Position numbers and translations under genes: made by a program. From an uncultured bacterium (GTDB lineage Bacteria; Fidelibacterota; Marinisomatia; Marinisomatales; Marinisomataceae): a stretch of 56,402 bases of DNA. Below the pieces are notes generated by a model. It saw nothing but the letters and a program-made list of their open reading frames with translations. It searched no databases and had not been told where the DNA came from. Shown here piece after piece: positions 1-56,402 of the stretch (positions within the stretch are counted from its first letter, which is position 1; each line of letters opens with the position of its first letter). Where the stretch lies: the NCBI GenBank assembly GCA_943841495.1, contig CALSYL010000008.1:1-56402 (forward strand), given 5' to 3'.

Positions 1-1
1 T

Positions 2-1208
2 TGGATTGCCGCTTCATTTTTTGGTTCAATACCATTCTTTCTTTCTGGAAGTTTTGATGGATATTCTAATGCTCTTTTTGAAGCTGTTTCTGGCGTAACT
101 ACAACAGGAGCAACTATTTTAGTAGATATTGAAAGTACGCCCAAAAGTATTCTTTTTTGGAGATCTTTCCTTCAATGGTTTGGCGGACTTGGTATTGTAA
201 TTTTTACTATCGCTTTATTGCCTTTACTTGGAGTTTCAGGGGAGAAAATTTTTAACCTCGAATATCCTGGACCATCTTCAGAAAAAATTACTCCAAGAAT
301 AAAAGATACAGCAAGATTGTTAATCAAATTCTATGTTGGCTTTACTGTTACATTGTTTTTTCTATTATCATACAATATGTCATTTTTTGATGCTATTTGT
401 CATGCAATGACAACTATGCCATCCGGTGGATTTTCAACTTTTAATGATAGTATCAATGGACAATCTGATTATATAAAATCTATTATTTTATTATTTATGC
501 TTATTACGGGAACTAATTTTGCACTTCATTTCAGAGCTGTTAATTTGGGATTAAAATCATATCAACGAGATAGAGAGTTTCAATATTATATTCTGGTTTG
601 CATATTTTTTTCAGGGCTTATTTTCTCACTTGGGTATTTTAATAGCGAAGAAAATTCTCCTTTAGATATTGCATTCCAAACTGTTTCAATAATAACTACT
701 ACTGGATATACATCAACCAACTATAGCAATTGGACTCCGTTTATTTCCCAATACTTATTGTTTATTTTAATGTTTGCTGGAGCAATGGGTGGATCAACCA
801 GCGGAGGAATCAAACTAATTAGGATTGTTGCTCTTTTTAAATACGTAAGAGTAGAGTTGAAGAGAGCATTGCATGAAAAAGCAATTATTCCAGTGAGGAT
901 TGGTAAGTCAGGTTTTATCTGATGAATTGATAAGAAAAACTTTGGCATTTTTTCTTTTTTACGTGTTATTCTTTTTCCTAGCATCCATTGTTTTTGTAAT
1001 GCTTGGGGATAATTTGGAGTCATCTATAGGCGCTGCGGCATCTGCAATGGGCAATATTGGACCTTCAATAGGTGAATATGGAGCTATGAATAATTATAGC
1101 GACATGCATGCTGTTGGAAAGTATTTAATGATGTTTGGTATGATTTTAGGACGTTTAGAGATATTTGCTGTATTGGTCTTATTTACCAAAACATTTTGGA
1201 GATCATAA
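2..1208 (+). CDS. trkH: Trk-type potassium uptake protein TrkH, 5'-truncated and frameshifted
   Basis: Membrane subunit of a Trk/Ktr K+ uptake system. The reading frame is open from base 2, so the N-terminus lies outside the window. A pore-loop filter motif (VSGVTTTGATIL) lies near bases 86-121, and further pore-type loops (TTMPSGGFST, TTTGYTSTN, GAMGGSTSGG) follow between hydrophobic helices, as in TrkH. The first frame stops at 920-922 just after a conserved AIIPVRIG segment. The homologous continuation (QVLSDELIRK...) is in the next frame up to the stop at 1206-1208. One extra base near 902-908 explains the break. The C-terminus (LEIFAVLVLFTKTFWRS) is typical. uvrC starts inside the 3' end. 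Identity is sure; whether the gene is broken or mis-sequenced is not. Confidence 0.88.
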
Positions 1209-2988
1209 TATTAGTATACAGTCCAAGATTTTAGGGCTTCCTAAGCAGCCAGGTATTTATCAGTTTAAAGATGTGAACGGTAAAATCATTTACATTGGAA
1301 AGGCTAAAAACTTAAAAAATAGAGTTAAATCATACTTTGTAAAAAAATCATATCGAACCCCCAAAGAACAATCATTATTAAAAAAGATTGAAGATTTTGA
1401 ATGGATTGTTTGTCAAGATGAGGCTGATGCATTTATCACAGAAGCAACGCTCATTAAAAAATTCAAACCAAAGTATAATGTTCAACTAAAAGATGATAAA
1501 TCGTTTCCATATTTAAAAATTACCAAAGAACAGTTTCCAAAAGTTTTTATAACTAGAAAGATTTATAATGACAAAGCTAAATATTTTGGTCCATATACTG
1601 ATGTAAAATCTATGCGACGATTACTTGATGTATTGTATAGAGCTTTTCCAATAAGAAATTGTTATATACAACTCAATGAGATTGACGAAATAACTAATCA
1701 GCCGATGGTGTTAAAAAATGGTTTAGGAATTCGAACTATCACTGAAGATGAATATCAAGAGATGGTTGTCGATATGATAGCTTTTTTAAAGGGCGAAACA
1801 AAAGCGGTAGAAAAAAAATTATCTTCTCAAATGAATTATTATTCTTCAGAATTGATGTATGAAGATTCTGCTAGAATAAGAGATCAACTAAAAGCAATTA
1901 ATTCTTTTAAAATTGGACAACGAAAATTAGAAGCAGATTTTTCTAATCGTGATGTAATTGGCTTTCAAAATAAAGACAAGCATTTCGTAGTTGTGATATT
2001 GCGAATAAGAGAAGGTAGAATATTAAGCAGAGAAAAGATTTCATTAGACTCAGATGAGTCACTTGATAAGATATTAAGAACCATTGTAATTAATTTTTAT
2101 ATGAATGCTGCATACATACCTAATAAGATTTATTTTCCTGAGTTTCCTGAAGAGACAAAAGAGTTAGAATCTTGGTTGTCAACTAAAGCAGGAAGAAAGG
2201 TTGCATTTCATGTTCCTCAAAGAGCGGTAAAATTACAAGAATTAAAACTTGCAAATCGAAATGCAAAATTATTATTGAATGAATGGTTATTAAATATTGA
2301 AAAGCGCAAAGATTATATTCCAAAATTATTAAATGAATTAAAAGATATCTTAAATCTTACAAAACCGCCAAGACTCATTGAAGCGTTCGATATATCCCAT
2401 TTAGGAGGAACTAATACAGTAGCTTCTATGGTGGTATTCAAAGATGGAAGACCATTTAAGAGTGCTTATAGAAAATATAATATCAATGTAAATAAAATAG
2501 ATGATTTTGAATCAATGAGAGAGGTTGTTTTTAGGCGATATAAGCGTCAATTAACAGAAAAAAATACCTTACCTGATCTTATATTAATTGATGGTGGAAA
2601 AGGACAGTTATCTGCTGCATTAGAATCACTTAAAGAATTAAAACTTGATTTACCGATAGTAGCACTAGCTAAGCGCTTAGAAGAATTATTTTTACCAGAA
2701 CAAAAAGACTCCCTGCTTATTGCCAAAAATTCTCCTGCTTTAAATATTTTAAAACAGTTAAGAGATGAGGCGCACAGGTTTGCAATTACATTTCAAAGAC
2801 AAAAAAGAACCAAAGGTATCGCTAAATCAAAATTTGAAGATATTCCTGGCGTTGGAAAGAAAACCGTTGAAAAAATATATAAAGGATTTCAAAATACCAG
2901 TGATATGAAAGATTTATCAGATAAAGCATTAGCTTACAAACTTGGTGTTAGTCAAAAGATTGCAAAAGAAATTAAAAAAATAATTTAA
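1165..2988 (+). CDS. uvrC: Excinuclease ABC subunit C (UvrC)
   Basis: Nuclease subunit of UvrABC nucleotide excision repair, making both incisions around a lesion. The GIY-YIG domain is at residues ~29-105 (PGIYQF, IIYIGKAKNLKNRV). A UVR motif is near 212-247, the RNase H-like C-terminal nuclease has AFDISHLGG, LILIDGGKGQ and RDEAHRFAI, and helix-hairpin-helix repeats (IPGVGKKTVEKI) lie near the end. 607 residues is normal. The start is a TTG inside the trkH 3' end (44-nt overlap). No ATG exists before the GIY domain, so a TTG, or a rare start slightly downstream, must be used. It converges with the beta-synthase gene, overlapping by 4 nt, with no visible terminator. Confidence 0.95.
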   Translation: MLYWSYLPKHFGDHNISIQSKILGLPKQPGIYQFKDVNGKIIYIGKAKNLKNRVKSYFVKKSYRTPKEQSLLKKIEDFEWIVCQDEADAFITEATLIKKFKPKYNVQLKDDKSFPYLKITKEQFPKVFITRKIYNDKAKYFGPYTDVKSMRRLLDVLYRAFPIRNCYIQLNEIDEITNQPMVLKNGLGIRTITEDEYQEMVVDMIAFLKGETKAVEKKLSSQMNYYSSELMYEDSARIRDQLKAINSFKIGQRKLEADFSNRDVIGFQNKDKHFVVVILRIREGRILSREKISLDSDESLDKILRTIVINFYMNAAYIPNKIYFPEFPEETKELESWLSTKAGRKVAFHVPQRAVKLQELKLANRNAKLLLNEWLLNIEKRKDYIPKLLNELKDILNLTKPPRLIEAFDISHLGGTNTVASMVVFKDGRPFKSAYRKYNINVNKIDDFESMREVVFRRYKRQLTEKNTLPDLILIDGGKGQLSAALESLKELKLDLPIVALAKRLEELFLPEQKDSLLIAKNSPALNILKQLRDEAHRFAITFQRQKRTKGIAKSKFEDIPGVGKKTVEKIYKGFQNTSDMKDLSDKALAYKLGVSQKIAKEIKKII

Positions 2989-3941
2989 ATAATATCGTTT
3001 TCTTTCATCCAATCATCTGAAAGAAACTTTCTCATATAATTTCTAATGCTATCGGGTAGTATTACTAAGCAGTTTTGCCCTTTTTTGAGCGATTTTGCTG
3101 CTTTAAGAGCTGCAAACATGGCTGAGCCACATGATCCTCCAATTAATAGTCCTTCTTCACGAATAAGGGCTCTTGCAGTAGTAAATGCTTCTTTGTCATT
3201 GACTTTAATAAATTTATCAGCTATTTCTGGTTCAAAGGTTTTTGGAATAAAGTCATAACCAATTCCTTCAACTTTGTACGGTTGACCTTTATATTCATCT
3301 TCTCCACCAAGAATAGATCCATATGGATCGGCACCTATAATTTGAATATGAGGGTTATGCTCTTTAAGTCGTTTTCCAATGCCGGTTAATGTGCCACCAG
3401 TTCCAACTCCCATAACGACCATATCTAAGTCTGATCCAAAATCATCAATAATTTCTTGAGCAGTATTTTTAAAATGCACATCTGGATTACAATTATTATT
3501 CCATTGATCCAAAATGTGACTATTAGTAATCTCTTTATTTAAACGAGCAGCTACACCAAAATTACTATCAGGATGATTATGAGCTGCCTCCGTAGGAGTG
3601 CGAACAATTTTAGCTCCAAGAGCTTTAATAGTTAATTCTTTTTCCATACTCATTTTTTCAGGCATGCAAATAATAAGCTTATATCCTCTGACCGCAGCAG
3701 CTAAAGCAAGTCCAATTCCAGTATTTCCCGAGGTTGCTTCAATAAGTGTGTCACCAGGTTTAATACGACCATCTTTTTCAGCACAATCTATCATGCAGAA
3801 AGCTGTCCTATCTTTAACAGATGCACCAGGATTAAACATTTCAAGTTTGGCATATAGGTTGCAATCAAGCTCTTTGCCAACAGAATGTAATTTGACGATT
3901 GGCGTAGACCCTATTGTTTCGAGGATATTGTTATATATCAT
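2985..3941 (-). CDS. Cystathionine beta-synthase / cysteine synthase family, PLP-dependent
   Basis: Fold-type II PLP enzyme of 318 residues. The PLP lysine is K43 in NPGASVKDR; the phosphate-binding loops are SGNTG (~71-75) and GTGGTLTG. Several stretches resemble cystathionine beta-synthase more than plain CysK: VRTPTEA, HILDQWNN, VEGIGYDFIPK and a C-terminal LPDSIRNYMRKFLSDDWM. This points to condensation of serine (or O-acetylserine) with homocysteine or sulfide. There are no C-terminal CBS regulatory domains, so any S-adenosylmethionine control of the animal type is absent. It lies downstream of hsp20 on the same strand, beyond a strong terminator, and so probably has its own promoter. 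The substrate call is an inference from motifs. Confidence 0.85.
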   Translation of the reverse strand: MIYNNILETIGSTPIVKLHSVGKELDCNLYAKLEMFNPGASVKDRTAFCMIDCAEKDGRIKPGDTLIEATSGNTGIGLALAAAVRGYKLIICMPEKMSMEKELTIKALGAKIVRTPTEAAHNHPDSNFGVAARLNKEITNSHILDQWNNNCNPDVHFKNTAQEIIDDFGSDLDMVVMGVGTGGTLTGIGKRLKEHNPHIQIIGADPYGSILGGEDEYKGQPYKVEGIGYDFIPKTFEPEIADKFIKVNDKEAFTTARALIREEGLLIGGSCGSAMFAALKAAKSLKKGQNCLVILPDSIRNYMRKFLSDDWMKENDII

Positions 3942-3952
3942 GCTTAGATATT

Positions 3953-3986
3953 AAAAAAAAAGGGGCGAAAAGCCCCTCTTTTTTTT
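3953..3986 (-). terminator. Rho-independent terminator after hsp20
   Basis: A 6-bp GC-rich stem (AGGGGC at 3961-3966, GCCCCT at 3972-3977) with a GAAAA loop is flanked by an A-run and a T-run. Read on the minus strand it follows the hsp20 stop by about 14 nt and is trailed by nine U. It separates hsp20 from the beta-synthase gene. Confidence 0.85.
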
Positions 3987-3999
3987 AAATGAGGAAGAA

Positions 4000-4410
4000 T
4001 TATTTTATAGCAATTTTTCTTCCTAGTGATGATTTTGCTTTTGGAAGTAGAACTTTTAATACTCCATTGTCAATTTTTGCAGAAATTTTATCAGCTTCTA
4101 CATTGTTTGGAACACTAAAAGTTTTTTCCATTTTACCATATTGATATGAATCATATTTATCAGACTTTCTTTGTCCTGAAATTTTTAAACGATTGCTGTC
4201 GAATGTTACTTCAATATCGTCTTTGGACATTCCAGGAATATCCATAGTCAAATAATATTCTTTTTCATTTTCATTATAATAATTTGAAACAGAATTTGTA
4301 TTCATTAACGAAAATCGAGGATCTATTGATAAATCATTGAAAAATTGATCAATAAAATTATCAAAAGTATCTATTTCATTGTTTAATGGTTTCCATTTTA
4401 TTAAACTCAT
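4000..4410 (-). CDS. Small heat shock protein, Hsp20/alpha-crystallin family
   Basis: ATP-independent holdase chaperone of 136 residues that binds unfolding proteins in the cytoplasm. The alpha-crystallin domain spans about residues 40-125 (YYLTMDIPGMSKDDIEV, ...NGVLKVLLPKA) and the C-terminal anchoring I-x-I motif is visible as KIAIK. The ATG is preceded by GGAG at good distance. A sigma-54-like promoter lies 41-56 nt upstream and a strong terminator follows, so this looks like a single-gene transcript. Confidence 0.95.
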   Translation of the reverse strand: MSLIKWKPLNNEIDTFDNFIDQFFNDLSIDPRFSLMNTNSVSNYYNENEKEYYLTMDIPGMSKDDIEVTFDSNRLKISGQRKSDKYDSYQYGKMEKTFSVPNNVEADKISAKIDNGVLKVLLPKAKSSLGRKIAIK

Positions 4411-4450
4411 TTTATTCTCCGTTATTAGTTAATATTTTCACTATTATAGT

Positions 4451-4466
4451 TGCAAACGGAGTGCCA
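4451..4466 (-). promoter_or_regulatory. Candidate sigma-54 (-24/-12) promoter of hsp20
   Basis: On the minus strand TGGCAC (-24 element, 4461-4466) is followed after 5 nt by TTGCA (-12 element, 4451-4455). The GG and GC are 12 nt apart, as RpoN requires. The predicted transcription start near 4440 leaves a leader of about 30 nt holding the GGAG ribosome site. A TATAAT at 4443-4448 (minus strand) could instead be a sigma-70 -10 box, but no good -35 is seen for it. rpoN itself is not in the window. Confidence 0.5.
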
Positions 4467-4558
4467 ATTAGAAAAGATATGCAGGTTTGGCATAAATTAT
4501 TTTTAAGCATTGCCATTTTTTCAAATTGTAACAAAATTGTATGAATTTTTGACATAAA

Positions 4559-5995
4559 ATGAATTTTAAAAAAATATTATCACAAGTTAACGGCGTTGCT
4601 GATTGGGTGGGTCTTCGATATGTTGAAGAAAACCAAAATATTCTTTCAACAAAAAAATTTTCGTTGGATAATGTTCAACGAAACACTTCTAAAGGTGTAA
4701 TGATTGATGTGTTGGTAAATGGACAATTTTCATACTACGCAACTCCTTTCCTCGATGAAAAACATATTTTAGATTGTATTAATATAGCCTGCAACAATGC
4801 AAAGTTAGCTTCGAAATTTTCAGTATTTAAATTTGACCATGATTCTGTTAGAAAAGGGTATGAAGGTGTTTATAAAACTAATTTAAAAACCCCGTTAAGT
4901 AATTTGTCGATTAACGATATCAAAGATTTGGCTTTCAATGGATCAAAAACAATGATGAATCATGATAAGAGAATCATCCACGCTGGCACAACGGTAGAAC
5001 TTATTGAAAGAACAACTGAAATTGTTAGTACAAATGGTGCCGACATAAGTCAAAAAATGGATATTGTTTTAGTAGAATTATCTTCAACAGCACAAGACAA
5101 AAATGGATCACAGACTCGAAGCAATCATGGGATGAGAGGTCATTGTTTTCAAGCTGGTGCTGAATTTATTGAAGATTATAATATTGAAAATGAAGCTCAA
5201 CAAATATCATCTCAAGCAATTGAACTTTTAGAGGCAGATCAATGTCCAACTGAAATAGTTGATCTTGTACTAGCACCAGATCAAATGATGTTGCAAATTC
5301 ATGAAAGCGTTGGCCACCCTCTAGAGCTTGATCGTATTTTAGGAGATGAAAGAAATTTTGCTGGCTCTAGTTTTGTTAATCTTGATGATTTTGGAAAGCT
5401 TCAATATGGATCAGAGTTGATGAATATTATTTTTGATCCTACTGTTGATAACCAACTTGCTTCTTATAATTTTGATGATGGTGGAATGCCTGCAACTAAA
5501 GAGTATTTAATAAAAGATGGTATTCTAGTAAGAGGACTTGGAGGTATTGAAAGTCAAATACGTTCAGGAGTTGATGGTGTATCTAATCTGCGTGCATCTT
5601 CATGGAATAGAATTCCCATTGATAGAATGGCAAATATTAATTTAGAGCCAGGCTCTTCAACAAAAGAAGAGATTATTGGAAGTATTGAAAGAGGTGTTTT
5701 CATGGAAAGCAACCGTTCATGGTCAATAGATGACTATAGAAATAAATTTCAGTTTGGTTGCGAATATGCAAAATTAATTGAAAATGGAGAATTAACAAAA
5801 GTAGTTAAAAATCCAAATTATAGAGGAATAACCAATCCATTCTGGAGAAGTTTATCCATGTGTGGGAATGAAGATACCTATGAAGTTTTCGGAACACCAA
5901 ATTGCGGAAAAGGCGAACCAAATCAGGTTGAGCGAGTTGGTCATGCTTCACCTTTATGCAAGTTTGATAAAGTGCAAGTATTTGGAGGAGCATAA
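4559..5995 (+). CDS. tldD: Metalloprotease-like TldD
   Basis: Subunit of the TldD/TldE peptidase, a heterodimer that degrades unfolded peptides and in some bacteria matures modified peptides. The zinc site HESVGH (H248, E249, H253) is intact, and the flanking HPLELDRILGDE and the late NFQFGCEYA-like region fit TldD. 478 residues is normal. The ATG has no clear Shine-Dalgarno sequence; upstream is the AT-rich divergent spacer shared with hsp20. The stop TAA touches the ATG of tldE (0-nt gap), so the two are surely co-translated. Confidence 0.95.
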   Translation: MNFKKILSQVNGVADWVGLRYVEENQNILSTKKFSLDNVQRNTSKGVMIDVLVNGQFSYYATPFLDEKHILDCINIACNNAKLASKFSVFKFDHDSVRKGYEGVYKTNLKTPLSNLSINDIKDLAFNGSKTMMNHDKRIIHAGTTVELIERTTEIVSTNGADISQKMDIVLVELSSTAQDKNGSQTRSNHGMRGHCFQAGAEFIEDYNIENEAQQISSQAIELLEADQCPTEIVDLVLAPDQMMLQIHESVGHPLELDRILGDERNFAGSSFVNLDDFGKLQYGSELMNIIFDPTVDNQLASYNFDDGGMPATKEYLIKDGILVRGLGGIESQIRSGVDGVSNLRASSWNRIPIDRMANINLEPGSSTKEEIIGSIERGVFMESNRSWSIDDYRNKFQFGCEYAKLIENGELTKVVKNPNYRGITNPFWRSLSMCGNEDTYEVFGTPNCGKGEPNQVERVGHASPLCKFDKVQVFGGA

Positions 5996-7336
5996 ATGAA
6001 AAAAGATATTTTTCAAACTATATGTTCTCAAGTATTTGACTCATTGAAAGAAAATGAACAGTTAACAGTTTATTTAGAGGGAGAAAATTCTCAGTATTTT
6101 AGGTTTAACGATTCAAAACTTAGACAGAGCGGTATAATTGAAGACTATGCTGTCACTATTTCGTTATTCAGCGGAAAAAAATCATTGCAATCTTCTACAA
6201 CCTTATCCTCTGATATTAAGAGCTCTGTAAGCAATTTGACCAATGAAATTAATGCCCTTCGAGATCCTTTATCGCTAATACCTGAGAATGATTTTACTTG
6301 TTTTCCAGACCCTTTTGAATCTTTAGACATTGTAAAGTCTGGACAATTGCCAAAAAGAGAAGAGATACTCGAGGCCTTGATGGATACTATTTCCAGCGAT
6401 AATTTGACCGGGGTATGGACTTCTGGAAAGATTTTTAGAGCATGTAGCACTTCAGAAGGAACGAATCATTGGTTTGAAAAAGATTCATTTATTTTTGATT
6501 TTTCTCTTATAGACGCACAAGAAAATATGGTAAAAGTGTTGTTTCCTGGAAGTAATTGGGATAAGAGCAAGTTTGTTGCTGCTTTTCATGAAGCGTCTGA
6601 AAAATTAAAGCTAATGAATAAACCAAAGATGGAACTTAAGCCAGGAAAATATCGCGTATGGTTTGAACCAAATGCAGTTGCAGATTTTGTAGATATGTTC
6701 AATTGGAATGGAGTGAGCGAATCTTCATTTAGAAATGGATCAAGTTGTTTGTTAAAATTGAGAAATTCCGATACAAGGTTATCAAATTTGTTCTCATTAA
6801 ATGAATCATTTTCATCGTTATCGACAGCACCGTTTAATTCTAGAGGTGAAGTTTCTGAGGATGTTGCTATTATTCAAAATGGTATTCTTAGTAATACTTT
6901 GGTAAATGCAAAAACAGCATTAGAATATAAAATATCTTCTAATTTTGCTGAAGAGCCTAATTCTTGGGGTATGGGAGAATATATGCGTTCACCACATATG
7001 GAAGCAGGAGATATTGACAATGAAGAGCGTTTAGAGAAGCTTGGAACAGGTATTTTTATATCAAATATCCATTATTTAAACTGGAGCGATACATTAGGTG
7101 GAAGAATCACTGGTTTGACTCGTTACGCGTGTTATTGGGTGGAAGATGGAAAGTTGGTTGCACCAATAAAAACAATGAGATTTGATGATTCGTTTTATAA
7201 TTTTTTTGGAAGTAATTTAGAAGGCGTTGGAAAAGAGGTTTTAGCGAGACCAGTAATTGAAACTTATGATGGTAGAAACCCTGGTGAAACTACTTGTCCA
7301 GGTATTCTAGTTAAAGATTTTGAATTAACTCTCTAA
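5996..7336 (+). CDS. pmbA: TldE/PmbA, partner of TldD
   Basis: Catalytically silent paralogue that forms the TldD/TldE heterodimer. 446 residues. It shares the two-domain PmbA/TldD fold (N-terminal alpha/beta and C-terminal half with GKYRVWFEPNAVADFV, DTLGGRITGLTRYACYWVEDGKLV) but lacks a HExxxH motif, as expected of TldE. It directly follows tldD. No RiPP precursor or maturation enzymes are seen nearby, so a housekeeping protein-turnover role is more likely than antibiotic maturation. tRNA-Cys begins 30 nt after its stop. Confidence 0.93.
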   Translation: MKKDIFQTICSQVFDSLKENEQLTVYLEGENSQYFRFNDSKLRQSGIIEDYAVTISLFSGKKSLQSSTTLSSDIKSSVSNLTNEINALRDPLSLIPENDFTCFPDPFESLDIVKSGQLPKREEILEALMDTISSDNLTGVWTSGKIFRACSTSEGTNHWFEKDSFIFDFSLIDAQENMVKVLFPGSNWDKSKFVAAFHEASEKLKLMNKPKMELKPGKYRVWFEPNAVADFVDMFNWNGVSESSFRNGSSCLLKLRNSDTRLSNLFSLNESFSSLSTAPFNSRGEVSEDVAIIQNGILSNTLVNAKTALEYKISSNFAEEPNSWGMGEYMRSPHMEAGDIDNEERLEKLGTGIFISNIHYLNWSDTLGGRITGLTRYACYWVEDGKLVAPIKTMRFDDSFYNFFGSNLEGVGKEVLARPVIETYDGRNPGETTCPGILVKDFELTL

Positions 7337-7366
7337 ATCTCTATATTTCGACGCTATTTTAAAATT

Positions 7367-7440
7367 GGCGTCGTACCCAAGTGGTTTAAGGGACCGGTTT
7401 GCAAAACCGTTATTCGTCGGTTCGAATCCGACCGACGCCT
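7367..7440 (+). tRNA. tRNA-Cys (GCA)
   Basis: 74-nt cloverleaf: acceptor GGCGTCG/CGACGCC, D-stem CCC/GGG, anticodon loop TTGCAAA, T-arm GTCGG TTCGAAT CCGAC, discriminator U as required for Cys. The 27-43 pair is a C-U mismatch. CCA is not encoded; CAA follows. It is 12 nt from the next tRNA, so the two are probably co-transcribed. Confidence 0.95.
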
Positions 7441-7452
7441 CAATTATGTGTT

Positions 7453-7538
7453 GCCCGGGTGGTGAAATTGGTAGACACAAGGGACTTAAAATCCCTCGGA
7501 GATTAAACTCCGTGCCGGTTCGAGTCCGGCCCCGGGCA
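7453..7538 (+). tRNA. tRNA-Leu (UAA)
   Basis: 86-nt class II tRNA: acceptor GCCCGGG/CCCGGGC, anticodon loop containing TAA between GGGAC-like and TCCC stem strands, long variable arm (CGGAGATTAAACTCCG), T-loop TTCGAGT, discriminator A. CCA is not encoded; CAA follows. The next gene starts 8 nt after the discriminator. Confidence 0.95.
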
Positions 7539-7546
7539 CAAATCTT

Positions 7547-8299
7547 ATGAATCACTTTATTTTCTTTCACGGCGTTGGTATCCGTTCACATTTTTGGCAT
7601 ACAATAGTCCCCATGCTCGACCAAAAATCTGTCCAATATTCTTTAGTAGATTTAGACTTTACTTCATTAGATAATGCATTTGAATCTTCAATAGAGTCTG
7701 TAAGAGAAATTATGAGGAATCATCCAAATAGAAATTTTGTATTAGTAGGACATAGTTTGGGTGGATTATTTGCTATTTTTGTTGCTCAACAGCTTGGAGA
7801 CGCAATTCATAAACTAATCATTGTTAATACGGGCCTTGCTCCGAAAAGGGTTGCGATAAAAGCGATGCAGCAGATGCAGATTAATCGCTTATCAAAATTT
7901 ATAAAGAAAATAGGTATGCGAATGCTTTTCAGTGGTCAATTACCTAAATGGTTGACAAGATCTCTATTTTTTACTGATGATACTCCCGAACATGTTAAGC
8001 TTGAACTATCAAAACATAAAGTACGTGAAAAACGATCATTTTTGATGGAACATTTTAATTCAAAAAGGATATGGAATTCTAATCTAGATCGTATTCATTT
8101 TAGCGGTCCTGATAATGTCCTTTCAGTATTTGGGAGCAAGGATAAGACTACTCCCAAAAGAGCATTTATGTTTTTAATAAATAAGCTTAACGCATCGCAT
8201 AAGATTTATCAAGGTAGTGGACATAATGATATTATTACTGCTGATAAATATAATAAAAATTTTGTAAATGATATAATATCATTTGCTGATAATGTTTAA
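7547..8299 (+). CDS. Alpha/beta hydrolase
   Basis: 250-residue serine hydrolase of the alpha/beta fold. An oxyanion HGVG is at residues 9-12, the nucleophile elbow GHSLGG has Ser70, a probable acid lies in VFGSKDKTTP and the catalytic His in GSGHNDII near the end. It has no signal peptide and is therefore cytoplasmic. The substrate cannot be read from sequence. The ATG is only 8 nt beyond tRNA-Leu and no Shine-Dalgarno sequence fits. Two prolines and HGVG so near the first Met make this start certain. Confidence 0.85.
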   Translation: MNHFIFFHGVGIRSHFWHTIVPMLDQKSVQYSLVDLDFTSLDNAFESSIESVREIMRNHPNRNFVLVGHSLGGLFAIFVAQQLGDAIHKLIIVNTGLAPKRVAIKAMQQMQINRLSKFIKKIGMRMLFSGQLPKWLTRSLFFTDDTPEHVKLELSKHKVREKRSFLMEHFNSKRIWNSNLDRIHFSGPDNVLSVFGSKDKTTPKRAFMFLINKLNASHKIYQGSGHNDIITADKYNKNFVNDIISFADNV

Positions 8300-8400
8300 T
8301 TTATAAGATAATATTAAAGTAATACTTCATGTATAATTTAAAACATTATTTAAATGATATAATTCTTGGATTGATATAAGCAATTTGGTAATATTGATTA

Positions 8401-8811
8401 ATGAGACCTTTTCATTTAGCCTTTCCGGTGACCGATTTAGCTGAGACAAAATCCTTTTATGTAGATATATTGCAATGCGAAGTTGGAAGGTCGTCAGATG
8501 CGTGGATCGACTTTAATATGTTTGGTCATCAAGTGGTCGCTCATTTAGTTGATAAAAATGATCATCCTGCTTCAAATAGCGTAGATGGGGATGACGTTCC
8601 AGCCTCTCATTTTGGAGTAGTGCTGACTATGTCTCAATGGAGAGAGTTAAAAAAACAATTATTAGACAAGAAAATTCAATTTATTATTGAGCCAAAAATT
8701 CGTTTTTTAGGCGAGCCTGGAGAGCAGGCTACAATGTTTTTTTTGGATCCTTCAGGGAATGCTCTTGAATTTAAAGCATTTAATGACGATAATCAGATTT
8801 TTGCTAAATAA
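8401..8811 (+). CDS. VOC-superfamily protein (glyoxalase/dioxygenase-like)
   Basis: 136-residue vicinal-oxygen-chelate fold protein with paired beta-alpha-beta-beta-beta modules: [20 protein letters not shown] at the start and [15 protein letters not shown] at the end, where the HLA/His6, His in ASHFGV and the C-terminal Glu are likely metal ligands. The family includes glyoxalase I, dioxygenases and resistance proteins; which reaction applies is unknown. No Shine-Dalgarno sequence is obvious. The 101-nt gap upstream is AT-rich with a TATAAT-like box but no clear structure. It is followed after 11 nt by the TIGR02206-type gene. Confidence 0.85.
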
Positions 8812-8822
8812 GGAAAGTATTA

Positions 8823-9524
8823 ATGGATAAAACAGCAGTAGCACATTGGGCACCTGAAATAGGGGGACAATTTTGGTGGAATGGTATATTCTTTGCTTTA
8901 ATTTTTGTTCCTTTTATGTTATTTGTTGGTAAGAAATTATCTTCAAAGCAACGTGATTATATGTTGTATGGAATGGGAGCCTATCAGTTAATAAAAGTAT
9001 CGACTGTTCAAATGTCGCATATTTTGTCAGATAATTATATTTTAGCGACTCATCTTCCTCTACATTTATGTGGAATGTCAGGAATTCTTGCAGGGGTAGT
9101 AGTCTTCTATAGAAAACAGCTCCTTTTTGAGTTTTTATACTATTTTGGGATTGTTGGGTTCATACATTCCGTACTTACGCCAGAATTTACCGGAGGAACA
9201 TCTCCATGGAATGTGTTTGATTACTATGTTTCACACTCAATGCTTTTGATTGTACCCGTTTGGCTAATGATGTACTACAACGAACGTTTAAGGCCAAGGG
9301 CATGGTGGACTAGTTTTGTATATCTACAATTAATTGTGGTTTTAGTTATGCAGGTAAATTCAATTATTGGCAATGGAGCAAACTATATGTATCTAGCAAA
9401 AGCTCCAATAGCTGATAATCCTTTAGTGCTACAAGATCCATATCATATTATAGGATTTGAGATTTTTGCGTTAATTCATTTTTATGTATTAGATATTATT
9501 GCAAGACGGATATTCGATAAATGA
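8823..9524 (+). CDS. TIGR02206 (YwaF-type) integral membrane protein
   Basis: 233 residues with about seven hydrophobic helices. The conserved LPLHLCGMSGIL segment and a NYMYL motif before the last helices match the TIGR02206/YwaF membrane family, whose function is unknown. It ends in a 4-nt ATGA overlap with the next gene (the TGA stop and ATG start share bases at 9521-9524), so the two membrane proteins are translationally coupled. Confidence 0.75.
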   Translation: MDKTAVAHWAPEIGGQFWWNGIFFALIFVPFMLFVGKKLSSKQRDYMLYGMGAYQLIKVSTVQMSHILSDNYILATHLPLHLCGMSGILAGVVVFYRKQLLFEFLYYFGIVGFIHSVLTPEFTGGTSPWNVFDYYVSHSMLLIVPVWLMMYYNERLRPRAWWTSFVYLQLIVVLVMQVNSIIGNGANYMYLAKAPIADNPLVLQDPYHIIGFEIFALIHFYVLDIIARRIFDK

Positions 9525-10528
9525 CACTACTTTTAGCATATTTCTTTTTAGCATTAGTTTTATCCTTTTTATGCTCACTTCTTGAAGCTGTTTTATTATC
9601 AACTCCTAGTTCTTATGCCTCTATTTTATCCAAGCAAAATGTACAGGATGGTGCACGCCTAGAACGTTTTAAAGAAAATATTAATCGTCCCTTAGCAGCA
9701 ATATTAACACTCAACACCTTTGCGCATACTTTAGGAGCTGCTGGAGTAGGAGCTCAAACCCTAGAACTTTATGGAGAAGGATCTGTTGCCCTAGCTTCTG
9801 GAATTCTAACTTTGTTGATTCTTATTTTCTCCGAAATTATTCCAAAAACAATTGGTAGTGTTTATTGGAGAAGTTTAATTGGTACAACAACAATGATTAT
9901 TGAAGTATTAATCTTTTTTACCTATCCATTAGTTCTGTTAGCCGAATTTATTTCAAACTTTGGCAATGGTGAGGCTACAGTTACAAGAGAAGAAGTAATT
10001 GCAATGGCTGAAATGGGTGAAGATGAAGGTGTGCTAGAAGAACAAGAAACTGATATTATAGAAAACACGCTAAAACTAAAAGATGTAAAAGCAAAAGATA
10101 TCATGACACCTCGTTCAGTGATATTCGCCTTAAATAGCGATTTAACCGTAGGACAGGTACTTGAGGAGCATGATACCTTAGATTTTACCAGAATACCTAT
10201 TTATAGCACCGATTTGGACGCAATTGATGGTATGGTAAATCGTTATGAGATTATCAATAGAAAAGCAGATGATCAATTTAGCACTAGAATGCATGAGATT
10301 TCACAAGAAGTTCCAATAGTAAATGAAAACGATTCCATTGATAAGGTTTTAGAGTTATTTATTAAAAATAGAGATCATATGGCATTAGTAAATAACGACT
10401 CAAAAGTTTTAACAGGGTTAATTACTCTAGAGGATGCTATAGAAACTATTTTAGGACAAGAAATTGTTGATGAGCATGATTCAGTAGTAGATATGAGAGA
10501 TTTAGCTGAATCTAAAGAGAGTGAATAA
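9521..10528 (+). CDS. CNNM/CorC-type membrane protein with CBS domains
   Basis: 335 residues: an N-terminal DUF21 transmembrane domain (residues ~1-150, three to four helices, with ILIFSEIIPKTIG) followed by an acidic linker and a CBS-domain pair (~190-310, starting at VKAKDIMTPRSVIFAL). The family (HlyC/CorC, CNNM) is linked to Mg2+/Co2+ export or homeostasis; the older 'hemolysin' label has little support. There is no C-terminal CorC_HlyC transporter-associated domain. It overlaps the preceding gene by 4 nt. Confidence 0.88.
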   Translation: MTLLLAYFFLALVLSFLCSLLEAVLLSTPSSYASILSKQNVQDGARLERFKENINRPLAAILTLNTFAHTLGAAGVGAQTLELYGEGSVALASGILTLLILIFSEIIPKTIGSVYWRSLIGTTTMIIEVLIFFTYPLVLLAEFISNFGNGEATVTREEVIAMAEMGEDEGVLEEQETDIIENTLKLKDVKAKDIMTPRSVIFALNSDLTVGQVLEEHDTLDFTRIPIYSTDLDAIDGMVNRYEIINRKADDQFSTRMHEISQEVPIVNENDSIDKVLELFIKNRDHMALVNNDSKVLTGLITLEDAIETILGQEIVDEHDSVVDMRDLAESKESE

Positions 10529-10583
10529 ATAATTAATTAAATATTTGAGTTTTTAAAATCCTACATTAACTTCTTCACCAGTT

Positions 10584-10997
10584 ATGGCTAAAAAACAAAC
10601 ATTCGAATCAAAGCTAGGCAAAAAAGATAGCAACTTTAAATATGTTAAACATATTAAATCAGTTGTATCAGAAGATTCTGGGCATATCAAATTTTTAGAT
10701 AACATGGTAAGGTTAGAAGAAAATGAAAATATTGACCAAGCATTAAAGCGTATGGATGAAGAGTCAAAACAAGTTTTATCATTTGGTGAATCTTTACAAG
10801 AAGCTGTTTCTGAAGATGTTTCAGAAGAAGCACCAGCTGAAGAATCAAAAGAAGAAGCTCCTGCTGAAGAAGTAGCAGAAGAAGCACCAGCTGAAGAATC
10901 AAAAGAAGAAGCTCCTGCTGAAGAAGTAGCAGAAGAAGCTGAACCGGCAACTGAAGACCAATCAGCTGAAAAAGCTGAAGAATCCTCCGATAAATAA
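10584..10997 (+). CDS. Acidic low-complexity repeat protein of unknown function
   Basis: 137 residues. The N-terminal third is mixed (KKQTFESKLGKKDSNFKYVKHIKSVV...), and residues ~70-137 are almost pure Glu/Ala/Pro/Ser. Two identical 18-residue units (starting EEAPAEESKEEAPAEE) come from a perfect 54-bp tandem duplication. No signal peptide or membrane segment is seen, so it is probably a soluble, partly disordered acidic protein. The function is not recognised. The opposite-strand leucine-rich frames here are shadows. It lies 2 nt before tRNA-Ser. Confidence 0.7.
   Translation: MAKKQTFESKLGKKDSNFKYVKHIKSVVSEDSGHIKFLDNMVRLEENENIDQALKRMDEESKQVLSFGESLQEAVSEDVSEEAPAEESKEEAPAEEVAEEAPAEESKEEAPAEEVAEEAEPATEDQSAEKAEESSDK
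10824..10931 (+). repeat. Perfect 54-bp tandem duplication inside the acidic protein gene
   Basis: Units 10824-10877 and 10878-10931 are identical base for base and in frame, then degrade. Perfect identity at DNA level suggests recent expansion or slippage rather than old protein constraint. Confidence 0.95.
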
Positions 10998-10999
10998 TT

Positions 11000-11415
<416 letters not shown>

Positions 11416-11416
<1 letters not shown>

Positions 11417-11871
11417 TGAATTCCATTAAAAAAATCAAAACAATAGACAATCTAGAATTTTTTACTGTTTCTGTAGATTCAAAAAAAGAAATTCCTTTCA
11501 TTGATACAATGGTGTCAGCAGGATTTCCTTCGCCAGCAGATGATTATTTAGATTTACCTATCGATCTTAATGAATATTTAGTTGAAAATAGCGCTGCTAC
11601 TTTCTATATAAGAGTTACTGGAAATTCAATGCAAGATGAAGGAATTGAAGATGGAGATTTATTGGTGGTTGATCGATCAAAAACTCCAAAAAATAATGAT
11701 GTTATAATCGGTGTATTAAACGGCGAATTCACCGTTAAAAAAATTCAAAAAACAAAAACCAAATTATTTATGGTTGCAGCAAATAAAGACTATAAAAAGA
11801 TCGAAATTACTGAAGAGATGGATTTTTCTGTTTGGGGAGTGGTAACCTATGTCATCCATAAGACAAGATAA
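11416..11871 (+). CDS. umuD: UmuD-like self-cleaving SOS mutagenesis protein
   Basis: S24 (LexA/UmuD) peptidase of 151 residues. RecA-stimulated self-cleavage would occur at Ala35-Gly36 (SAGFPSPADDYLD). The Ser/Lys dyad is Ser71 (VTGNSMQ) and Lys108 (FTVKK). Cleaved UmuD' forms DNA polymerase V with UmuC. It overlaps umuC by 23 nt. A LexA-like palindrome sits at its start codon, and recA is in the same window at 26.6 kb. Confidence 0.93.
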
Positions 11872-13126
11872 TTTTATAGCTATTATTGATTGCAATAATT
11901 TCTATGCTTCGTGCGAAAGAGTCTTTAATCCCAAATTAAATAAGAAACCTATTATTGTTTTGTCTAACAATGATGGGTGTGTTATTGCGCGCTCTCAAGA
12001 AGTAAAAGACTTAGGTATTCCAATGGGAATTCCAGTTTTTAAAATTAGACATTTAGTCGAAATTTATGATATCCAAATTTTTTCATCCAATTTTTCGTTA
12101 TATGGAGATATATCGAATAGAATAATGAGTATTATTCGCTCAGGTAATTCAGAGATAGAGGTATACTCTATTGATGAAGCATTCGTCACTATCAATCCTC
12201 GTTATACAGACCCTGTAGAGTATGCTACAAAACTTAGAAATAAAATTTATCAATGGACTGGAATCCCAGTATCAATTGGTATTGGAAAAACCAAGACTTT
12301 GGCTAAAGTAGCGAATCACTTGTCCAAAAGAGGTATAGGAAAGGACAATGTCTGTTTGATCGATAGCAAAAATGATCAAAATTTGTTGCAGCAAGTCAAA
12401 GTACATGATATTTGGGGAGTAGGAAGAAGAAAGCAGAAATTTTTGAAGATTAATGGTATTTATAATGCATACGATTTAAAGCTAGCTAATCCTCAATGGA
12501 TTCAGAAGCATATGACTGTAATTAGCAGGCACACAGTAGATGAGTTGAATGGTATAAAAAAAATAGAATTAGAGTATGAAAATGCAACGAAGAAAAGTAT
12601 TTCAACTTCTAGGTCTTTTTCTAGAATGATTTCAGATATAACTACCATAAGAAATGCTATTTCTTCTCATGCTTCCAGATCCGCAGAAAAATTACGATCA
12701 CAAGATAGTTTTGTTAGTTCGATAGGAGTGTATCTTTGTACCAATAGATTTCGTGCAGATTTGCCACAATATCGTAGGTATATTAACGTTCAACTACCAA
12801 TTGCTTTAAATGATACCAGTGGAATCATTGATGCTGCACTAGAAGGTCTGAATAAGATTTATAAGTCTGGCTATGAGTACAAGAAATGTGGGGTTATTTT
12901 GACTAAATTAATTCAGAGCAATGAGGTGCAACAGTCTCTTTTTCACCCTAGAAGAGAAAAAGATGAAAAAATTAGCAAATCCATTGATAAAATTAATCAA
13001 GCTTTTGGAGCTGATACTATTCGGTATGCAGTACAAGGACAGAATGAATCTTGGTCTATAAAAAGAGAAAAACTTTCACCAAGCTATACCACTAATTGGA
13101 ATGAATTTCTTTCAGTAGAAACTTAA
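11849..13126 (+). CDS. umuC: UmuC, error-prone DNA polymerase V catalytic subunit
   Basis: Y-family polymerase, 425 residues. Motifs: IAIIDCNNFYASCERVFNP (metal aspartate, residues ~10-28), EVYSIDEAFV (catalytic D/E pair), VSIGIGKTKTLAKVANHLSK, a DIWGVGRR helix-hairpin-helix, and the UmuC C-terminal domain with YKKCGVILTKL. It performs translesion synthesis with UmuD'. Expression should be coupled to umuD through the 23-nt overlap. Confidence 0.95.
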   Translation: MSSIRQDNFIAIIDCNNFYASCERVFNPKLNKKPIIVLSNNDGCVIARSQEVKDLGIPMGIPVFKIRHLVEIYDIQIFSSNFSLYGDISNRIMSIIRSGNSEIEVYSIDEAFVTINPRYTDPVEYATKLRNKIYQWTGIPVSIGIGKTKTLAKVANHLSKRGIGKDNVCLIDSKNDQNLLQQVKVHDIWGVGRRKQKFLKINGIYNAYDLKLANPQWIQKHMTVISRHTVDELNGIKKIELEYENATKKSISTSRSFSRMISDITTIRNAISSHASRSAEKLRSQDSFVSSIGVYLCTNRFRADLPQYRRYINVQLPIALNDTSGIIDAALEGLNKIYKSGYEYKKCGVILTKLIQSNEVQQSLFHPRREKDEKISKSIDKINQAFGADTIRYAVQGQNESWSIKREKLSPSYTTNWNEFLSVET

Positions 13127-13131
13127 ATGAA

Positions 13132-13611
13132 ATGAGTTTAAGTTATTTTATGAGAAGTTTTGTAGTAAATATTATTTTATTTAGTTCAGTGTTGTTTTCT
13201 CAAGAAGTTTCAACTGGAAATATCCTAGAAGACCATGATAAAGCAGTGGCAGGTATATTATCTGAAGAAATAAAAAAACAAACCGAAATAGTTAACGAAG
13301 CATTAACCAAACAAAGTAATGACGTTTTATTTGCTCAAGCGACCTATTCTTTTTTAGGTATTATTGGTACTATTATTATGGAAGGAAATAGTACAAATAA
13401 TCCTATAAATTTTATTCCATTGCTCTTAGGTCACACAATCGTACCTGTGCTTGAAATGAAAGAGATAAATGAAAGCAAAGAACCTGAATCATTGAAAAAA
13501 ATGCGTAAAAGTAGAGTGAGAGTAAATACTGCACTAGGTTCGATTCCTTTAGTAAAGTGGACTATTGTTATGATTAGAGCTCCAAAAGCGCTTTTTGATA
13601 GCATATTCTAA
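13132..13611 (+). CDS. Hypothetical exported or membrane protein
   Basis: 159 residues. A hydrophobic N-terminus ends in VLFSQ, resembling the GQ/SQ-type signal peptides of other genes here; a start at the internal Met (13150, MRSFVVNIILF) is equally possible. A second hydrophobic segment lies near residues 70-80 and a third around 135-150 (LGSIPLVKWTIVMI). The middle is Glu/Lys/Asn-rich and probably helical. No family recognised. It starts 5 nt after umuC and its stop overlaps the yjjX start (TAATG), so it lies within the umuDC-yjjX unit. Confidence 0.6.
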   Translation: MSLSYFMRSFVVNIILFSSVLFSQEVSTGNILEDHDKAVAGILSEEIKKQTEIVNEALTKQSNDVLFAQATYSFLGIIGTIIMEGNSTNNPINFIPLLLGHTIVPVLEMKEINESKEPESLKKMRKSRVRVNTALGSIPLVKWTIVMIRAPKALFDSIF

Positions 13612-14129
13612 TGAAAAAAGTACTTATAGCATCAAGAAATCCAGTAAAAATTAATGCCACCAAAAAGGCTTTTAAAGAAGTCTTTACTGATCGTTTTGAG
13701 TTTAAAGGAGTTTCTGTTGATTCTTTGGTTTCAGATCAGCCAATGTCTAATGATGAAACTTTAAAAGGAGCTACAAATAGACTTCAAAACATTAAACATC
13801 TAGAAGCTGACTATCTAGTATCTATTGAGGGAGGAGTCGACTTGCTTGATAATAATTATGAAGCTTTTGCCTGGATTGTAATTTCGGATAAAAACAAAAT
13901 TGGAAAAGCTAAGACAGCTTCATTTGCATTGCCGTTAAAAATTTCAAAACTTATCAAGGAAGGGTATGAGCTTGGTGATGCTGATGATATGGTATTTAAA
14001 CGATCTAATTCTAAGCAACAAAATGGTGCTGTGGGAATTTTAACCAACAATTTAATTGATAGAACAGAATATTACGTTCATGCAATTATTTTAGCATTAA
14101 TACCATTTACAAATTCTAAACTTTATTAA
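13611..14129 (+). CDS. yjjX: YjjX-type inosine/xanthosine triphosphatase
   Basis: House-cleaning NTPase that removes ITP/XTP from the nucleotide pool. 172 residues with KKVLIASRNPVKINATKKAF at the start, VSDQPMSNDETLKGATNR and the acidic SIEGGVD metal-site motif. Length matches the family. It overlaps the previous gene by one base. Its neighbourhood with umuDC fits DNA damage and nucleotide hygiene. Confidence 0.9.
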   Translation: MKKVLIASRNPVKINATKKAFKEVFTDRFEFKGVSVDSLVSDQPMSNDETLKGATNRLQNIKHLEADYLVSIEGGVDLLDNNYEAFAWIVISDKNKIGKAKTASFALPLKISKLIKEGYELGDADDMVFKRSNSKQQNGAVGILTNNLIDRTEYYVHAIILALIPFTNSKLY

Positions 14130-14147
14130 TAGTTATTATATTCACGC

Positions 14148-14333
14148 ATGTTTAAAGCTCTACACGAATTAAGAAAGAACACTAGAGAGGCTGGTATTAA
14201 AGAGGCCTTAAGAATGATGTTTAAAAAATATGGTTGGAAGCTTGGCCTAGCTATTTTTATGTATTACCTCATAAGAGACGTTACATTGTATATTGTAATA
14301 CCTTACTTAATTTATCGCGGTTTTTTAGGATAA
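14148..14333 (+). CDS. Small membrane protein of unknown function
   Basis: 61 residues: a basic amphipathic N-terminal half (LHELRKNTREAGIKEALRMMFKKYG) then one or two hydrophobic helices (LGLAIFMYYLIRDVTLYIVIPYLI). No family recognised. It lies 18 nt after yjjX in the same direction and ends 3 nt before the convergent yceI stop. The balanced basic/hydrophobic composition looks coding, but it could be spurious. Confidence 0.5.
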   Translation: MFKALHELRKNTREAGIKEALRMMFKKYGWKLGLAIFMYYLIRDVTLYIVIPYLIYRGFLG

Positions 14334-14336
14334 AGA

Positions 14337-15069
14337 TTATTTAGATAGCATTCCTGGCATAGATATAATATTAAAGCTAATTTCAATTTCATCTCTGATA
14401 ACTTTATCTTTAGCAGTGTCTCTTGTTGTTTGAAGTTTATTCCAAAATGTTTTTGGATCTTCTAGATGCATTTCTGAGCGATATTGTATATTGAAATCAT
14501 TTCTATTAAAAATAAATTTTCCTTCTGCAGTTTTTATATCAGCATCTAGATTAACTTTCGCTTCAAATGAAATGGGATTTGTTACCCCTTTGATAGGTCA
14601 TATCGCCATCAATTATCATTTTATAGTGACCATCACCAAGCTTTTCAATAATTCTGCTTTTTTGTATTTTGAGCTTAGCTGTTGGAAATCGTTCTACATT
14701 AAAGAAGTCAGCGCTTCTTAAATGACCTACTAGACGTTCACCGGAGCCAGCTGGAAGATCGCTATTGGTTAATGAAAGCATATTAATAACCACCTCACCT
14801 GAAATTTTGTTGTTATCCAAAGTAATATTCCCATTCTGCATTTTAAGATTTCCATCATGGTTGGTCGTACCAAATTTTAGTCCACCTTTCCATGCAAATT
14901 TGCTTTGATTTTGATTCAGCAAAATAACAGGAGAAGATGAATTATTTTCAATAATCTTAGTAGGCATAATATCAAATCTTTCTACTGGAACTAGCTCTTC
15001 TTCAGACCTGTTAAGAGCTTGTCCATATGAAAGTGATAGTATAGAGATTAAAATAAGTACTTTTTTCAT
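14337..15069 (-). CDS. YceI-family lipid-binding-like secreted protein, frameshifted
   Basis: YceI domain proteins are secreted lipocalin-like beta-barrels that bind polyisoprenoids. The chosen start (MKKVLILISILSLSYGQ) gives a clear signal peptide and is preceded by AAGGAAA. The barrel includes SKFAWKGGLKFGTTNHDGNL, LVGHLRSADFFNVERFPTAKLKI and YKMIIDGDMT. After GDMT the frame is lost by one extra base near 14595. The other frame continues as IKGVTNPISFEAKVNLDA and ends ...NIISMPGMLSK with a stop at 14337-14339. Without that base the protein is about 244 residues. Confidence 0.8.
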
Positions 15070-15215
15070 AAGTCTATTGTTTCCTTTTAAAGTTTTTGCA
15101 AATAAATTTCGAAACAAAAATTAACATATTTAGCATTTAACGACAAGTAAGCATAATATGTTGATATAGTTATTTTCTTTTATTTTAATTTATAATTGAT
15201 AAATTACATCAATTT

Positions 15216-15302
15216 GGAGGCATGGCAGAGCGGTTGAATGCACTGGTCTTGAAAACCAGCAAGGGTGCAAGCCCTTCAGAGGTTCGAATCCTCTTGCCTC
15301 CG
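15216..15302 (+). tRNA. tRNA-Ser (UGA)
   Basis: 87-nt class II tRNA: acceptor GGAGGCA/TGCCTCC, anticodon arm CTGGT CTTGAAA ACCAG (TGA), long variable arm, T-loop TTCGAAT, discriminator G. CCA is absent; CA plus the A of the gltX ATG follows. The 100-nt region upstream is very AT-rich and likely holds the promoter for tRNA and gltX. Confidence 0.95.
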
Positions 15303-15304
15303 CA

Positions 15305-16718
15305 ATGAACAATCCTCGAGTCAGATTCGCACCAAGTCCCACTGGATATCTGCATATTGGAGGAGCTAGAACGGCACTATTTAACTGGCTTTTTGCTAAG
15401 CAAAATAATGGAAAATTTTTACTTAGAATTGAGGATACTGATCTAGAAAGATCAAAAAATGAGTATATAGAACAAATTACCGAAGCTTTAGGCTGGTTAG
15501 GTTTAGAAAGCGATGAAGATTTTGTACTGCAATCAAAAAATAATTCTCGACATCAAGAATGTGTTGATGCAATGATTCAGAATGGAAGCGCCTATCGATG
15601 TTTTCTTCAAAAAGAAGAGCTTGATCGCTTGAGAGAAGAAGCAGAAAAAAAGAAAGAGATTTTCAGGGTTCCTCAAACTTTTAGAGATTTTTCTTTAAAG
15701 CAACAAGAAGAGCTTATTAGCCAAGGAGTATCCTTTACAGTAAGATTGAAGGTTCCGGATGGAGAAACTATATTTACCGATTTGGTTTATGGTACCATTA
15801 CAGTTCAAAATAAAGATTTAGACGATTTTATTATTGCAAGATCAGATGGATCACCAACATACAATTTTGTAGTGGCTGTTGATGATTCTGATATGGATAT
15901 TTCACATGTTATTAGAGGAGATGACCATTTAGCCAATACTCCTAAGCAGATTTTAGTTTATAAGAGCATTAGGTTTAAAGAGCCTATATTTGCACATCTT
16001 CCAATGATTTTAGGTTCTGATAAGAAAAGATTAAGCAAACGTCATGCCGCTACCAATGTACAAGAGTATAAAGAAAAAGGTTTCATGGCCAAATCCTTGC
16101 TTAACTATCTTTCATTGTTAGGATGGAATCCAGATTCTGATAAAGAAATATTTGAAATTAAAGAATTGATTTCTGAGTTTTAAATTTGACCAAGTGCAAA
16201 AAAAATCTGCTGTTTTTGATGAAAAAAAATTAATGTGGGTCTCCTCACAACATTTAGCTGTAATGCCTGTAAAAGATGTTATTAAAGAAATTGCACTTCT
16301 GGATACAAACTGGGGCAAAGGTTTTGAAAAATCATTTTTAAAAGATATTGTTTCTCTAATTAAAGATCGATCAAAAACAATTACAGAAATTCTAGAAATG
16401 TCTCAGATATTCATGAAAGATAGTATTGTCGTTGAACCAGACTTAATAGATAAATCATTTGACGAAAATGCTGTTATTATTTTAGGTGATTTTAAAGCAG
16501 CGCTAGAAATTCAAGATCATTGGAATAAAGAGGCTATTGAAAATATCTTTGATAATTTAATGACACAACATGGAGTTGCTATCGGTAAAATCATGAAGCC
16601 AGTAAGGATAGCGCTAACGGGGATTCCATTTGGACCTGGTATTTTCGATTTAATTGTTTTGCTAGGAAAAAATAAATGTATGGCAAGAATAGAAAAAATT
16701 CTTAATTCTGTTTCATAG
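15305..16718 (+). CDS. gltX: Glutamyl-tRNA synthetase, with one frameshift
   Basis: Class I synthetase. HIGH-type motif FAPSPTGYLHIGG is at residues 8-20 and the KMSKS-type loop DKKRLSKRH at ~239-247. The first frame stops at 16181-16183 after ELISEF. The next frame continues at once (FDQVQKKSAVFDEKKLMWVSSQHL...) to 16718 with the anticodon-binding domain. The break is TTT TAA A: dropping one T, or a +1 slip on TTT, gives EFKFDQVQ. The gene is essential, so either the base is a sequence error or the shift is used. The ATG is 2 nt after tRNA-Ser, with no Shine-Dalgarno sequence. Confidence 0.92.
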
Positions 16719-16817
16719 AATAAATAATTCCTTTTCAATATGTCTACTCTTTTTTATAAAGTTTTTTTTCTAGAAGCTCTGGCTTTTGATTAATAACTTC
16801 CTATCTAGTTTACATAT

Positions 16818-16891
16818 GCGCCCGTAGCTCAATTGGATAGAGCGTCTGGCTACGGACCAGAAGGTTGTGGGTTCAAGTCCTTCCGGGCGTA
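16818..16891 (+). tRNA. tRNA-Arg (ACG)
   Basis: 74-nt cloverleaf: acceptor GCGCCCG/CGGGCGT, D-arm GCTC/GAGC, anticodon arm TCTGG CTACGGA CCAGA (ACG), T-arm with TTCAAGT loop and one U-U mismatch, discriminator A. A34 must be edited to inosine by TadA to read CGU/CGC/CGA. CCA is absent; CAA follows. tadA starts 3 nt later. Confidence 0.95.
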
Positions 16892-16894
16892 CAA

Positions 16895-17392
16895 ATGTCT
16901 GATCAACGTCTTAATCAGTCCAGTCATGAAGATTGGATGCGAAAAGCTTTGGGCTTAGCTACTAAGGCAATGCTTGAAGATGAAGTTCCAATTGGGGCTA
17001 TAGTCGTCTACAAAGGGAAGATAGTTGGGCAAGGATACAATCAGTGCAATTCATTGAATGACTCAACTGCGCATGCAGAGATGCTTGCTATTACTGCAGC
17101 TTCAAACACTATCGGAGATTGGAGACTTACTGACTGTACGATGTACGTTACTAAAGAACCCTGCTCCATGTGTGCTGGTGCAATCGTAAATAGTAGGATA
17201 GAATTTTTATATTTTGGGTGCTATGATGAAGATTTAGGTGCATGCGGTTCAAAATTTGAAATTTGTGGACATGTAAGCTTGAATACGCCAGCAGTGGTTA
17301 GAGGAAATCTTTTATCTGGTGAATCATTGGCTTTGATTAAAGAGTATTTTTTTAGAAAAAGAAAGAAAATCAAAGATCTTTCTAGAGAATAA
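16895..17392 (+). CDS. tadA: tRNA(Arg) adenosine-34 deaminase TadA
   Basis: Zinc deaminase converting A34 of tRNA-Arg(ACG) to inosine. 165 residues from the ATG at 16895; the upstream in-frame extension lies inside the tRNA and is rejected. Zinc/catalytic motif HAE (H60, E62) and PCSMC (C90, C93) are intact, with VPIGAIVV before them. It sits directly behind its substrate tRNA gene. The 3' end overlaps the convergent steroid-reductase-like gene by 11 nt. There is no room for a separate Shine-Dalgarno sequence. Confidence 0.95.
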   Translation: MSDQRLNQSSHEDWMRKALGLATKAMLEDEVPIGAIVVYKGKIVGQGYNQCNSLNDSTAHAEMLAITAASNTIGDWRLTDCTMYVTKEPCSMCAGAIVNSRIEFLYFGCYDEDLGACGSKFEICGHVSLNTPAVVRGNLLSGESLALIKEYFFRKRKKIKDLSRE

Positions 17393-18128
17393 AAGGAAAG
17401 ATTGCTTTTCGGTTTTTAGGATAATTATCAAAGGTATTTTTATACCATTTGTGACCAGCAATTGCTCTTGGCACTAAATTAGCCATAGTCCAAATCATAA
17501 ATGATAATCCGGCCAATGACCAGGTCATTAAAGCAAATGCAGTCCATTCCAATATTTCACCAAAATAATTCGGAAAAGAAATATGTTTGAACATAAACCC
17601 ATTAGGGATATTGTATTCTCCTGATTTTGATCGCAAGGAAAGTAAAATATTATCTGATTTAATATTGATATAGGCTCCCACTATAAATAAGCATACGCCC
17701 ATAATAAAATTCCAGCTATACATATATTCAAGCGAATAAGATTGAATTGAGCCAAGAAAAGTACCATTTATATATCCATTTCCAATGTTAAATACAAATG
17801 CTAGTATAGCAATTATTAACGGCATACTAGCTGGGTTATTTTGTCTTAATGGATAAATAATACTGCGATTAAAATAATGTGCCACCCAGAATGAAATAAA
17901 TATTGTACTTACTAGGGTTTTTTCTAGATCACCGTTCGCATAAAAATATATTAATGTAAGAGGTGAAATAATTTCCATAATTATCCAACCAATTTTACTT
18001 GGTATTAATGGCCCCCAACTATTTTTTGCAAATTTTCCATACGGAGCTGGTATGAATAATAAAGTGATAAATGCTATTAATCCAATAGCAAGCCAAATAA
18101 GAACGAGTAATTCAAAATTTTGTATCAT
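17382..18128 (-). CDS. 3-oxo-5-alpha-steroid 4-dehydrogenase (SRD5A)-like membrane protein
   Basis: Multi-pass membrane protein (about six helices) of the steroid 5-alpha-reductase/isoprenylcysteine methyltransferase fold. PAPYGKF near the start, ...FNRSIIYPLR, NYFGEILEW and the C-terminal AGHKWYKNTFDNYPKNRKAIFPFIL match the SRD5A C-terminal NADPH-binding region. The start at 18128 (ATG, 248 aa) is preferred over an upstream TTG (18164); neither has a ribosome site. In bacteria the true substrate may be a sterol, ketosteroid or unrelated enone lipid. The next gene, divergent, is an SDR oxidoreductase. Confidence 0.82.
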   Translation of the reverse strand: MIQNFELLVLIWLAIGLIAFITLLFIPAPYGKFAKNSWGPLIPSKIGWIIMEIISPLTLIYFYANGDLEKTLVSTIFISFWVAHYFNRSIIYPLRQNNPASMPLIIAILAFVFNIGNGYINGTFLGSIQSYSLEYMYSWNFIMGVCLFIVGAYINIKSDNILLSLRSKSGEYNIPNGFMFKHISFPNYFGEILEWTAFALMTWSLAGLSFMIWTMANLVPRAIAGHKWYKNTFDNYPKNRKAIFPFIL

Positions 18129-18190
18129 CGCTTGCAATTTATAAGTAATATTTAATTCTTTCAAATAACACTTTAAAAGGAAAGTATGCT

Positions 18191-19027
18191 ATGCAAAAAA
18201 ATATCATAATAACTGGCGCAACAGATGGCATAGGATTAGCTGCAGCAAAAGTCATAGCATCAAAAAATTATCGAATCGGTTTAGTTGGAAGGAATCCAGA
18301 AAAAGGAAAAATAGCAATAGAAACTATCCAATCTTTGACTGGCAACGAAAATCTAGATTTTTTGCAATGTGATTTAAGTTCAGTAAAAAATATTAAGCAA
18401 TTGTCAGATGAAATTAAGAGCAGGTATTCAAAAATTGATGTGCTGTTGAATAACGCTGGCGGTGCAAATAAAACAAAACAAATTACATCTGAAGGACTTG
18501 AAAAAACATTTGCAACAAATCAAATGAACTATTTTGTGCTATCTACTGAGTTAATCGATATCATTTCAGAATCCAACGATGGAAGAATTATTAATGTTGC
18601 TTCTAATGCACATATTGGAGCTGAAGTTGATTATGAAAATATTAATTCTGAAAAGAATTTCTCAGCATGGACATCATATTGTGTTTCAAAGTTGATGAAT
18701 ATTATGTTGACATATAAGATGGCTGCAATGCAAGATAAAGTTTGCGTAAATGCGTTGCATCCTGGTTTTGTTGATACCAATATTGCTGGAAATGAAGGAA
18801 ATTTGATAAAATATTTTGTCAAATTTGGCGCGAAACTTTTTGCAAGAACGGTTGACAACGGTGCTGACTCCAGTATTTATCTTTCTACCTCTGAAGATGT
18901 TAAAGGCGTGTCGGGGAAATATTTTTTCAAATGCAGAGAAATTAGCTCTTCAAAAGCTTCATATGTCAAAGATGATTGGGATAGAGTTTGGACTTTGTGT
19001 CAAAAATATAAGGATAGTATTTTATGA
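18191..19027 (+). CDS. Short-chain dehydrogenase/reductase, retinol-dehydrogenase-like
   Basis: NAD(P)-dependent SDR of 278 residues. Cofactor motif TGATDGIG (8-15), NNAGG, INVASNAH and the catalytic Tyr163-x-x-x-Lys167 (SYCVSK) are present. The substitution pattern and the LHPGFVDTNI segment resemble the RDH/WW-oxidoreductase group. AAAAGGAAA precedes the start. It overlaps the thioesterase gene by 4 nt (ATGA). The neighbouring SRD5A-like and thioesterase genes suggest lipid metabolism, but the substrate is unknown. Confidence 0.88.
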   Translation: MQKNIIITGATDGIGLAAAKVIASKNYRIGLVGRNPEKGKIAIETIQSLTGNENLDFLQCDLSSVKNIKQLSDEIKSRYSKIDVLLNNAGGANKTKQITSEGLEKTFATNQMNYFVLSTELIDIISESNDGRIINVASNAHIGAEVDYENINSEKNFSAWTSYCVSKLMNIMLTYKMAAMQDKVCVNALHPGFVDTNIAGNEGNLIKYFVKFGAKLFARTVDNGADSSIYLSTSEDVKGVSGKYFFKCREISSSKASYVKDDWDRVWTLCQKYKDSIL

Positions 19028-19464
19028 CCAAAAAAATTCTTCAAAAAAAAGATTTTGATTTTTTTACATCTGCAAAAACGAGATGGAGAGATGTTGATAC
19101 ACTGGGGCACATTAATCATACTGTGTATTTGAGCATCCTTGAAACTAAGCATAAAGATTTTATTGATCATATTTACGGTCAAACTACATCTGATTTTGGG
19201 TTAAAAAGCACCTCTGCGGGACTTTTAGCTTCGATGGATGTAACGTACATAAAACAAGTACATCATCCTGCAAAGCTTGAAATAGGATGTCGAATTACAA
19301 GAGTAGGAAGTAAAAGCTATGACGTGCATCAATGTATTTTTATTGAAGGTGAAGATGACCCTTCATTTCAAACGATTCATACCTTTGTGATGTTTAATTT
19401 TGTGGAGCAGAAATCAATTCCAGTGCATCAAATTATTATAAACAATTTAAGGGAGTTAGAATGA
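19024..19464 (+). CDS. Acyl-CoA thioesterase, 4HBT hotdog family
   Basis: 146 residues. The hotdog signature TRWRDVDTLGHINHTVYLSILE has the active-site aspartate and Asn/His typical of 4-hydroxybenzoyl-CoA thioesterase-type enzymes, followed by VTYIKQVHHPAKLEIGCRITRVGSKS. It hydrolyses an acyl-CoA thioester; chain specificity is not evident. It overlaps the SDR stop and the yaaA start (4 nt each), giving a tight SDR-thioesterase-yaaA unit. Confidence 0.87.
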   Translation: MTKKILQKKDFDFFTSAKTRWRDVDTLGHINHTVYLSILETKHKDFIDHIYGQTTSDFGLKSTSAGLLASMDVTYIKQVHHPAKLEIGCRITRVGSKSYDVHQCIFIEGEDDPSFQTIHTFVMFNFVEQKSIPVHQIIINNLRELE

Positions 19465-20225
19465 TTACATTATTATCACCATCAAAAAAGTTAAATTTCA
19501 AACATCAAGATGCTGTTTCAGCTTTTACGCAATGCGATTTTATTGAAAGTGCCCAAGAGCTTGTTAATAAAGCCAAGAATTTGACGTCACAAGATTTAAA
19601 GGATTTGATGAAAATCAGTGACTCATTGGCAGATTTAAATAAAGAACGTTTTAATAATTGGTCATTGCCTTTCAATCAAGACAATGCAAAACAAGCTATC
19701 TTAGCTTTTGATGGAGGGGTTTATTCCGGATTGCAAGCAGAAACATTTAGCCAGAATGATTTAGAGTTTGCTCAAGATCATTTACGAATTCTTTCAGGGT
19801 TGTACGGAGTATTAAAACCTTTGGATTTAATTCAACCATATCGACTTGAAATGGGAACAAAATTTGAAAACGCCAAAGGAAAGAATTTGTATGAATTTTG
19901 GACAAACGAAGTGACTAATAATCTTAATAAAAATATTAAAAAACATGAAAATAAGACCATTATAAATTGCTCATCAAATGAATATTTTAATGTCATCGAT
20001 CAGAAGAATCTGGAAGGAAATATATTAAATACAGTATTTAAAGAATATCGAGATGGCGAACTTAAATTTATTTCATTTAATGCAAAGAAAGCTCGAGGTT
20101 TATTAGCAAAATTTGTAATTAATAATAAAATAACAAACAACAATGATTTGAAAGATTTTAATTTAGATAACTATAAATTTGATACATCATTGTCAGATGA
20201 TTCAACATTTGTTTTTACAAGATAA
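19461..20225 (+). CDS. yaaA: Peroxide stress protein YaaA (DUF328/UPF0246)
   Basis: 254 residues beginning MITLLSPSKKLNF, with ILSGLYGVLKPLDLIQPYRLEMGTK and the late KKARGLLAKFVI segment, all hallmarks of YaaA. In E. coli it lowers free iron during hydrogen peroxide stress and binds DNA; here the role is by homology. Coupled by ATGA overlap to the thioesterase. Confidence 0.92.
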   Translation: MITLLSPSKKLNFKHQDAVSAFTQCDFIESAQELVNKAKNLTSQDLKDLMKISDSLADLNKERFNNWSLPFNQDNAKQAILAFDGGVYSGLQAETFSQNDLEFAQDHLRILSGLYGVLKPLDLIQPYRLEMGTKFENAKGKNLYEFWTNEVTNNLNKNIKKHENKTIINCSSNEYFNVIDQKNLEGNILNTVFKEYRDGELKFISFNAKKARGLLAKFVINNKITNNNDLKDFNLDNYKFDTSLSDDSTFVFTR

Positions 20226-20237
20226 ACGGAGAAAATA

Positions 20238-21722
20238 ATGAAAAGAGCATTAATATTACTTTCATTTTTAGCAATTAGCTGTCAGTCTAACTCTGGCGAA
20301 ATGCCAAGACAAGCTGGCCAAGCTTCAAATGAGTTGATGAACGGATTGGAAGCAATGCATCATGTACGATTTGAAGAAGCAAGAGAGTTTTTTAAAGAAG
20401 GAATTAAAAAAGACCCAAACTGTGCTTCTTGTTATTTAAATCTAGGAAATGCTGAGCAAGATAGAGTTCTAAGAAGAGGGTATTTTGAAACAGCTTTAGA
20501 AATATCTAAAAATGGACATCCTGAAACTAAATTGATGCAATCAGCAGTTAATTGGATAAATGGCGAAGGTGGAAGATTTGATGCTTATCCTGATTTATAT
20601 AAAAAATATAAAGGCGATAATTTCTTAGCTGCTGGAGCGTACAGATTTCAGGCATCCAATGAGTTTCCTGATTATGGTGTTGGACTGTTAGAAGAGGCGG
20701 CATCTAGACTGAACAAAGGTCACTTATACAATTTATTAGCTTACTCATATATTAGAAATTTTAATGCACCTGGGAATGATGAGGATGATGAAATGTATGA
20801 AAAGGCATTAGAGTATATTGAAAAATATATAGAATTAAATCCAAATGAAGCTAATGCATACGATTCTTTAGCAGAGTTTTATTTAAATAAAGGTGATTTT
20901 GATACTGCGCTAGAAAACTATCAATTAGCTTTTGAAGTAGATCCAGAATTTGAATGGGCTACAAGAAATCTAGCAGTTGCAAAACATCAGAAAAAAATGG
21001 CAAGCGAAGATGCTTTAATAATGCTATGGTCTAGCGATTCGGAGGATGCTAAAAATTTATTTAATAATGGAATGTGGCAGCTCTACAATCTTGAATGGGA
21101 GCAAGCAAATGATTCATTTACTGCGGCAATTGATATTGATAACAGTTTTGCACTGGCTTATGCAATGCGTGCAAGAGCAAACTTCTTTCTTCAAAATCAG
21201 GGTGAGGTAGAAGAAAACCTAGATATTGCTGTCAGCATGTCTTTAAATGCCTCAGAAGATGAACAGAGAATGATTATGGCTTTAGCAGACGATACTGAAA
21301 ATAGTACAAACACATTTAATAGAGTTGTTGAAGGTTTAGTAAAAAAATATCCTGATAGTTCATTTTTAAGATTTGAAACTATATTTGCTACTATAGATGA
21401 CATTGGGCCTGATGCTGTATTAAGAAATGGTAAAGATTTGTATAGAATGAATCCTAATTTTACTCCTGCATTAAATATAATGGGCTATGCATACTTGCAA
21501 AAAGAAGAGTTTGATAATGCAAAAGAGCTGTTTCAGGAGCAAGTAAGAAGGCAGGCTGGAAAAGCAAATCCTTATGATTCGTTAGGAGATTATTACCTTG
21601 CTATGGAAAATAATGCATTGGCGTTAAGATATTTTGAGCAATCTGCTAAAATGGGATTAAAAGCCAGTGAATCAAAAGTTGATAGTCTTAAGCTTGTAAT
21701 AGAAAAAGAAAATATAAAATAA
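20238..21722 (+). CDS. TPR-repeat lipoprotein
   Basis: 494 residues. Lipobox LAISC puts the lipidated cysteine at residue 15, so this is a membrane-anchored periplasmic or outer-membrane protein. Several tetratricopeptide repeats follow: HHVRFEEAREFFKEGIKKDPNCASCYLNLGNAE early, AYDSLAEFYLNKGDFDTALENYQLAFEVDPEFEWA in the middle, and AYLQKEEFDNAKELF...ANPYDSLGDYYLAMENNALALRYFEQSAKMG at the end. It is probably a scaffold; partners unknown. GGAG lies 8 nt before the ATG. A clear terminator follows. Confidence 0.85.
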   Translation: MKRALILLSFLAISCQSNSGEMPRQAGQASNELMNGLEAMHHVRFEEAREFFKEGIKKDPNCASCYLNLGNAEQDRVLRRGYFETALEISKNGHPETKLMQSAVNWINGEGGRFDAYPDLYKKYKGDNFLAAGAYRFQASNEFPDYGVGLLEEAASRLNKGHLYNLLAYSYIRNFNAPGNDEDDEMYEKALEYIEKYIELNPNEANAYDSLAEFYLNKGDFDTALENYQLAFEVDPEFEWATRNLAVAKHQKKMASEDALIMLWSSDSEDAKNLFNNGMWQLYNLEWEQANDSFTAAIDIDNSFALAYAMRARANFFLQNQGEVEENLDIAVSMSLNASEDEQRMIMALADDTENSTNTFNRVVEGLVKKYPDSSFLRFETIFATIDDIGPDAVLRNGKDLYRMNPNFTPALNIMGYAYLQKEEFDNAKELFQEQVRRQAGKANPYDSLGDYYLAMENNALALRYFEQSAKMGLKASESKVDSLKLVIEKENIK

Positions 21723-21746
21723 ATAGAAGTTTAAATTAAATAAAAC

Positions 21747-21779
21747 GAGCGTAGTGTTATTATAATTCTACGCTCTTTT
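21747..21779 (+). terminator. Rho-independent terminator after TPR lipoprotein
   Basis: An 8-bp stem GAGCGTAG (21747-21754) / CTACGCTC (21768-21775) with a 13-nt AT loop is followed by TTTTG TTTTG. It separates the lipoprotein unit from dnaX. Confidence 0.85.
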
Positions 21780-21818
21780 GTTTTGTATGATTAAATTGTC
21801 GGAAATAAAGGAAATATA

Positions 21819-23372
21819 TTGTCAAATAATTACCAAGTTTTAGCGCTAAAATGGAGACCAAAGCACTTCAATGATGTTGTTGGTCAAGACCATATCACGG
21901 CAACTCTACAGAAAGCATTCGAAAAAAATCGTCTTGCCCAAGCATTTTTATTTGCTGGCCCTAGAGGAGTCGGTAAAACAACTATGGCAAGATTGGTTGC
22001 TATGTCATTAAATGGCTCTGATAAACCGACAACAGAATACGATTTAAATTCAGATTCGATTAAGGATATTATAGAAGGTAGGTCTATGGATGTGATAGAA
22101 ATTGACGGTGCATCAAACAGAGGTATTGATGAAATTAGAGAATTAAGAGAAAATATTAAGTTTATGCCGGTTTCAGGTTCTTATAAGGTTATAATAATTG
22201 ATGAGGTTCATATGCTTACAGTTCAAGCTTTTAACGCATTACTTAAAACGCTTGAAGAGCCACCAAAGCATGTAAAATTTATACTTGCTACCACAGATGT
22301 TCATAAAGTTCCTCAAACAATTATATCAAGATGTCAAAGATTTGATTTTCTTCCGTTAACTAATAAAATTATTTCAGAAAGATTAGAATTTATAGCCAAG
22401 GAAGAATCTCAAAAAATACAACCACAGTCACTTTCATTGATTGCATCAAAGTCGGAGGGAAGTATGAGGGATGCTTTAAGCTATTTAGATCAAGTCTTAG
22501 TACTTGGAGATGATGTTGACTATCAAACAGTGCAAGATCTTTTGGGTGTTGTACCGAACGAGGTTTTATTTAGTTTATCAGATGCTTTACATGAAAAAGA
22601 TGGAAATAAGCTTGTTGATAATCTTGAAATGATTAGAAATAAGGGTTATATAGTAGAAGATTTATTAAAAGATTTAATCATTCACTTTAGAAATCTTTCA
22701 GTTATTAAGTTTAAAAATGGGTTAAAATTAATTGGATTAGAGCCAGAATTAGCTAAAAAATATAGTGAATCTAATTATAATTGGTCTGACAAGGATATTA
22801 TTCGTTTATCAAATAATTTATCAAGCCTTTACGCTACTATTAAGCAATATTCAGATCAATATTTGTTGCTTGAAATGCAATTGATAAAATTGCTACAATT
22901 TGATTCTAGTATTGATATAGAAAATTTTCTGAAAAAGGATTTTAAAAATGATCAGCAACTTGATGATAGCGTGCCAGAAAAGCAGCCTGTAAAAAAAACT
23001 GAAAAAATACAATCTAAGGTTAAAAGAACCGAAAGTATCCAGATTGAACATCTAAAAAGCAATTGGGAGAAGATTCTTAAAATGGTTTCAAAACAAAGAG
23101 GTTCTATTGGCGCTCAACTATCCAGTTGTTTGCTTGGCGAAGTAAAAGATAATGAAATAGAATTGATTTCGTACGATAACTCCGAGTTTAACCAAAAATT
23201 ATTAAATGATGGTTTGCCATTATTGAAGTCTGTAATAGATGAGCAGTTTAGTTCGGATATTGAAATAAAACTATTGATTGATACCAAAGTAGAAAAAATT
23301 GAAAATGAGGAAGATGAACAAGTTGATGAGAATGATATTGTGAATCTTTTTGAAGGAAAGGATATGTTATAA
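21819..23372 (+). CDS. dnaX: DNA polymerase III subunit gamma/tau
   Basis: Clamp-loader ATPase, 517 residues from a TTG start preceded by AAGGAAA. Walker A GPRGVGKT is at residues 47-54, Walker B IIIDEVHML follows, and sensor 1/SRC is ATTDVHKVPQTIISRCQRF. The zinc module normally between Walker A and Walker B (four cysteines) is missing: residues 61-97 contain no Cys. Domain III ends near 375. A lysine-rich linker holds an A8 run whose -1 frame stops at once, giving a 394-residue gamma-like product. The C-terminal domain starting near residue 408 would bind the polymerase in tau. It overlaps ybaB by one base. Confidence 0.95.
   Translation: MSNNYQVLALKWRPKHFNDVVGQDHITATLQKAFEKNRLAQAFLFAGPRGVGKTTMARLVAMSLNGSDKPTTEYDLNSDSIKDIIEGRSMDVIEIDGASNRGIDEIRELRENIKFMPVSGSYKVIIIDEVHMLTVQAFNALLKTLEEPPKHVKFILATTDVHKVPQTIISRCQRFDFLPLTNKIISERLEFIAKEESQKIQPQSLSLIASKSEGSMRDALSYLDQVLVLGDDVDYQTVQDLLGVVPNEVLFSLSDALHEKDGNKLVDNLEMIRNKGYIVEDLLKDLIIHFRNLSVIKFKNGLKLIGLEPELAKKYSESNYNWSDKDIIRLSNNLSSLYATIKQYSDQYLLLEMQLIKLLQFDSSIDIENFLKKDFKNDQQLDDSVPEKQPVKKTEKIQSKVKRTESIQIEHLKSNWEKILKMVSKQRGSIGAQLSSCLLGEVKDNEIELISYDNSEFNQKLLNDGLPLLKSVIDEQFSSDIEIKLLIDTKVEKIENEEDEQVDENDIVNLFEGKDML
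22991..23002 (+). other. A8 slippery run with immediate -1 frame stop in dnaX
   Basis: Eight A (22991-22998) read in frame as V-K-K-T. A -1 shift, or transcriptional insertion of one A, gives Asn then TGA at 23000-23002. A weak 4-bp hairpin (GGTT/AACC) follows at 23018-23030; no strong upstream Shine-Dalgarno stimulator is seen. The layout parallels known dnaX frameshift or slippage sites. Confidence 0.5.
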
Positions 23373-23686
23373 TGTTTGGAAATATGAAAGAGATGTTAAA
23401 ACAAGCTCAAAATATGAAATCTCAAATGAAAAAAATTAAAAAAGAGCTTGAAACTATTGAAGTTGAAGGTGTGTCCGCTAATGGTGCCTGTCGTGTTGTA
23501 ATGACAGCAGATATGAAAACAAAAGAAGTTAAAATTGATGAAACTTTACTTAGTAGCGAGGCCTATGTCATTGAAAATGCTATCAAAGTAGCCGTAAATG
23601 AAGCTTTGGAAGATGCAAAGGATACATCTGCTAAGAAACTTAAAGCAGTTACTGGCGGATTAACAGATGGGTTACCTGGTTTTTAA
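23372..23686 (+). CDS. ybaB: YbaB/EbfC nucleoid-associated protein
   Basis: 104 residues; small DNA-binding dimer. Starts with MFGNMKEMLKQAQNMKSQMKKI and ends KLKAVTGGLTDGLPGF, both typical. It stands in the conserved dnaX-ybaB-recR order, overlapping both neighbours by one base (TAATG). Confidence 0.95.
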   Translation: MFGNMKEMLKQAQNMKSQMKKIKKELETIEVEGVSANGACRVVMTADMKTKEVKIDETLLSSEAYVIENAIKVAVNEALEDAKDTSAKKLKAVTGGLTDGLPGF

Positions 23687-24309
23687 TGGCTAACGCACCA
23701 AGATATATAGAAGAATTAATTGAGTCTTTAATGCAGTTCCCTGGAGTAGGAAGAAAGGGAGCAGAAAGAATAGCATATTTTATTATTCGCTCTGAAAAAA
23801 CTGTTGGTAAAAATTTAATTCAAGCTCTTGATAATGTAAACGATATGCTTGGAAATTGCTCAAGTTGTGGAATGGTTTTTTTAAATGAAGAGGTAGATAC
23901 CAATAGTATGGGAACTAAGGATTGTAGTTGTAGATCAGATAGAAATTCTGAATATATTTGTGTTGTAGAAAATGTTGAAGATGCCATTAAAATTGAAAAT
24001 ACAAATAGTTATGATGGATTATTTCATGTATTAGGAGGAGCAATATCTCCCTTGGATGGTATCGGTCCATCTGATTTATCCATAGACAAACTTTTAGAAA
24101 GATTGAATTCAGATATAAAAGAAATTATAATTGCTACAAATCCAAGTACTTCTGGAAATGCAACAGCTCTATATCTTGAAAAAATACTTAAAGATAAAGA
24201 AGTTAAAATTTCTAGACTAGCAGTTGGATTACCGGTTGGTAGTAATTTAGAATACATAGACGATAAAACAATATCAACTGCTATAGCGGGAAGGGTAAAG
24301 TTAAATTGA
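23686..24309 (+). CDS. recR: Recombination protein RecR
   Basis: RecFOR-pathway DNA clamp, 207 residues. HhH region PGVGRKGAERIAYFII near the start, zinc finger region (NCSSCGMVF...KDCSCRSDRN, residues ~58-87) and a Toprim domain (ICVVENVEDAI, ...ATNPSTSGNATALYL). The second cysteine pair is C-x-C instead of the usual C-x2-C and the spacer between pairs is long, so zinc binding may differ. It overlaps ybaB and pgsA. Confidence 0.94.
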   Translation: MANAPRYIEELIESLMQFPGVGRKGAERIAYFIIRSEKTVGKNLIQALDNVNDMLGNCSSCGMVFLNEEVDTNSMGTKDCSCRSDRNSEYICVVENVEDAIKIENTNSYDGLFHVLGGAISPLDGIGPSDLSIDKLLERLNSDIKEIIIATNPSTSGNATALYLEKILKDKEVKISRLAVGLPVGSNLEYIDDKTISTAIAGRVKLN

Positions 24310-24809
24310 AACTTTTCCTAAATATTCTGACTTACTCAAGAATTATCTTAACTCCTTTGATAATTTATCTAATACTTCAGGATAATTTTTTACTGGCCGG
24401 TCTTATATTTGGATATTGTAGTATAAGTGATGTCGCAGATGGTAAAATTGCTAGAAAATTTAAATTAGTCTCGGAGCACGGGAATTACATGGATCCATTG
24501 GCTGATAAGGTTTTAATGATTGGAACATTATCTGCATTTCTTTATTTAGATGTTATTGCGCTGTGGGCATTTTCAATTATTGTTGGTAGAGATATTATTA
24601 TAACCTTTTATAGAAATTATTTACTAGCCAAAAATAAACCTCTGCAAACTTCGCAGTATGGAAAATTTAAAACGGTATTTCAGCATATTATGGTTCTAAT
24701 TATTCTTCTAGCCGATCCAGCGCAAAACCTAGTAGATATTTTAGTTGCAATAAATGCGCTTTATGCCGCATCAACAGGAATACATTACTTTGCTAAGAAT
24801 GGATTTTAG
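24306..24809 (+). CDS. pgsA: CDP-diacylglycerol--glycerol-3-phosphate 3-phosphatidyltransferase
   Basis: First committed enzyme of phosphatidylglycerol synthesis, a membrane CDP-alcohol phosphotransferase of 167 residues. The full motif D-x2-D-G-x2-A-R-x8-G-x3-D-x3-D is present in SDVADGKIARK...GNYMDPLADK. The TTG start overlaps the recR stop by 4 nt. Next to pgpA, giving two consecutive pathway steps. Confidence 0.93.
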   Translation: MKLFLNILTYSRIILTPLIIYLILQDNFLLAGLIFGYCSISDVADGKIARKFKLVSEHGNYMDPLADKVLMIGTLSAFLYLDVIALWAFSIIVGRDIIITFYRNYLLAKNKPLQTSQYGKFKTVFQHIMVLIILLADPAQNLVDILVAINALYAASTGIHYFAKNGF

Positions 24810-25317
24810 TAGAAGTTTTAATATACAGCTGGCAACTCTTTTTGGGTTGGGTAGAATACCTGGTGGAGGTACATGGGCTTCACTGTTTGTTTTGCTCATT
24901 GCTTTGTATGAACAAAGCGCAGAAACTGCTTCGTTTTTAGCTTTCTTTACCTTGATAATTGGTCCAAGGGCTTATGATAAATTAATCGTTGAATCAAAAT
25001 CTGAAGATCCAAAGGAGTATGTTTTAGATGAAGTTATAGGAATGGGAATAGCTATATCTGGTGTTAATATTTTCAATAATTTCTATGGACAGTTTCAGTT
25101 TGATATCAATTTTCTTTCCGATATTAGTATATTATATATTTTAACATTTATCATTTTTCGTTTTTTTGATATATCGAAAATTGGTCCAGTTGGCTGGGTT
25201 GAAAATAATCCTACTGAAAAACCATATTTGAAAGTTATAGGGGACGATATTATGGCCTCAATTCTATCCATAGTAGTTGTAATAATAATTTTAAGTATTA
25301 AGTTATGGATAGTATGA
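24799..25317 (+). CDS. pgpA: Phosphatidylglycerophosphatase A
   Basis: Dephosphorylates phosphatidylglycerol phosphate to phosphatidylglycerol, following PgsA. 172 residues from the ATG at 24799 (MDFSRSFNIQLATLFGLGRIPGGGTWASL); an upstream in-frame start would overlap pgsA further and is less likely. VLDEVIGMGIA holds the acidic metal residues and FRFFDISKIGPVGWVEN is typical. Several hydrophobic helices. Overlaps pgsA by 11 nt and cinA by 4 nt. Confidence 0.9.
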   Translation: MDFSRSFNIQLATLFGLGRIPGGGTWASLFVLLIALYEQSAETASFLAFFTLIIGPRAYDKLIVESKSEDPKEYVLDEVIGMGIAISGVNIFNNFYGQFQFDINFLSDISILYILTFIIFRFFDISKIGPVGWVENNPTEKPYLKVIGDDIMASILSIVVVIIILSIKLWIV

Positions 25318-26594
25318 AAATAGGTATTATAACAATTGGTAATGAACTTTTAAGCGGATTTACCTTAGATCGCAATGCAGCATGGATAGGTCAACAATTA
25401 CTATCTGCAGGAATGAAAGTTGATGTTCACCATACAATTCCAGACAACTTTGTTGATATCTGTGATACACTTGAGTATCAATGGAAAGAATGGGAATGTG
25501 ATCATATTATTGTAACTGGAGGGCTAGGGCCTACTATTGATGATATTACAGTTTCTGCGTTTATTGAATATTTTGAAGATTCTGACGAATTTGATAGAGA
25601 GTATTGGGAAAAACTATCCGCAAGATTTAAAAAATTAAATTTCAAAATGCCTAATTTGAATAAAAATCAGGCTTTTAAAATAAAAAAAGGAAACATGATT
25701 CCAAATAATGTTGGATCTGCTAGAGGACTTCATTATACAAAAGAACACGCATCCTTTTTTAAGGGAGCAAAAGCAATGATGAGGGGTGATTCAAAAAAAG
25801 TTAATTTTTTTGCAATGCCCGGAGTGCCCAAAGAAATGAAATCCATGTTTAGGGATTATGTCCTTCCGGAAATAGAGAAAACTAATACCAACAAAGTAGT
25901 ATGTAAGAGTATAAGAACAACAGGAGTTCCTGAATCAATCCTTCAAGAAAAAATTACCGATTTGATTGAAAATTATAAAGAGCAATGTGATATAGCTTTT
26001 TTGCCCCATAGAATGCTTGGTGTAGATATTAGGTTAACTTCAGGTGACATTCAGCTTTTAAATTCTTTGTTAGATCAAATAGTTGAAAGAGTTGGTAAGT
26101 ATGTTTATGGGTTTGACAGCGATAAGCTTGAAGATGTCATTGCAAACTTATTTATTAAAAATAAACTTACCGTAAGCACTGCAGAATCTTGTACTGCTGG
26201 TATGCTTGCTGCAAGGCTTACAGATATTGCTGGAAGTTCTAAATATTTTAAAGGCGGTTCAGTATGTTATAGCAATGAATTAAAAATCAATGATGTTGGA
26301 GTTGATAAAGATTTAATAGATAGATATGGCGCTGTTAGCGAGGAGGTTGCTGGATCATTAGCTTCAAATATTGCTAAAAAAAATAATACTGATATTGGAA
26401 TTGGTATTACAGGAATTGCCGGACCGGATGGTGGAACAGAAAAAAAACCTGTTGGTTTAGTATTTGTTGGAATATTTTATCAAAATAATTTATATATTAA
26501 GAAGTATAATTTAACACCCAACAGAAGCACCAATCGCGAGCTTACTGTTATATTGTGTCTTAATGAAGTACGAAAAATTTTAAAAAAATCATAA
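25314..26594 (+). CDS. cinA: CinA, nicotinamide-nucleotide amidohydrolase / competence-damage protein
   Basis: Two-domain protein: N-terminal MoCF-like COG1058 domain (IGIITIGNELLSG, TGGLGPTIDDIT, FAMPGVPKEM) and C-terminal COG1546 deamidase (VSTAESCTAGMLAARLTDIAGSS, GITGIAGPDGG). It takes part in pyridine nucleotide salvage and is often next to recA, as here. The start at 25314 forms an ATGA overlap with pgpA; an ATG 9 nt upstream is possible. recA follows after 22 nt. Confidence 0.93.
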   Translation: MKIGIITIGNELLSGFTLDRNAAWIGQQLLSAGMKVDVHHTIPDNFVDICDTLEYQWKEWECDHIIVTGGLGPTIDDITVSAFIEYFEDSDEFDREYWEKLSARFKKLNFKMPNLNKNQAFKIKKGNMIPNNVGSARGLHYTKEHASFFKGAKAMMRGDSKKVNFFAMPGVPKEMKSMFRDYVLPEIEKTNTNKVVCKSIRTTGVPESILQEKITDLIENYKEQCDIAFLPHRMLGVDIRLTSGDIQLLNSLLDQIVERVGKYVYGFDSDKLEDVIANLFIKNKLTVSTAESCTAGMLAARLTDIAGSSKYFKGGSVCYSNELKINDVGVDKDLIDRYGAVSEEVAGSLASNIAKKNNTDIGIGITGIAGPDGGTEKKPVGLVFVGIFYQNNLYIKKYNLTPNRSTNRELTVILCLNEVRKILKKS

Positions 26595-26616
26595 ATAGTT
26601 TAAAGGATAGTTACAT

Positions 26617-27618
26617 ATGGCAACAAAAAAAGCAGAAAAAGCAGATAAGGTTTTAGAGGCAGTTCAATTAGATATTAATAAAGAGTACGGTGAAGGCTCA
26701 ATCATGAGATTGGGTGGCACTGCTACGCTAGATGTTGAAGCAATTTCAACAGGGTGTTTATCATTAGATATGGCTCTTGGAGTAGGCGGTGTTCCTAAAG
26801 GAAGAATTGTTGAGGTTTTTGGACCAGAATCATCTGGAAAAACAACTTTAGCTTTACATATTGTTGCTGAATGTCAAAAACATGGCGGCAAAGCGGCATT
26901 TATTGATGCAGAAAACGCATTAGATCCTGAGTATGCAAAGAATTTAGGATGTAATGCAGATGATCTTTTAGTTTCACAACCAGATTCGGGGGAGCAAGCA
27001 TTAGATATCCTTCAAAAACTTCTTGAAACCGCAGCTTTAGATGTTATCGTTATCGATTCAGTAGCAGCTTTAGTTCCAAAGCAAGAGCTAGACGGTCAAA
27101 TAGGTGATGTAACTGTTGGGTTACAAGCAAGATTGATGTCACAAGCACTGAGAAAGCTTTCTGGTCCAATTAATAAATCAAGAACGTGTGTTGTATTTAT
27201 AAACCAAATCAGAGAAAAAATAGGTGTTATGTTTGGAAGTCCAGAAACAACTCCTGGGGGTAGAGCTTTAAAATTCTACTCTTCTGTTAGATTAGATATC
27301 AGAAGAATTGCAGCTATTAAAGAAGGTACAGATATGACTGGAAATCGTACCAGAGTTAAAGTTGTTAAAAACAAAGTTGCACCTCCTTTTAAGATGACTG
27401 AATTTGATATTATGTATGGTAAAGGAATATCATATGCTGGAGATTTGCTTGATTTAGCGCTTCAAGGTGGAGTAGTGGAAAAAATGGGTTCATGGTTTTC
27501 ATACAAAGGTGATAAGATTGCACAAGGGAGAGAAAAAGTTAAAACTCTGCTTGAAACTGATGATAAATTGATGAAAAGTGTTTTATCGGATGTGAAAGAT
27601 TACTTAGATCTTAGCTAA
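26617..27618 (+). CDS. recA: Recombinase RecA
   Basis: 333-residue recombinase. Walker [10 protein letters not shown] begins at ~69, with [16 protein letters not shown], the L1/L2 region ([36 protein letters not shown]) and RIAAIKEG. It drives homologous recombination and would trigger UmuD cleavage. AAAGGAT precedes the ATG. There is no palindrome in the 22-nt cinA-recA gap, so any SOS control must act further upstream. Its 3' end overlaps suhB by 4 nt. Confidence 0.98.
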
Positions 27619-28397
27619 GATTGATTGACGATTTCAATAAAATCACTATGAATCAATGAGTTTGAAGCTATAATGCATTTATCAAAGTTATAGCTTTCAT
27701 TTAATTCGTTAGTAACAGTTCCACCAGCTTCGCTTATTATTATGCTTCCTGCTGCAACATCCCAAGGTTGTAAGTTATATTCCCAAAATCCTTCGACTAC
27801 GCCCTTTGCTACGTGACACATATCTATTGAAGCAGCACCTAGTCTTCTTACTCCATGAGAGTTTAAGTTTATACTTTTAACTATTCTGAGATTTTTATCT
27901 ATATAATTTTCATCATAGGGTATAAATCCAGTTACAAATAGACTATCGCTGATAGAGTTATTACTTGAAACATGTATAGTATTATTATTGCAAAAAGATC
28001 CCTGGTCTTTTACTGCAAAATATTTCTCATTATTTGGAATATCGTAGACAACGCCAATAAGTGGTTTATTTTGATAAAAAAGTCCAATAGATACTGCATA
28101 AGAAGGATAGTTATGTACGAAGTTATTTGTTCCATCAATAGGATCAATATACCATGTATATTCTGAATCCAAATTCTTAATACCTAATTCTTCTGAAACA
28201 ATATTGTGTTTAGGGAAATTATCATTTAAAAAATTAGTAATTAAGCGGTCAACCTCAATGTCAGTATTAGTTACAAGATTGGATATTTCACCCTTTGATT
28301 TAACTTTTTTGATATTTGTGGATGCATTTTTAATTACTTCATATGCATGATCTGAAATTGATAGAGCTTTATCAATAAATTGATTAATACTTTTCAA
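27615..28397 (-). CDS. suhB: Inositol monophosphatase family protein
   Basis: Mg2+-dependent phosphatase of 260 residues. Motifs: [30 protein letters not shown] (metal-binding D-x-I-D-G-T) and [17 protein letters not shown]. The substrate may be inositol-1-phosphate, a histidinol- or other sugar phosphate, so the symbol is by best family fit. Its start overlaps the upstream symporter gene by 14 nt on the same strand. Confidence 0.9.
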
Positions 28398-29952
28398 AGT
28401 AGCTTGTAGAAATATCTTTAAGTTTAGTACTTAATAGAATGATAGCTATAAGGTTAGGAAAGGTCATAAATCCTAATGCAGCATCACCAAAAATCCATAC
28501 AGGTTCAAGTAAAAGAGTAGAGCCTACAAAGACCATAAAAACATATACATATCTATAATACTTAATAGCATCTGATCCAAATAAATAATCTGTAGCTCTT
28601 TCCCCGTAAAAAGACCAACTAATTGCTGTTGATATTGCAAACAATACAACTGCTAATGTAACAATCTTATCTCCAAATGGAATGCCTTGAGCGAATGCAT
28701 GACTAGTTAAAACACTACTATTCATCCACATATCTTCCGTAATGGAAGGATCAATTCTTGTGGAATAGAATTCAGTAAGATGCCATGAATCTGTAACCAT
28801 GATTACTAGTCCTGTAAGCGTACAAATTATGATTGTATCAATATATGGCTCTAGCAACGCTACAACACCTTCTCTAGCAGAATATTTGGTTTTAGCAGTT
28901 GAATGTGCTATAGCAGCTGAACCTTGTCCAGCTTCACTAGAAAATAAGCCACGCTTAACACCCATCATCATTGTGTTTAAGAAAGCAATAACTGCACCTG
29001 CTCCAATACCAGATATTTGTGCAGGTGGATTAAATGCCATAGAAAAAATTGTATTAAAAGAGGAGCCGACTTTTTCAAAATTACTTAAAACAATAAACAG
29101 TGCAGTGAAAACGTAAATTGTGGCCATTATTGGTACAAGGTATCCAGTTACATTGCCAATACGTTTTATTCCACCAAGAATTACTGAACCAACAATAAGA
29201 GCTAATATGACTCCTAATATAACCTGAAGGAGTGACGGCTCAAGAATGCCAGGAATAATAACAGATTTAGCCATTATTGGGTGAGTTGAACCAAGAACGG
29301 GTAAGAATTGACTGTACAATTGATCAGTGAGAGTAAAAGATTGAATTGCGTTTCCAGTAAAAAAAGAACAGATGACAGCAAAAGCAGCAAAAGTTACTGC
29401 AAGCCATCTCCATTGGGGTCCAAGTCCATTTTCTATAGTATACATAGGACCGCCAGCTGTATTGCCAAATTTATCAGTTTCTCTGTATTGAAGTGCAAGC
29501 GTACATTCTGAGTATTTTAAGGCTGTTCCAAAAAAAGCTGTTATCCACATCCAAAATAATGCACCTGGCCCTCCATAATAGATGGCAATTGCAACACCTG
29601 CAATATTTCCAATACCTACAGTAGCAGCAAGTGCTGTTGATAATGCTTTAAAGTGATTTAAGTCTCCTTCATCTTCGACATCATCATAGTCACCACGAGT
29701 TACTCTTACGCCGTGAAATATATATTTTAATTGAGGAAAACCTAGCTTAAATGTCATATAAACTCCAGTACCCAAAAGCGCAACAACCATTAAGGGAATA
29801 GTTGCAATAGGGAAGGAGTTTTTAAATTCATCAGAAAGAAGATTACCAGGGAAAGACCATACTTTATCGTAAAACTCTACTCCTATGCCAGGAGAGAGAA
29901 GCAAAATACTAATGATTGCAAATACTAAAAGTGTATACTTTTGTTTTGACAT
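28384..29952 (-). CDS. Sodium:alanine symporter, AGCS family
   Basis: About 522 residues with ten or more membrane helices. Signature parts: NHFKALSTALAATVGIGNIAGVAIAIYYGGPGALFWMW, TAGGPMYTIENGLG, and GVKRGLFSSEAGQGSAAIAHSTAKT. Imports alanine or glycine with Na+. A membrane-embedded start (MSKQKYTLLVFAIISILL) is chosen at 29952; a GTG 6 nt upstream is possible. Alanine dehydrogenase (ald) lies 16 kb away and may use the same substrate. Confidence 0.92.
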   Translation of the reverse strand: MSKQKYTLLVFAIISILLLSPGIGVEFYDKVWSFPGNLLSDEFKNSFPIATIPLMVVALLGTGVYMTFKLGFPQLKYIFHGVRVTRGDYDDVEDEGDLNHFKALSTALAATVGIGNIAGVAIAIYYGGPGALFWMWITAFFGTALKYSECTLALQYRETDKFGNTAGGPMYTIENGLGPQWRWLAVTFAAFAVICSFFTGNAIQSFTLTDQLYSQFLPVLGSTHPIMAKSVIIPGILEPSLLQVILGVILALIVGSVILGGIKRIGNVTGYLVPIMATIYVFTALFIVLSNFEKVGSSFNTIFSMAFNPPAQISGIGAGAVIAFLNTMMMGVKRGLFSSEAGQGSAAIAHSTAKTKYSAREGVVALLEPYIDTIIICTLTGLVIMVTDSWHLTEFYSTRIDPSITEDMWMNSSVLTSHAFAQGIPFGDKIVTLAVVLFAISTAISWSFYGERATDYLFGSDAIKYYRYVYVFMVFVGSTLLLEPVWIFGDAALGFMTFPNLIAIILLSTKLKDISTSYFEKY

Positions 29953-30013
29953 GAACACATATTAATTAATTTTTTAAAAGATGTACATTGATTTTTTATT
30001 ATTAATTTAAAAA

Positions 30014-30580
30014 ATGATTATTGCAGGCGTAGATGAGGTGGGAAGAGGTTGTTTAGCTGGTCCTGTTGTAGCTGCTGCAGTTATACTAGATAAACCAATT
30101 AAATCTCTTAATGACTCTAAAAAACTATCCAAAAAAAAGAGAGAAAAATTATTTTCTGAAATTATGAATAATTCACTTTCTGTTGGTGTAGGTATAAAAT
30201 GGAATGATCATATTGACTCTTGCAATATAAAAATTGCTACAGAAGATGCTATGATAGAAGCTATCAATGCTTTAAATATAAAACCTGATAAGGTTTTAAT
30301 AGATGGTTTCCCATTAAATATAGATATAAGAAATGAAGGGATAATCAAAGGTGACCAAAAATTTGAATCCATTATGGCTGCATCAATTATTGCTAAAGTA
30401 ACAAGAGATGAATTAATGCGTTCATTTCACTATATTTATCCTGAGTATGACTTTAAATCAAATAGTGGCTACGGAACAAAAAAACATTTAATTGCATTAG
30501 AGAAATATTCTTATACACCAATACATAGAAAAACATTTAAACCAATTTCTACTATAATAAAAAATGAACAAAATAATTAA
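30014..30580 (+). CDS. rnhB: Ribonuclease HII
   Basis: Degrades RNA in RNA-DNA hybrids and excises misincorporated ribonucleotides. 188 residues starting MIIAGVDEVGRGCLAGPVVAAA, with catalytic D7-E8, DSKKLSKKKR and a late SIIAKVTRDELM (catalytic Asp) plus YGTKKH. No Shine-Dalgarno sequence; AT-rich leader. Overlaps lepB by 17 nt. Confidence 0.95.
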   Translation: MIIAGVDEVGRGCLAGPVVAAAVILDKPIKSLNDSKKLSKKKREKLFSEIMNNSLSVGVGIKWNDHIDSCNIKIATEDAMIEAINALNIKPDKVLIDGFPLNIDIRNEGIIKGDQKFESIMAASIIAKVTRDELMRSFHYIYPEYDFKSNSGYGTKKHLIALEKYSYTPIHRKTFKPISTIIKNEQNN

Positions 30581-31535
30581 AGAAATAAAGTCGCTCTTTT
30601 ATTTAGTCTTAATAGTATTGTTTTTAAAAGAAACTGTTGTTGAGCTATATATCGTACCTACTAGTAGTATGGAAAGAAATATTCTGAGAGGCGATATGCT
30701 GGTAGGAAGTAGATATATTTATGGAATGAAAGTGCCTCAAAAAATATGGGTACCTTTTACTGCAATTAGTATTCCTACATTTCTTCCAGACTATAGATTT
30801 CCTGCATTTAAAGATGTAGAAAGAGGCGATGTTGTAGTTTTTGAATATCCGAGAGATAATGTATATAAGTATGTAAAAAGATGTATTGGGTTGCCTGGAG
30901 ACACTATTGAGATTCAGAACAGAACTATATTTGTTAATAGCAAAGAATATGAATTGCCTAATGGCGGTCAATTTCTTTCAAAACAACCTTCATCAGAATC
31001 ATATATGGATGATAATATGTTTCTTAACAATGGTAATAAAGATAATATGAAAAAATTCATCATTCCAAAGAAAGGCGATTCATTTGCAATTAATGAAGAG
31101 ATGAACTGGGAGCTGATAATACCTTTGTTATTGTTTGAGGGCAATAAAGTTGAGCTTATTTTTAATGATCAAAAATTGGTTTTTACAAATGAAGATCCAT
31201 ACGATTTATATAGAAGAACTGGAGATAGAGGCGTCTTCAATGATTATGCGCCGAATCCAAATGCTACGTTAATAAATCCTTGGTCTGGCCTTAAAAAAGA
31301 GTACATGAAGTATGTTGTTATTAACGACGTATCAATTGAAAATATAGATAGTTACACCTTACAACAAGATTATTATTGGATGATGGGTGATAACAGAGAT
31401 AATAGCGAAGATTCAAGATTTTGGGGTTTTGTTCCTATGAGTCATATCCTAGGTCAGCCTGTTATAACTTGGTTTTCAATTGACCTTGATAGCTTCATAC
31501 CTAGGCTCACAAGAATCGGAAATATCCCAAAATAA
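30564..31535 (+). CDS. lepB: Signal peptidase I
   Basis: Cleaves signal peptides at the outer face of the cytoplasmic membrane. 323 residues: membrane anchor at ~11-27, catalytic Ser35 in VPTSSMERNI, catalytic Lys105 in KYVKRCIGLPGD, and a C-terminal box MMGDNRDNSEDSRFWGFVP. A roughly 130-residue segment lies between the Lys motif and the GDNRDNS box, longer than in E. coli-type enzymes and reminiscent of Bacteroidota forms. It would process the exported proteins in this window. Confidence 0.95.
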   Translation: MNKIIKEIKSLFYLVLIVLFLKETVVELYIVPTSSMERNILRGDMLVGSRYIYGMKVPQKIWVPFTAISIPTFLPDYRFPAFKDVERGDVVVFEYPRDNVYKYVKRCIGLPGDTIEIQNRTIFVNSKEYELPNGGQFLSKQPSSESYMDDNMFLNNGNKDNMKKFIIPKKGDSFAINEEMNWELIIPLLLFEGNKVELIFNDQKLVFTNEDPYDLYRRTGDRGVFNDYAPNPNATLINPWSGLKKEYMKYVVINDVSIENIDSYTLQQDYYWMMGDNRDNSEDSRFWGFVPMSHILGQPVITWFSIDLDSFIPRLTRIGNIPK

Positions 31536-31609
31536 AAAAAATGTTTTCATATTGATTTTCATTCATTAGTTTCAGTGGACTTAAGAAAAACAATAGAGGT
31601 ATTATAATT

Positions 31610-32089
31610 ATGTTATCTAGTACAGAAAAGATTTTAAGTGTTGTAGTTCTTGCCTTAACATTGGCCGTTGGTTTCTCCCTAATGCAATACAATTCAACAA
31701 TGGATGAAATGACAGTATTAAGAGGCGAGCAAGTTGAGCATGTTGATATGGTAAATAAAGAATTTAAGCAAAGAGTTAAAGCTGTAGAACTTGAAAATAT
31801 TGGTCAAGGCAAAGAAATTAAAAGAGGCCAAGACATGATTCTAGCAAATACTAAGCTGATTTATACAAAAGCAGATTCTTTAGGTAGTTTGATAGATGAT
31901 TTAGCGTATGAAATAAAAAGAGTCGACAGAGATTTATCGAAGAAAATTAAAAATGTACAACGTGATCTTGAAGGGTTAGAGGATAATTTTGACTCTGAAA
32001 AACGTAGAACTAGAAGAGATTTGTCAGATATTAAGAAACAATTAAAAACTCTTAATGATGCAGTCTTTCCGCCAGAAGAAGAAGAATAA
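31610..32089 (+). CDS. Membrane-anchored coiled-coil protein of unknown function
   Basis: 159 residues: one N-terminal transmembrane helix (LSVVVLALTLAVGFSLM) then a long, highly charged region with heptad-like pattern (RVDRDLSKKIKNVQRDLEGLEDNFDSEKRRTRRDLSDIKKQLKTLNDAVF) and an acidic tail (PPEEEE). Probably a bitopic protein projecting a coiled coil. No family recognised. AGAGG lies upstream. A strong terminator follows 20 nt after the stop. Confidence 0.7.
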   Translation: MLSSTEKILSVVVLALTLAVGFSLMQYNSTMDEMTVLRGEQVEHVDMVNKEFKQRVKAVELENIGQGKEIKRGQDMILANTKLIYTKADSLGSLIDDLAYEIKRVDRDLSKKIKNVQRDLEGLEDNFDSEKRRTRRDLSDIKKQLKTLNDAVFPPEEEE

Positions 32090-32108
32090 ATAATTATTTA
32101 CTTAAAAA

Positions 32109-32136
32109 AAAGGGCTTTTAATAGCCCTTTTTTTTT
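32109..32136. terminator. Bidirectional terminator between coiled-coil gene and tRNA-Leu
   Basis: An 8-bp stem AAAGGGCT (32109-32116) / AGCCCTTT (32123-32130), loop TTTAAT, with an A-run on the left and a T-run on the right. It works for the plus-strand gene and equally for the minus-strand tRNA-Leu that ends 2 nt away. Confidence 0.85.
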
Positions 32137-32137
32137 G

Positions 32138-32221
32138 TACCGAGGGTCGGGCTCGAACCGACATGAGATTGCTCTCACTGGTGTTTGAGACCAGCGCGTC
32201 TACCAATTCCGCCACCCCGGC
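32138..32221 (-). tRNA. tRNA-Leu (CAA)
   Basis: 84-nt class II tRNA on the minus strand: acceptor GCCGGGG/CCTCGGT, anticodon arm CTGGT CTCAAAC ACCAG (CAA), long variable arm, T-arm GTCGG TTCGAGC CCGAC, discriminator A. CCA is absent; CAA follows, leading into the terminator. Confidence 0.95.
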
Positions 32222-32307
32222 AAAGATGTTGACAAATTTCAGATAAAGTATGTAGTTTGTCAATAACTAACATTACATATTGATTATATAGACAGAAGGA
32301 GATAATT

Positions 32308-34179
32308 GTGTCATTTAAAACTGTACCAGGAATGTTTCAAACGCTTGTTAACGAAAGACCAAATCTTAAAACTTTTTATACTAAAGAAGATAATGGATGG
32401 CAAGGAGTTGAATTAATAGAATTGCAAAAATTTGTCGAAGATTTTGCAAACGGATTAAAAAATTTAGGTGTTAATGAGCATGACAAAGTAGCAATAATTG
32501 GTGCGAATTCTCGCAAATGGGCTATTTCAGACTATGCTATTGCACACATTAGGGCTGTTTCAGTTCCTGTTTATCCTACATTAATTCCAGCACAATCACA
32601 ATATGTTGTAGAGCATTCTGAAAGTAAAATTGCTATTGTACAGGATGCAATCCAGTTAGATAAAGTATATTCTTTGATAAATGATGCAAATTCAAATTTA
32701 AACACTATCATAATCATGGATGATTCATACGATGGAGGTAAAGATCATGTAGTAAAATTTTCTGAAGTCTTTAACTTGAAAGATGAAGTACATGATATTC
32801 GTGAAATTTCAAAGTCTGTTCAGCCTGAAGACTTATTGACATTAATATATACTAGCGGAACAACTGGAAATCCAAAAGGGGTAATGTTAAGTCATGCAAA
32901 TATTTGTAATAATCTTTTATCAATTGATGATATTATTAAAGCTGCAATGGAGCTTAATCCTGAACTGAAGCCTGCTGATGGCATAGAAAGATTCGTTTCA
33001 TTTCTTCCTATAAGTCATAGTTTTGAAAGGGTGGGTGGTCACTATTCAATTTTTAGCCAAGGAACTTCCATATACTATGCGGAAATGAATTTTACTCCAG
33101 AAATATTATTTGAAAATATAAGAGAGGTTCGCCCTACTTTTTTAACTGCTGTACCAAGAATTTTTGAAAAAATACATGCAAAAATTATGGATACTGTATC
33201 AGAAATGACAGGTGTTAAAAAATCGTTAGCAGAGTGGTCAATTGGAGTTGGAATGCAAACAGTTCCTTATCGTCAAGCAAGCAAAAAACTCCCTTTTGTA
33301 TTAAACTTAAAATACAGTATTGCTGACAAATTGGTATTAAATAAATTTAGAGCAGCCCTTGGCGGAAAGGTGAGAGCTTGTTCATCAGGTGGCTCAGCAC
33401 TTTCTAAAGAAGTTGGATCTTTTTTCTGTGGAATCGGAATCTCTATCATTGAGGGGTATGGATTAACAGAAACAAGTCCAGTTATGACAATTGGTCATCC
33501 TGATTTCTTTAAATTTGGAACTGTTGGAAAACCTATTCCTGGTGTTGAGGTTAAGATTGCATCAGATGGTGAAATCCTTTGTAAAGGACATAACGTTATG
33601 CAGGGATACTACAAGAACGAAGAAGCAACCAATGAAGCTATTGTTGATGGGTGGTTTCATTCCGGTGATATAGGTGAATTTGACGAAGATGGATTGCTTA
33701 GAATAACTGATAGAAAGAAAAGCCTTATAGTAACTTCGGGTGGAAAAAATGTAGCTCCTCAACCGATGGAAGTATCATTGACCTCTAACAAATACATTGA
33801 ACAATGTAATGTGGTTGGTGATGATAGAAACTTCATTTCAGCATTAATCGTACCAAACAAGGAAAACTTAATGGCTTGGGCTGAAAAAGAAGGTTTAGCT
33901 AGTCTTGATTATAAATCATTGTGCGCGCACGAACAAACATATGAAATGTTTGATGCGATAGTAAAATATACAATGACAAATTTTTCTCGCTATGAATCTA
34001 TCAGAAAATTTGCACTAATAGCTGATGAATGGACTGTTGATAAAGGTGAATTAACACCGAAAATGTCTATAAAAAGAAAAGTTGTAATTGAAAAACATAA
34101 AGCTGAAATAGAGGCAATTTATAATTCTCCAAATACACCAGTTAAAACACCAGATGATGAACTTCAACTTGGTGGGTAG
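32308..34179 (+). CDS. fadD: Long-chain fatty acid--CoA ligase (AMP-forming)
   Basis: 623-residue adenylate-forming enzyme of the FAA1/FadD15 type. AMP-binding motif LIYTSGTTGNPKGVMLSH is at ~181-198, with VSFLPISHSFERVGGHY, GYGLTETSPV and HSGDIGEFDEDGLLRITDRKK. Activates fatty acids to acyl-CoA at the membrane. The GTG start is well supported by AAGGAG. It overlaps the following MBL gene by 26 nt. Confidence 0.92.
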   Translation: MSFKTVPGMFQTLVNERPNLKTFYTKEDNGWQGVELIELQKFVEDFANGLKNLGVNEHDKVAIIGANSRKWAISDYAIAHIRAVSVPVYPTLIPAQSQYVVEHSESKIAIVQDAIQLDKVYSLINDANSNLNTIIIMDDSYDGGKDHVVKFSEVFNLKDEVHDIREISKSVQPEDLLTLIYTSGTTGNPKGVMLSHANICNNLLSIDDIIKAAMELNPELKPADGIERFVSFLPISHSFERVGGHYSIFSQGTSIYYAEMNFTPEILFENIREVRPTFLTAVPRIFEKIHAKIMDTVSEMTGVKKSLAEWSIGVGMQTVPYRQASKKLPFVLNLKYSIADKLVLNKFRAALGGKVRACSSGGSALSKEVGSFFCGIGISIIEGYGLTETSPVMTIGHPDFFKFGTVGKPIPGVEVKIASDGEILCKGHNVMQGYYKNEEATNEAIVDGWFHSGDIGEFDEDGLLRITDRKKSLIVTSGGKNVAPQPMEVSLTSNKYIEQCNVVGDDRNFISALIVPNKENLMAWAEKEGLASLDYKSLCAHEQTYEMFDAIVKYTMTNFSRYESIRKFALIADEWTVDKGELTPKMSIKRKVVIEKHKAEIEAIYNSPNTPVKTPDDELQLGG

Positions 34180-35083
34180 GTTAGTATCTTTACTATTTTT
34201 TTCAATTTTTCTTTTTAGTTTTAAGGATAAAGATAATTCTCCTTACGTGGTTGTACTTGGCGTTGCTCAGGACGGAGGAGCTCCTCATGCAGCCTGTGAA
34301 AAAACCTGCTGTATTAATAAATGGAATAATCCAAATCTTCACAACAAAGTCTCAAGTATTGGTATTGTTGATCCTGTTTCAAATGAAGTTTGGATGATTG
34401 ATGCTACACCTGATTTTGCTGAACAGCTACATTTCTTAACCAGTAACAATATAAGAGAACTTAAAGGAATTTTTTTAACGCATGCTCATATTGGACATTA
34501 TACTGGATTAATGCATTTAGGTAGGGAAGTTATGGGTGCAAAAAGTACTGTTGTTAATGTCATGCCTAAAATGGAAAGTTTTTTAAGAAATAATGGCCCC
34601 TGGAGTCAGTTGGTTGATTTAAAGAATATTTCTTTATCACGTTTAATTGATAGTAAAAAAGTTTACCTAAATACTAGATTGTCTATTACTCCATTTAAAG
34701 TACCTCATAGGGATGAATTTTCAGAAACAGTAGGCTACAGAATAGAAGGGCCATCAAAATCTTTAGTTTTCATTCCAGATATTGATAAATGGAATAAATG
34801 GCAGACAGATATTATAGATATTGTTGAAAATTCAGACTACAGTTTATTAGATGGTACTTTTTATGATATTAATGAACTTCCAGGTAGAGATATGTCTCAA
34901 ATTCCTCATCCTTTCATTGTTGAAACAATGAAAATATTTAAAAACTCTGATAAAAAAGATTCAATCTTTTTCATTCATTTAAATCACACAAATCCCGCTT
35001 TAGATAATAGCTCAAATGAGTTTCAAAATATTATTGATAGCGGGTTCAATATCACCCAGCGTGGAAACAAATTGAATCTTTAG
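34154..35083 (+). CDS. PqqB-like metallo-beta-lactamase-fold protein, exported
   Basis: 309 residues with an N-terminal hydrophobic segment (LVGRLVSLLFFSIFLFSF) likely to export it. The body resembles PqqB-like hydrolases: VLGVAQDGGAPHAACEKTCC near the start, FLTHAHIGHYTGLMHLG (H110, H112, H115) and FIHLNHTNPAL at the end. The usual HxHxDH aspartate is Gly, as in some PqqB-like proteins. No pqqA, C, D or E is nearby, so a PQQ role is doubtful. Signal peptide and zinc-site judgments are from motif reading only. Confidence 0.78.
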   Translation: MMNFNLVGRLVSLLFFSIFLFSFKDKDNSPYVVVLGVAQDGGAPHAACEKTCCINKWNNPNLHNKVSSIGIVDPVSNEVWMIDATPDFAEQLHFLTSNNIRELKGIFLTHAHIGHYTGLMHLGREVMGAKSTVVNVMPKMESFLRNNGPWSQLVDLKNISLSRLIDSKKVYLNTRLSITPFKVPHRDEFSETVGYRIEGPSKSLVFIPDIDKWNKWQTDIIDIVENSDYSLLDGTFYDINELPGRDMSQIPHPFIVETMKIFKNSDKKDSIFFIHLNHTNPALDNSSNEFQNIIDSGFNITQRGNKLNL

Positions 35084-35149
35084 TTAGCTATTACATCTTT
35101 GAGAAAAAATAATTAACATTATATGTTATTAACAAATATGGAGTTAATT

Positions 35150-35902
35150 ATGAAAAAATTATTATTATCAATTATCTTTATTTCCTATGCTTTTGGTCAA
35201 GTATTACACATTCAAAGTTATGTTGGAGTTAAAGATGGGGTTAGGGTAGCTGATTTTGAAAAAGCTATGATTCAACACAATAAAGCTCACACTGGCTTAG
35301 GAGCAGTAAATACATTTTCAATTGTTAATGGTCCTAATGCTGGTAAATATGTTAGAGTTGCTGCAGCGCAGTGGCCTACTCCTTTGGATATGGTAGATGA
35401 TGTATTTAATGCAATGTCCAATCATGATCCGGTGCCTTATGATAAATTTGGATCAATGATAGAGCAAGTTGGTGGTACAGAGTTTTGGACATTGCGTCCT
35501 GATTTAAGTAGAAACATGCCAACTGTTGATGGAGCAAATGTTAACAATCAAGGACCACCTAATTTTATAACTGTTTATTATTATGGAGTACAACAAGGAG
35601 GAACTGCCAACACTGAGAGTGTTTTTGGAAGGTTTAATGAGTTAGCCAAACAAAGTGATAGTACAAGACCTTGGATTGCAATGACAAAAACGTTAGGTGG
35701 AAATGTTTCAGTATATTCATACTCAACTCCTCACATGACTATGTCAGAAATATTGGGACCTAATCAATTAGAATTTCAAGAAACTCTTCAAAAAATGTAT
35801 GGTGAAGATCCTGATTTAGACTCAAAAGTAAGAGGTGGTTGGAATTGGATTTGGAGTGAAACTTGGAGATTTAGACCTGAATTAAGCACTACTTCAAATT
35901 AA
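35150..35902 (+). CDS. Hypothetical secreted protein
   Basis: 250 residues from the ATG preceded by GGAG (an upstream in-frame ATG at 35123 is not supported). Signal peptide MKKLLLSIIFISYAFGQ. The mature part (VLHIQSYVGVKDGVRVADFEKAMIQHNKAH..., and later FITVYYYGVQQGG...VFGRFNELAKQ) looks like two alpha/beta ferredoxin-like halves rich in Asn, Trp and Tyr; this is a guess. No family recognised. A strong terminator follows. Confidence 0.7.
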   Translation: MKKLLLSIIFISYAFGQVLHIQSYVGVKDGVRVADFEKAMIQHNKAHTGLGAVNTFSIVNGPNAGKYVRVAAAQWPTPLDMVDDVFNAMSNHDPVPYDKFGSMIEQVGGTEFWTLRPDLSRNMPTVDGANVNNQGPPNFITVYYYGVQQGGTANTESVFGRFNELAKQSDSTRPWIAMTKTLGGNVSVYSYSTPHMTMSEILGPNQLEFQETLQKMYGEDPDLDSKVRGGWNWIWSETWRFRPELSTTSN

Positions 35903-35926
35903 AAGTAATTAGTATTACTTAATATT

Positions 35927-35963
35927 AAAGAGCCTATTTATTATTGTTAATAGGCTCTTTTTC
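35927..35963 (+). terminator. Rho-independent terminator
   Basis: A 12-bp perfect stem (35927-35938 with 35949-35960, core AGAGCCTATT/AATAGGCTCT), a 10-nt loop, then a T-run. It ends the secreted-protein transcript just before trhO. Confidence 0.9.
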
Positions 35964-35978
35964 TATTAACATTCACTT

Positions 35979-37016
35979 ATGTATAATAAAAAATCAAAGC
36001 TTGAGTTAGAAAAAACTTTACAAAGAGAAGATTTTAAAAGAATTACTTGTTCTTTTTATAGATATTTTTCTATTAAAAATCCATCTGAGTTAAGAGATAA
36101 ATTATACCAAAGCCTTGAAGAGTTGGGGGTTTTAGGTAGAGTTTATGTTTCTTTTGAAGGCATCAATGCTCAAATAAGTATACCGGAACATAAACTAGCG
36201 TTATTCAAGCAATATATTCAGTCCATTGAAGGCTTAAAGGATCTACAATTTAAATACGCCATTGTGGAAGGTGTATCTTTTATCAAGCTAAAAATATTAG
36301 TTCGAGATGAAATTGTTGCCTATAAGGTTCCTCAAGATTCATATAATATGAAGAAAACTGGTACACATTTAAAGCCTATCGATTTTCATAAATCTATTAA
36401 AGAAGATGATTCTGTTGTAGTTGATATGAGAAATTATTATGAAAGTGAAGTTGGAAAATTTAAAAATGCTATAATACCAGATGCGCATTTTTCAAAAGAA
36501 TTGTTACCCGAAGTAGCAATGCTTTTGAAGGACAAAAAAGATAAGAAGGTACATTTGTATTGCACGGGAGGAATTCGTTGTGAAAAAGCAAGTTCTTATC
36601 TAATTAAAAAAGGTTTTAAAGAGGTTTATCAGCTTGAGGGTGGCGTTATTCAATATGCGCATGATATTAAAGAATCAAATTTGAAATCAGAATTTATTGG
36701 TAAAAATTTTGTATTTGACGATAGAATGGGCGAAAGAGTAACAGAAGATATTATTGCAAAATGCCATCAATGCAAAAATGAATCTGACAACCATAAAAAT
36801 TGTAGTAATGACGCATGTCACTTGCTATTTATTCAATGTGATGAATGTAGTAAGAAGTATAACGATTGCTGTTCTGAGGACTGTATGAATTTTTCTTCTT
36901 TAGATACCGATATCCAGAGAAAACTTAGAAAAGATGAAAATAAAAAGGTTTCAAGTGCGAAATTATCCACTAAATTTAGACCTAAACTTTACAAACTATT
37001 TAATTATTGGAAATAA
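35979..37016 (+). CDS. trhO: TrhO, tRNA uridine(34) hydroxylase, rhodanese family
   Basis: Oxygen-dependent hydroxylase forming ho5U34 in tRNA. 345 residues: N-terminal acylphosphatase-like domain (FEGINAQISIPE), a rhodanese domain with active Cys195 in LYCTGGIRCEKASSYL, and a cysteine-rich C-terminal segment (CHQCKNESDNHKNCSNDACHLLFIQC...CC). Length and order match YceA/TrhO. Confidence 0.93.
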   Translation: MYNKKSKLELEKTLQREDFKRITCSFYRYFSIKNPSELRDKLYQSLEELGVLGRVYVSFEGINAQISIPEHKLALFKQYIQSIEGLKDLQFKYAIVEGVSFIKLKILVRDEIVAYKVPQDSYNMKKTGTHLKPIDFHKSIKEDDSVVVDMRNYYESEVGKFKNAIIPDAHFSKELLPEVAMLLKDKKDKKVHLYCTGGIRCEKASSYLIKKGFKEVYQLEGGVIQYAHDIKESNLKSEFIGKNFVFDDRMGERVTEDIIAKCHQCKNESDNHKNCSNDACHLLFIQCDECSKKYNDCCSEDCMNFSSLDTDIQRKLRKDENKKVSSAKLSTKFRPKLYKLFNYWK

Positions 37017-37022
37017 GATAAA

Positions 37023-37658
37023 ATGAAAGACAAAATACAGAGTTTTTTGCTTACACCCATTAAAGTAAGTTATAAAAAAAGTTCAGATTATACATTAATC
37101 GAGAAGATTGTTTTAAACCCAATCTTTTTAGCTATGTTAGTTTTTTTCACCACATTTCAAGCATATTCTTTATCCAGTGAACCAAAATCAACTCCATCAG
37201 ATTCTGCCTTAAGTAATGCAATGGTATATTTTGAAAAAGGCGACTTTGATAATGCTGTATTGCAACTTGAAAGCGTTGTTAGTTCTTACAGTGGTACAAC
37301 GGCTGCTTATCAAGCAAAATTTTATCTTGGACGAACAGCATTTATAAATGGAAACAACGATAAAGCATTGGTGTATCTATCAGAGAGTGTTTCTAAGCTC
37401 AAATTCCCTAATTTGAAAAAAGAAGGGTATATCATGCTCGCAAAGCTTGAAAATAACCCTATGAATTTTGATAAAGCAATAAAGAGTGAAATATCAGAAT
37501 CTGAACAAAAATATATATACATCTTAAAAGCCAAAATGTTAGCAGAAAATGGAGATGTTGATCAAGCAATAAAAATTCTTGATTCTGTAGACACAGATAA
37601 TACCGTTTACAATGATTTTTTTGAAGAAGTTTACGGGTTCGTTTTAAGTATCAACTAA
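37023..37658 (+). CDS. TPR-type membrane-anchored protein
   Basis: 211 residues with one transmembrane helix near 34-50 (NPIFLAMLVFFTTFQAYSL) and tetratricopeptide-like repeats after it (ALSNAMVYFEKGDFDNAVLQLESVVSSYSGTTAAYQAKFYLGRTAFINGNNDKALVYL, KMLAENGDVDQAIKILDSV). The layout recalls YfgM, a periplasmic chaperone-like TPR protein, but the assignment is not certain. It starts 7 nt after trhO and is followed by a terminator. Confidence 0.72.
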   Translation: MKDKIQSFLLTPIKVSYKKSSDYTLIEKIVLNPIFLAMLVFFTTFQAYSLSSEPKSTPSDSALSNAMVYFEKGDFDNAVLQLESVVSSYSGTTAAYQAKFYLGRTAFINGNNDKALVYLSESVSKLKFPNLKKEGYIMLAKLENNPMNFDKAIKSEISESEQKYIYILKAKMLAENGDVDQAIKILDSVDTDNTVYNDFFEEVYGFVLSIN

Positions 37659-37702
37659 GATACTTGTTAATACGATAATATATAGATATATTCCGTTGTA
37701 TT

Positions 37703-37725
37703 AAATGGGCTACGGCCCATTTTTG
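37703..37725 (+). terminator. Rho-independent terminator upstream of nusA
   Basis: An 8-bp stem AAATGGGC/GCCCATTT with a TACG tetraloop, followed by TTTTTG. It separates the TPR gene from the nusA operon. Confidence 0.85.
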
Positions 37726-37752
37726 TTATAATTAAAAAATTGAAGGATTGTC

Positions 37753-39165
37753 ATGATTAACAGAGACTTAATAGATATTTTTATTGAATTAGCAAGAGAA
37801 AAAAACATAGAACGTTCAGAGTTGGGTACAATTATTGAACAGTTATTTTTGTTCATTATCGAGAAAGAAACTGGTGAAGCAGATAATTGCAGTGTTATTG
37901 TTAATTTAGATAAAGGTGAGATAGAAATTTATGTGGAAAAGACCATTGTTGAAGAAGTCGATGATGATCATTTTGACATCACATTAGAACGAGCAATAGA
38001 ATTGGAACCGGATTTAGCTGGAGAATTGAAGTTGGGAGACACTTTTGTTGAAGTTATTGATCCTGCAAGATTTGGTAGAAGGCTTGTTGCCAATGCAAGA
38101 CAGTTTTTAAATAAAAGAACTCGTGAAGTACAACAGCAATATATATATGAAGACTATGTTCAAAGAATTGGAGAGGTTATTATTGGTACAGTTCATCAGG
38201 TGCATAGAGAAAATACCTTTGTAAATATTGAACATACAGAGTTGAGAATGCCAAGAAACGAACAAATATTTTCTGAGCGTTTTAGAAGAGGTGATACAAT
38301 TAGAGCACTTGTTAAGGCTGTAGAAGTTACTCCTAAAGGTCCAGATATTCTAATTTCCAGAAGCGATGATTTATTTTTATATAAATTATTTGAAATGGAA
38401 GTACCAGAAATTGAAGATGGAATCATTGAAATTAAAGGTATCGCTAGAAAACCTGGAGAAAGAAGTAAAATTATAGTTCACTCTGTTGACAAAAGAATTG
38501 ATGCTGTTGGTGCGTGTGTTGGAATGCGTGGTAGTAGAATTCAGTCTGTTGTGAGAGAGCTAAACAATGAAAAGATTGATATTGTTAATTATACAGACAA
38601 ATCTGAAGTATTTATAACTAGAGCATTATCTCCTGCAAAACCAATGGATATTTATATAGATGACGACAGAAAATACTGTGTTGCTATTTTTGAAGAAGGT
38701 GGATTGGAGAATGCAGTTGGTAGAAGTGGAGTAAATATAAATCTTGCTTCAAAATTAACTGGCTACACGATTGATGCATATACTAAGGCTGAGTATGATG
38801 AAGTGCTTATTAATCAGAAAACTACCTTAGAATCCTTAGATGGTATTGAAAAATCTGTTAGTGACAAATTGATTGAAGTTGCAAGTATTGCTTCAGTTGC
38901 GGACTATTTAAATGCTAAAAAGTACATACTTTCAGATGAAGTTGAACTTTCAAGCGAAGAAATAGAAGCAGTTAGCGAAGCAGTTAATAATTTTATTAAT
39001 ACTACGCACAATAAACAGGAGCCTGAAATCGAAGAAACGCAGGTTGATAGCATTGTTGAAGAAACCCAGGTTGATCAAGTTGAAGAAGAGGTTGTAGTTG
39101 AAGAAGAAGTTGTCGAAGAAAAAACTGAAGATGAAGTAGCTGAAAAAGTTGAAGAGGAAGCATAA
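37753..39165 (+). CDS. nusA: Transcription termination/antitermination protein NusA
   Basis: RNA polymerase-binding factor of 470 residues. N-terminal domain at ~1-130, S1 at ~135-200 (GEVIIGTVHQVHRENTFVNI), two KH domains at ~200-345 (GACVGMRGSRIQSVVRELNNEKIDIV; GRSGVNINLASKLTGYTIDA). The C-terminus ends in a Glu/Val-rich tail (about residues 425-470) instead of long acidic repeats. GAAGGA precedes the ATG. The usual rimP is not upstream; infB follows after 3 nt. Confidence 0.96.
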   Translation: MINRDLIDIFIELAREKNIERSELGTIIEQLFLFIIEKETGEADNCSVIVNLDKGEIEIYVEKTIVEEVDDDHFDITLERAIELEPDLAGELKLGDTFVEVIDPARFGRRLVANARQFLNKRTREVQQQYIYEDYVQRIGEVIIGTVHQVHRENTFVNIEHTELRMPRNEQIFSERFRRGDTIRALVKAVEVTPKGPDILISRSDDLFLYKLFEMEVPEIEDGIIEIKGIARKPGERSKIIVHSVDKRIDAVGACVGMRGSRIQSVVRELNNEKIDIVNYTDKSEVFITRALSPAKPMDIYIDDDRKYCVAIFEEGGLENAVGRSGVNINLASKLTGYTIDAYTKAEYDEVLINQKTTLESLDGIEKSVSDKLIEVASIASVADYLNAKKYILSDEVELSSEEIEAVSEAVNNFINTTHNKQEPEIEETQVDSIVEETQVDQVEEEVVVEEEVVEEKTEDEVAEKVEEEA

Positions 39166-39168
39166 TTA

Positions 39169-41511
39169 ATGGCTGATTCTATAAGAATATTTCAGCTTGC
39201 AAAAGAGCTTAACATATCACACACCGATATTTTAGATTTCTTAAAATCTAAAGATATTTCTGTGTCAAGCCACATGTCTCCAATTGATGGAAAGACTCAA
39301 CAAATAGTTTATACTGAATTTGCAAAAGATCGTCAATCTGCAGAAAGAGATAGAAAAGAGCAGGTTAGAAAAGAAATTCATGATTCAAAAGTAGTAATGA
39401 AAACTAAATCTGTGAAAAAATTTCAAATTCTTTCTGTCCAAGAACAACGTGAGGCAGAAAAAAAGAAAGCTGAGTCTAAAGCGGTAGAAACATCAAAAGA
39501 TGAAGGAAAATCTAAGAAAGCTCCTGCAGAAATAAAGCCTAAGAAAAAACTCCGTAAAATTACTTTAAGAGAACCTGAAAATAAAGATGATGGTAAAAAA
39601 GCTAAAAAACACAAAGATGATATTAAAAAAGATAATTCAGCAGTAAAAAGACTTAAGAAAACTCTAGCATCGATTGATTCAGGACCAAAGAAAAAATCAT
39701 ATAAAAAACTTAAAAAAGATTCAAATGCAGTTGATGGTGATCAAATAAGAGTTGTAGAGCTTGCAGAATATGCTAGTATTGATGAAGTGGCTAAAGTTTT
39801 GGACGTTGGAACGAGTGAAGTAATAGGTAAATGCCTACAGATGGGTATTTTAGCGACTGTAAATCAACGATTAGAGTGGGATGTAATAGAGCTTATTGCT
39901 GGTGAATATGATGTTGAATTAAAAAAATATGAAGAAGTTGTTGATGATTTATTTGTTACAGCACATTCAGAGGAAGAATTAACCAATGCAATTCAAAGAG
40001 CTCCAGTTGTTACTATCATGGGACATGTCGATCATGGAAAAACATCTATCTTAGATTACATTCGAGAGACTAAGGTAGCTGCAGGGGAATCTGGTGGAAT
40101 AACTCAAAGAGTTGGTGCATATCAAGTTGTTCACAATGAAAACGCTATAACTTTTCTAGATACTCCAGGACATGAAGCTTTTACAGCAATGAGAGCAAGA
40201 GGTGCACAATCAACAGATATAGTAATTTTGGTGGTTGCAGCTGATGATAGTGTGATGCCACAAACTATTGAGGCTATTAATCATGCTAAAGCTGCTGAAG
40301 TACCAATAGTAGTTGCTATTAATAAAATTGATAAACAGGGTGCAAATCCTGATATCGTAAAAAGAGAATTATCTGAAAAAAATGTTTTAGTTGAAGAGTG
40401 GGGCGGTAAAATTCAATCAGTAAATACTTCTGCAATTACTGGAGAAGGAATTGATGCATTGATGGAAGCAATTTTACTTGAAGCTGAAGTTTTAGATCTA
40501 AAAGCGAACGTAGACATCGATTGCAAGGGGATTGTAATTGATTCTAAGCTAGATAAAGGTCTTGGACCGGTTGCAACGGTGTTAATCCAAAAAGGTACGT
40601 TAAAAATAGGAACACCATTTATTTGTAATAACCACCCTGGTAAAGTTAGAGCAATAATGAATGAAAGAAATGAAAGGATTAAAGAGGCAAAGCCTTCTGA
40701 TCCAGTTCAAATCTTAGGTTTTGATCAAGTACCACAAGCTGGAGATATTTTTGCTGAAGTCGAAAATGAATCAGATTTAAAGAAAATTGCAAATGAGCGT
40801 CAAAGAATTAAGAGAGAAATAGATTTACAGATGGTTCAAAAAACATCATTGGATAGTATTTCAGCACAAATTAAAGAGGGTGATATTAATAATTTAAATA
40901 TTATCATAAAGGCTGATGCGGATGGATCTATTGAAGCTTTAATTCAAAGTATAGAAAAAATTAATAATGATGAAGTTGGAGTAGATATAGTGCACAAAGG
41001 GGTTGGTAATGTTACTGAGTCCGATGTTTTGCTTGCACAAGCATCACAAGCAATTATTATTGGCTTTGGTGTTCAAGTTCCATCAAATACAAAATTACTA
41101 GCTAGTCAAAATAACGTTGAAATTAGGGCATATAGTATTATTTATCAGATTGTTGAAGATGTAAAAATGGCTGTTGAAGGATTATTAAAACCTGATATGG
41201 TTGAGGAAGTCATTGGAGTGGCAGTCGTTAAAGAATCATTTAAAATACCAAAAATTGGATTTATTGCCGGTTCACAAGTAGAATCTGGTAAAATTACTCG
41301 CGATAGCTTTGTTAGATTGATAAGGGAAGAGGAAGAATTAGTCTCAAAAGGCTCTATTACGTCCTTGAAGCGATTTAAAGATGATGTAGCATCAGTAGAC
41401 TCAGGAATGGAGTGTGGTATCTCTGTTGAAGGAGTTAAGAAGTATTTTGAAGGTGACAGAATTGTTGCATATAAAATAAACGAAATTAAGAGAACATTAG
41501 CAGACAGTTGA
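39169..41511 (+). CDS. infB: Translation initiation factor IF-2
   Basis: 780 residues. An N-terminal IF2_N domain ([23 protein letters not shown]) and a Lys-rich linker (to ~190) precede the GTPase: G1 GHVDHGKTS at ~285, G3 DTPGHEAF, G4 NKID. C-terminal domains II-IV follow. It places fMet-tRNA on the ribosome. Overlaps rbfA by 4 nt. Confidence 0.97.
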
Positions 41512-41855
41512 ATAATAAGCCATTTTCTAGATCAGAAAGAGTATCACAACAAGTTTTAAAAACCATTAATCATATCTTAACTCGAGAGATGGACTTAAGA
41601 AAGTACGGCTTTATAACATTTTCATCGGTAAAAATGACTGCCGATCTAAAGCATGCTAACTTGTATTACAGTATAATTAATCCGTCAAAAGAAATTGAAA
41701 TAATTAATAAAGAACTCAATCTTTTAGTTCCTGTTTTTAGAAAACATTTATCCTCTATGTTGAATTTAAGATCAACTCCTACATTAAAATTTTTTTATGA
41801 TGATTCGTTTGAGCAATTTGAAAAAATAGATAAGCTTATTAAAGAAATAGATTAG
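41508..41855 (+). CDS. rbfA: Ribosome-binding factor A
   Basis: 30S maturation factor, 115 residues from a TTG start overlapping the infB stop. Shows SERVSQQVLKTINHILTREM, FITFSSVKMTADLKHANLYYSI and the KH-like fold end. Standard position between infB and truB. Confidence 0.92.
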   Translation: MNNKPFSRSERVSQQVLKTINHILTREMDLRKYGFITFSSVKMTADLKHANLYYSIINPSKEIEIINKELNLLVPVFRKHLSSMLNLRSTPTLKFFYDDSFEQFEKIDKLIKEID

Positions 41856-41856
41856 T

Positions 41857-42498
41857 ATGATATATAACATTTATAAACCAAAAGATTATTCCTCTTTTTC
41901 CATCGTAAAAAAAATAAAATATATAACTAAAGAGAAGGTAGGTCATTCAGGAACCTTAGATCCGTTTGCAGACGGAGTTTTGGTTTTAGGTGTTGGAAAA
42001 TCAACAAAAAAACTATCGGATATCATTCAATATGATAAAACTTATGAAGGCGTTGTAAAGCTTGGTATTCAAACTGATTCTATGGATTTAACCGGTAAAG
42101 TTGTTGCAGAAAAATCAATTCCTGATATTTCATCAAAGATGTTAAATAAATGCGCACAATCATTTATTGGAGAGTTATTACAAAGGACTCCAATGTTTTC
42201 AGCCCGTAAAATAGACGGAGTTCGACTATATAAGCTTGCTAGAAAGAATATATCAATTAAAACCAATCCTAAACTTGTTACAATTAAGAATTTAAAGATA
42301 GAATTGATCGATCAAAGCAACCTAAGGATTGTAGTAGAATGTTCTTCAGGAACGTACATAAGAGTTTTAGCTGAGGATATTGCTCAGTACCTAGGTACAG
42401 TAGGCCATTTAACTAGTTTAACTAGATTAAGTGTTGGAGAATATAGCTTATCTGAATCTTTAACAGTTAAAAATTTTGAGGAAAAATGGAAGTTTTAA
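41857..42498 (+). CDS. truB: tRNA pseudouridine(55) synthase TruB, short form
   Basis: Forms pseudouridine 55 in the tRNA T-loop. Catalytic aspartate in GHSGTLDPFADGVLVLGVG, then KTYEGVVKLGIQTDSMDLTG and CSSGTYIRVLAEDIAQYLG. At 213 residues it lacks the C-terminal PUA-type region of E. coli TruB (314 residues). The natural end overlaps ribF by 13 nt, so it does not look truncated by error. Confidence 0.94.
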   Translation: MIYNIYKPKDYSSFSIVKKIKYITKEKVGHSGTLDPFADGVLVLGVGKSTKKLSDIIQYDKTYEGVVKLGIQTDSMDLTGKVVAEKSIPDISSKMLNKCAQSFIGELLQRTPMFSARKIDGVRLYKLARKNISIKTNPKLVTIKNLKIELIDQSNLRIVVECSSGTYIRVLAEDIAQYLGTVGHLTSLTRLSVGEYSLSESLTVKNFEEKWKF

Positions 42499-43436
42499 CA
42501 TCAATAGATCAAATGAAAGAGCTTTCAAGTTCTGTTATAACTGTTGGTAATTATGATGGTATACACAAAGGTCACCAAGATGTAATTTCCTTTATTGTTA
42601 AGGAAGGAAAAAAAAGAAATGTTCCTTCATGCCTTATAACATTCGACCCTAACCCTTTTTATGTTCTAAATGATAATAGTTATCCTGTTAATTTGCAAAG
42701 CTTAGAGGTAAAACTATCAACATTAAGTGATATGGGAATTAACAAAGTGTTGATAATACCATTTACTAAAGAGTTTTCATCAATGACAGCATCAGTGTTT
42801 TCAAACAAGATTCTAAAAGGATTATTTAATCCCCAGCTTATTTCTGTTGGAATTAATCATTATTTCGGACACAATAAAGAAGGAGACTTTAAATTTTTAA
42901 AATCTTTTTGTACTAAAAATAATATAGAATTACAAACACCAACTATGCGAGAGCATAATGGTAAAACTATATCCAGTAGTATAATTAGAACATTGATAAA
43001 TGAAGGAAATTCAGATAAAGTATATGATTTATTAGGAAGATTTTACGGTTTTGATGCACTAGTTGTTAAAGGGTCAAATCGTGGAAAAACAATGAATTAT
43101 CCCACTGCAAATTTTATCCCAACATTTGAAAATCAGCTCCTTCCAAGTACTGGAGTATACCTATCAAGAGTTTTTTATGACGGAGAAATGTATTTTGGAA
43201 TGACTAATGCGGGCATTAGACCCACTTTTAACGAAAAAAAATTTGTTATGGAAGTTCACATTTTATCTGATAAATTCGGCAGTCTATACGATAAGAATTT
43301 TTATATCGAATTTTTAGATAAAATTCGGGATGAAATTAAGTTTGATAATAAAGAGTTATTAATCGAACAAATTGAAAAAGATAAAGAAGTATGTACTAAA
43401 TTGGTAGATGCTTTTAAGGAGAAATATGAAATATAG
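42486..43436 (+). CDS. ribF: Bifunctional riboflavin kinase / FAD synthetase
   Basis: 316 residues. FAD synthetase domain first (VGNYDGIHKGHQDVI at ~19-33, ISSSIIRTLI), then riboflavin kinase (GSNRGKTMNYPTANF, FGMTNAGIRPTF). Makes FMN and FAD. Overlaps truB by 13 nt and rpsO by 11 nt. Confidence 0.95.
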   Translation: MEVLTSIDQMKELSSSVITVGNYDGIHKGHQDVISFIVKEGKKRNVPSCLITFDPNPFYVLNDNSYPVNLQSLEVKLSTLSDMGINKVLIIPFTKEFSSMTASVFSNKILKGLFNPQLISVGINHYFGHNKEGDFKFLKSFCTKNNIELQTPTMREHNGKTISSSIIRTLINEGNSDKVYDLLGRFYGFDALVVKGSNRGKTMNYPTANFIPTFENQLLPSTGVYLSRVFYDGEMYFGMTNAGIRPTFNEKKFVMEVHILSDKFGSLYDKNFYIEFLDKIRDEIKFDNKELLIEQIEKDKEVCTKLVDAFKEKYEI

Positions 43437-43695
43437 TAAAGAAACAAGCACACTTCTTCAAGACGTAGGTCTTGATGCAAAAGATGTCGGTAGTAGTGAA
43501 GCTCAAATTACGCTTCTAACTGATCGAATTAGATCTTTGACAGAACATGTCAAAATGCACAAAAAAGATGTTCATTCAAAACATGGTTTAGTTAAGCTAG
43601 TGTCACAGCGAAAGAAACTATTGAAGTATTTAAGAAAAACTAAACTAGATAGTTACGATGAATTAATTAAAAAACTATCGATAAGAGGAAAATAA
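43426..43695 (+). CDS. rpsO: 30S ribosomal protein S15
   Basis: 89 residues from the ATG preceded by AAGGAG; an upstream in-frame start would add a non-conserved leader and is rejected. GSSEAQITLLTDRIRSLTEHVKMHKKDVHSKHGLVKLVSQRKKLLKYLRK is classic S15. Followed after 8 nt by pnp, the conserved pair. Confidence 0.97.
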   Translation: MKYSKETSTLLQDVGLDAKDVGSSEAQITLLTDRIRSLTEHVKMHKKDVHSKHGLVKLVSQRKKLLKYLRKTKLDSYDELIKKLSIRGK

Positions 43696-43703
43696 AGAAG
43701 AAA

Positions 43704-45782
43704 ATGATAAAAGTAGAAAAGAATATAGCGGGAAGACCGCTTAGAATAGAATCTGGACAAATAGCAAGACAAGCAGGTGGATCTGTATTTATTACATATG
43801 GTGAAACTGCAATGCTTGCAACAGTATGTTGTTCATCTGAACCAAGAGAAGGTATCGACTTTCTCCCAATGCAGGTTGAATATAGAGAAAAGCATTATGC
43901 GGGTGGAAAAATACCCGGTGGTTTCTTTAAGAGGGAGGCAAAACCAACAGATGCTGAAGTATTAACTTCACGTCTTACAGATCGTCCAATTAGACCTCTA
44001 ATTCCAAAGAATTATAGAAACGAATTGCAAATTATGTTAACAACGATGTCTTATGATGGTGTAAATACACCTGATGTAGTTGCTGCTATTGGCGCTTCTG
44101 CAGCATTGTTATTATCTCCAGTTCCATTCGATGGACCGATTGCTTCAGTAAAAGTTGGATTGGTTGACGGAGAGTATATTTTAAATCCAACAAACGAACA
44201 AATGGAATCATCTGATCTTGACCTTATGGTTACTGGTAAAAAAGATAAAATTTGTATGATTGAAGGTGGTTCTAATTTTGTTCCAGAAAAAACAATTTTA
44301 GAAGCGTTAGATATAGCAATGGATGGTATCAATGATATCGTAGATCTTCAAATGGAATTTTCAGAACATTTTGATAATTCATACGAAATAGTTGATACTT
44401 CAGTTATTACAGAAGATGTTACCAAGGCTTTAGAAGAGTCCTATGCAGATAAAATTCAAAAGCTGCTTGATATGGATTCAAAGCAAGCAATGGATGATGC
44501 ATTTAATGAGATTGCTAAGGAAGCCTCAGAATCTTATAAAGAAGATGAACAATTATATCCTGAAGTTAAGGGTTATATAAAAACAATGTTTAAAAATGCT
44601 GTTAGAAAAAGTATTTTAGATAAGAAGGTAAGAGTTGATGGAAGAGGTTTAGCTGATGTTAGACAAATTAGTATTGTACCATCATTATTGCCTCGCGTTC
44701 ATGGTTCAGCTTTATTTACTAGAGGAGAAACTCAGGCTATTGCAGCTTTAACTCTCGGATCTAGTAGAGATGAACAAATTATAGACTCTATGGCAAGCGA
44801 CTATAAAAAATCATTCTTACTGCACTATAATTTCCCTCCATATTGTGTAGGGGAGACCGGTAGAATAGGTTTTACAAATAGAAGAGAAATTGGTCATGGT
44901 CATTTAGCTGAAAGATCATTAAAACCAATACTTCCATCATCGGAAGAGTTTCCATACACAGTGCGTATTGTATCAGAAATTACCGAATCTAACGGTTCTT
45001 CATCAATGGCATCAGTTTGTGGTGGATCATTGGCTATGATGAACGCTGGAGTACCAATTAAAGAGCACGTAGCAGGTATTGCTATGGGTTTGATCATGGA
45101 TGGCGATAACTACGCTGTTCTGAGCGATATTTTAGGTACAGAGGATTTCTTAGGGGATATGGACTTTAAGGTTGCTGGTACTAGAGATGGAATTAGTGCA
45201 ATTCAGTTAGACTTAAAGGTTCCTGGATTACCTATGGATGTATTATCGAACGCGCTTGAACAAGCAAATGAAGGTAGATTGCATATCCTAGATGAAATGA
45301 ATAAAGCTATTGATAAGCCAAATGCACTTTCACCGCATGCACCTCAAATTGAATCTTTCCAGATTCCTAAAGATAAAATTGGTGCTTTAATAGGACCAGG
45401 CGGTAAAAACATTAAAGCTCTTCAGGAAGGCGCTGAATGTGTTATTAATATTGAAGATGATGGTACAGTTAGTGTGTCTGCAGAGGACAAAGCCAAACTA
45501 GATAATGCGATTAGTCAAATTAAAGCTGTTGTTTTAGATCCTGAAGTTGGTACTGTTTTTGACGGTAAAGTAACTAAACTTCTAGATTTTGGAGCTTTTG
45601 TAGAATTTGCTCCTGGTAGAGAAGGACTAGTTCATATATCTCAATTAGCATGGGAACGTGTAAACAAGGTTGAAGATGTATTATCAGTCGGTGATGAAGT
45701 AAAAATAAAGCTATTCGAAATTGACAAACAAGGTCGTTTAAACTTTAGTATTAAGCTTCTTACTGATAAACCTGAGAAATAA
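43704..45782 (+). CDS. pnp: Polyribonucleotide nucleotidyltransferase (PNPase)
   Basis: 3'-5' phosphorolytic exoribonuclease, 692 residues. Two RNase PH domains (RPLRIESGQIARQAGGSVFITYGETAMLATV; VRKSILDKKVRVDGRGLADVR...), a KH domain (KIGALIGPGGKNIKAL, ~553) and an S1 domain (FDGKVTKLLDFGAFVEFAPGREGLVHISQL). Subunit of the RNA degradosome where present. ald follows after 8 nt. Confidence 0.98.
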   Translation: MIKVEKNIAGRPLRIESGQIARQAGGSVFITYGETAMLATVCCSSEPREGIDFLPMQVEYREKHYAGGKIPGGFFKREAKPTDAEVLTSRLTDRPIRPLIPKNYRNELQIMLTTMSYDGVNTPDVVAAIGASAALLLSPVPFDGPIASVKVGLVDGEYILNPTNEQMESSDLDLMVTGKKDKICMIEGGSNFVPEKTILEALDIAMDGINDIVDLQMEFSEHFDNSYEIVDTSVITEDVTKALEESYADKIQKLLDMDSKQAMDDAFNEIAKEASESYKEDEQLYPEVKGYIKTMFKNAVRKSILDKKVRVDGRGLADVRQISIVPSLLPRVHGSALFTRGETQAIAALTLGSSRDEQIIDSMASDYKKSFLLHYNFPPYCVGETGRIGFTNRREIGHGHLAERSLKPILPSSEEFPYTVRIVSEITESNGSSSMASVCGGSLAMMNAGVPIKEHVAGIAMGLIMDGDNYAVLSDILGTEDFLGDMDFKVAGTRDGISAIQLDLKVPGLPMDVLSNALEQANEGRLHILDEMNKAIDKPNALSPHAPQIESFQIPKDKIGALIGPGGKNIKALQEGAECVINIEDDGTVSVSAEDKAKLDNAISQIKAVVLDPEVGTVFDGKVTKLLDFGAFVEFAPGREGLVHISQLAWERVNKVEDVLSVGDEVKIKLFEIDKQGRLNFSIKLLTDKPEK

Positions 45783-45790
45783 GAATTGAT

Positions 45791-46888
45791 ATGAAAATTG
45801 GTATTCCAAAAGAAATAATTTCTCAAGAATATCGAGTATCTGTTAATCCTGAAACAGCCAAGATGTTGCTTCAGAATTCTCATGAATTATTCGTTCAGTC
45901 AGGCGCGGGTCTAGATAGCGGTTATTCAGACGAAGATTATTCAAACATTGGGTGTACTATTGTAGATAGTGCACCTGAAGTTTTTGATAAATCTGAAATG
46001 ATAGTTAAAGTAAAAGAACCTTCTTTGCAAGAAGTTGAAATGCTTACAAATAAGGTAATATTTACTTATTTACATTTAAGTTCATCAAAAGAATTAACCG
46101 AAAAACTTCTCGAGTGTAATGTTACTGGCTTAGCTTATGAAACAGTCGTAGTAAACAATCAAACTCCAATGCTAAAACCTATGAGTGAGATTGCTGGTAG
46201 ATTATCCTTATTAGATAGTATTGAACTACTTAAGAAAAGTAAAGGCGGCAAGGGCAAGTTAATAGCAGGAACTAGTCTTGCAGATCCTGCTAATGTTTTA
46301 ATTATCGGCGGAGGGATTGTAGGAATCAATGCAATGCAAATGAGTCTAGGTTTAGGTGCAAGCACAACCTTGCTTGATGTAAATAACGAATTATTAAATA
46401 ACGTTAAAAGTCAATATCCAGCTGTTAATGTTGCTGAGTCTTCTGAAACCGTTATTAAAAATTTACTTCCTATGATAGATATTGTAGTTGGTGCCGTATT
46501 AACACCAGGAGGTAAGCCTCCTACAGTCATTACAAGAGATATGCTCAGCTTAATGGAGCCAAAATCTATACTTTCAGATGTTTCTGTAGATCAAGGTGGT
46601 TGTTTTGAAACTTCTAAACCAACAACACATGGTGATCCTACATATGAAGTGGATAACATCATTCATTATTGTGTTAAAAATATACCATCAGCAGTTCCAT
46701 TTACGGCTACAAACGCTTTAAATGAAGCTACTAAGCCATTTATATTAAAATTTGCTAATTCTGGACTACATGGCTTATTTAATGATGATAAATTGCTTAT
46801 GGCATTAAACACATATAAGGGTAAGCTTACAAATCAAGAAGTTGCAGAAGCCCACTCGCTTAGTTTTACAAGCCCTGACTCAGTTTAA
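45791..46888 (+). CDS. ald: Alanine dehydrogenase
   Basis: NAD-dependent interconversion of alanine and pyruvate plus ammonia. 365 residues: MKIGIPKEIISQEYRVSVNPETAKML, VKVKEP, THLHLSS-like YLHLSSSKELT, and the Rossmann motif VLIIGGGIVGINAMQMSLGLGA, then DVSVDQGGCFETSKPTTHGDPTYEVD. It is probably the last gene of the nusA-pnp transcript. The sodium:alanine symporter at 28.4-30.0 kb could supply substrate. Confidence 0.96.
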   Translation: MKIGIPKEIISQEYRVSVNPETAKMLLQNSHELFVQSGAGLDSGYSDEDYSNIGCTIVDSAPEVFDKSEMIVKVKEPSLQEVEMLTNKVIFTYLHLSSSKELTEKLLECNVTGLAYETVVVNNQTPMLKPMSEIAGRLSLLDSIELLKKSKGGKGKLIAGTSLADPANVLIIGGGIVGINAMQMSLGLGASTTLLDVNNELLNNVKSQYPAVNVAESSETVIKNLLPMIDIVVGAVLTPGGKPPTVITRDMLSLMEPKSILSDVSVDQGGCFETSKPTTHGDPTYEVDNIIHYCVKNIPSAVPFTATNALNEATKPFILKFANSGLHGLFNDDKLLMALNTYKGKLTNQEVAEAHSLSFTSPDSV

Positions 46889-46906
46889 TTTTTATCTAAA
46901 TATCTA

Positions 46907-46934
46907 TTAAAGTATCACTTTAAGTATTTTTTTT
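46907..46934 (+). terminator. AT-rich hairpin with T-run after ald
   Basis: A 7-bp perfect stem TTAAAGT/ACTTTAA with a 3-nt ATC loop, then GTA and eight T. The stem is weak in GC, so it is a possible rather than sure terminator. Confidence 0.5.
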
Positions 46935-46950
46935 ATATATTATTAGCACG

Positions 46951-47298
46951 ATGCTTGAATCAAAAACAAAACTATATTATAGTATAAAAGAAGTAAGCGA
47001 AATAACAAAATTAAAGCCTTACGTCTTAAGGTACTGGGAGTCTGAATTTCCCTCTTTAAAACCAAGCAAAAATAAGGCTGGAAATAGAACCTATAGAAAG
47101 CAAGACGTTGAAGTGATACTTGATATTAAGAAATTACTTTATGATAAGAAGTTTACTATTAAAGGAGCGGTTGAAGAGTTAAAAAATAAATCAACTCAAC
47201 CAACAATGGATGAAACATTATCTAGTACTCAAATTTCAGCCCTAAAAGAAATAAAAAATGAGCTCAAAAATATTTTAAACCTCTTAAATAGAAACTAA
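46951..47298 (+). CDS. MerR-family transcriptional regulator
   Basis: 115 residues. N-terminal winged helix: LYYSIKEVSEITKLKPYVLRYWESEFPSLKPSKNKAGNRTYRKQDVEVIL, typical of MerR-like regulators of the small, effector-domain-free type. A short helical C-terminus (SALKEIKNELKNILNLLNR) probably dimerises. Target genes are not evident. A strong terminator follows. Confidence 0.88.
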   Translation: MLESKTKLYYSIKEVSEITKLKPYVLRYWESEFPSLKPSKNKAGNRTYRKQDVEVILDIKKLLYDKKFTIKGAVEELKNKSTQPTMDETLSSTQISALKEIKNELKNILNLLNRN

Positions 47299-47327
47299 CA
47301 GCAATAACTTTTTATGGTAGCCACCAG

Positions 47328-47356
47328 AGCCTCTCTATAATTGAGAGGCTTTTTTA
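47328..47356 (+). terminator. Rho-independent terminator after MerR gene
   Basis: An 8-bp stem AGCCTCTC (47328-47335) / GAGAGGCT (47343-47350), loop TATAATT, followed by a T-run. Confidence 0.9.
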
Positions 47357-47437
47357 TTATAAATATCTAATTTTATTCTTATTTTTAACTATGAATGTGC
47401 TATTAATCAAAAGAAGTTTTATTAACATAGATTAATT

Positions 47438-47575
47438 GTGCGTATTTTAAACACAGTATTTGTTGGTATAGGTATATTTTTAGCTTCATTTCTAATTCCA
47501 GTAATTGGAGCAATTGTATCGATACCTATGAGTATAATTGGAGCTTATTTATATTATAATTATGATAAAAAATAA
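47438..47575 (+). CDS. Small 45-residue membrane protein
   Basis: GTG-initiated frame of 45 codons: MRILNTVFVGIGIFLASF then LIPVIGAIVSIPMSIIGAYLYYNYDKK. Two hydrophobic helices with a short basic tail. It overlaps the msrA start by 14 nt on the same strand, and the leader 47357-47437 shows no other gene. No family recognised. The composition looks like a real small membrane protein, but it is short. Confidence 0.45.
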   Translation: MRILNTVFVGIGIFLASFLIPVIGAIVSIPMSIIGAYLYYNYDKK

Positions 47576-48104
47576 AATATTTTTAACGGTAATGTTTTCA
47601 TTAATGGGGTTTATTATGGCAAATGATGTAGAAAATAAAAAAGCGGTGTTTGCTGCTGGGTGTTTTTGGGGCGTTGAATCAACTTTTCAGCAGATGGATG
47701 GCGTAAAGGCAACAACTGTTGGGTATATAGGCGGCAAAGTCAAAAATCCTTCATATGAGTTAGTATGTACAGGATTAACAGGTCATGCTGAAGCAGTGGA
47801 AGTGGAATACAATCCGCAGGTAGTATCTTTTAAAACACTTCTTGATACATTTTTTGAATTACATGATCCTACTACTATGAACAGACAAGGTCCTGATGTT
47901 GGAACACAGTATCGTTCTGCAGCATATTTTTCAAGTGAAGAAGAAAAAGAAATTATTGAAAGCAAAATTAATGCCTTAAACGAATCTGGTAAATTTTCTA
48001 CAAAAATAGTTACAGAAATTGAAGCTCTTTCAGAGTTTTATAGCGCAGAAGACTATCATCAAGATTATTATAAAAAAAGAGGGATAGACGGTTGTGCTAT
48101 CTAA
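47562..48104 (+). CDS. msrA: Peptide methionine sulfoxide reductase MsrA, exported form
   Basis: Reduces methionine-S-sulfoxide in proteins. Start at 47562 gives a signal peptide (MIKNKIFLTVMFSLMGFIMA), so the enzyme is likely periplasmic; an upstream in-frame start is not needed. Catalytic Cys34 is in AAGCFWGVESTF, followed by VGYIGG and the late AEDYHQDYYKKRG. It overlaps the next gene region closely. Confidence 0.95.
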   Translation: MIKNKIFLTVMFSLMGFIMANDVENKKAVFAAGCFWGVESTFQQMDGVKATTVGYIGGKVKNPSYELVCTGLTGHAEAVEVEYNPQVVSFKTLLDTFFELHDPTTMNRQGPDVGTQYRSAAYFSSEEEKEIIESKINALNESGKFSTKIVTEIEALSEFYSAEDYHQDYYKKRGIDGCAI

Positions 48105-48114
48105 CGGAGAACCT

Positions 48115-48639
48115 ATGAAACTACAAAAATATACATATCTATTAGCTGCTTTACTCTTATTTGTGTTTACAGCTGATCTACATGGTCAATTTAGAAGAAA
48201 AAAAGTTAAGCTTAGTCAAACCAATAAGATTGAAGAGTTTATTAACGATTACATTCAAGATCCTTTTATGGTAGAGCACATACAGTCAATTCAATCAGAA
48301 TTAGTAAAGCTAGGATTTGAAATTCTTCCTCCTGAAACAGATGGAGATATGGAAGTTGAGATAAACTTTGAAGATTTTACTTTTGATCCATATTATGGGT
48401 CAACAGCAGATCCTAAGTCGTCTTTCATTATTTTTAGAAACCCTAAAACAAAGAAGGTGATAGCTAAATTTCAAGCTAATCAAGTTTTGGTAGACGATGA
48501 ATATAGTGGTCCAATGACTAATGCTTTCGGAAATTCATCGCTTTCTAATAGTAGCGGATATGGCGCAAACAACAATCAACCTATTGATGTAAATGCAATA
48601 ATTCTTGATTGGATGAAACAAGTCAAGAACTTCTATTAA
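48115..48639 (+). CDS. Hypothetical secreted protein
   Basis: 174 residues from the ATG preceded by GGAG; the longer in-frame version lies inside msrA. Signal peptide MKLQKYTYLLAALLLFVFTADLHGQ, then a basic patch (FRRKKVKLSQ) and an acidic middle (PPETDGDMEVEINFEDFTFDPYYG). A Ser/Asn-rich segment near 140-155 and an amphipathic end (ILDWMKQVKNFY) follow. No family recognised. It lies between msrA and leuS. Confidence 0.65.
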   Translation: MKLQKYTYLLAALLLFVFTADLHGQFRRKKVKLSQTNKIEEFINDYIQDPFMVEHIQSIQSELVKLGFEILPPETDGDMEVEINFEDFTFDPYYGSTADPKSSFIIFRNPKTKKVIAKFQANQVLVDDEYSGPMTNAFGNSSLSNSSGYGANNNQPIDVNAIILDWMKQVKNFY

Positions 48640-48641
48640 AA

Positions 48642-51084
48642 TTGAGTTATAATCATAAAGCTATAGAGGCCAAATGGCAAAAATCCTGGTCTGGATAATG
48701 AAACATTTAAGTCAGAGGATGAGTCTAGCAAAAAGCCTAAATATTATGTCCTTGATATGTTTCCATATCCTTCAGGTGCCGGTTTACATGTTGGTCATGC
48801 TTTAGGTTATGTTGCTACGGATATTGTTGCACGTTATAAACGCATGAAAGGCTTTAATGTGCTCCATCCTATGGGTTGGGATGCGTTTGGTCTTCCTGCA
48901 GAGCAATATGCTATAAAAACTGGTACTCATCCAAAAATTACCACACATGAAAATGTTTCCAATTTTAAAAGACAGATTAATCGTTTAGGTTTTTCCTATG
49001 ACTGGTCAAAAGAAATCAATACAACTGACCCTGAATATTATAAGTGGACTCAATGGATATTCTTACAGCTATACAATAAAGGATTAGCTCATGAGCAGGA
49101 AGTTGCTGTTAATTGGTGTCCAGAACTAAAGGCTGTACTTGCTAATGAGGAGGTAGTAAATGGAAAATCAGACATTGGAGGTCATCCAGTAATTCGCCTG
49201 CCAATGAAGCAATGGATTTTAAAAATTACAGATTATGCTGAATCATTGCTTGAAGGTTTAGATGATTTAGATTGGCCAGGAAATATAAAAGAGCTTCAAA
49301 AAAATTGGATTGGAAGATCAGAGGGGGTAGAGCTTGGTTTTAATATTGAAAATTCCGATGATTTAATAAATGTTTATACTACTAGACCAGATACGCTTTT
49401 TGGAGCAACTTATATGGTTCTTGCTCCTGAACACACGTTGATTAACTCTCTTGTAACAGATAATAATAGAGAGAAAGTTGATGCATATATTGAAGAATCA
49501 GCTAAGAAATCTGACTTCGATAGAACAGAAGTTAATAAAGATAAAACAGGTGTATTTACAGGTAGTTATGCCATTAATCCTTTCAGCCAAGAAAAGATTG
49601 AAATTTGGATAGCAGACTATGTTCTTATAAGCTACGGAACTGGTGCAATTATGGCCGTTCCAGGTCACGATGAAAGGGATTGGGAATTTGCAACGAAATA
49701 TGATTTGCCAATTAAAGAGGTTGTAGAAGGTGGAGATGTTAGCAAGTCAGCGTTTACAGCTAAAGGAAAGTCTAAAATAGTTAATTCTAACAATGACAAT
49801 ACCTTATCTATGAATGGATTAACAGTCGATGAAGCAATTAATACTTCAATTGAATACATCGAAAAAAATGAAATTGGTAGATCTACTGTAAATTATAAGT
49901 TGAGAGATTGGTTGTTTTCTAGGCAAAGATATTGGGGAGAACCTTTTCCATTAATTCATAAAGGCGAAAATATAGAACCAATCAATGAAAAAGATTTGCC
50001 CGTGATGTTACCTGAAGTAGATAATTATAAACCATCAGATGATGGAAAGTCTCCATTATCAACTATTAAAAATTGGGTTGAAGTAAAAGATGAAAGTGGT
50101 AATATTATTGGACTTAGAGAGACAAATACTATGCCACAATGGGCAGGTTCATGTTGGTATTATTTAAGGTTTACAGATCCAAATAACACAAAAAACGCAT
50201 GGAGTAAAGATAGCGAGAAATATTGGATGCCTGTTGATTTATATATTGGTGGACAGGAGCACGCAGTACTTCATTTGCTATATGCAAGATTTTGGCATCA
50301 TGTATTACATGATTTAGGATTAGTGTCGACCAGAGAACCATTCAAAAAACTTTTTAATCAAGGTATGATACAGGGTGATGATGGTACAAAAATGAGTAAA
50401 TCTCGAGGCAATGTTATAAATCCTGAAGATATTATTGAAGAATATGGCGCTGATTCAATGAGGCTATATGAGATGTTTATGGGCCCATTAAATAAATCTA
50501 AACCATGGAGCACAAAAGGTCTTCAAGGATGTTATAGGTTTGTTAAGAAGTTATGGTCAATAGTAATCGATGATAATGGTTCATTATCGTCGAGAATATG
50601 CGATGATAAAGCTCCCAATAAAGAGACATTATTTTTGCATCATCAAACAATTAAAAAGATTGGTGAAGATATTGAAAACCTTCATTTTAATACTGCGGTA
50701 TCGCAACTAATGATTTATTGTAATCATCTTCAGAAATGCGATTCTATCTCTAAAAAATTAATCATAGAACTTATTATTATTATTGGTCCATTTGTACCGC
50801 ACTTGTCTGAAGAGCTATGGCATATGTTAGGAAACAAAGATTCTGTAACATATCAAGATTGGCCACTTTACGATGAATCAAAAATACAGCTTGATGAGGT
50901 TACAATAGCAGTTCAAGTCAATGGTAAACTTAGAGCTAATATTGAAATTGCTAAGGATTCTATTGAGAAAGATGTTGTTAATATGGCGCTTTCTCTTGAA
51001 AATGTTGAAAAGTTTACTTCTAGTGGATCAATCGTAAAAACTATTTATGTTCCAAATAGATTGCTAAACTTTGTCGTCAAGTAA
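48642..51084 (+). CDS. leuS: Leucyl-tRNA synthetase, with a frameshift near the start
   Basis: Class I synthetase. The TTG at 48642 opens MSYNHKAIEAKWQKSW, the normal LeuS beginning, but the frame stops at 48696. The next frame resumes as DNETFKSEDESSKKPKYYVLDMFPYPSGAGLHVGHALGY and runs intact to 51084. One extra base in 48690-48693 (TCTG) accounts for it; dropping the first T gives SWLDNETF. HIGH-type GLHVGH and KMSKS (DGTKMSKSRGN) and the editing domain are present. An essential gene, so sequence error or a used frameshift is more likely than decay. The 3' end overlaps the convergent membrane gene by 21 nt. Confidence 0.92.
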
Positions 51085-51732
51085 GTCTGTACCTTTAGAC
51101 ATAAACCACACCGTACCAACTAAACTTAAAACAGCAATTTTTTGATAAGTTGCATGTATAGTAAGTGATTCAATTGATTTCCATGGAGCTGGCCCGACCT
51201 CAAGAAAGATAATATATCCTAAAATTACTATCGAACAAATAAAAAGGGCGTAAGTAACGTTTTTCAAGCCTTTTGAGTAAAAAAGATATGAATATATACC
51301 CAAAGTTACTAAAGCGCCGTTAAACACTGAATTTGCAAAGAAAATATGCAAAGAATATAGTGACGGAACATCAGCAGGTGTTAAAACTACACCAAGTAGG
51401 CTTATTGAACCAAAAACAGCAGATAATTTTGCCAATAAACTAATTTTTGGATATTCCGATGTAAAAAAATCAGCAGCTTTTACTAAGTATATCAATACTG
51501 CAACAAGCTGAACAAACATACCAATTGAGAAAAGAATAATAGAAATACTGTTATCATCACCAGAATGACTAGTTGTGCGTCCAAGATCACTTATAAAATT
51601 TTTAAAAAAGTTATAGTAAGGTGTTTGTTTCTCGACATAATTACCACCACCATAAAAAAATGCAGCGAGCGTTAAAAGACTGAGGTAGGAAAGTAGTAAT
51701 ATTCTTGTTGTTTTGCCTAGTGTATATCTCAT
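51064..51732 (-). CDS. Multi-pass membrane protein (DUF998-like)
   Basis: 222 residues with about six hydrophobic helices. The N-terminal NFFKNFISDLGRTTSHSGDDNS followed by helices and VVLTPADVPSLYSLHIFFANSVF resembles DUF998-type proteins, but this was not searched. Function unknown. A 16-bp perfect palindrome lies 15 bp upstream of its start. Confidence 0.65.
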   Translation of the reverse strand: MRYTLGKTTRILLLSYLSLLTLAAFFYGGGNYVEKQTPYYNFFKNFISDLGRTTSHSGDDNSISIILFSIGMFVQLVAVLIYLVKAADFFTSEYPKISLLAKLSAVFGSISLLGVVLTPADVPSLYSLHIFFANSVFNGALVTLGIYSYLFYSKGLKNVTYALFICSIVILGYIIFLEVGPAPWKSIESLTIHATYQKIAVLSLVGTVWFMSKGTDLLDDKV

Positions 51733-51747
51733 ATTTACTTAATTATA

Positions 51748-51763
51748 CATAATATATATTATG
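51748..51763. promoter_or_regulatory. 16-bp perfect palindrome upstream of the DUF998-like gene
   Basis: CATAATATATATTATG is its own reverse complement and lies 15 bp before the minus-strand start at 51732. It could be an operator or cover a -10 box. The 110-nt gap also contains a GCTGT/ACAGC inverted repeat and three AAGTCTT copies. Confidence 0.4.
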
Positions 51764-51843
51764 CGTAAACGCTGTAAAACAGCCAGATAACAGCATGCAT
51801 AAGTCTTTGTTAAAATATTGATAAGTCTTATTGAAGTCTTTTA

Positions 51844-53049
51844 TCATTTACTTAAGGTTTTACCCATTTTTTCAATTAAACCTACCACTAACGCATTACC
51901 CATACAAAAATATCTCCAATTATCAGGCATGCCAGTATTTGTCCATCCCGCTGGAAACCCACATATTTTTTCAACTTCATCTGGAGTTAGTGTTCTATAT
52001 GCATTTTTTGTTGGATCCATAATTATATGTTTGAATCTACTTGGTGTTTGTCCGCCTTCAGATGTAATGATTGTTCGTGCTGGAGCTTCTAATGGTTCAG
52101 GAAATGGCATTGAACCTTCCGAATAAAAGAATGTGCCACCGTCTTTTCTTTTCACTTTTTTCTTTTTAGCGCCTTTTAGCTCTTTCCATTTCCAAATTTG
52201 CGCTTCATCCCTAACAAAATAATTATCATCAACAGTTTTATCTAATATGTCTCCTAAAACCGTTTGTTTACCTTCATAATTTGGGAAAACCTTCTTTGTG
52301 CTGATTGTAGTATTAAATAAAAAGCCAGAATTCAAAAAATGATATGAGAATGTATCACTTATTGATTGCGTATCAGCTATATTTTTGACCTCATCTAAGA
52401 GATTGAGTTCGAGCGAGTTGTCTTGTTTAATTTTAAATTCGTCACTAAAAAAACCTTTATTATGAATAAAATCAGGTTCTAAATGCCTTTTTTCCATATT
52501 TTTGTACCATTTAGTGCCTTTATGAGCTGCAAAGAAGAATGTTCTACGTCTTTTTTGAGGAAATCCGTATTCTGCGGCATTAATGACTCTCCATTCGACA
52601 CAATACCCAAGATTGTGTAAACAAGACAGAATTACCCCAAAATCACGTCCTCTTTGAAACGTTGGTGAAGTTATTAGCCGATCTACATTTTCTAACAAAA
52701 CGTACTTTGGTTTTTTTTTACGTAAAATTTGTTCAATATTCCACCATAAAACACCTTTTTTACCCTTAATTCCCTGCGCTTGAACTGTTGCAACAGAATA
52801 GTCTTGGCATGGAAATCCGCCTACAAGTAATTCGTGATTAGGAATTTTACTATAATTAACTTTATCTATATCAGTGTTTAAATCTTTAAAAGAGTCTTTA
52901 AAATGACTGCTATAGCAATCAAAAGCATGTTGAACTTTAGTCTTTGGTTCCCATTGATTTGCCCAAATAGTTTTATGTCCAGACTTTTCTAATCCTAATC
53001 TAAAGCCACCAACTCCAGCAAAAAGTTCTACTACATTCAATTTAGACAT
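51844..53049 (-). CDS. DNA (cytosine-5-)-methyltransferase
   Basis: m5C methyltransferase of 401 residues. SAM-binding motif I ELFAGVGGFRLGLE (8-21), catalytic Cys81 in GGFPCQDYS, motif VI LLENVDR (E120), motif VIII QKRRRTFFFA, a long variable target-recognition region at ~180-330, and a C-terminal GNALVVGLIEKMG (motif X). The recognised site cannot be read from sequence. It is divergent from a nuclease-helicase gene with a 76-nt spacer, the layout of a restriction or defence locus in which the methylase protects self DNA. Confidence 0.95.
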   Translation of the reverse strand: MSKLNVVELFAGVGGFRLGLEKSGHKTIWANQWEPKTKVQHAFDCYSSHFKDSFKDLNTDIDKVNYSKIPNHELLVGGFPCQDYSVATVQAQGIKGKKGVLWWNIEQILRKKKPKYVLLENVDRLITSPTFQRGRDFGVILSCLHNLGYCVEWRVINAAEYGFPQKRRRTFFFAAHKGTKWYKNMEKRHLEPDFIHNKGFFSDEFKIKQDNSLELNLLDEVKNIADTQSISDTFSYHFLNSGFLFNTTISTKKVFPNYEGKQTVLGDILDKTVDDNYFVRDEAQIWKWKELKGAKKKKVKRKDGGTFFYSEGSMPFPEPLEAPARTIITSEGGQTPSRFKHIIMDPTKNAYRTLTPDEVEKICGFPAGWTNTGMPDNWRYFCMGNALVVGLIEKMGKTLSK

Positions 53050-53125
53050 TCACTAATTTAATTTTATTAAAACTTCTATCATACATTAATATTGTTGACT
53101 TTAATATATAATAGTACATTTATAG

Positions 53126-55186
53126 ATGTCTTTAAAAAATATCAATATTGATGAATATTTCGATGCTGGCTTAAATGATAACTTATTAGATAGCTTGTAC
53201 ACTCCCTGCCTTAAAAATTCTATAATTTATAATAGAGTATCTGGATACTTTAGTACACAATCACTTTCTGCTGTTGCTTCAGGAATGGCAAATTTTATCA
53301 AAAATGAAGGTAAATATAGACTTATTTTTAGCAAAAATATCCAAAGCATTGAAGACTATGAGTCTATTAAAAATGGATATACAAATCAATTTGAAGAAGA
53401 TTTTACAAACGATATAAAAAAGCTTGAGCAAATGCTAAAAGATAGGCCTAGAAGGATTATTGGTTGGATGATAGCGAATGATTTTCTAGAGATCAAAATA
53501 GCTTTTAAAAAACCTGATGACGGCGGTTTTCTCCATTCAAAATGGGGAAATTTTGAAGATTCAAATGGAAACAAAATTTATTATAACGGATCAATAAATG
53601 AATCAGAAAATTCATGGACAAAACAAATAGAAAGTGCAAATGTTTTCTGTTCATGGTTAAATAAGTATGATAAAAAAAGAGTTAATAGAAGTTTTCAAGT
53701 TTTTGAAGACTACTGGAACAATAATGCTCCCAAAGTCCAAGTTATTGATTTTCCACAAGTCCATAAAGATCAATTTATAATAAATAATGATATTAAAACT
53801 AAAGATGATTTCACCAACCAGTCATTACTCCTAGATCAAGATATTGCCTCCCTTTTTGAAAGAAATGACAATGTAAAATTTACAGAATATAAGCCATATG
53901 AGTACCAACAAGAGGCAATTGATAATTTAGTTCAAAATAATTTTAAGGGAATATTTGCTCTAGCAACAGGCTTAGGCAAAACTTTTACATCTCTTTTCTC
54001 AATCAAAGAGTACGCTAGAACAGTCAATAACAGATATTTTTGTGCAATAGTTTGCCCTTCAGAGTCTTTAATTTATCAATGGGCAGACGAAGTAAGGAAA
54101 ATATTAGGTATTGATCCTTTGATTCTTAAAGACGAAAAAAATTGGAAGCTTTCATTGGATCAGGCAATTCTAGATCTTAATAATGAATTTGAAGATATTG
54201 TTATATGTTTAGTCACCTATCAGTCATTTTACAAAGATGCATTTATAGATAATGTTAAAAAATGTGATGCTAAAAAAGCAATTATTTGCGATGAAGTTCA
54301 TAATGCAGGAGCTCCAACTTGGCAAAAAGGATTAATTGATGATTTTGATTGCCGAATCGCCTTGAGCGCTACCCCAAAGAGATATTTTGATGAAGAAGGA
54401 ACCAATTTAATTGAATCGTATTTTGAAGGAATAGTTATTGAAAGAGATTTAAGATGGGGCATTAAAAATAACTTCCTTTCCCCTTATAATTATCATATTT
54501 CAATGGTTAACTTAAATGATGATGAGTTAAATGAGTATAGAGATATTACATCTAAGATGATGAAATATTTCGATAAAAATAAACAATTTCAAAGCAAGCC
54601 TTTTATGATTAAAGCCAATGAAAGAGCAAAAATTATTAAAACAGCAAGCAGTAAGTATTTGGCATTTGAGGATTTAATCAAAGAATTAAACTATGATTTA
54701 AATGGCGGCTTTATTTTTTGTGGAAGCACACCATTTTTAAATAATATTCAATCAATTATGAAAAAGAATGATATAAAGTATCGAATATTTATATCTGATT
54801 CTAAAACAGATGATAGAAAAGATATAATTGAGAGATTTAAACACCATAGATTAGATGCAATTGTGGCAATCGACTGTCTTGATGAAGGTATAGATATCCC
54901 TACTGCTGAGACTGCAATTATATTAAGCAGTTCAAGCAATTCAAAACAATATATTCAAAGAAGAGGAAGAGTTTTGAGAAAGACAAGTAAAAAATCAAAA
55001 AAAATTGCAAATATTTATGACTTTATCTGCATCCCTCCAATTGATGATAACTCTACATTTAAAATGGAACAATCAATGATCAAGAAACAACTGGAAAGAC
55101 TCAATGATTTTTCATTAATTTCGTTAAATCATAGCAAAAATGAGAATTTAATAAACGAGCTAAAAGCTGAATGGAAAATAGATTGA
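53126..55186 (+). CDS. HKD/PLD-nuclease fused to SF2 DEAD/DEAH helicase
   Basis: 686 residues. The N-terminal PLD-like domain (residues ~30-170: NRVSGYFSTQSLSAVASGMANF, then HSKWGN with H137 and K139 and NGSINESENSW) is a phospholipase D/HKD nuclease type. The SF2 helicase follows: Walker A ATGLGKT (~280-286), DEVH (~389), SATPKR, and motif VI QYIQRRGRVLRK (~611). No DUF3427 or other C-terminal extension is present. It resembles ATP-dependent restriction enzymes that translocate on DNA and cut with a PLD centre. TTGACT lies ~30 nt upstream as a possible -35. It overlaps the next gene by 16 nt. Confidence 0.88.
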   Translation: MSLKNINIDEYFDAGLNDNLLDSLYTPCLKNSIIYNRVSGYFSTQSLSAVASGMANFIKNEGKYRLIFSKNIQSIEDYESIKNGYTNQFEEDFTNDIKKLEQMLKDRPRRIIGWMIANDFLEIKIAFKKPDDGGFLHSKWGNFEDSNGNKIYYNGSINESENSWTKQIESANVFCSWLNKYDKKRVNRSFQVFEDYWNNNAPKVQVIDFPQVHKDQFIINNDIKTKDDFTNQSLLLDQDIASLFERNDNVKFTEYKPYEYQQEAIDNLVQNNFKGIFALATGLGKTFTSLFSIKEYARTVNNRYFCAIVCPSESLIYQWADEVRKILGIDPLILKDEKNWKLSLDQAILDLNNEFEDIVICLVTYQSFYKDAFIDNVKKCDAKKAIICDEVHNAGAPTWQKGLIDDFDCRIALSATPKRYFDEEGTNLIESYFEGIVIERDLRWGIKNNFLSPYNYHISMVNLNDDELNEYRDITSKMMKYFDKNKQFQSKPFMIKANERAKIIKTASSKYLAFEDLIKELNYDLNGGFIFCGSTPFLNNIQSIMKKNDIKYRIFISDSKTDDRKDIIERFKHHRLDAIVAIDCLDEGIDIPTAETAIILSSSSNSKQYIQRRGRVLRKTSKKSKKIANIYDFICIPPIDDNSTFKMEQSMIKKQLERLNDFSLISLNHSKNENLINELKAEWKID

Positions 55187-55389
55187 AAACTTTTTCAGAT
55201 AAAAGCCTGGAAATAATAAAGAAAAATTCCAAAAAAGATGATAACGATGAGGCTTATAATTTTTTGAATTTTGCAATTAATTTACAGGCAATTCAAAAAT
55301 ATAACAGTTTATCACAATTTAAATCAAAATATGTTTCTGCAATTGAAAATCAATTGCAAAAAAAACTTAAAAGAAAATCAAAGAAATGA
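55171..55389 (+). CDS. Small helical protein of unknown function in the defence locus
   Basis: 72 residues, Lys/Asn/Gln-rich, no membrane segment, predicted mostly helical (DNDEAYNFLNFAINLQAIQKYNSLSQFKSKYVSAIENQLQKKLKRKSKK), ending in a basic tail. No family recognised. It overlaps the helicase end by 16 nt and the ATPase start by 4 nt (ATGA), so it is almost surely translated with them and likely part of the same system. Confidence 0.65.
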   Translation: MENRLKTFSDKSLEIIKKNSKKDDNDEAYNFLNFAINLQAIQKYNSLSQFKSKYVSAIENQLQKKLKRKSKK

Positions 55390-56402
55390 AAATACAAGAA
55401 ATAATTTTTTCAAATTTTCGACAATTCAGAGGTGAGCATAAACTAGAACTTGATACTAGTACAGATAAGCCTTTTAATATAATATTAGGGAATAATGGTT
55501 TTGGTAAAACATCTACGTACAGAGCATTAAATTGGTGTTTATTTAGCGAAGAGCCTAGATTGAAATCGTCGCAAAACAATTTTAGCAGTTACAGACTAAA
55601 CTTTAAAACCTCATTAGATATGAAAGTCGGTGAAACTGAGTCTGTATCAGTCAAATTGAAATTAATAGATTCAAAAAGTGAAGTAATAAATATTGAAAGG
55701 ACAGAGTTTTATAAAAAAATCGCAGATAAAACTTCTTCATCTCCAGTACAATTAAAGAAAATTTTAAAAGATGAAGAACTCACTATTTCATATTACGATA
55801 ATAATGGATTAAAAGAACTTGAAGATAATCAGGCTGAACAATTTCTAGAAAGCAGAATTATAAACAAAAGTATTAAAGATTTTTTCTTTTTTGACGGTCA
55901 AGATATTCAAGAATCAGTAACTAGAAATAACTCATCTACAATTTCTAATCATTTAGATATTCTAACAAGTATAACGGATATGCAAGGCGTTTTAAGGAAT
56001 TTAAATTCATTAAGAAAAGATTTGCTTAAAAAGGTTCCCAAATCGTCTTCTGGAGATTTACAAGGTATAATTGCTGATAAAATTCTCAAAAAAAATCAAC
56101 TTCACAAAAAAACTGAGCTAAAAACTAATTCATTGAAAGGATTAGAGGATTCTATAGAAAAACTTAAAAATGATATAATAGACTATGAAAAAATAATTAG
56201 CAAGAATCAGGCAACAAAAGAATTATTAATCATGAGAGATAATCTTGATACAAAAATTCAAGTTTTAAGAATGGAATACGACAAAATTGATGAATCAAAT
56301 AAATCAGATATTATTGGATCATTTGCAAGTATTGTGTTAAGGAGAGAAATTGACGTGTTTGACTCTATTATTCAAGAAAAGCTTGAAAACGAAGAGCTTC
56401 CT
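55386..56402 (+). CDS. DndD-like SMC/Rad50-type ATPase, 3'-truncated by window end
   Basis: Open for 339 codons to the window end. N-terminal MKIQEIIFSNFRQFRGEHKLELD then Walker A LGNNGFGKTS (residues 34-43), the SMC/AAA_23 pattern. The DndD-type motif FFFFDGQDIQES comes near residue 172-183, followed by coiled-coil segments (KKNQLHKKTELKTNSLKGLEDSIEKLKNDIIDYEKII). Closest in style to DndD and related defence ATPases. The C-terminal Walker B half is outside the window. It joins the preceding gene by ATGA. Confidence 0.85.
   Translation, partial: MKIQEIIFSNFRQFRGEHKLELDTSTDKPFNIILGNNGFGKTSTYRALNWCLFSEEPRLKSSQNNFSSYRLNFKTSLDMKVGETESVSVKLKLIDSKSEVINIERTEFYKKIADKTSSSPVQLKKILKDEELTISYYDNNGLKELEDNQAEQFLESRIINKSIKDFFFFDGQDIQESVTRNNSSTISNHLDILTSITDMQGVLRNLNSLRKDLLKKVPKSSSGDLQGIIADKILKKNQLHKKTELKTNSLKGLEDSIEKLKNDIIDYEKIISKNQATKELLIMRDNLDTKIQVLRMEYDKIDESNKSDIIGSFASIVLRREIDVFDSIIQEKLENEELP

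What the first reader, a model, noticed from the sequence alone, without database searches (positions are those of the whole stretch)
51844..56402. Candidate defence system: m5C methylase, HKD-helicase, small protein, DndD-like ATPase
A divergent cytosine methylase faces a three-gene coupled operon: a PLD/HKD nuclease fused to an SF2 helicase, a 72-residue unknown, and an SMC-type ATPase with DndD motif. CglI and NgoAVII restriction systems combine an m5C methylase, a PLD nuclease and a helicase, but not with a DndD-like partner. Neither full DISARM nor Dnd/Ssp sets are present. The combination could be a new or hybrid anti-phage system.
Basis: partly seen in the sequence, partly recalled or inferred. 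Interest (0 to 1): 0.65.

Follow-up and report, generated by a model that had tools for sequence, protein, structure and literature searches.

The report
PbeABCD phage-defence cassette beside cytosine methylase
The four genes are one known kind of bacterial anti-virus cassette (PbeABCD) sitting back to back with a DNA-marking enzyme, cut off by the end of the assembled contig, so this is a recognisable member of a known system rather than a new one.

Summary
A divergent m5C methylase (51844-53049, -) faces three overlapping genes: an HKD-nuclease/SF2-helicase (53126-55186), a 72-aa protein (55171-55389) and the N-terminal half of an ABC/SMC-type ATPase (55386-56402), cut by the true end of the contig. 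It is not a new hybrid. PADLOC names the first gene PbeA (8e-196) and the last PbeC (3e-31). Size, position and gene order make the small gene PbeB. This is the PbeABCD system (Xiong 2019), also described as the CxC-ABC-ATPase/DndE system, for which cytosine-5-methylase neighbours are already published (Rakesh 2024). No DndC was found in the 94.6%-complete genome, so phosphorothioation is an unlikely partner. The methylase belongs to a family that often sits beside Sau3AI- or BglII/BstYI-type endonucleases, so GATC-type recognition is inferred. The same head-to-head arrangement occurs in Aurantimicrobium. The locus occupies a genus-wide defence hotspot beside leuS. A sister species keeps a same-family methylase there, but with a different ABC-ATPase, a DndE-like protein and a GIY-YIG gene. 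Likely action: methylation marks self; PbeC/PbeD survey DNA and direct the PbeA motor-nuclease at unmarked DNA. Coupling of this methylase to Pbe is likely, not proven. New member of a known kind.

The parts
51844..53049 (-). C5-cytosine DNA methyltransferase, 401 aa, of the family often paired with Sau3AI/BglII-type (GATC) endonucleases; likely self-marking partner
   Evidence: relatives beside Sau3AI or BglII/BstYI endonucleases
52804..52812 (-). catalytic PCQ motif of the methylase (residues 80-82); ENV at residues 120-122
   Evidence: invariant in alignment A4
53050..53125 (.). 76-bp divergent intergenic region between the methylase and pbeA; homology to the sister species ends at about 53060
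53126..55186 (+). pbeA: HKD (PLD) nuclease fused to SF2 (type I/III R-like) helicase, 686 aa
   Evidence: PADLOC PbeA 8e-196; AlphaFold model pLDDT 85.7, best solved match SauUSI
53534..53632 (+). HKD active-site stretch H137-x-K139 ... D145 ... GSxN158 ... E169
   Evidence: H, K, D, N, E invariant in 37 sequences
53963..53989 (+). helicase Walker A (ATGLGKT); DEVH box at 54290-54301, motif VI QRRGR at 54956-54970
55171..55389 (+). pbeB: small protein, 72 aa, overlaps pbeA by 16 nt and pbeC by 4 nt
   Evidence: position and size as in complete relatives; sequence similarity weak
55386..56402 (+). pbeC N-terminal 339 aa (CxC/DndD-clade ABC ATPase), truncated by the contig end just before the Zn-hook position
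   Evidence: PADLOC PbeC 3e-31; alignment A2; contig length 56402
55488..55511 (+). Walker A of PbeC (GNNGFGKT)
51064..51732 (-). 222-aa membrane protein, left boundary of the defence hotspot together with leuS (48757-51084)
   Evidence: conserved beside variable cargo in congeners

Best explanation
The locus is a PbeABCD (CxC-ABC-ATPase/DndE) defence cassette, cut after half of pbeC, whose self-mark is probably base methylation by the divergent m5C methylase instead of phosphorothioation. Proposed working: (1, inferred) the methylase puts m5C on a GATC-type site in the host genome. (2, inferred from Rakesh 2024) PbeC with the expected DndE-like PbeD scans DNA for those sites and their modification state. 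(3, inferred) on unmarked DNA the complex recruits or licenses PbeA, an ATP-driven SF2 motor with an HKD nuclease, which blocks replication of and/or cuts the invader; PbeB is a regulator or assembly factor. Shown here: gene identities, order and overlaps, intact HKD and helicase motifs, no DndC and no MutH/Sau3AI gene found in the genome, the methylase's family context, and the same methylase-pbeA head-to-head layout in a distant bacterium. Not shown: PbeD and the CxC hook (beyond the contig), methylation, target site, and any antiviral activity.
For: PbeA 8e-196, PbeC 3e-31. Order A-B-C-D in complete relatives. HKD and helicase residues invariant; model closest to SauUSI, an HKD nuclease with a translocating SF2 motor. 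DndC not found in the own genome. Partner modules swap among Pbe loci: Ssp 32, Dnd 19, N4/N6 MTase 12, m5C 2, unassigned 26 of 91 loci. Aurantimicrobium minutum L066 has an m5C homologue (45% identity), 89 bp from and divergent to a complete pbeABCD. MTase relatives sit beside Sau3AI, BglII or BstYI-type nucleases. Own genome has no MutH/Sau3AI match. Published: methylase-coupled CxC systems and Pbe near MTases.
Against: pbeD and the CxC hook are not in the assembly. In Aurantimicrobium the methylase also abuts a BglII-type endonuclease, so there it may serve that enzyme. A 63% identical methylase elsewhere in the phylum (G099) stands alone among non-defence genes. G023 has an 85% identical methylase at the same site but no pbeA was found in it. 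Xiong 2019 found that a Pbe system did not cleave viral DNA, so step 3 may be replication block rather than cutting. PbeB is assigned by position only.
Confidence: 0.68

Rival explanations
1. The Pbe cassette is real but the methylase is an unrelated neighbour (orphan, or left from a GATC type II R-M system) in a defence hotspot; Pbe works with another mark or is inactive.
For: The site is a hotspot with other methylases and R-M sets in congeners. Same-family methylases occur alone or with Vsr in the phylum. A same-family methylase stays in sister G019 and in G023 without pbeA.
Against: Head-to-head methylase-pbeA layout recurs in Aurantimicrobium; no DndC found in the genome; methylase-Pbe links are reported as frequent. 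In G019 the methylase again sits beside an ABC-ATPase and DndE-like pair.
Confidence: 0.25
2. A CglI/NgoAVII-like type II R-M system with a DndD-like accessory.
For: m5C methylase, HKD nuclease and helicase are all present.
Against: HKD and helicase are one protein here; no separate R protein and no Pfam DNA-recognition domain on PbeA. PbeA-family models win by hundreds of bits. The ABC ATPase and small protein are standard Pbe parts.
Confidence: 0.03
3. A Dnd/Pbe phosphorothioation system whose dnd genes lie in the missing part of the genome.
For: 19 of 91 Pbe loci have dnd genes beside them; about 5% of the genome is missing and the contig ends here.
Against: No DndC in the own genome; the only DndD hit is PbeC itself; DUF4007 of Ssp not found either, though its control rang nowhere.
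Confidence: 0.07

Closest known systems
DndCDEA-PbeABCD (Xiong et al. 2019, PMC6459918)
   Same: PbeA HKD-helicase, small PbeB, PbeC ABC ATPase, in the same order
   Different: No DndC/phosphorothioation genes found; m5C methylase instead; pbeD not in the assembly
CxC-ABC-ATPase/DndE systems with cytosine methylases (Rakesh et al. 2024, PMC10853773, Fig. 4A iv)
   Same: Same cassette with a cytosine-5 methylase neighbour; closest published description
   Different: Hook and DndE not visible here; no MTaX1 gene seen in the part available
SauUSI (PMC7913695, PDB 7clg)
   Same: N-terminal HKD nuclease plus SF2 motor in one chain; best Foldseek match
   Different: PbeA is 686 aa against 953 and lacks the C-terminal SRA target-recognition domain
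Sau3AI / BglII / BstYI type II R-M systems
   Same: The methylase belongs to a family that often sits next to these nucleases
   Different: No such endonuclease in the window; no MutH/Sau3AI gene found in the genome
NgoAVII / CglI
   Same: m5C methylase, HKD nuclease and helicase
   Different: Nuclease and helicase are fused here, and the ABC ATPase and small protein are extra

Membership tests
PbeABCD (CxC-ABC/DndE system) | PbeA: HKD nuclease fused to SF2 helicase | tested here: met
   PADLOC 8e-196; invariant H, K, D, N, E; SauUSI-like model
PbeABCD (CxC-ABC/DndE system) | PbeB: small, fast-evolving protein between pbeA and pbeC | tested here: inconclusive
   Position, size and overlaps fit; no family model hits, alignment weak
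PbeABCD (CxC-ABC/DndE system) | PbeC: DndD/CxC-clade ABC ATPase | tested here: met
   N-terminal half only; PbeC 3e-31, better than DndD 2e-18
PbeABCD (CxC-ABC/DndE system) | CxC Zn-hook in the PbeC coiled coil | not testable with these tools
   Contig ends just before the position where relatives read CICG
PbeABCD (CxC-ABC/DndE system) | PbeD: DndE-like gene after pbeC | not testable with these tools
   Beyond the contig end
DndCDEA-PbeABCD (phosphorothioation version) | DndC and the other PT genes | tested here: not met
   TIGR03183 not found in the 94.6% complete genome
Methylase-coupled CxC/DndE system | Cytosine-5 methylase in the same neighbourhood | tested here: met
   51844-53049, divergent, 76 bp from pbeA
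Methylase-coupled CxC/DndE system | Functional dependence of restriction on the methylase | not testable with these tools
   Needs a bench test
DISARM | DrmA helicase and DrmB | tested here: not met
   No DrmA or DrmB among the hits listed for the four genes; neighbourhood truncated
SauUSI-type (type IV) | C-terminal SRA domain | tested here: not met
   PbeA ends at 686 aa with no SRA hit
Sau3AI/BglII-type type II R-M | Cognate endonuclease beside the methylase | tested here: not met
   None in the window; MutH not found in the genome; BglII not found but its control rang nowhere

The most novel reading that the evidence does not exclude
A GATC-type m5C methylase is a portable self-mark shared by interchangeable ABC-ATPase/DndE effectors: at one chromosomal site, one species pairs it with PbeABC while its sister pairs a same-family methylase with a different, hook-less ABC ATPase, a DndE-like protein and a GIY-YIG nuclease, the exchange junction running through the methylase gene.
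Probability: 0.2. Interest if true: 0.5.

Novelty: new member of a known kind. Interest (0 to 1): 0.3.

Why it matters
Whether PbeABCD can use base methylation instead of phosphorothioation as its self-mark was raised in 2019 and supported by comparative genomics in 2024; I found no experimental test in the papers searched. This locus gives a concrete case with a predicted mark (m5C in a GATC-type site), a genome in which no DndC was found, and a sister species with a swapped effector.

Tried and rejected
CglI/NgoAVII, DISARM, Dnd and Ssp were considered and rejected on gene content. A phage origin was not supported: single-protein scans of viral contigs with PbeA and with the methylase found nothing; alignment scans found only distant or moderate relatives. 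GATC depletion in the window (0.75 of expected) is uninformative, as congeners without this methylase show 0.62-1.0. Promoter and terminator scans were no better than shuffles. The PbeA tree gave no m5C clade: window and Aurantimicrobium fall in different places, and the window sits on a long, weakly placed branch. The 48% identity of the G019 methylase is a product of frame breaks: its DNA is 75-90% identical. The DUF4007 and BglII searches of the own genome had silent controls and do not prove absence.

Full report
What is there. The window is the whole of contig C8 of a 958,662-bp, 94.6% complete genome. Its last 4.6 kb hold a divergent C5-cytosine methylase (51844-53049, -; PF00145 5e-67) and three overlapping + strand genes: 53126-55186, 55171-55389 and 55386-56402, the last open at the contig end.

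Identity. PADLOC gives PbeA at 8e-196 over residues 2-674 for the helicase and PbeC at 3e-31 for the ATPase, ahead of DndD at 2e-18. NCBIfam adds dnd_restrict_1 (3e-109) and DndD (2e-15), both below their curated cut-offs. In plasmid and genome relatives the order is PbeA, a small protein of about 50-80 aa, PbeC, then a DndE-like protein. The 72-aa gene holds the PbeB position, but its sequence is too divergent to prove it. PbeA has H137-x-K139, D145, GSxN158 and E169, with H, K, D, N and E invariant in 37 homologues, and intact SF2 motifs. An AlphaFold model (pLDDT 85.7) finds SauUSI as its best solved match (E 1e-21, 649 columns; whole-chain TM-score only about 0.3, so the domain order matches but not the overall pose), an HKD nuclease with a translocating SF2 motor. 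PbeA lacks SauUSI's SRA domain. The PbeC coiled-coil hook, CICG in most relatives, lies just past the contig end.

What it is known as. Xiong 2019 (PMC6459918) named PbeABCD as the partner of Dnd phosphorothioation and showed that it halts viral DNA replication without visible cleavage; 155 of 320 dnd-less pbeAC loci had methyltransferases nearby. Rakesh 2024 (PMC10853773) showed this to be the CxC-ABC-ATPase/DndE system, described cytosine-5 methylases in some of its neighbourhoods, and argued that the HKD nuclease does cut. So the combination is already on record.

The mark. DndC was not found in the genome and the only DndD hit is PbeC. The methylase is 43-53% identical to enzymes on plasmids, several of which adjoin MutH/Sau3AI or BglII/BstYI endonucleases; viral-contig and same-phylum relatives adjoin Sau3AI, BglII-type or Vsr genes, or none of the queried nucleases. 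Sau3AI, BstYI and BglII recognise sites containing GATC (general knowledge), so a GATC-type target is inferred. No MutH/Sau3AI gene was found in the genome.

Is the methylase coupled to Pbe? For: Aurantimicrobium minutum (L066) has an m5C homologue (428 aa, 45% identity) head to head with a complete pbeABCD, 89 bp apart. Among 91 PbeA loci the neighbouring modification module varies (Ssp 32, Dnd 19, N4/N6 methylase 12, m5C 2, unassigned 26), with 24 label changes needed on the tree when the unassigned loci are counted as a label of their own. Labels come from phmmer on loci of limited length, so they are a guide only. Against: in L066 the methylase also abuts a BglII-type endonuclease, and in G099 a 63% identical methylase stands alone among non-defence genes.

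The hotspot. In congeners, leuS and a 222-aa membrane protein are followed by different cargo: type II or type I R-M sets, other m5C methylases, ATPases, or nothing (G014). No congener has pbeA. Sister species G019 is 99% identical to the window in leuS and the membrane protein; identity then falls through the methylase (89.5, 83.7, 75.3%) and ends at its start codon. Beyond it G019 has, on the - strand (all genes in the methylase's direction), a GIY-YIG ORF (9e-10), a DndE-like ORF and a 581-aa partial DndD/PbeC-like ATPase only 24% identical to the window's PbeC, with LIIPG where CICG is expected. Its methylase frame is broken by about 22 gaps while leuS has none; pseudogene and mosaic assembly cannot be told apart. 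G023 carries an 85% identical methylase fragment at the same site, cut by its contig end. This suggests repeated cargo exchange next to, or through, the methylase.

Mechanism and confidence. I put about 0.95 on the cassette being PbeABCD, about 0.7 on the methylase being its self-mark, and about 0.6 on GATC-type recognition. Nuclease attack versus replication block is open. Overall this is a new member of a known kind; the added value is a specific, testable mark and the effector swap in a sister species.

Noticed in passing
L057:8017-9264, L061:7897-10008, L067:3240-4451, L122:4711-6627 (each upstream of and close to pbeA); L064:8919-10379 (after pbeD): A radical-SAM-like gene (CxxxCxxC motif in all five; PF04055 5e-4 in L061 and 1.3e-6 in L064) flanks Pbe cassettes with no dnd, ssp or MTase found by my queries: possibly another modification chemistry used with PbeABCD. 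Rakesh 2024 mentions radical SAM only for DndC.
   Followed up: partly
L031, L035, L036, L038, L040-L042, L047-L049, L052, L053, L070, L075, L077, L080, L082 and others: Ssp-type genes (DUF4007, SspC-like, SspB-like) flank pbeA in about a third of 91 loci, so Pbe seems to pair with Ssp as well as Dnd.
   Followed up: partly
L222:7690-12466 (G019:C1, sister species): m5C methylase (frame broken), GIY-YIG ORF, DndE-like ORF and a hook-less DndD/PbeC-like ATPase at the site where the window has PbeABC; possibly a variant ABC-ATPase/DndE system without PbeA.
   Followed up: partly
window 48757-51732 and L222-L232: leuS plus a 222-aa membrane protein borders a defence hotspot across this small-genome genus; the membrane-protein gene is duplicated in G019 and G023, which might help recombination.
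   Followed up: partly
L066:14667-15245 (-): A second, weakly BglII-like ORF (1e-5) lies beyond pbeD in Aurantimicrobium, so nuclease-like genes may flank the Pbe cassette on both sides; Pfam gives no hit.
   Followed up: no
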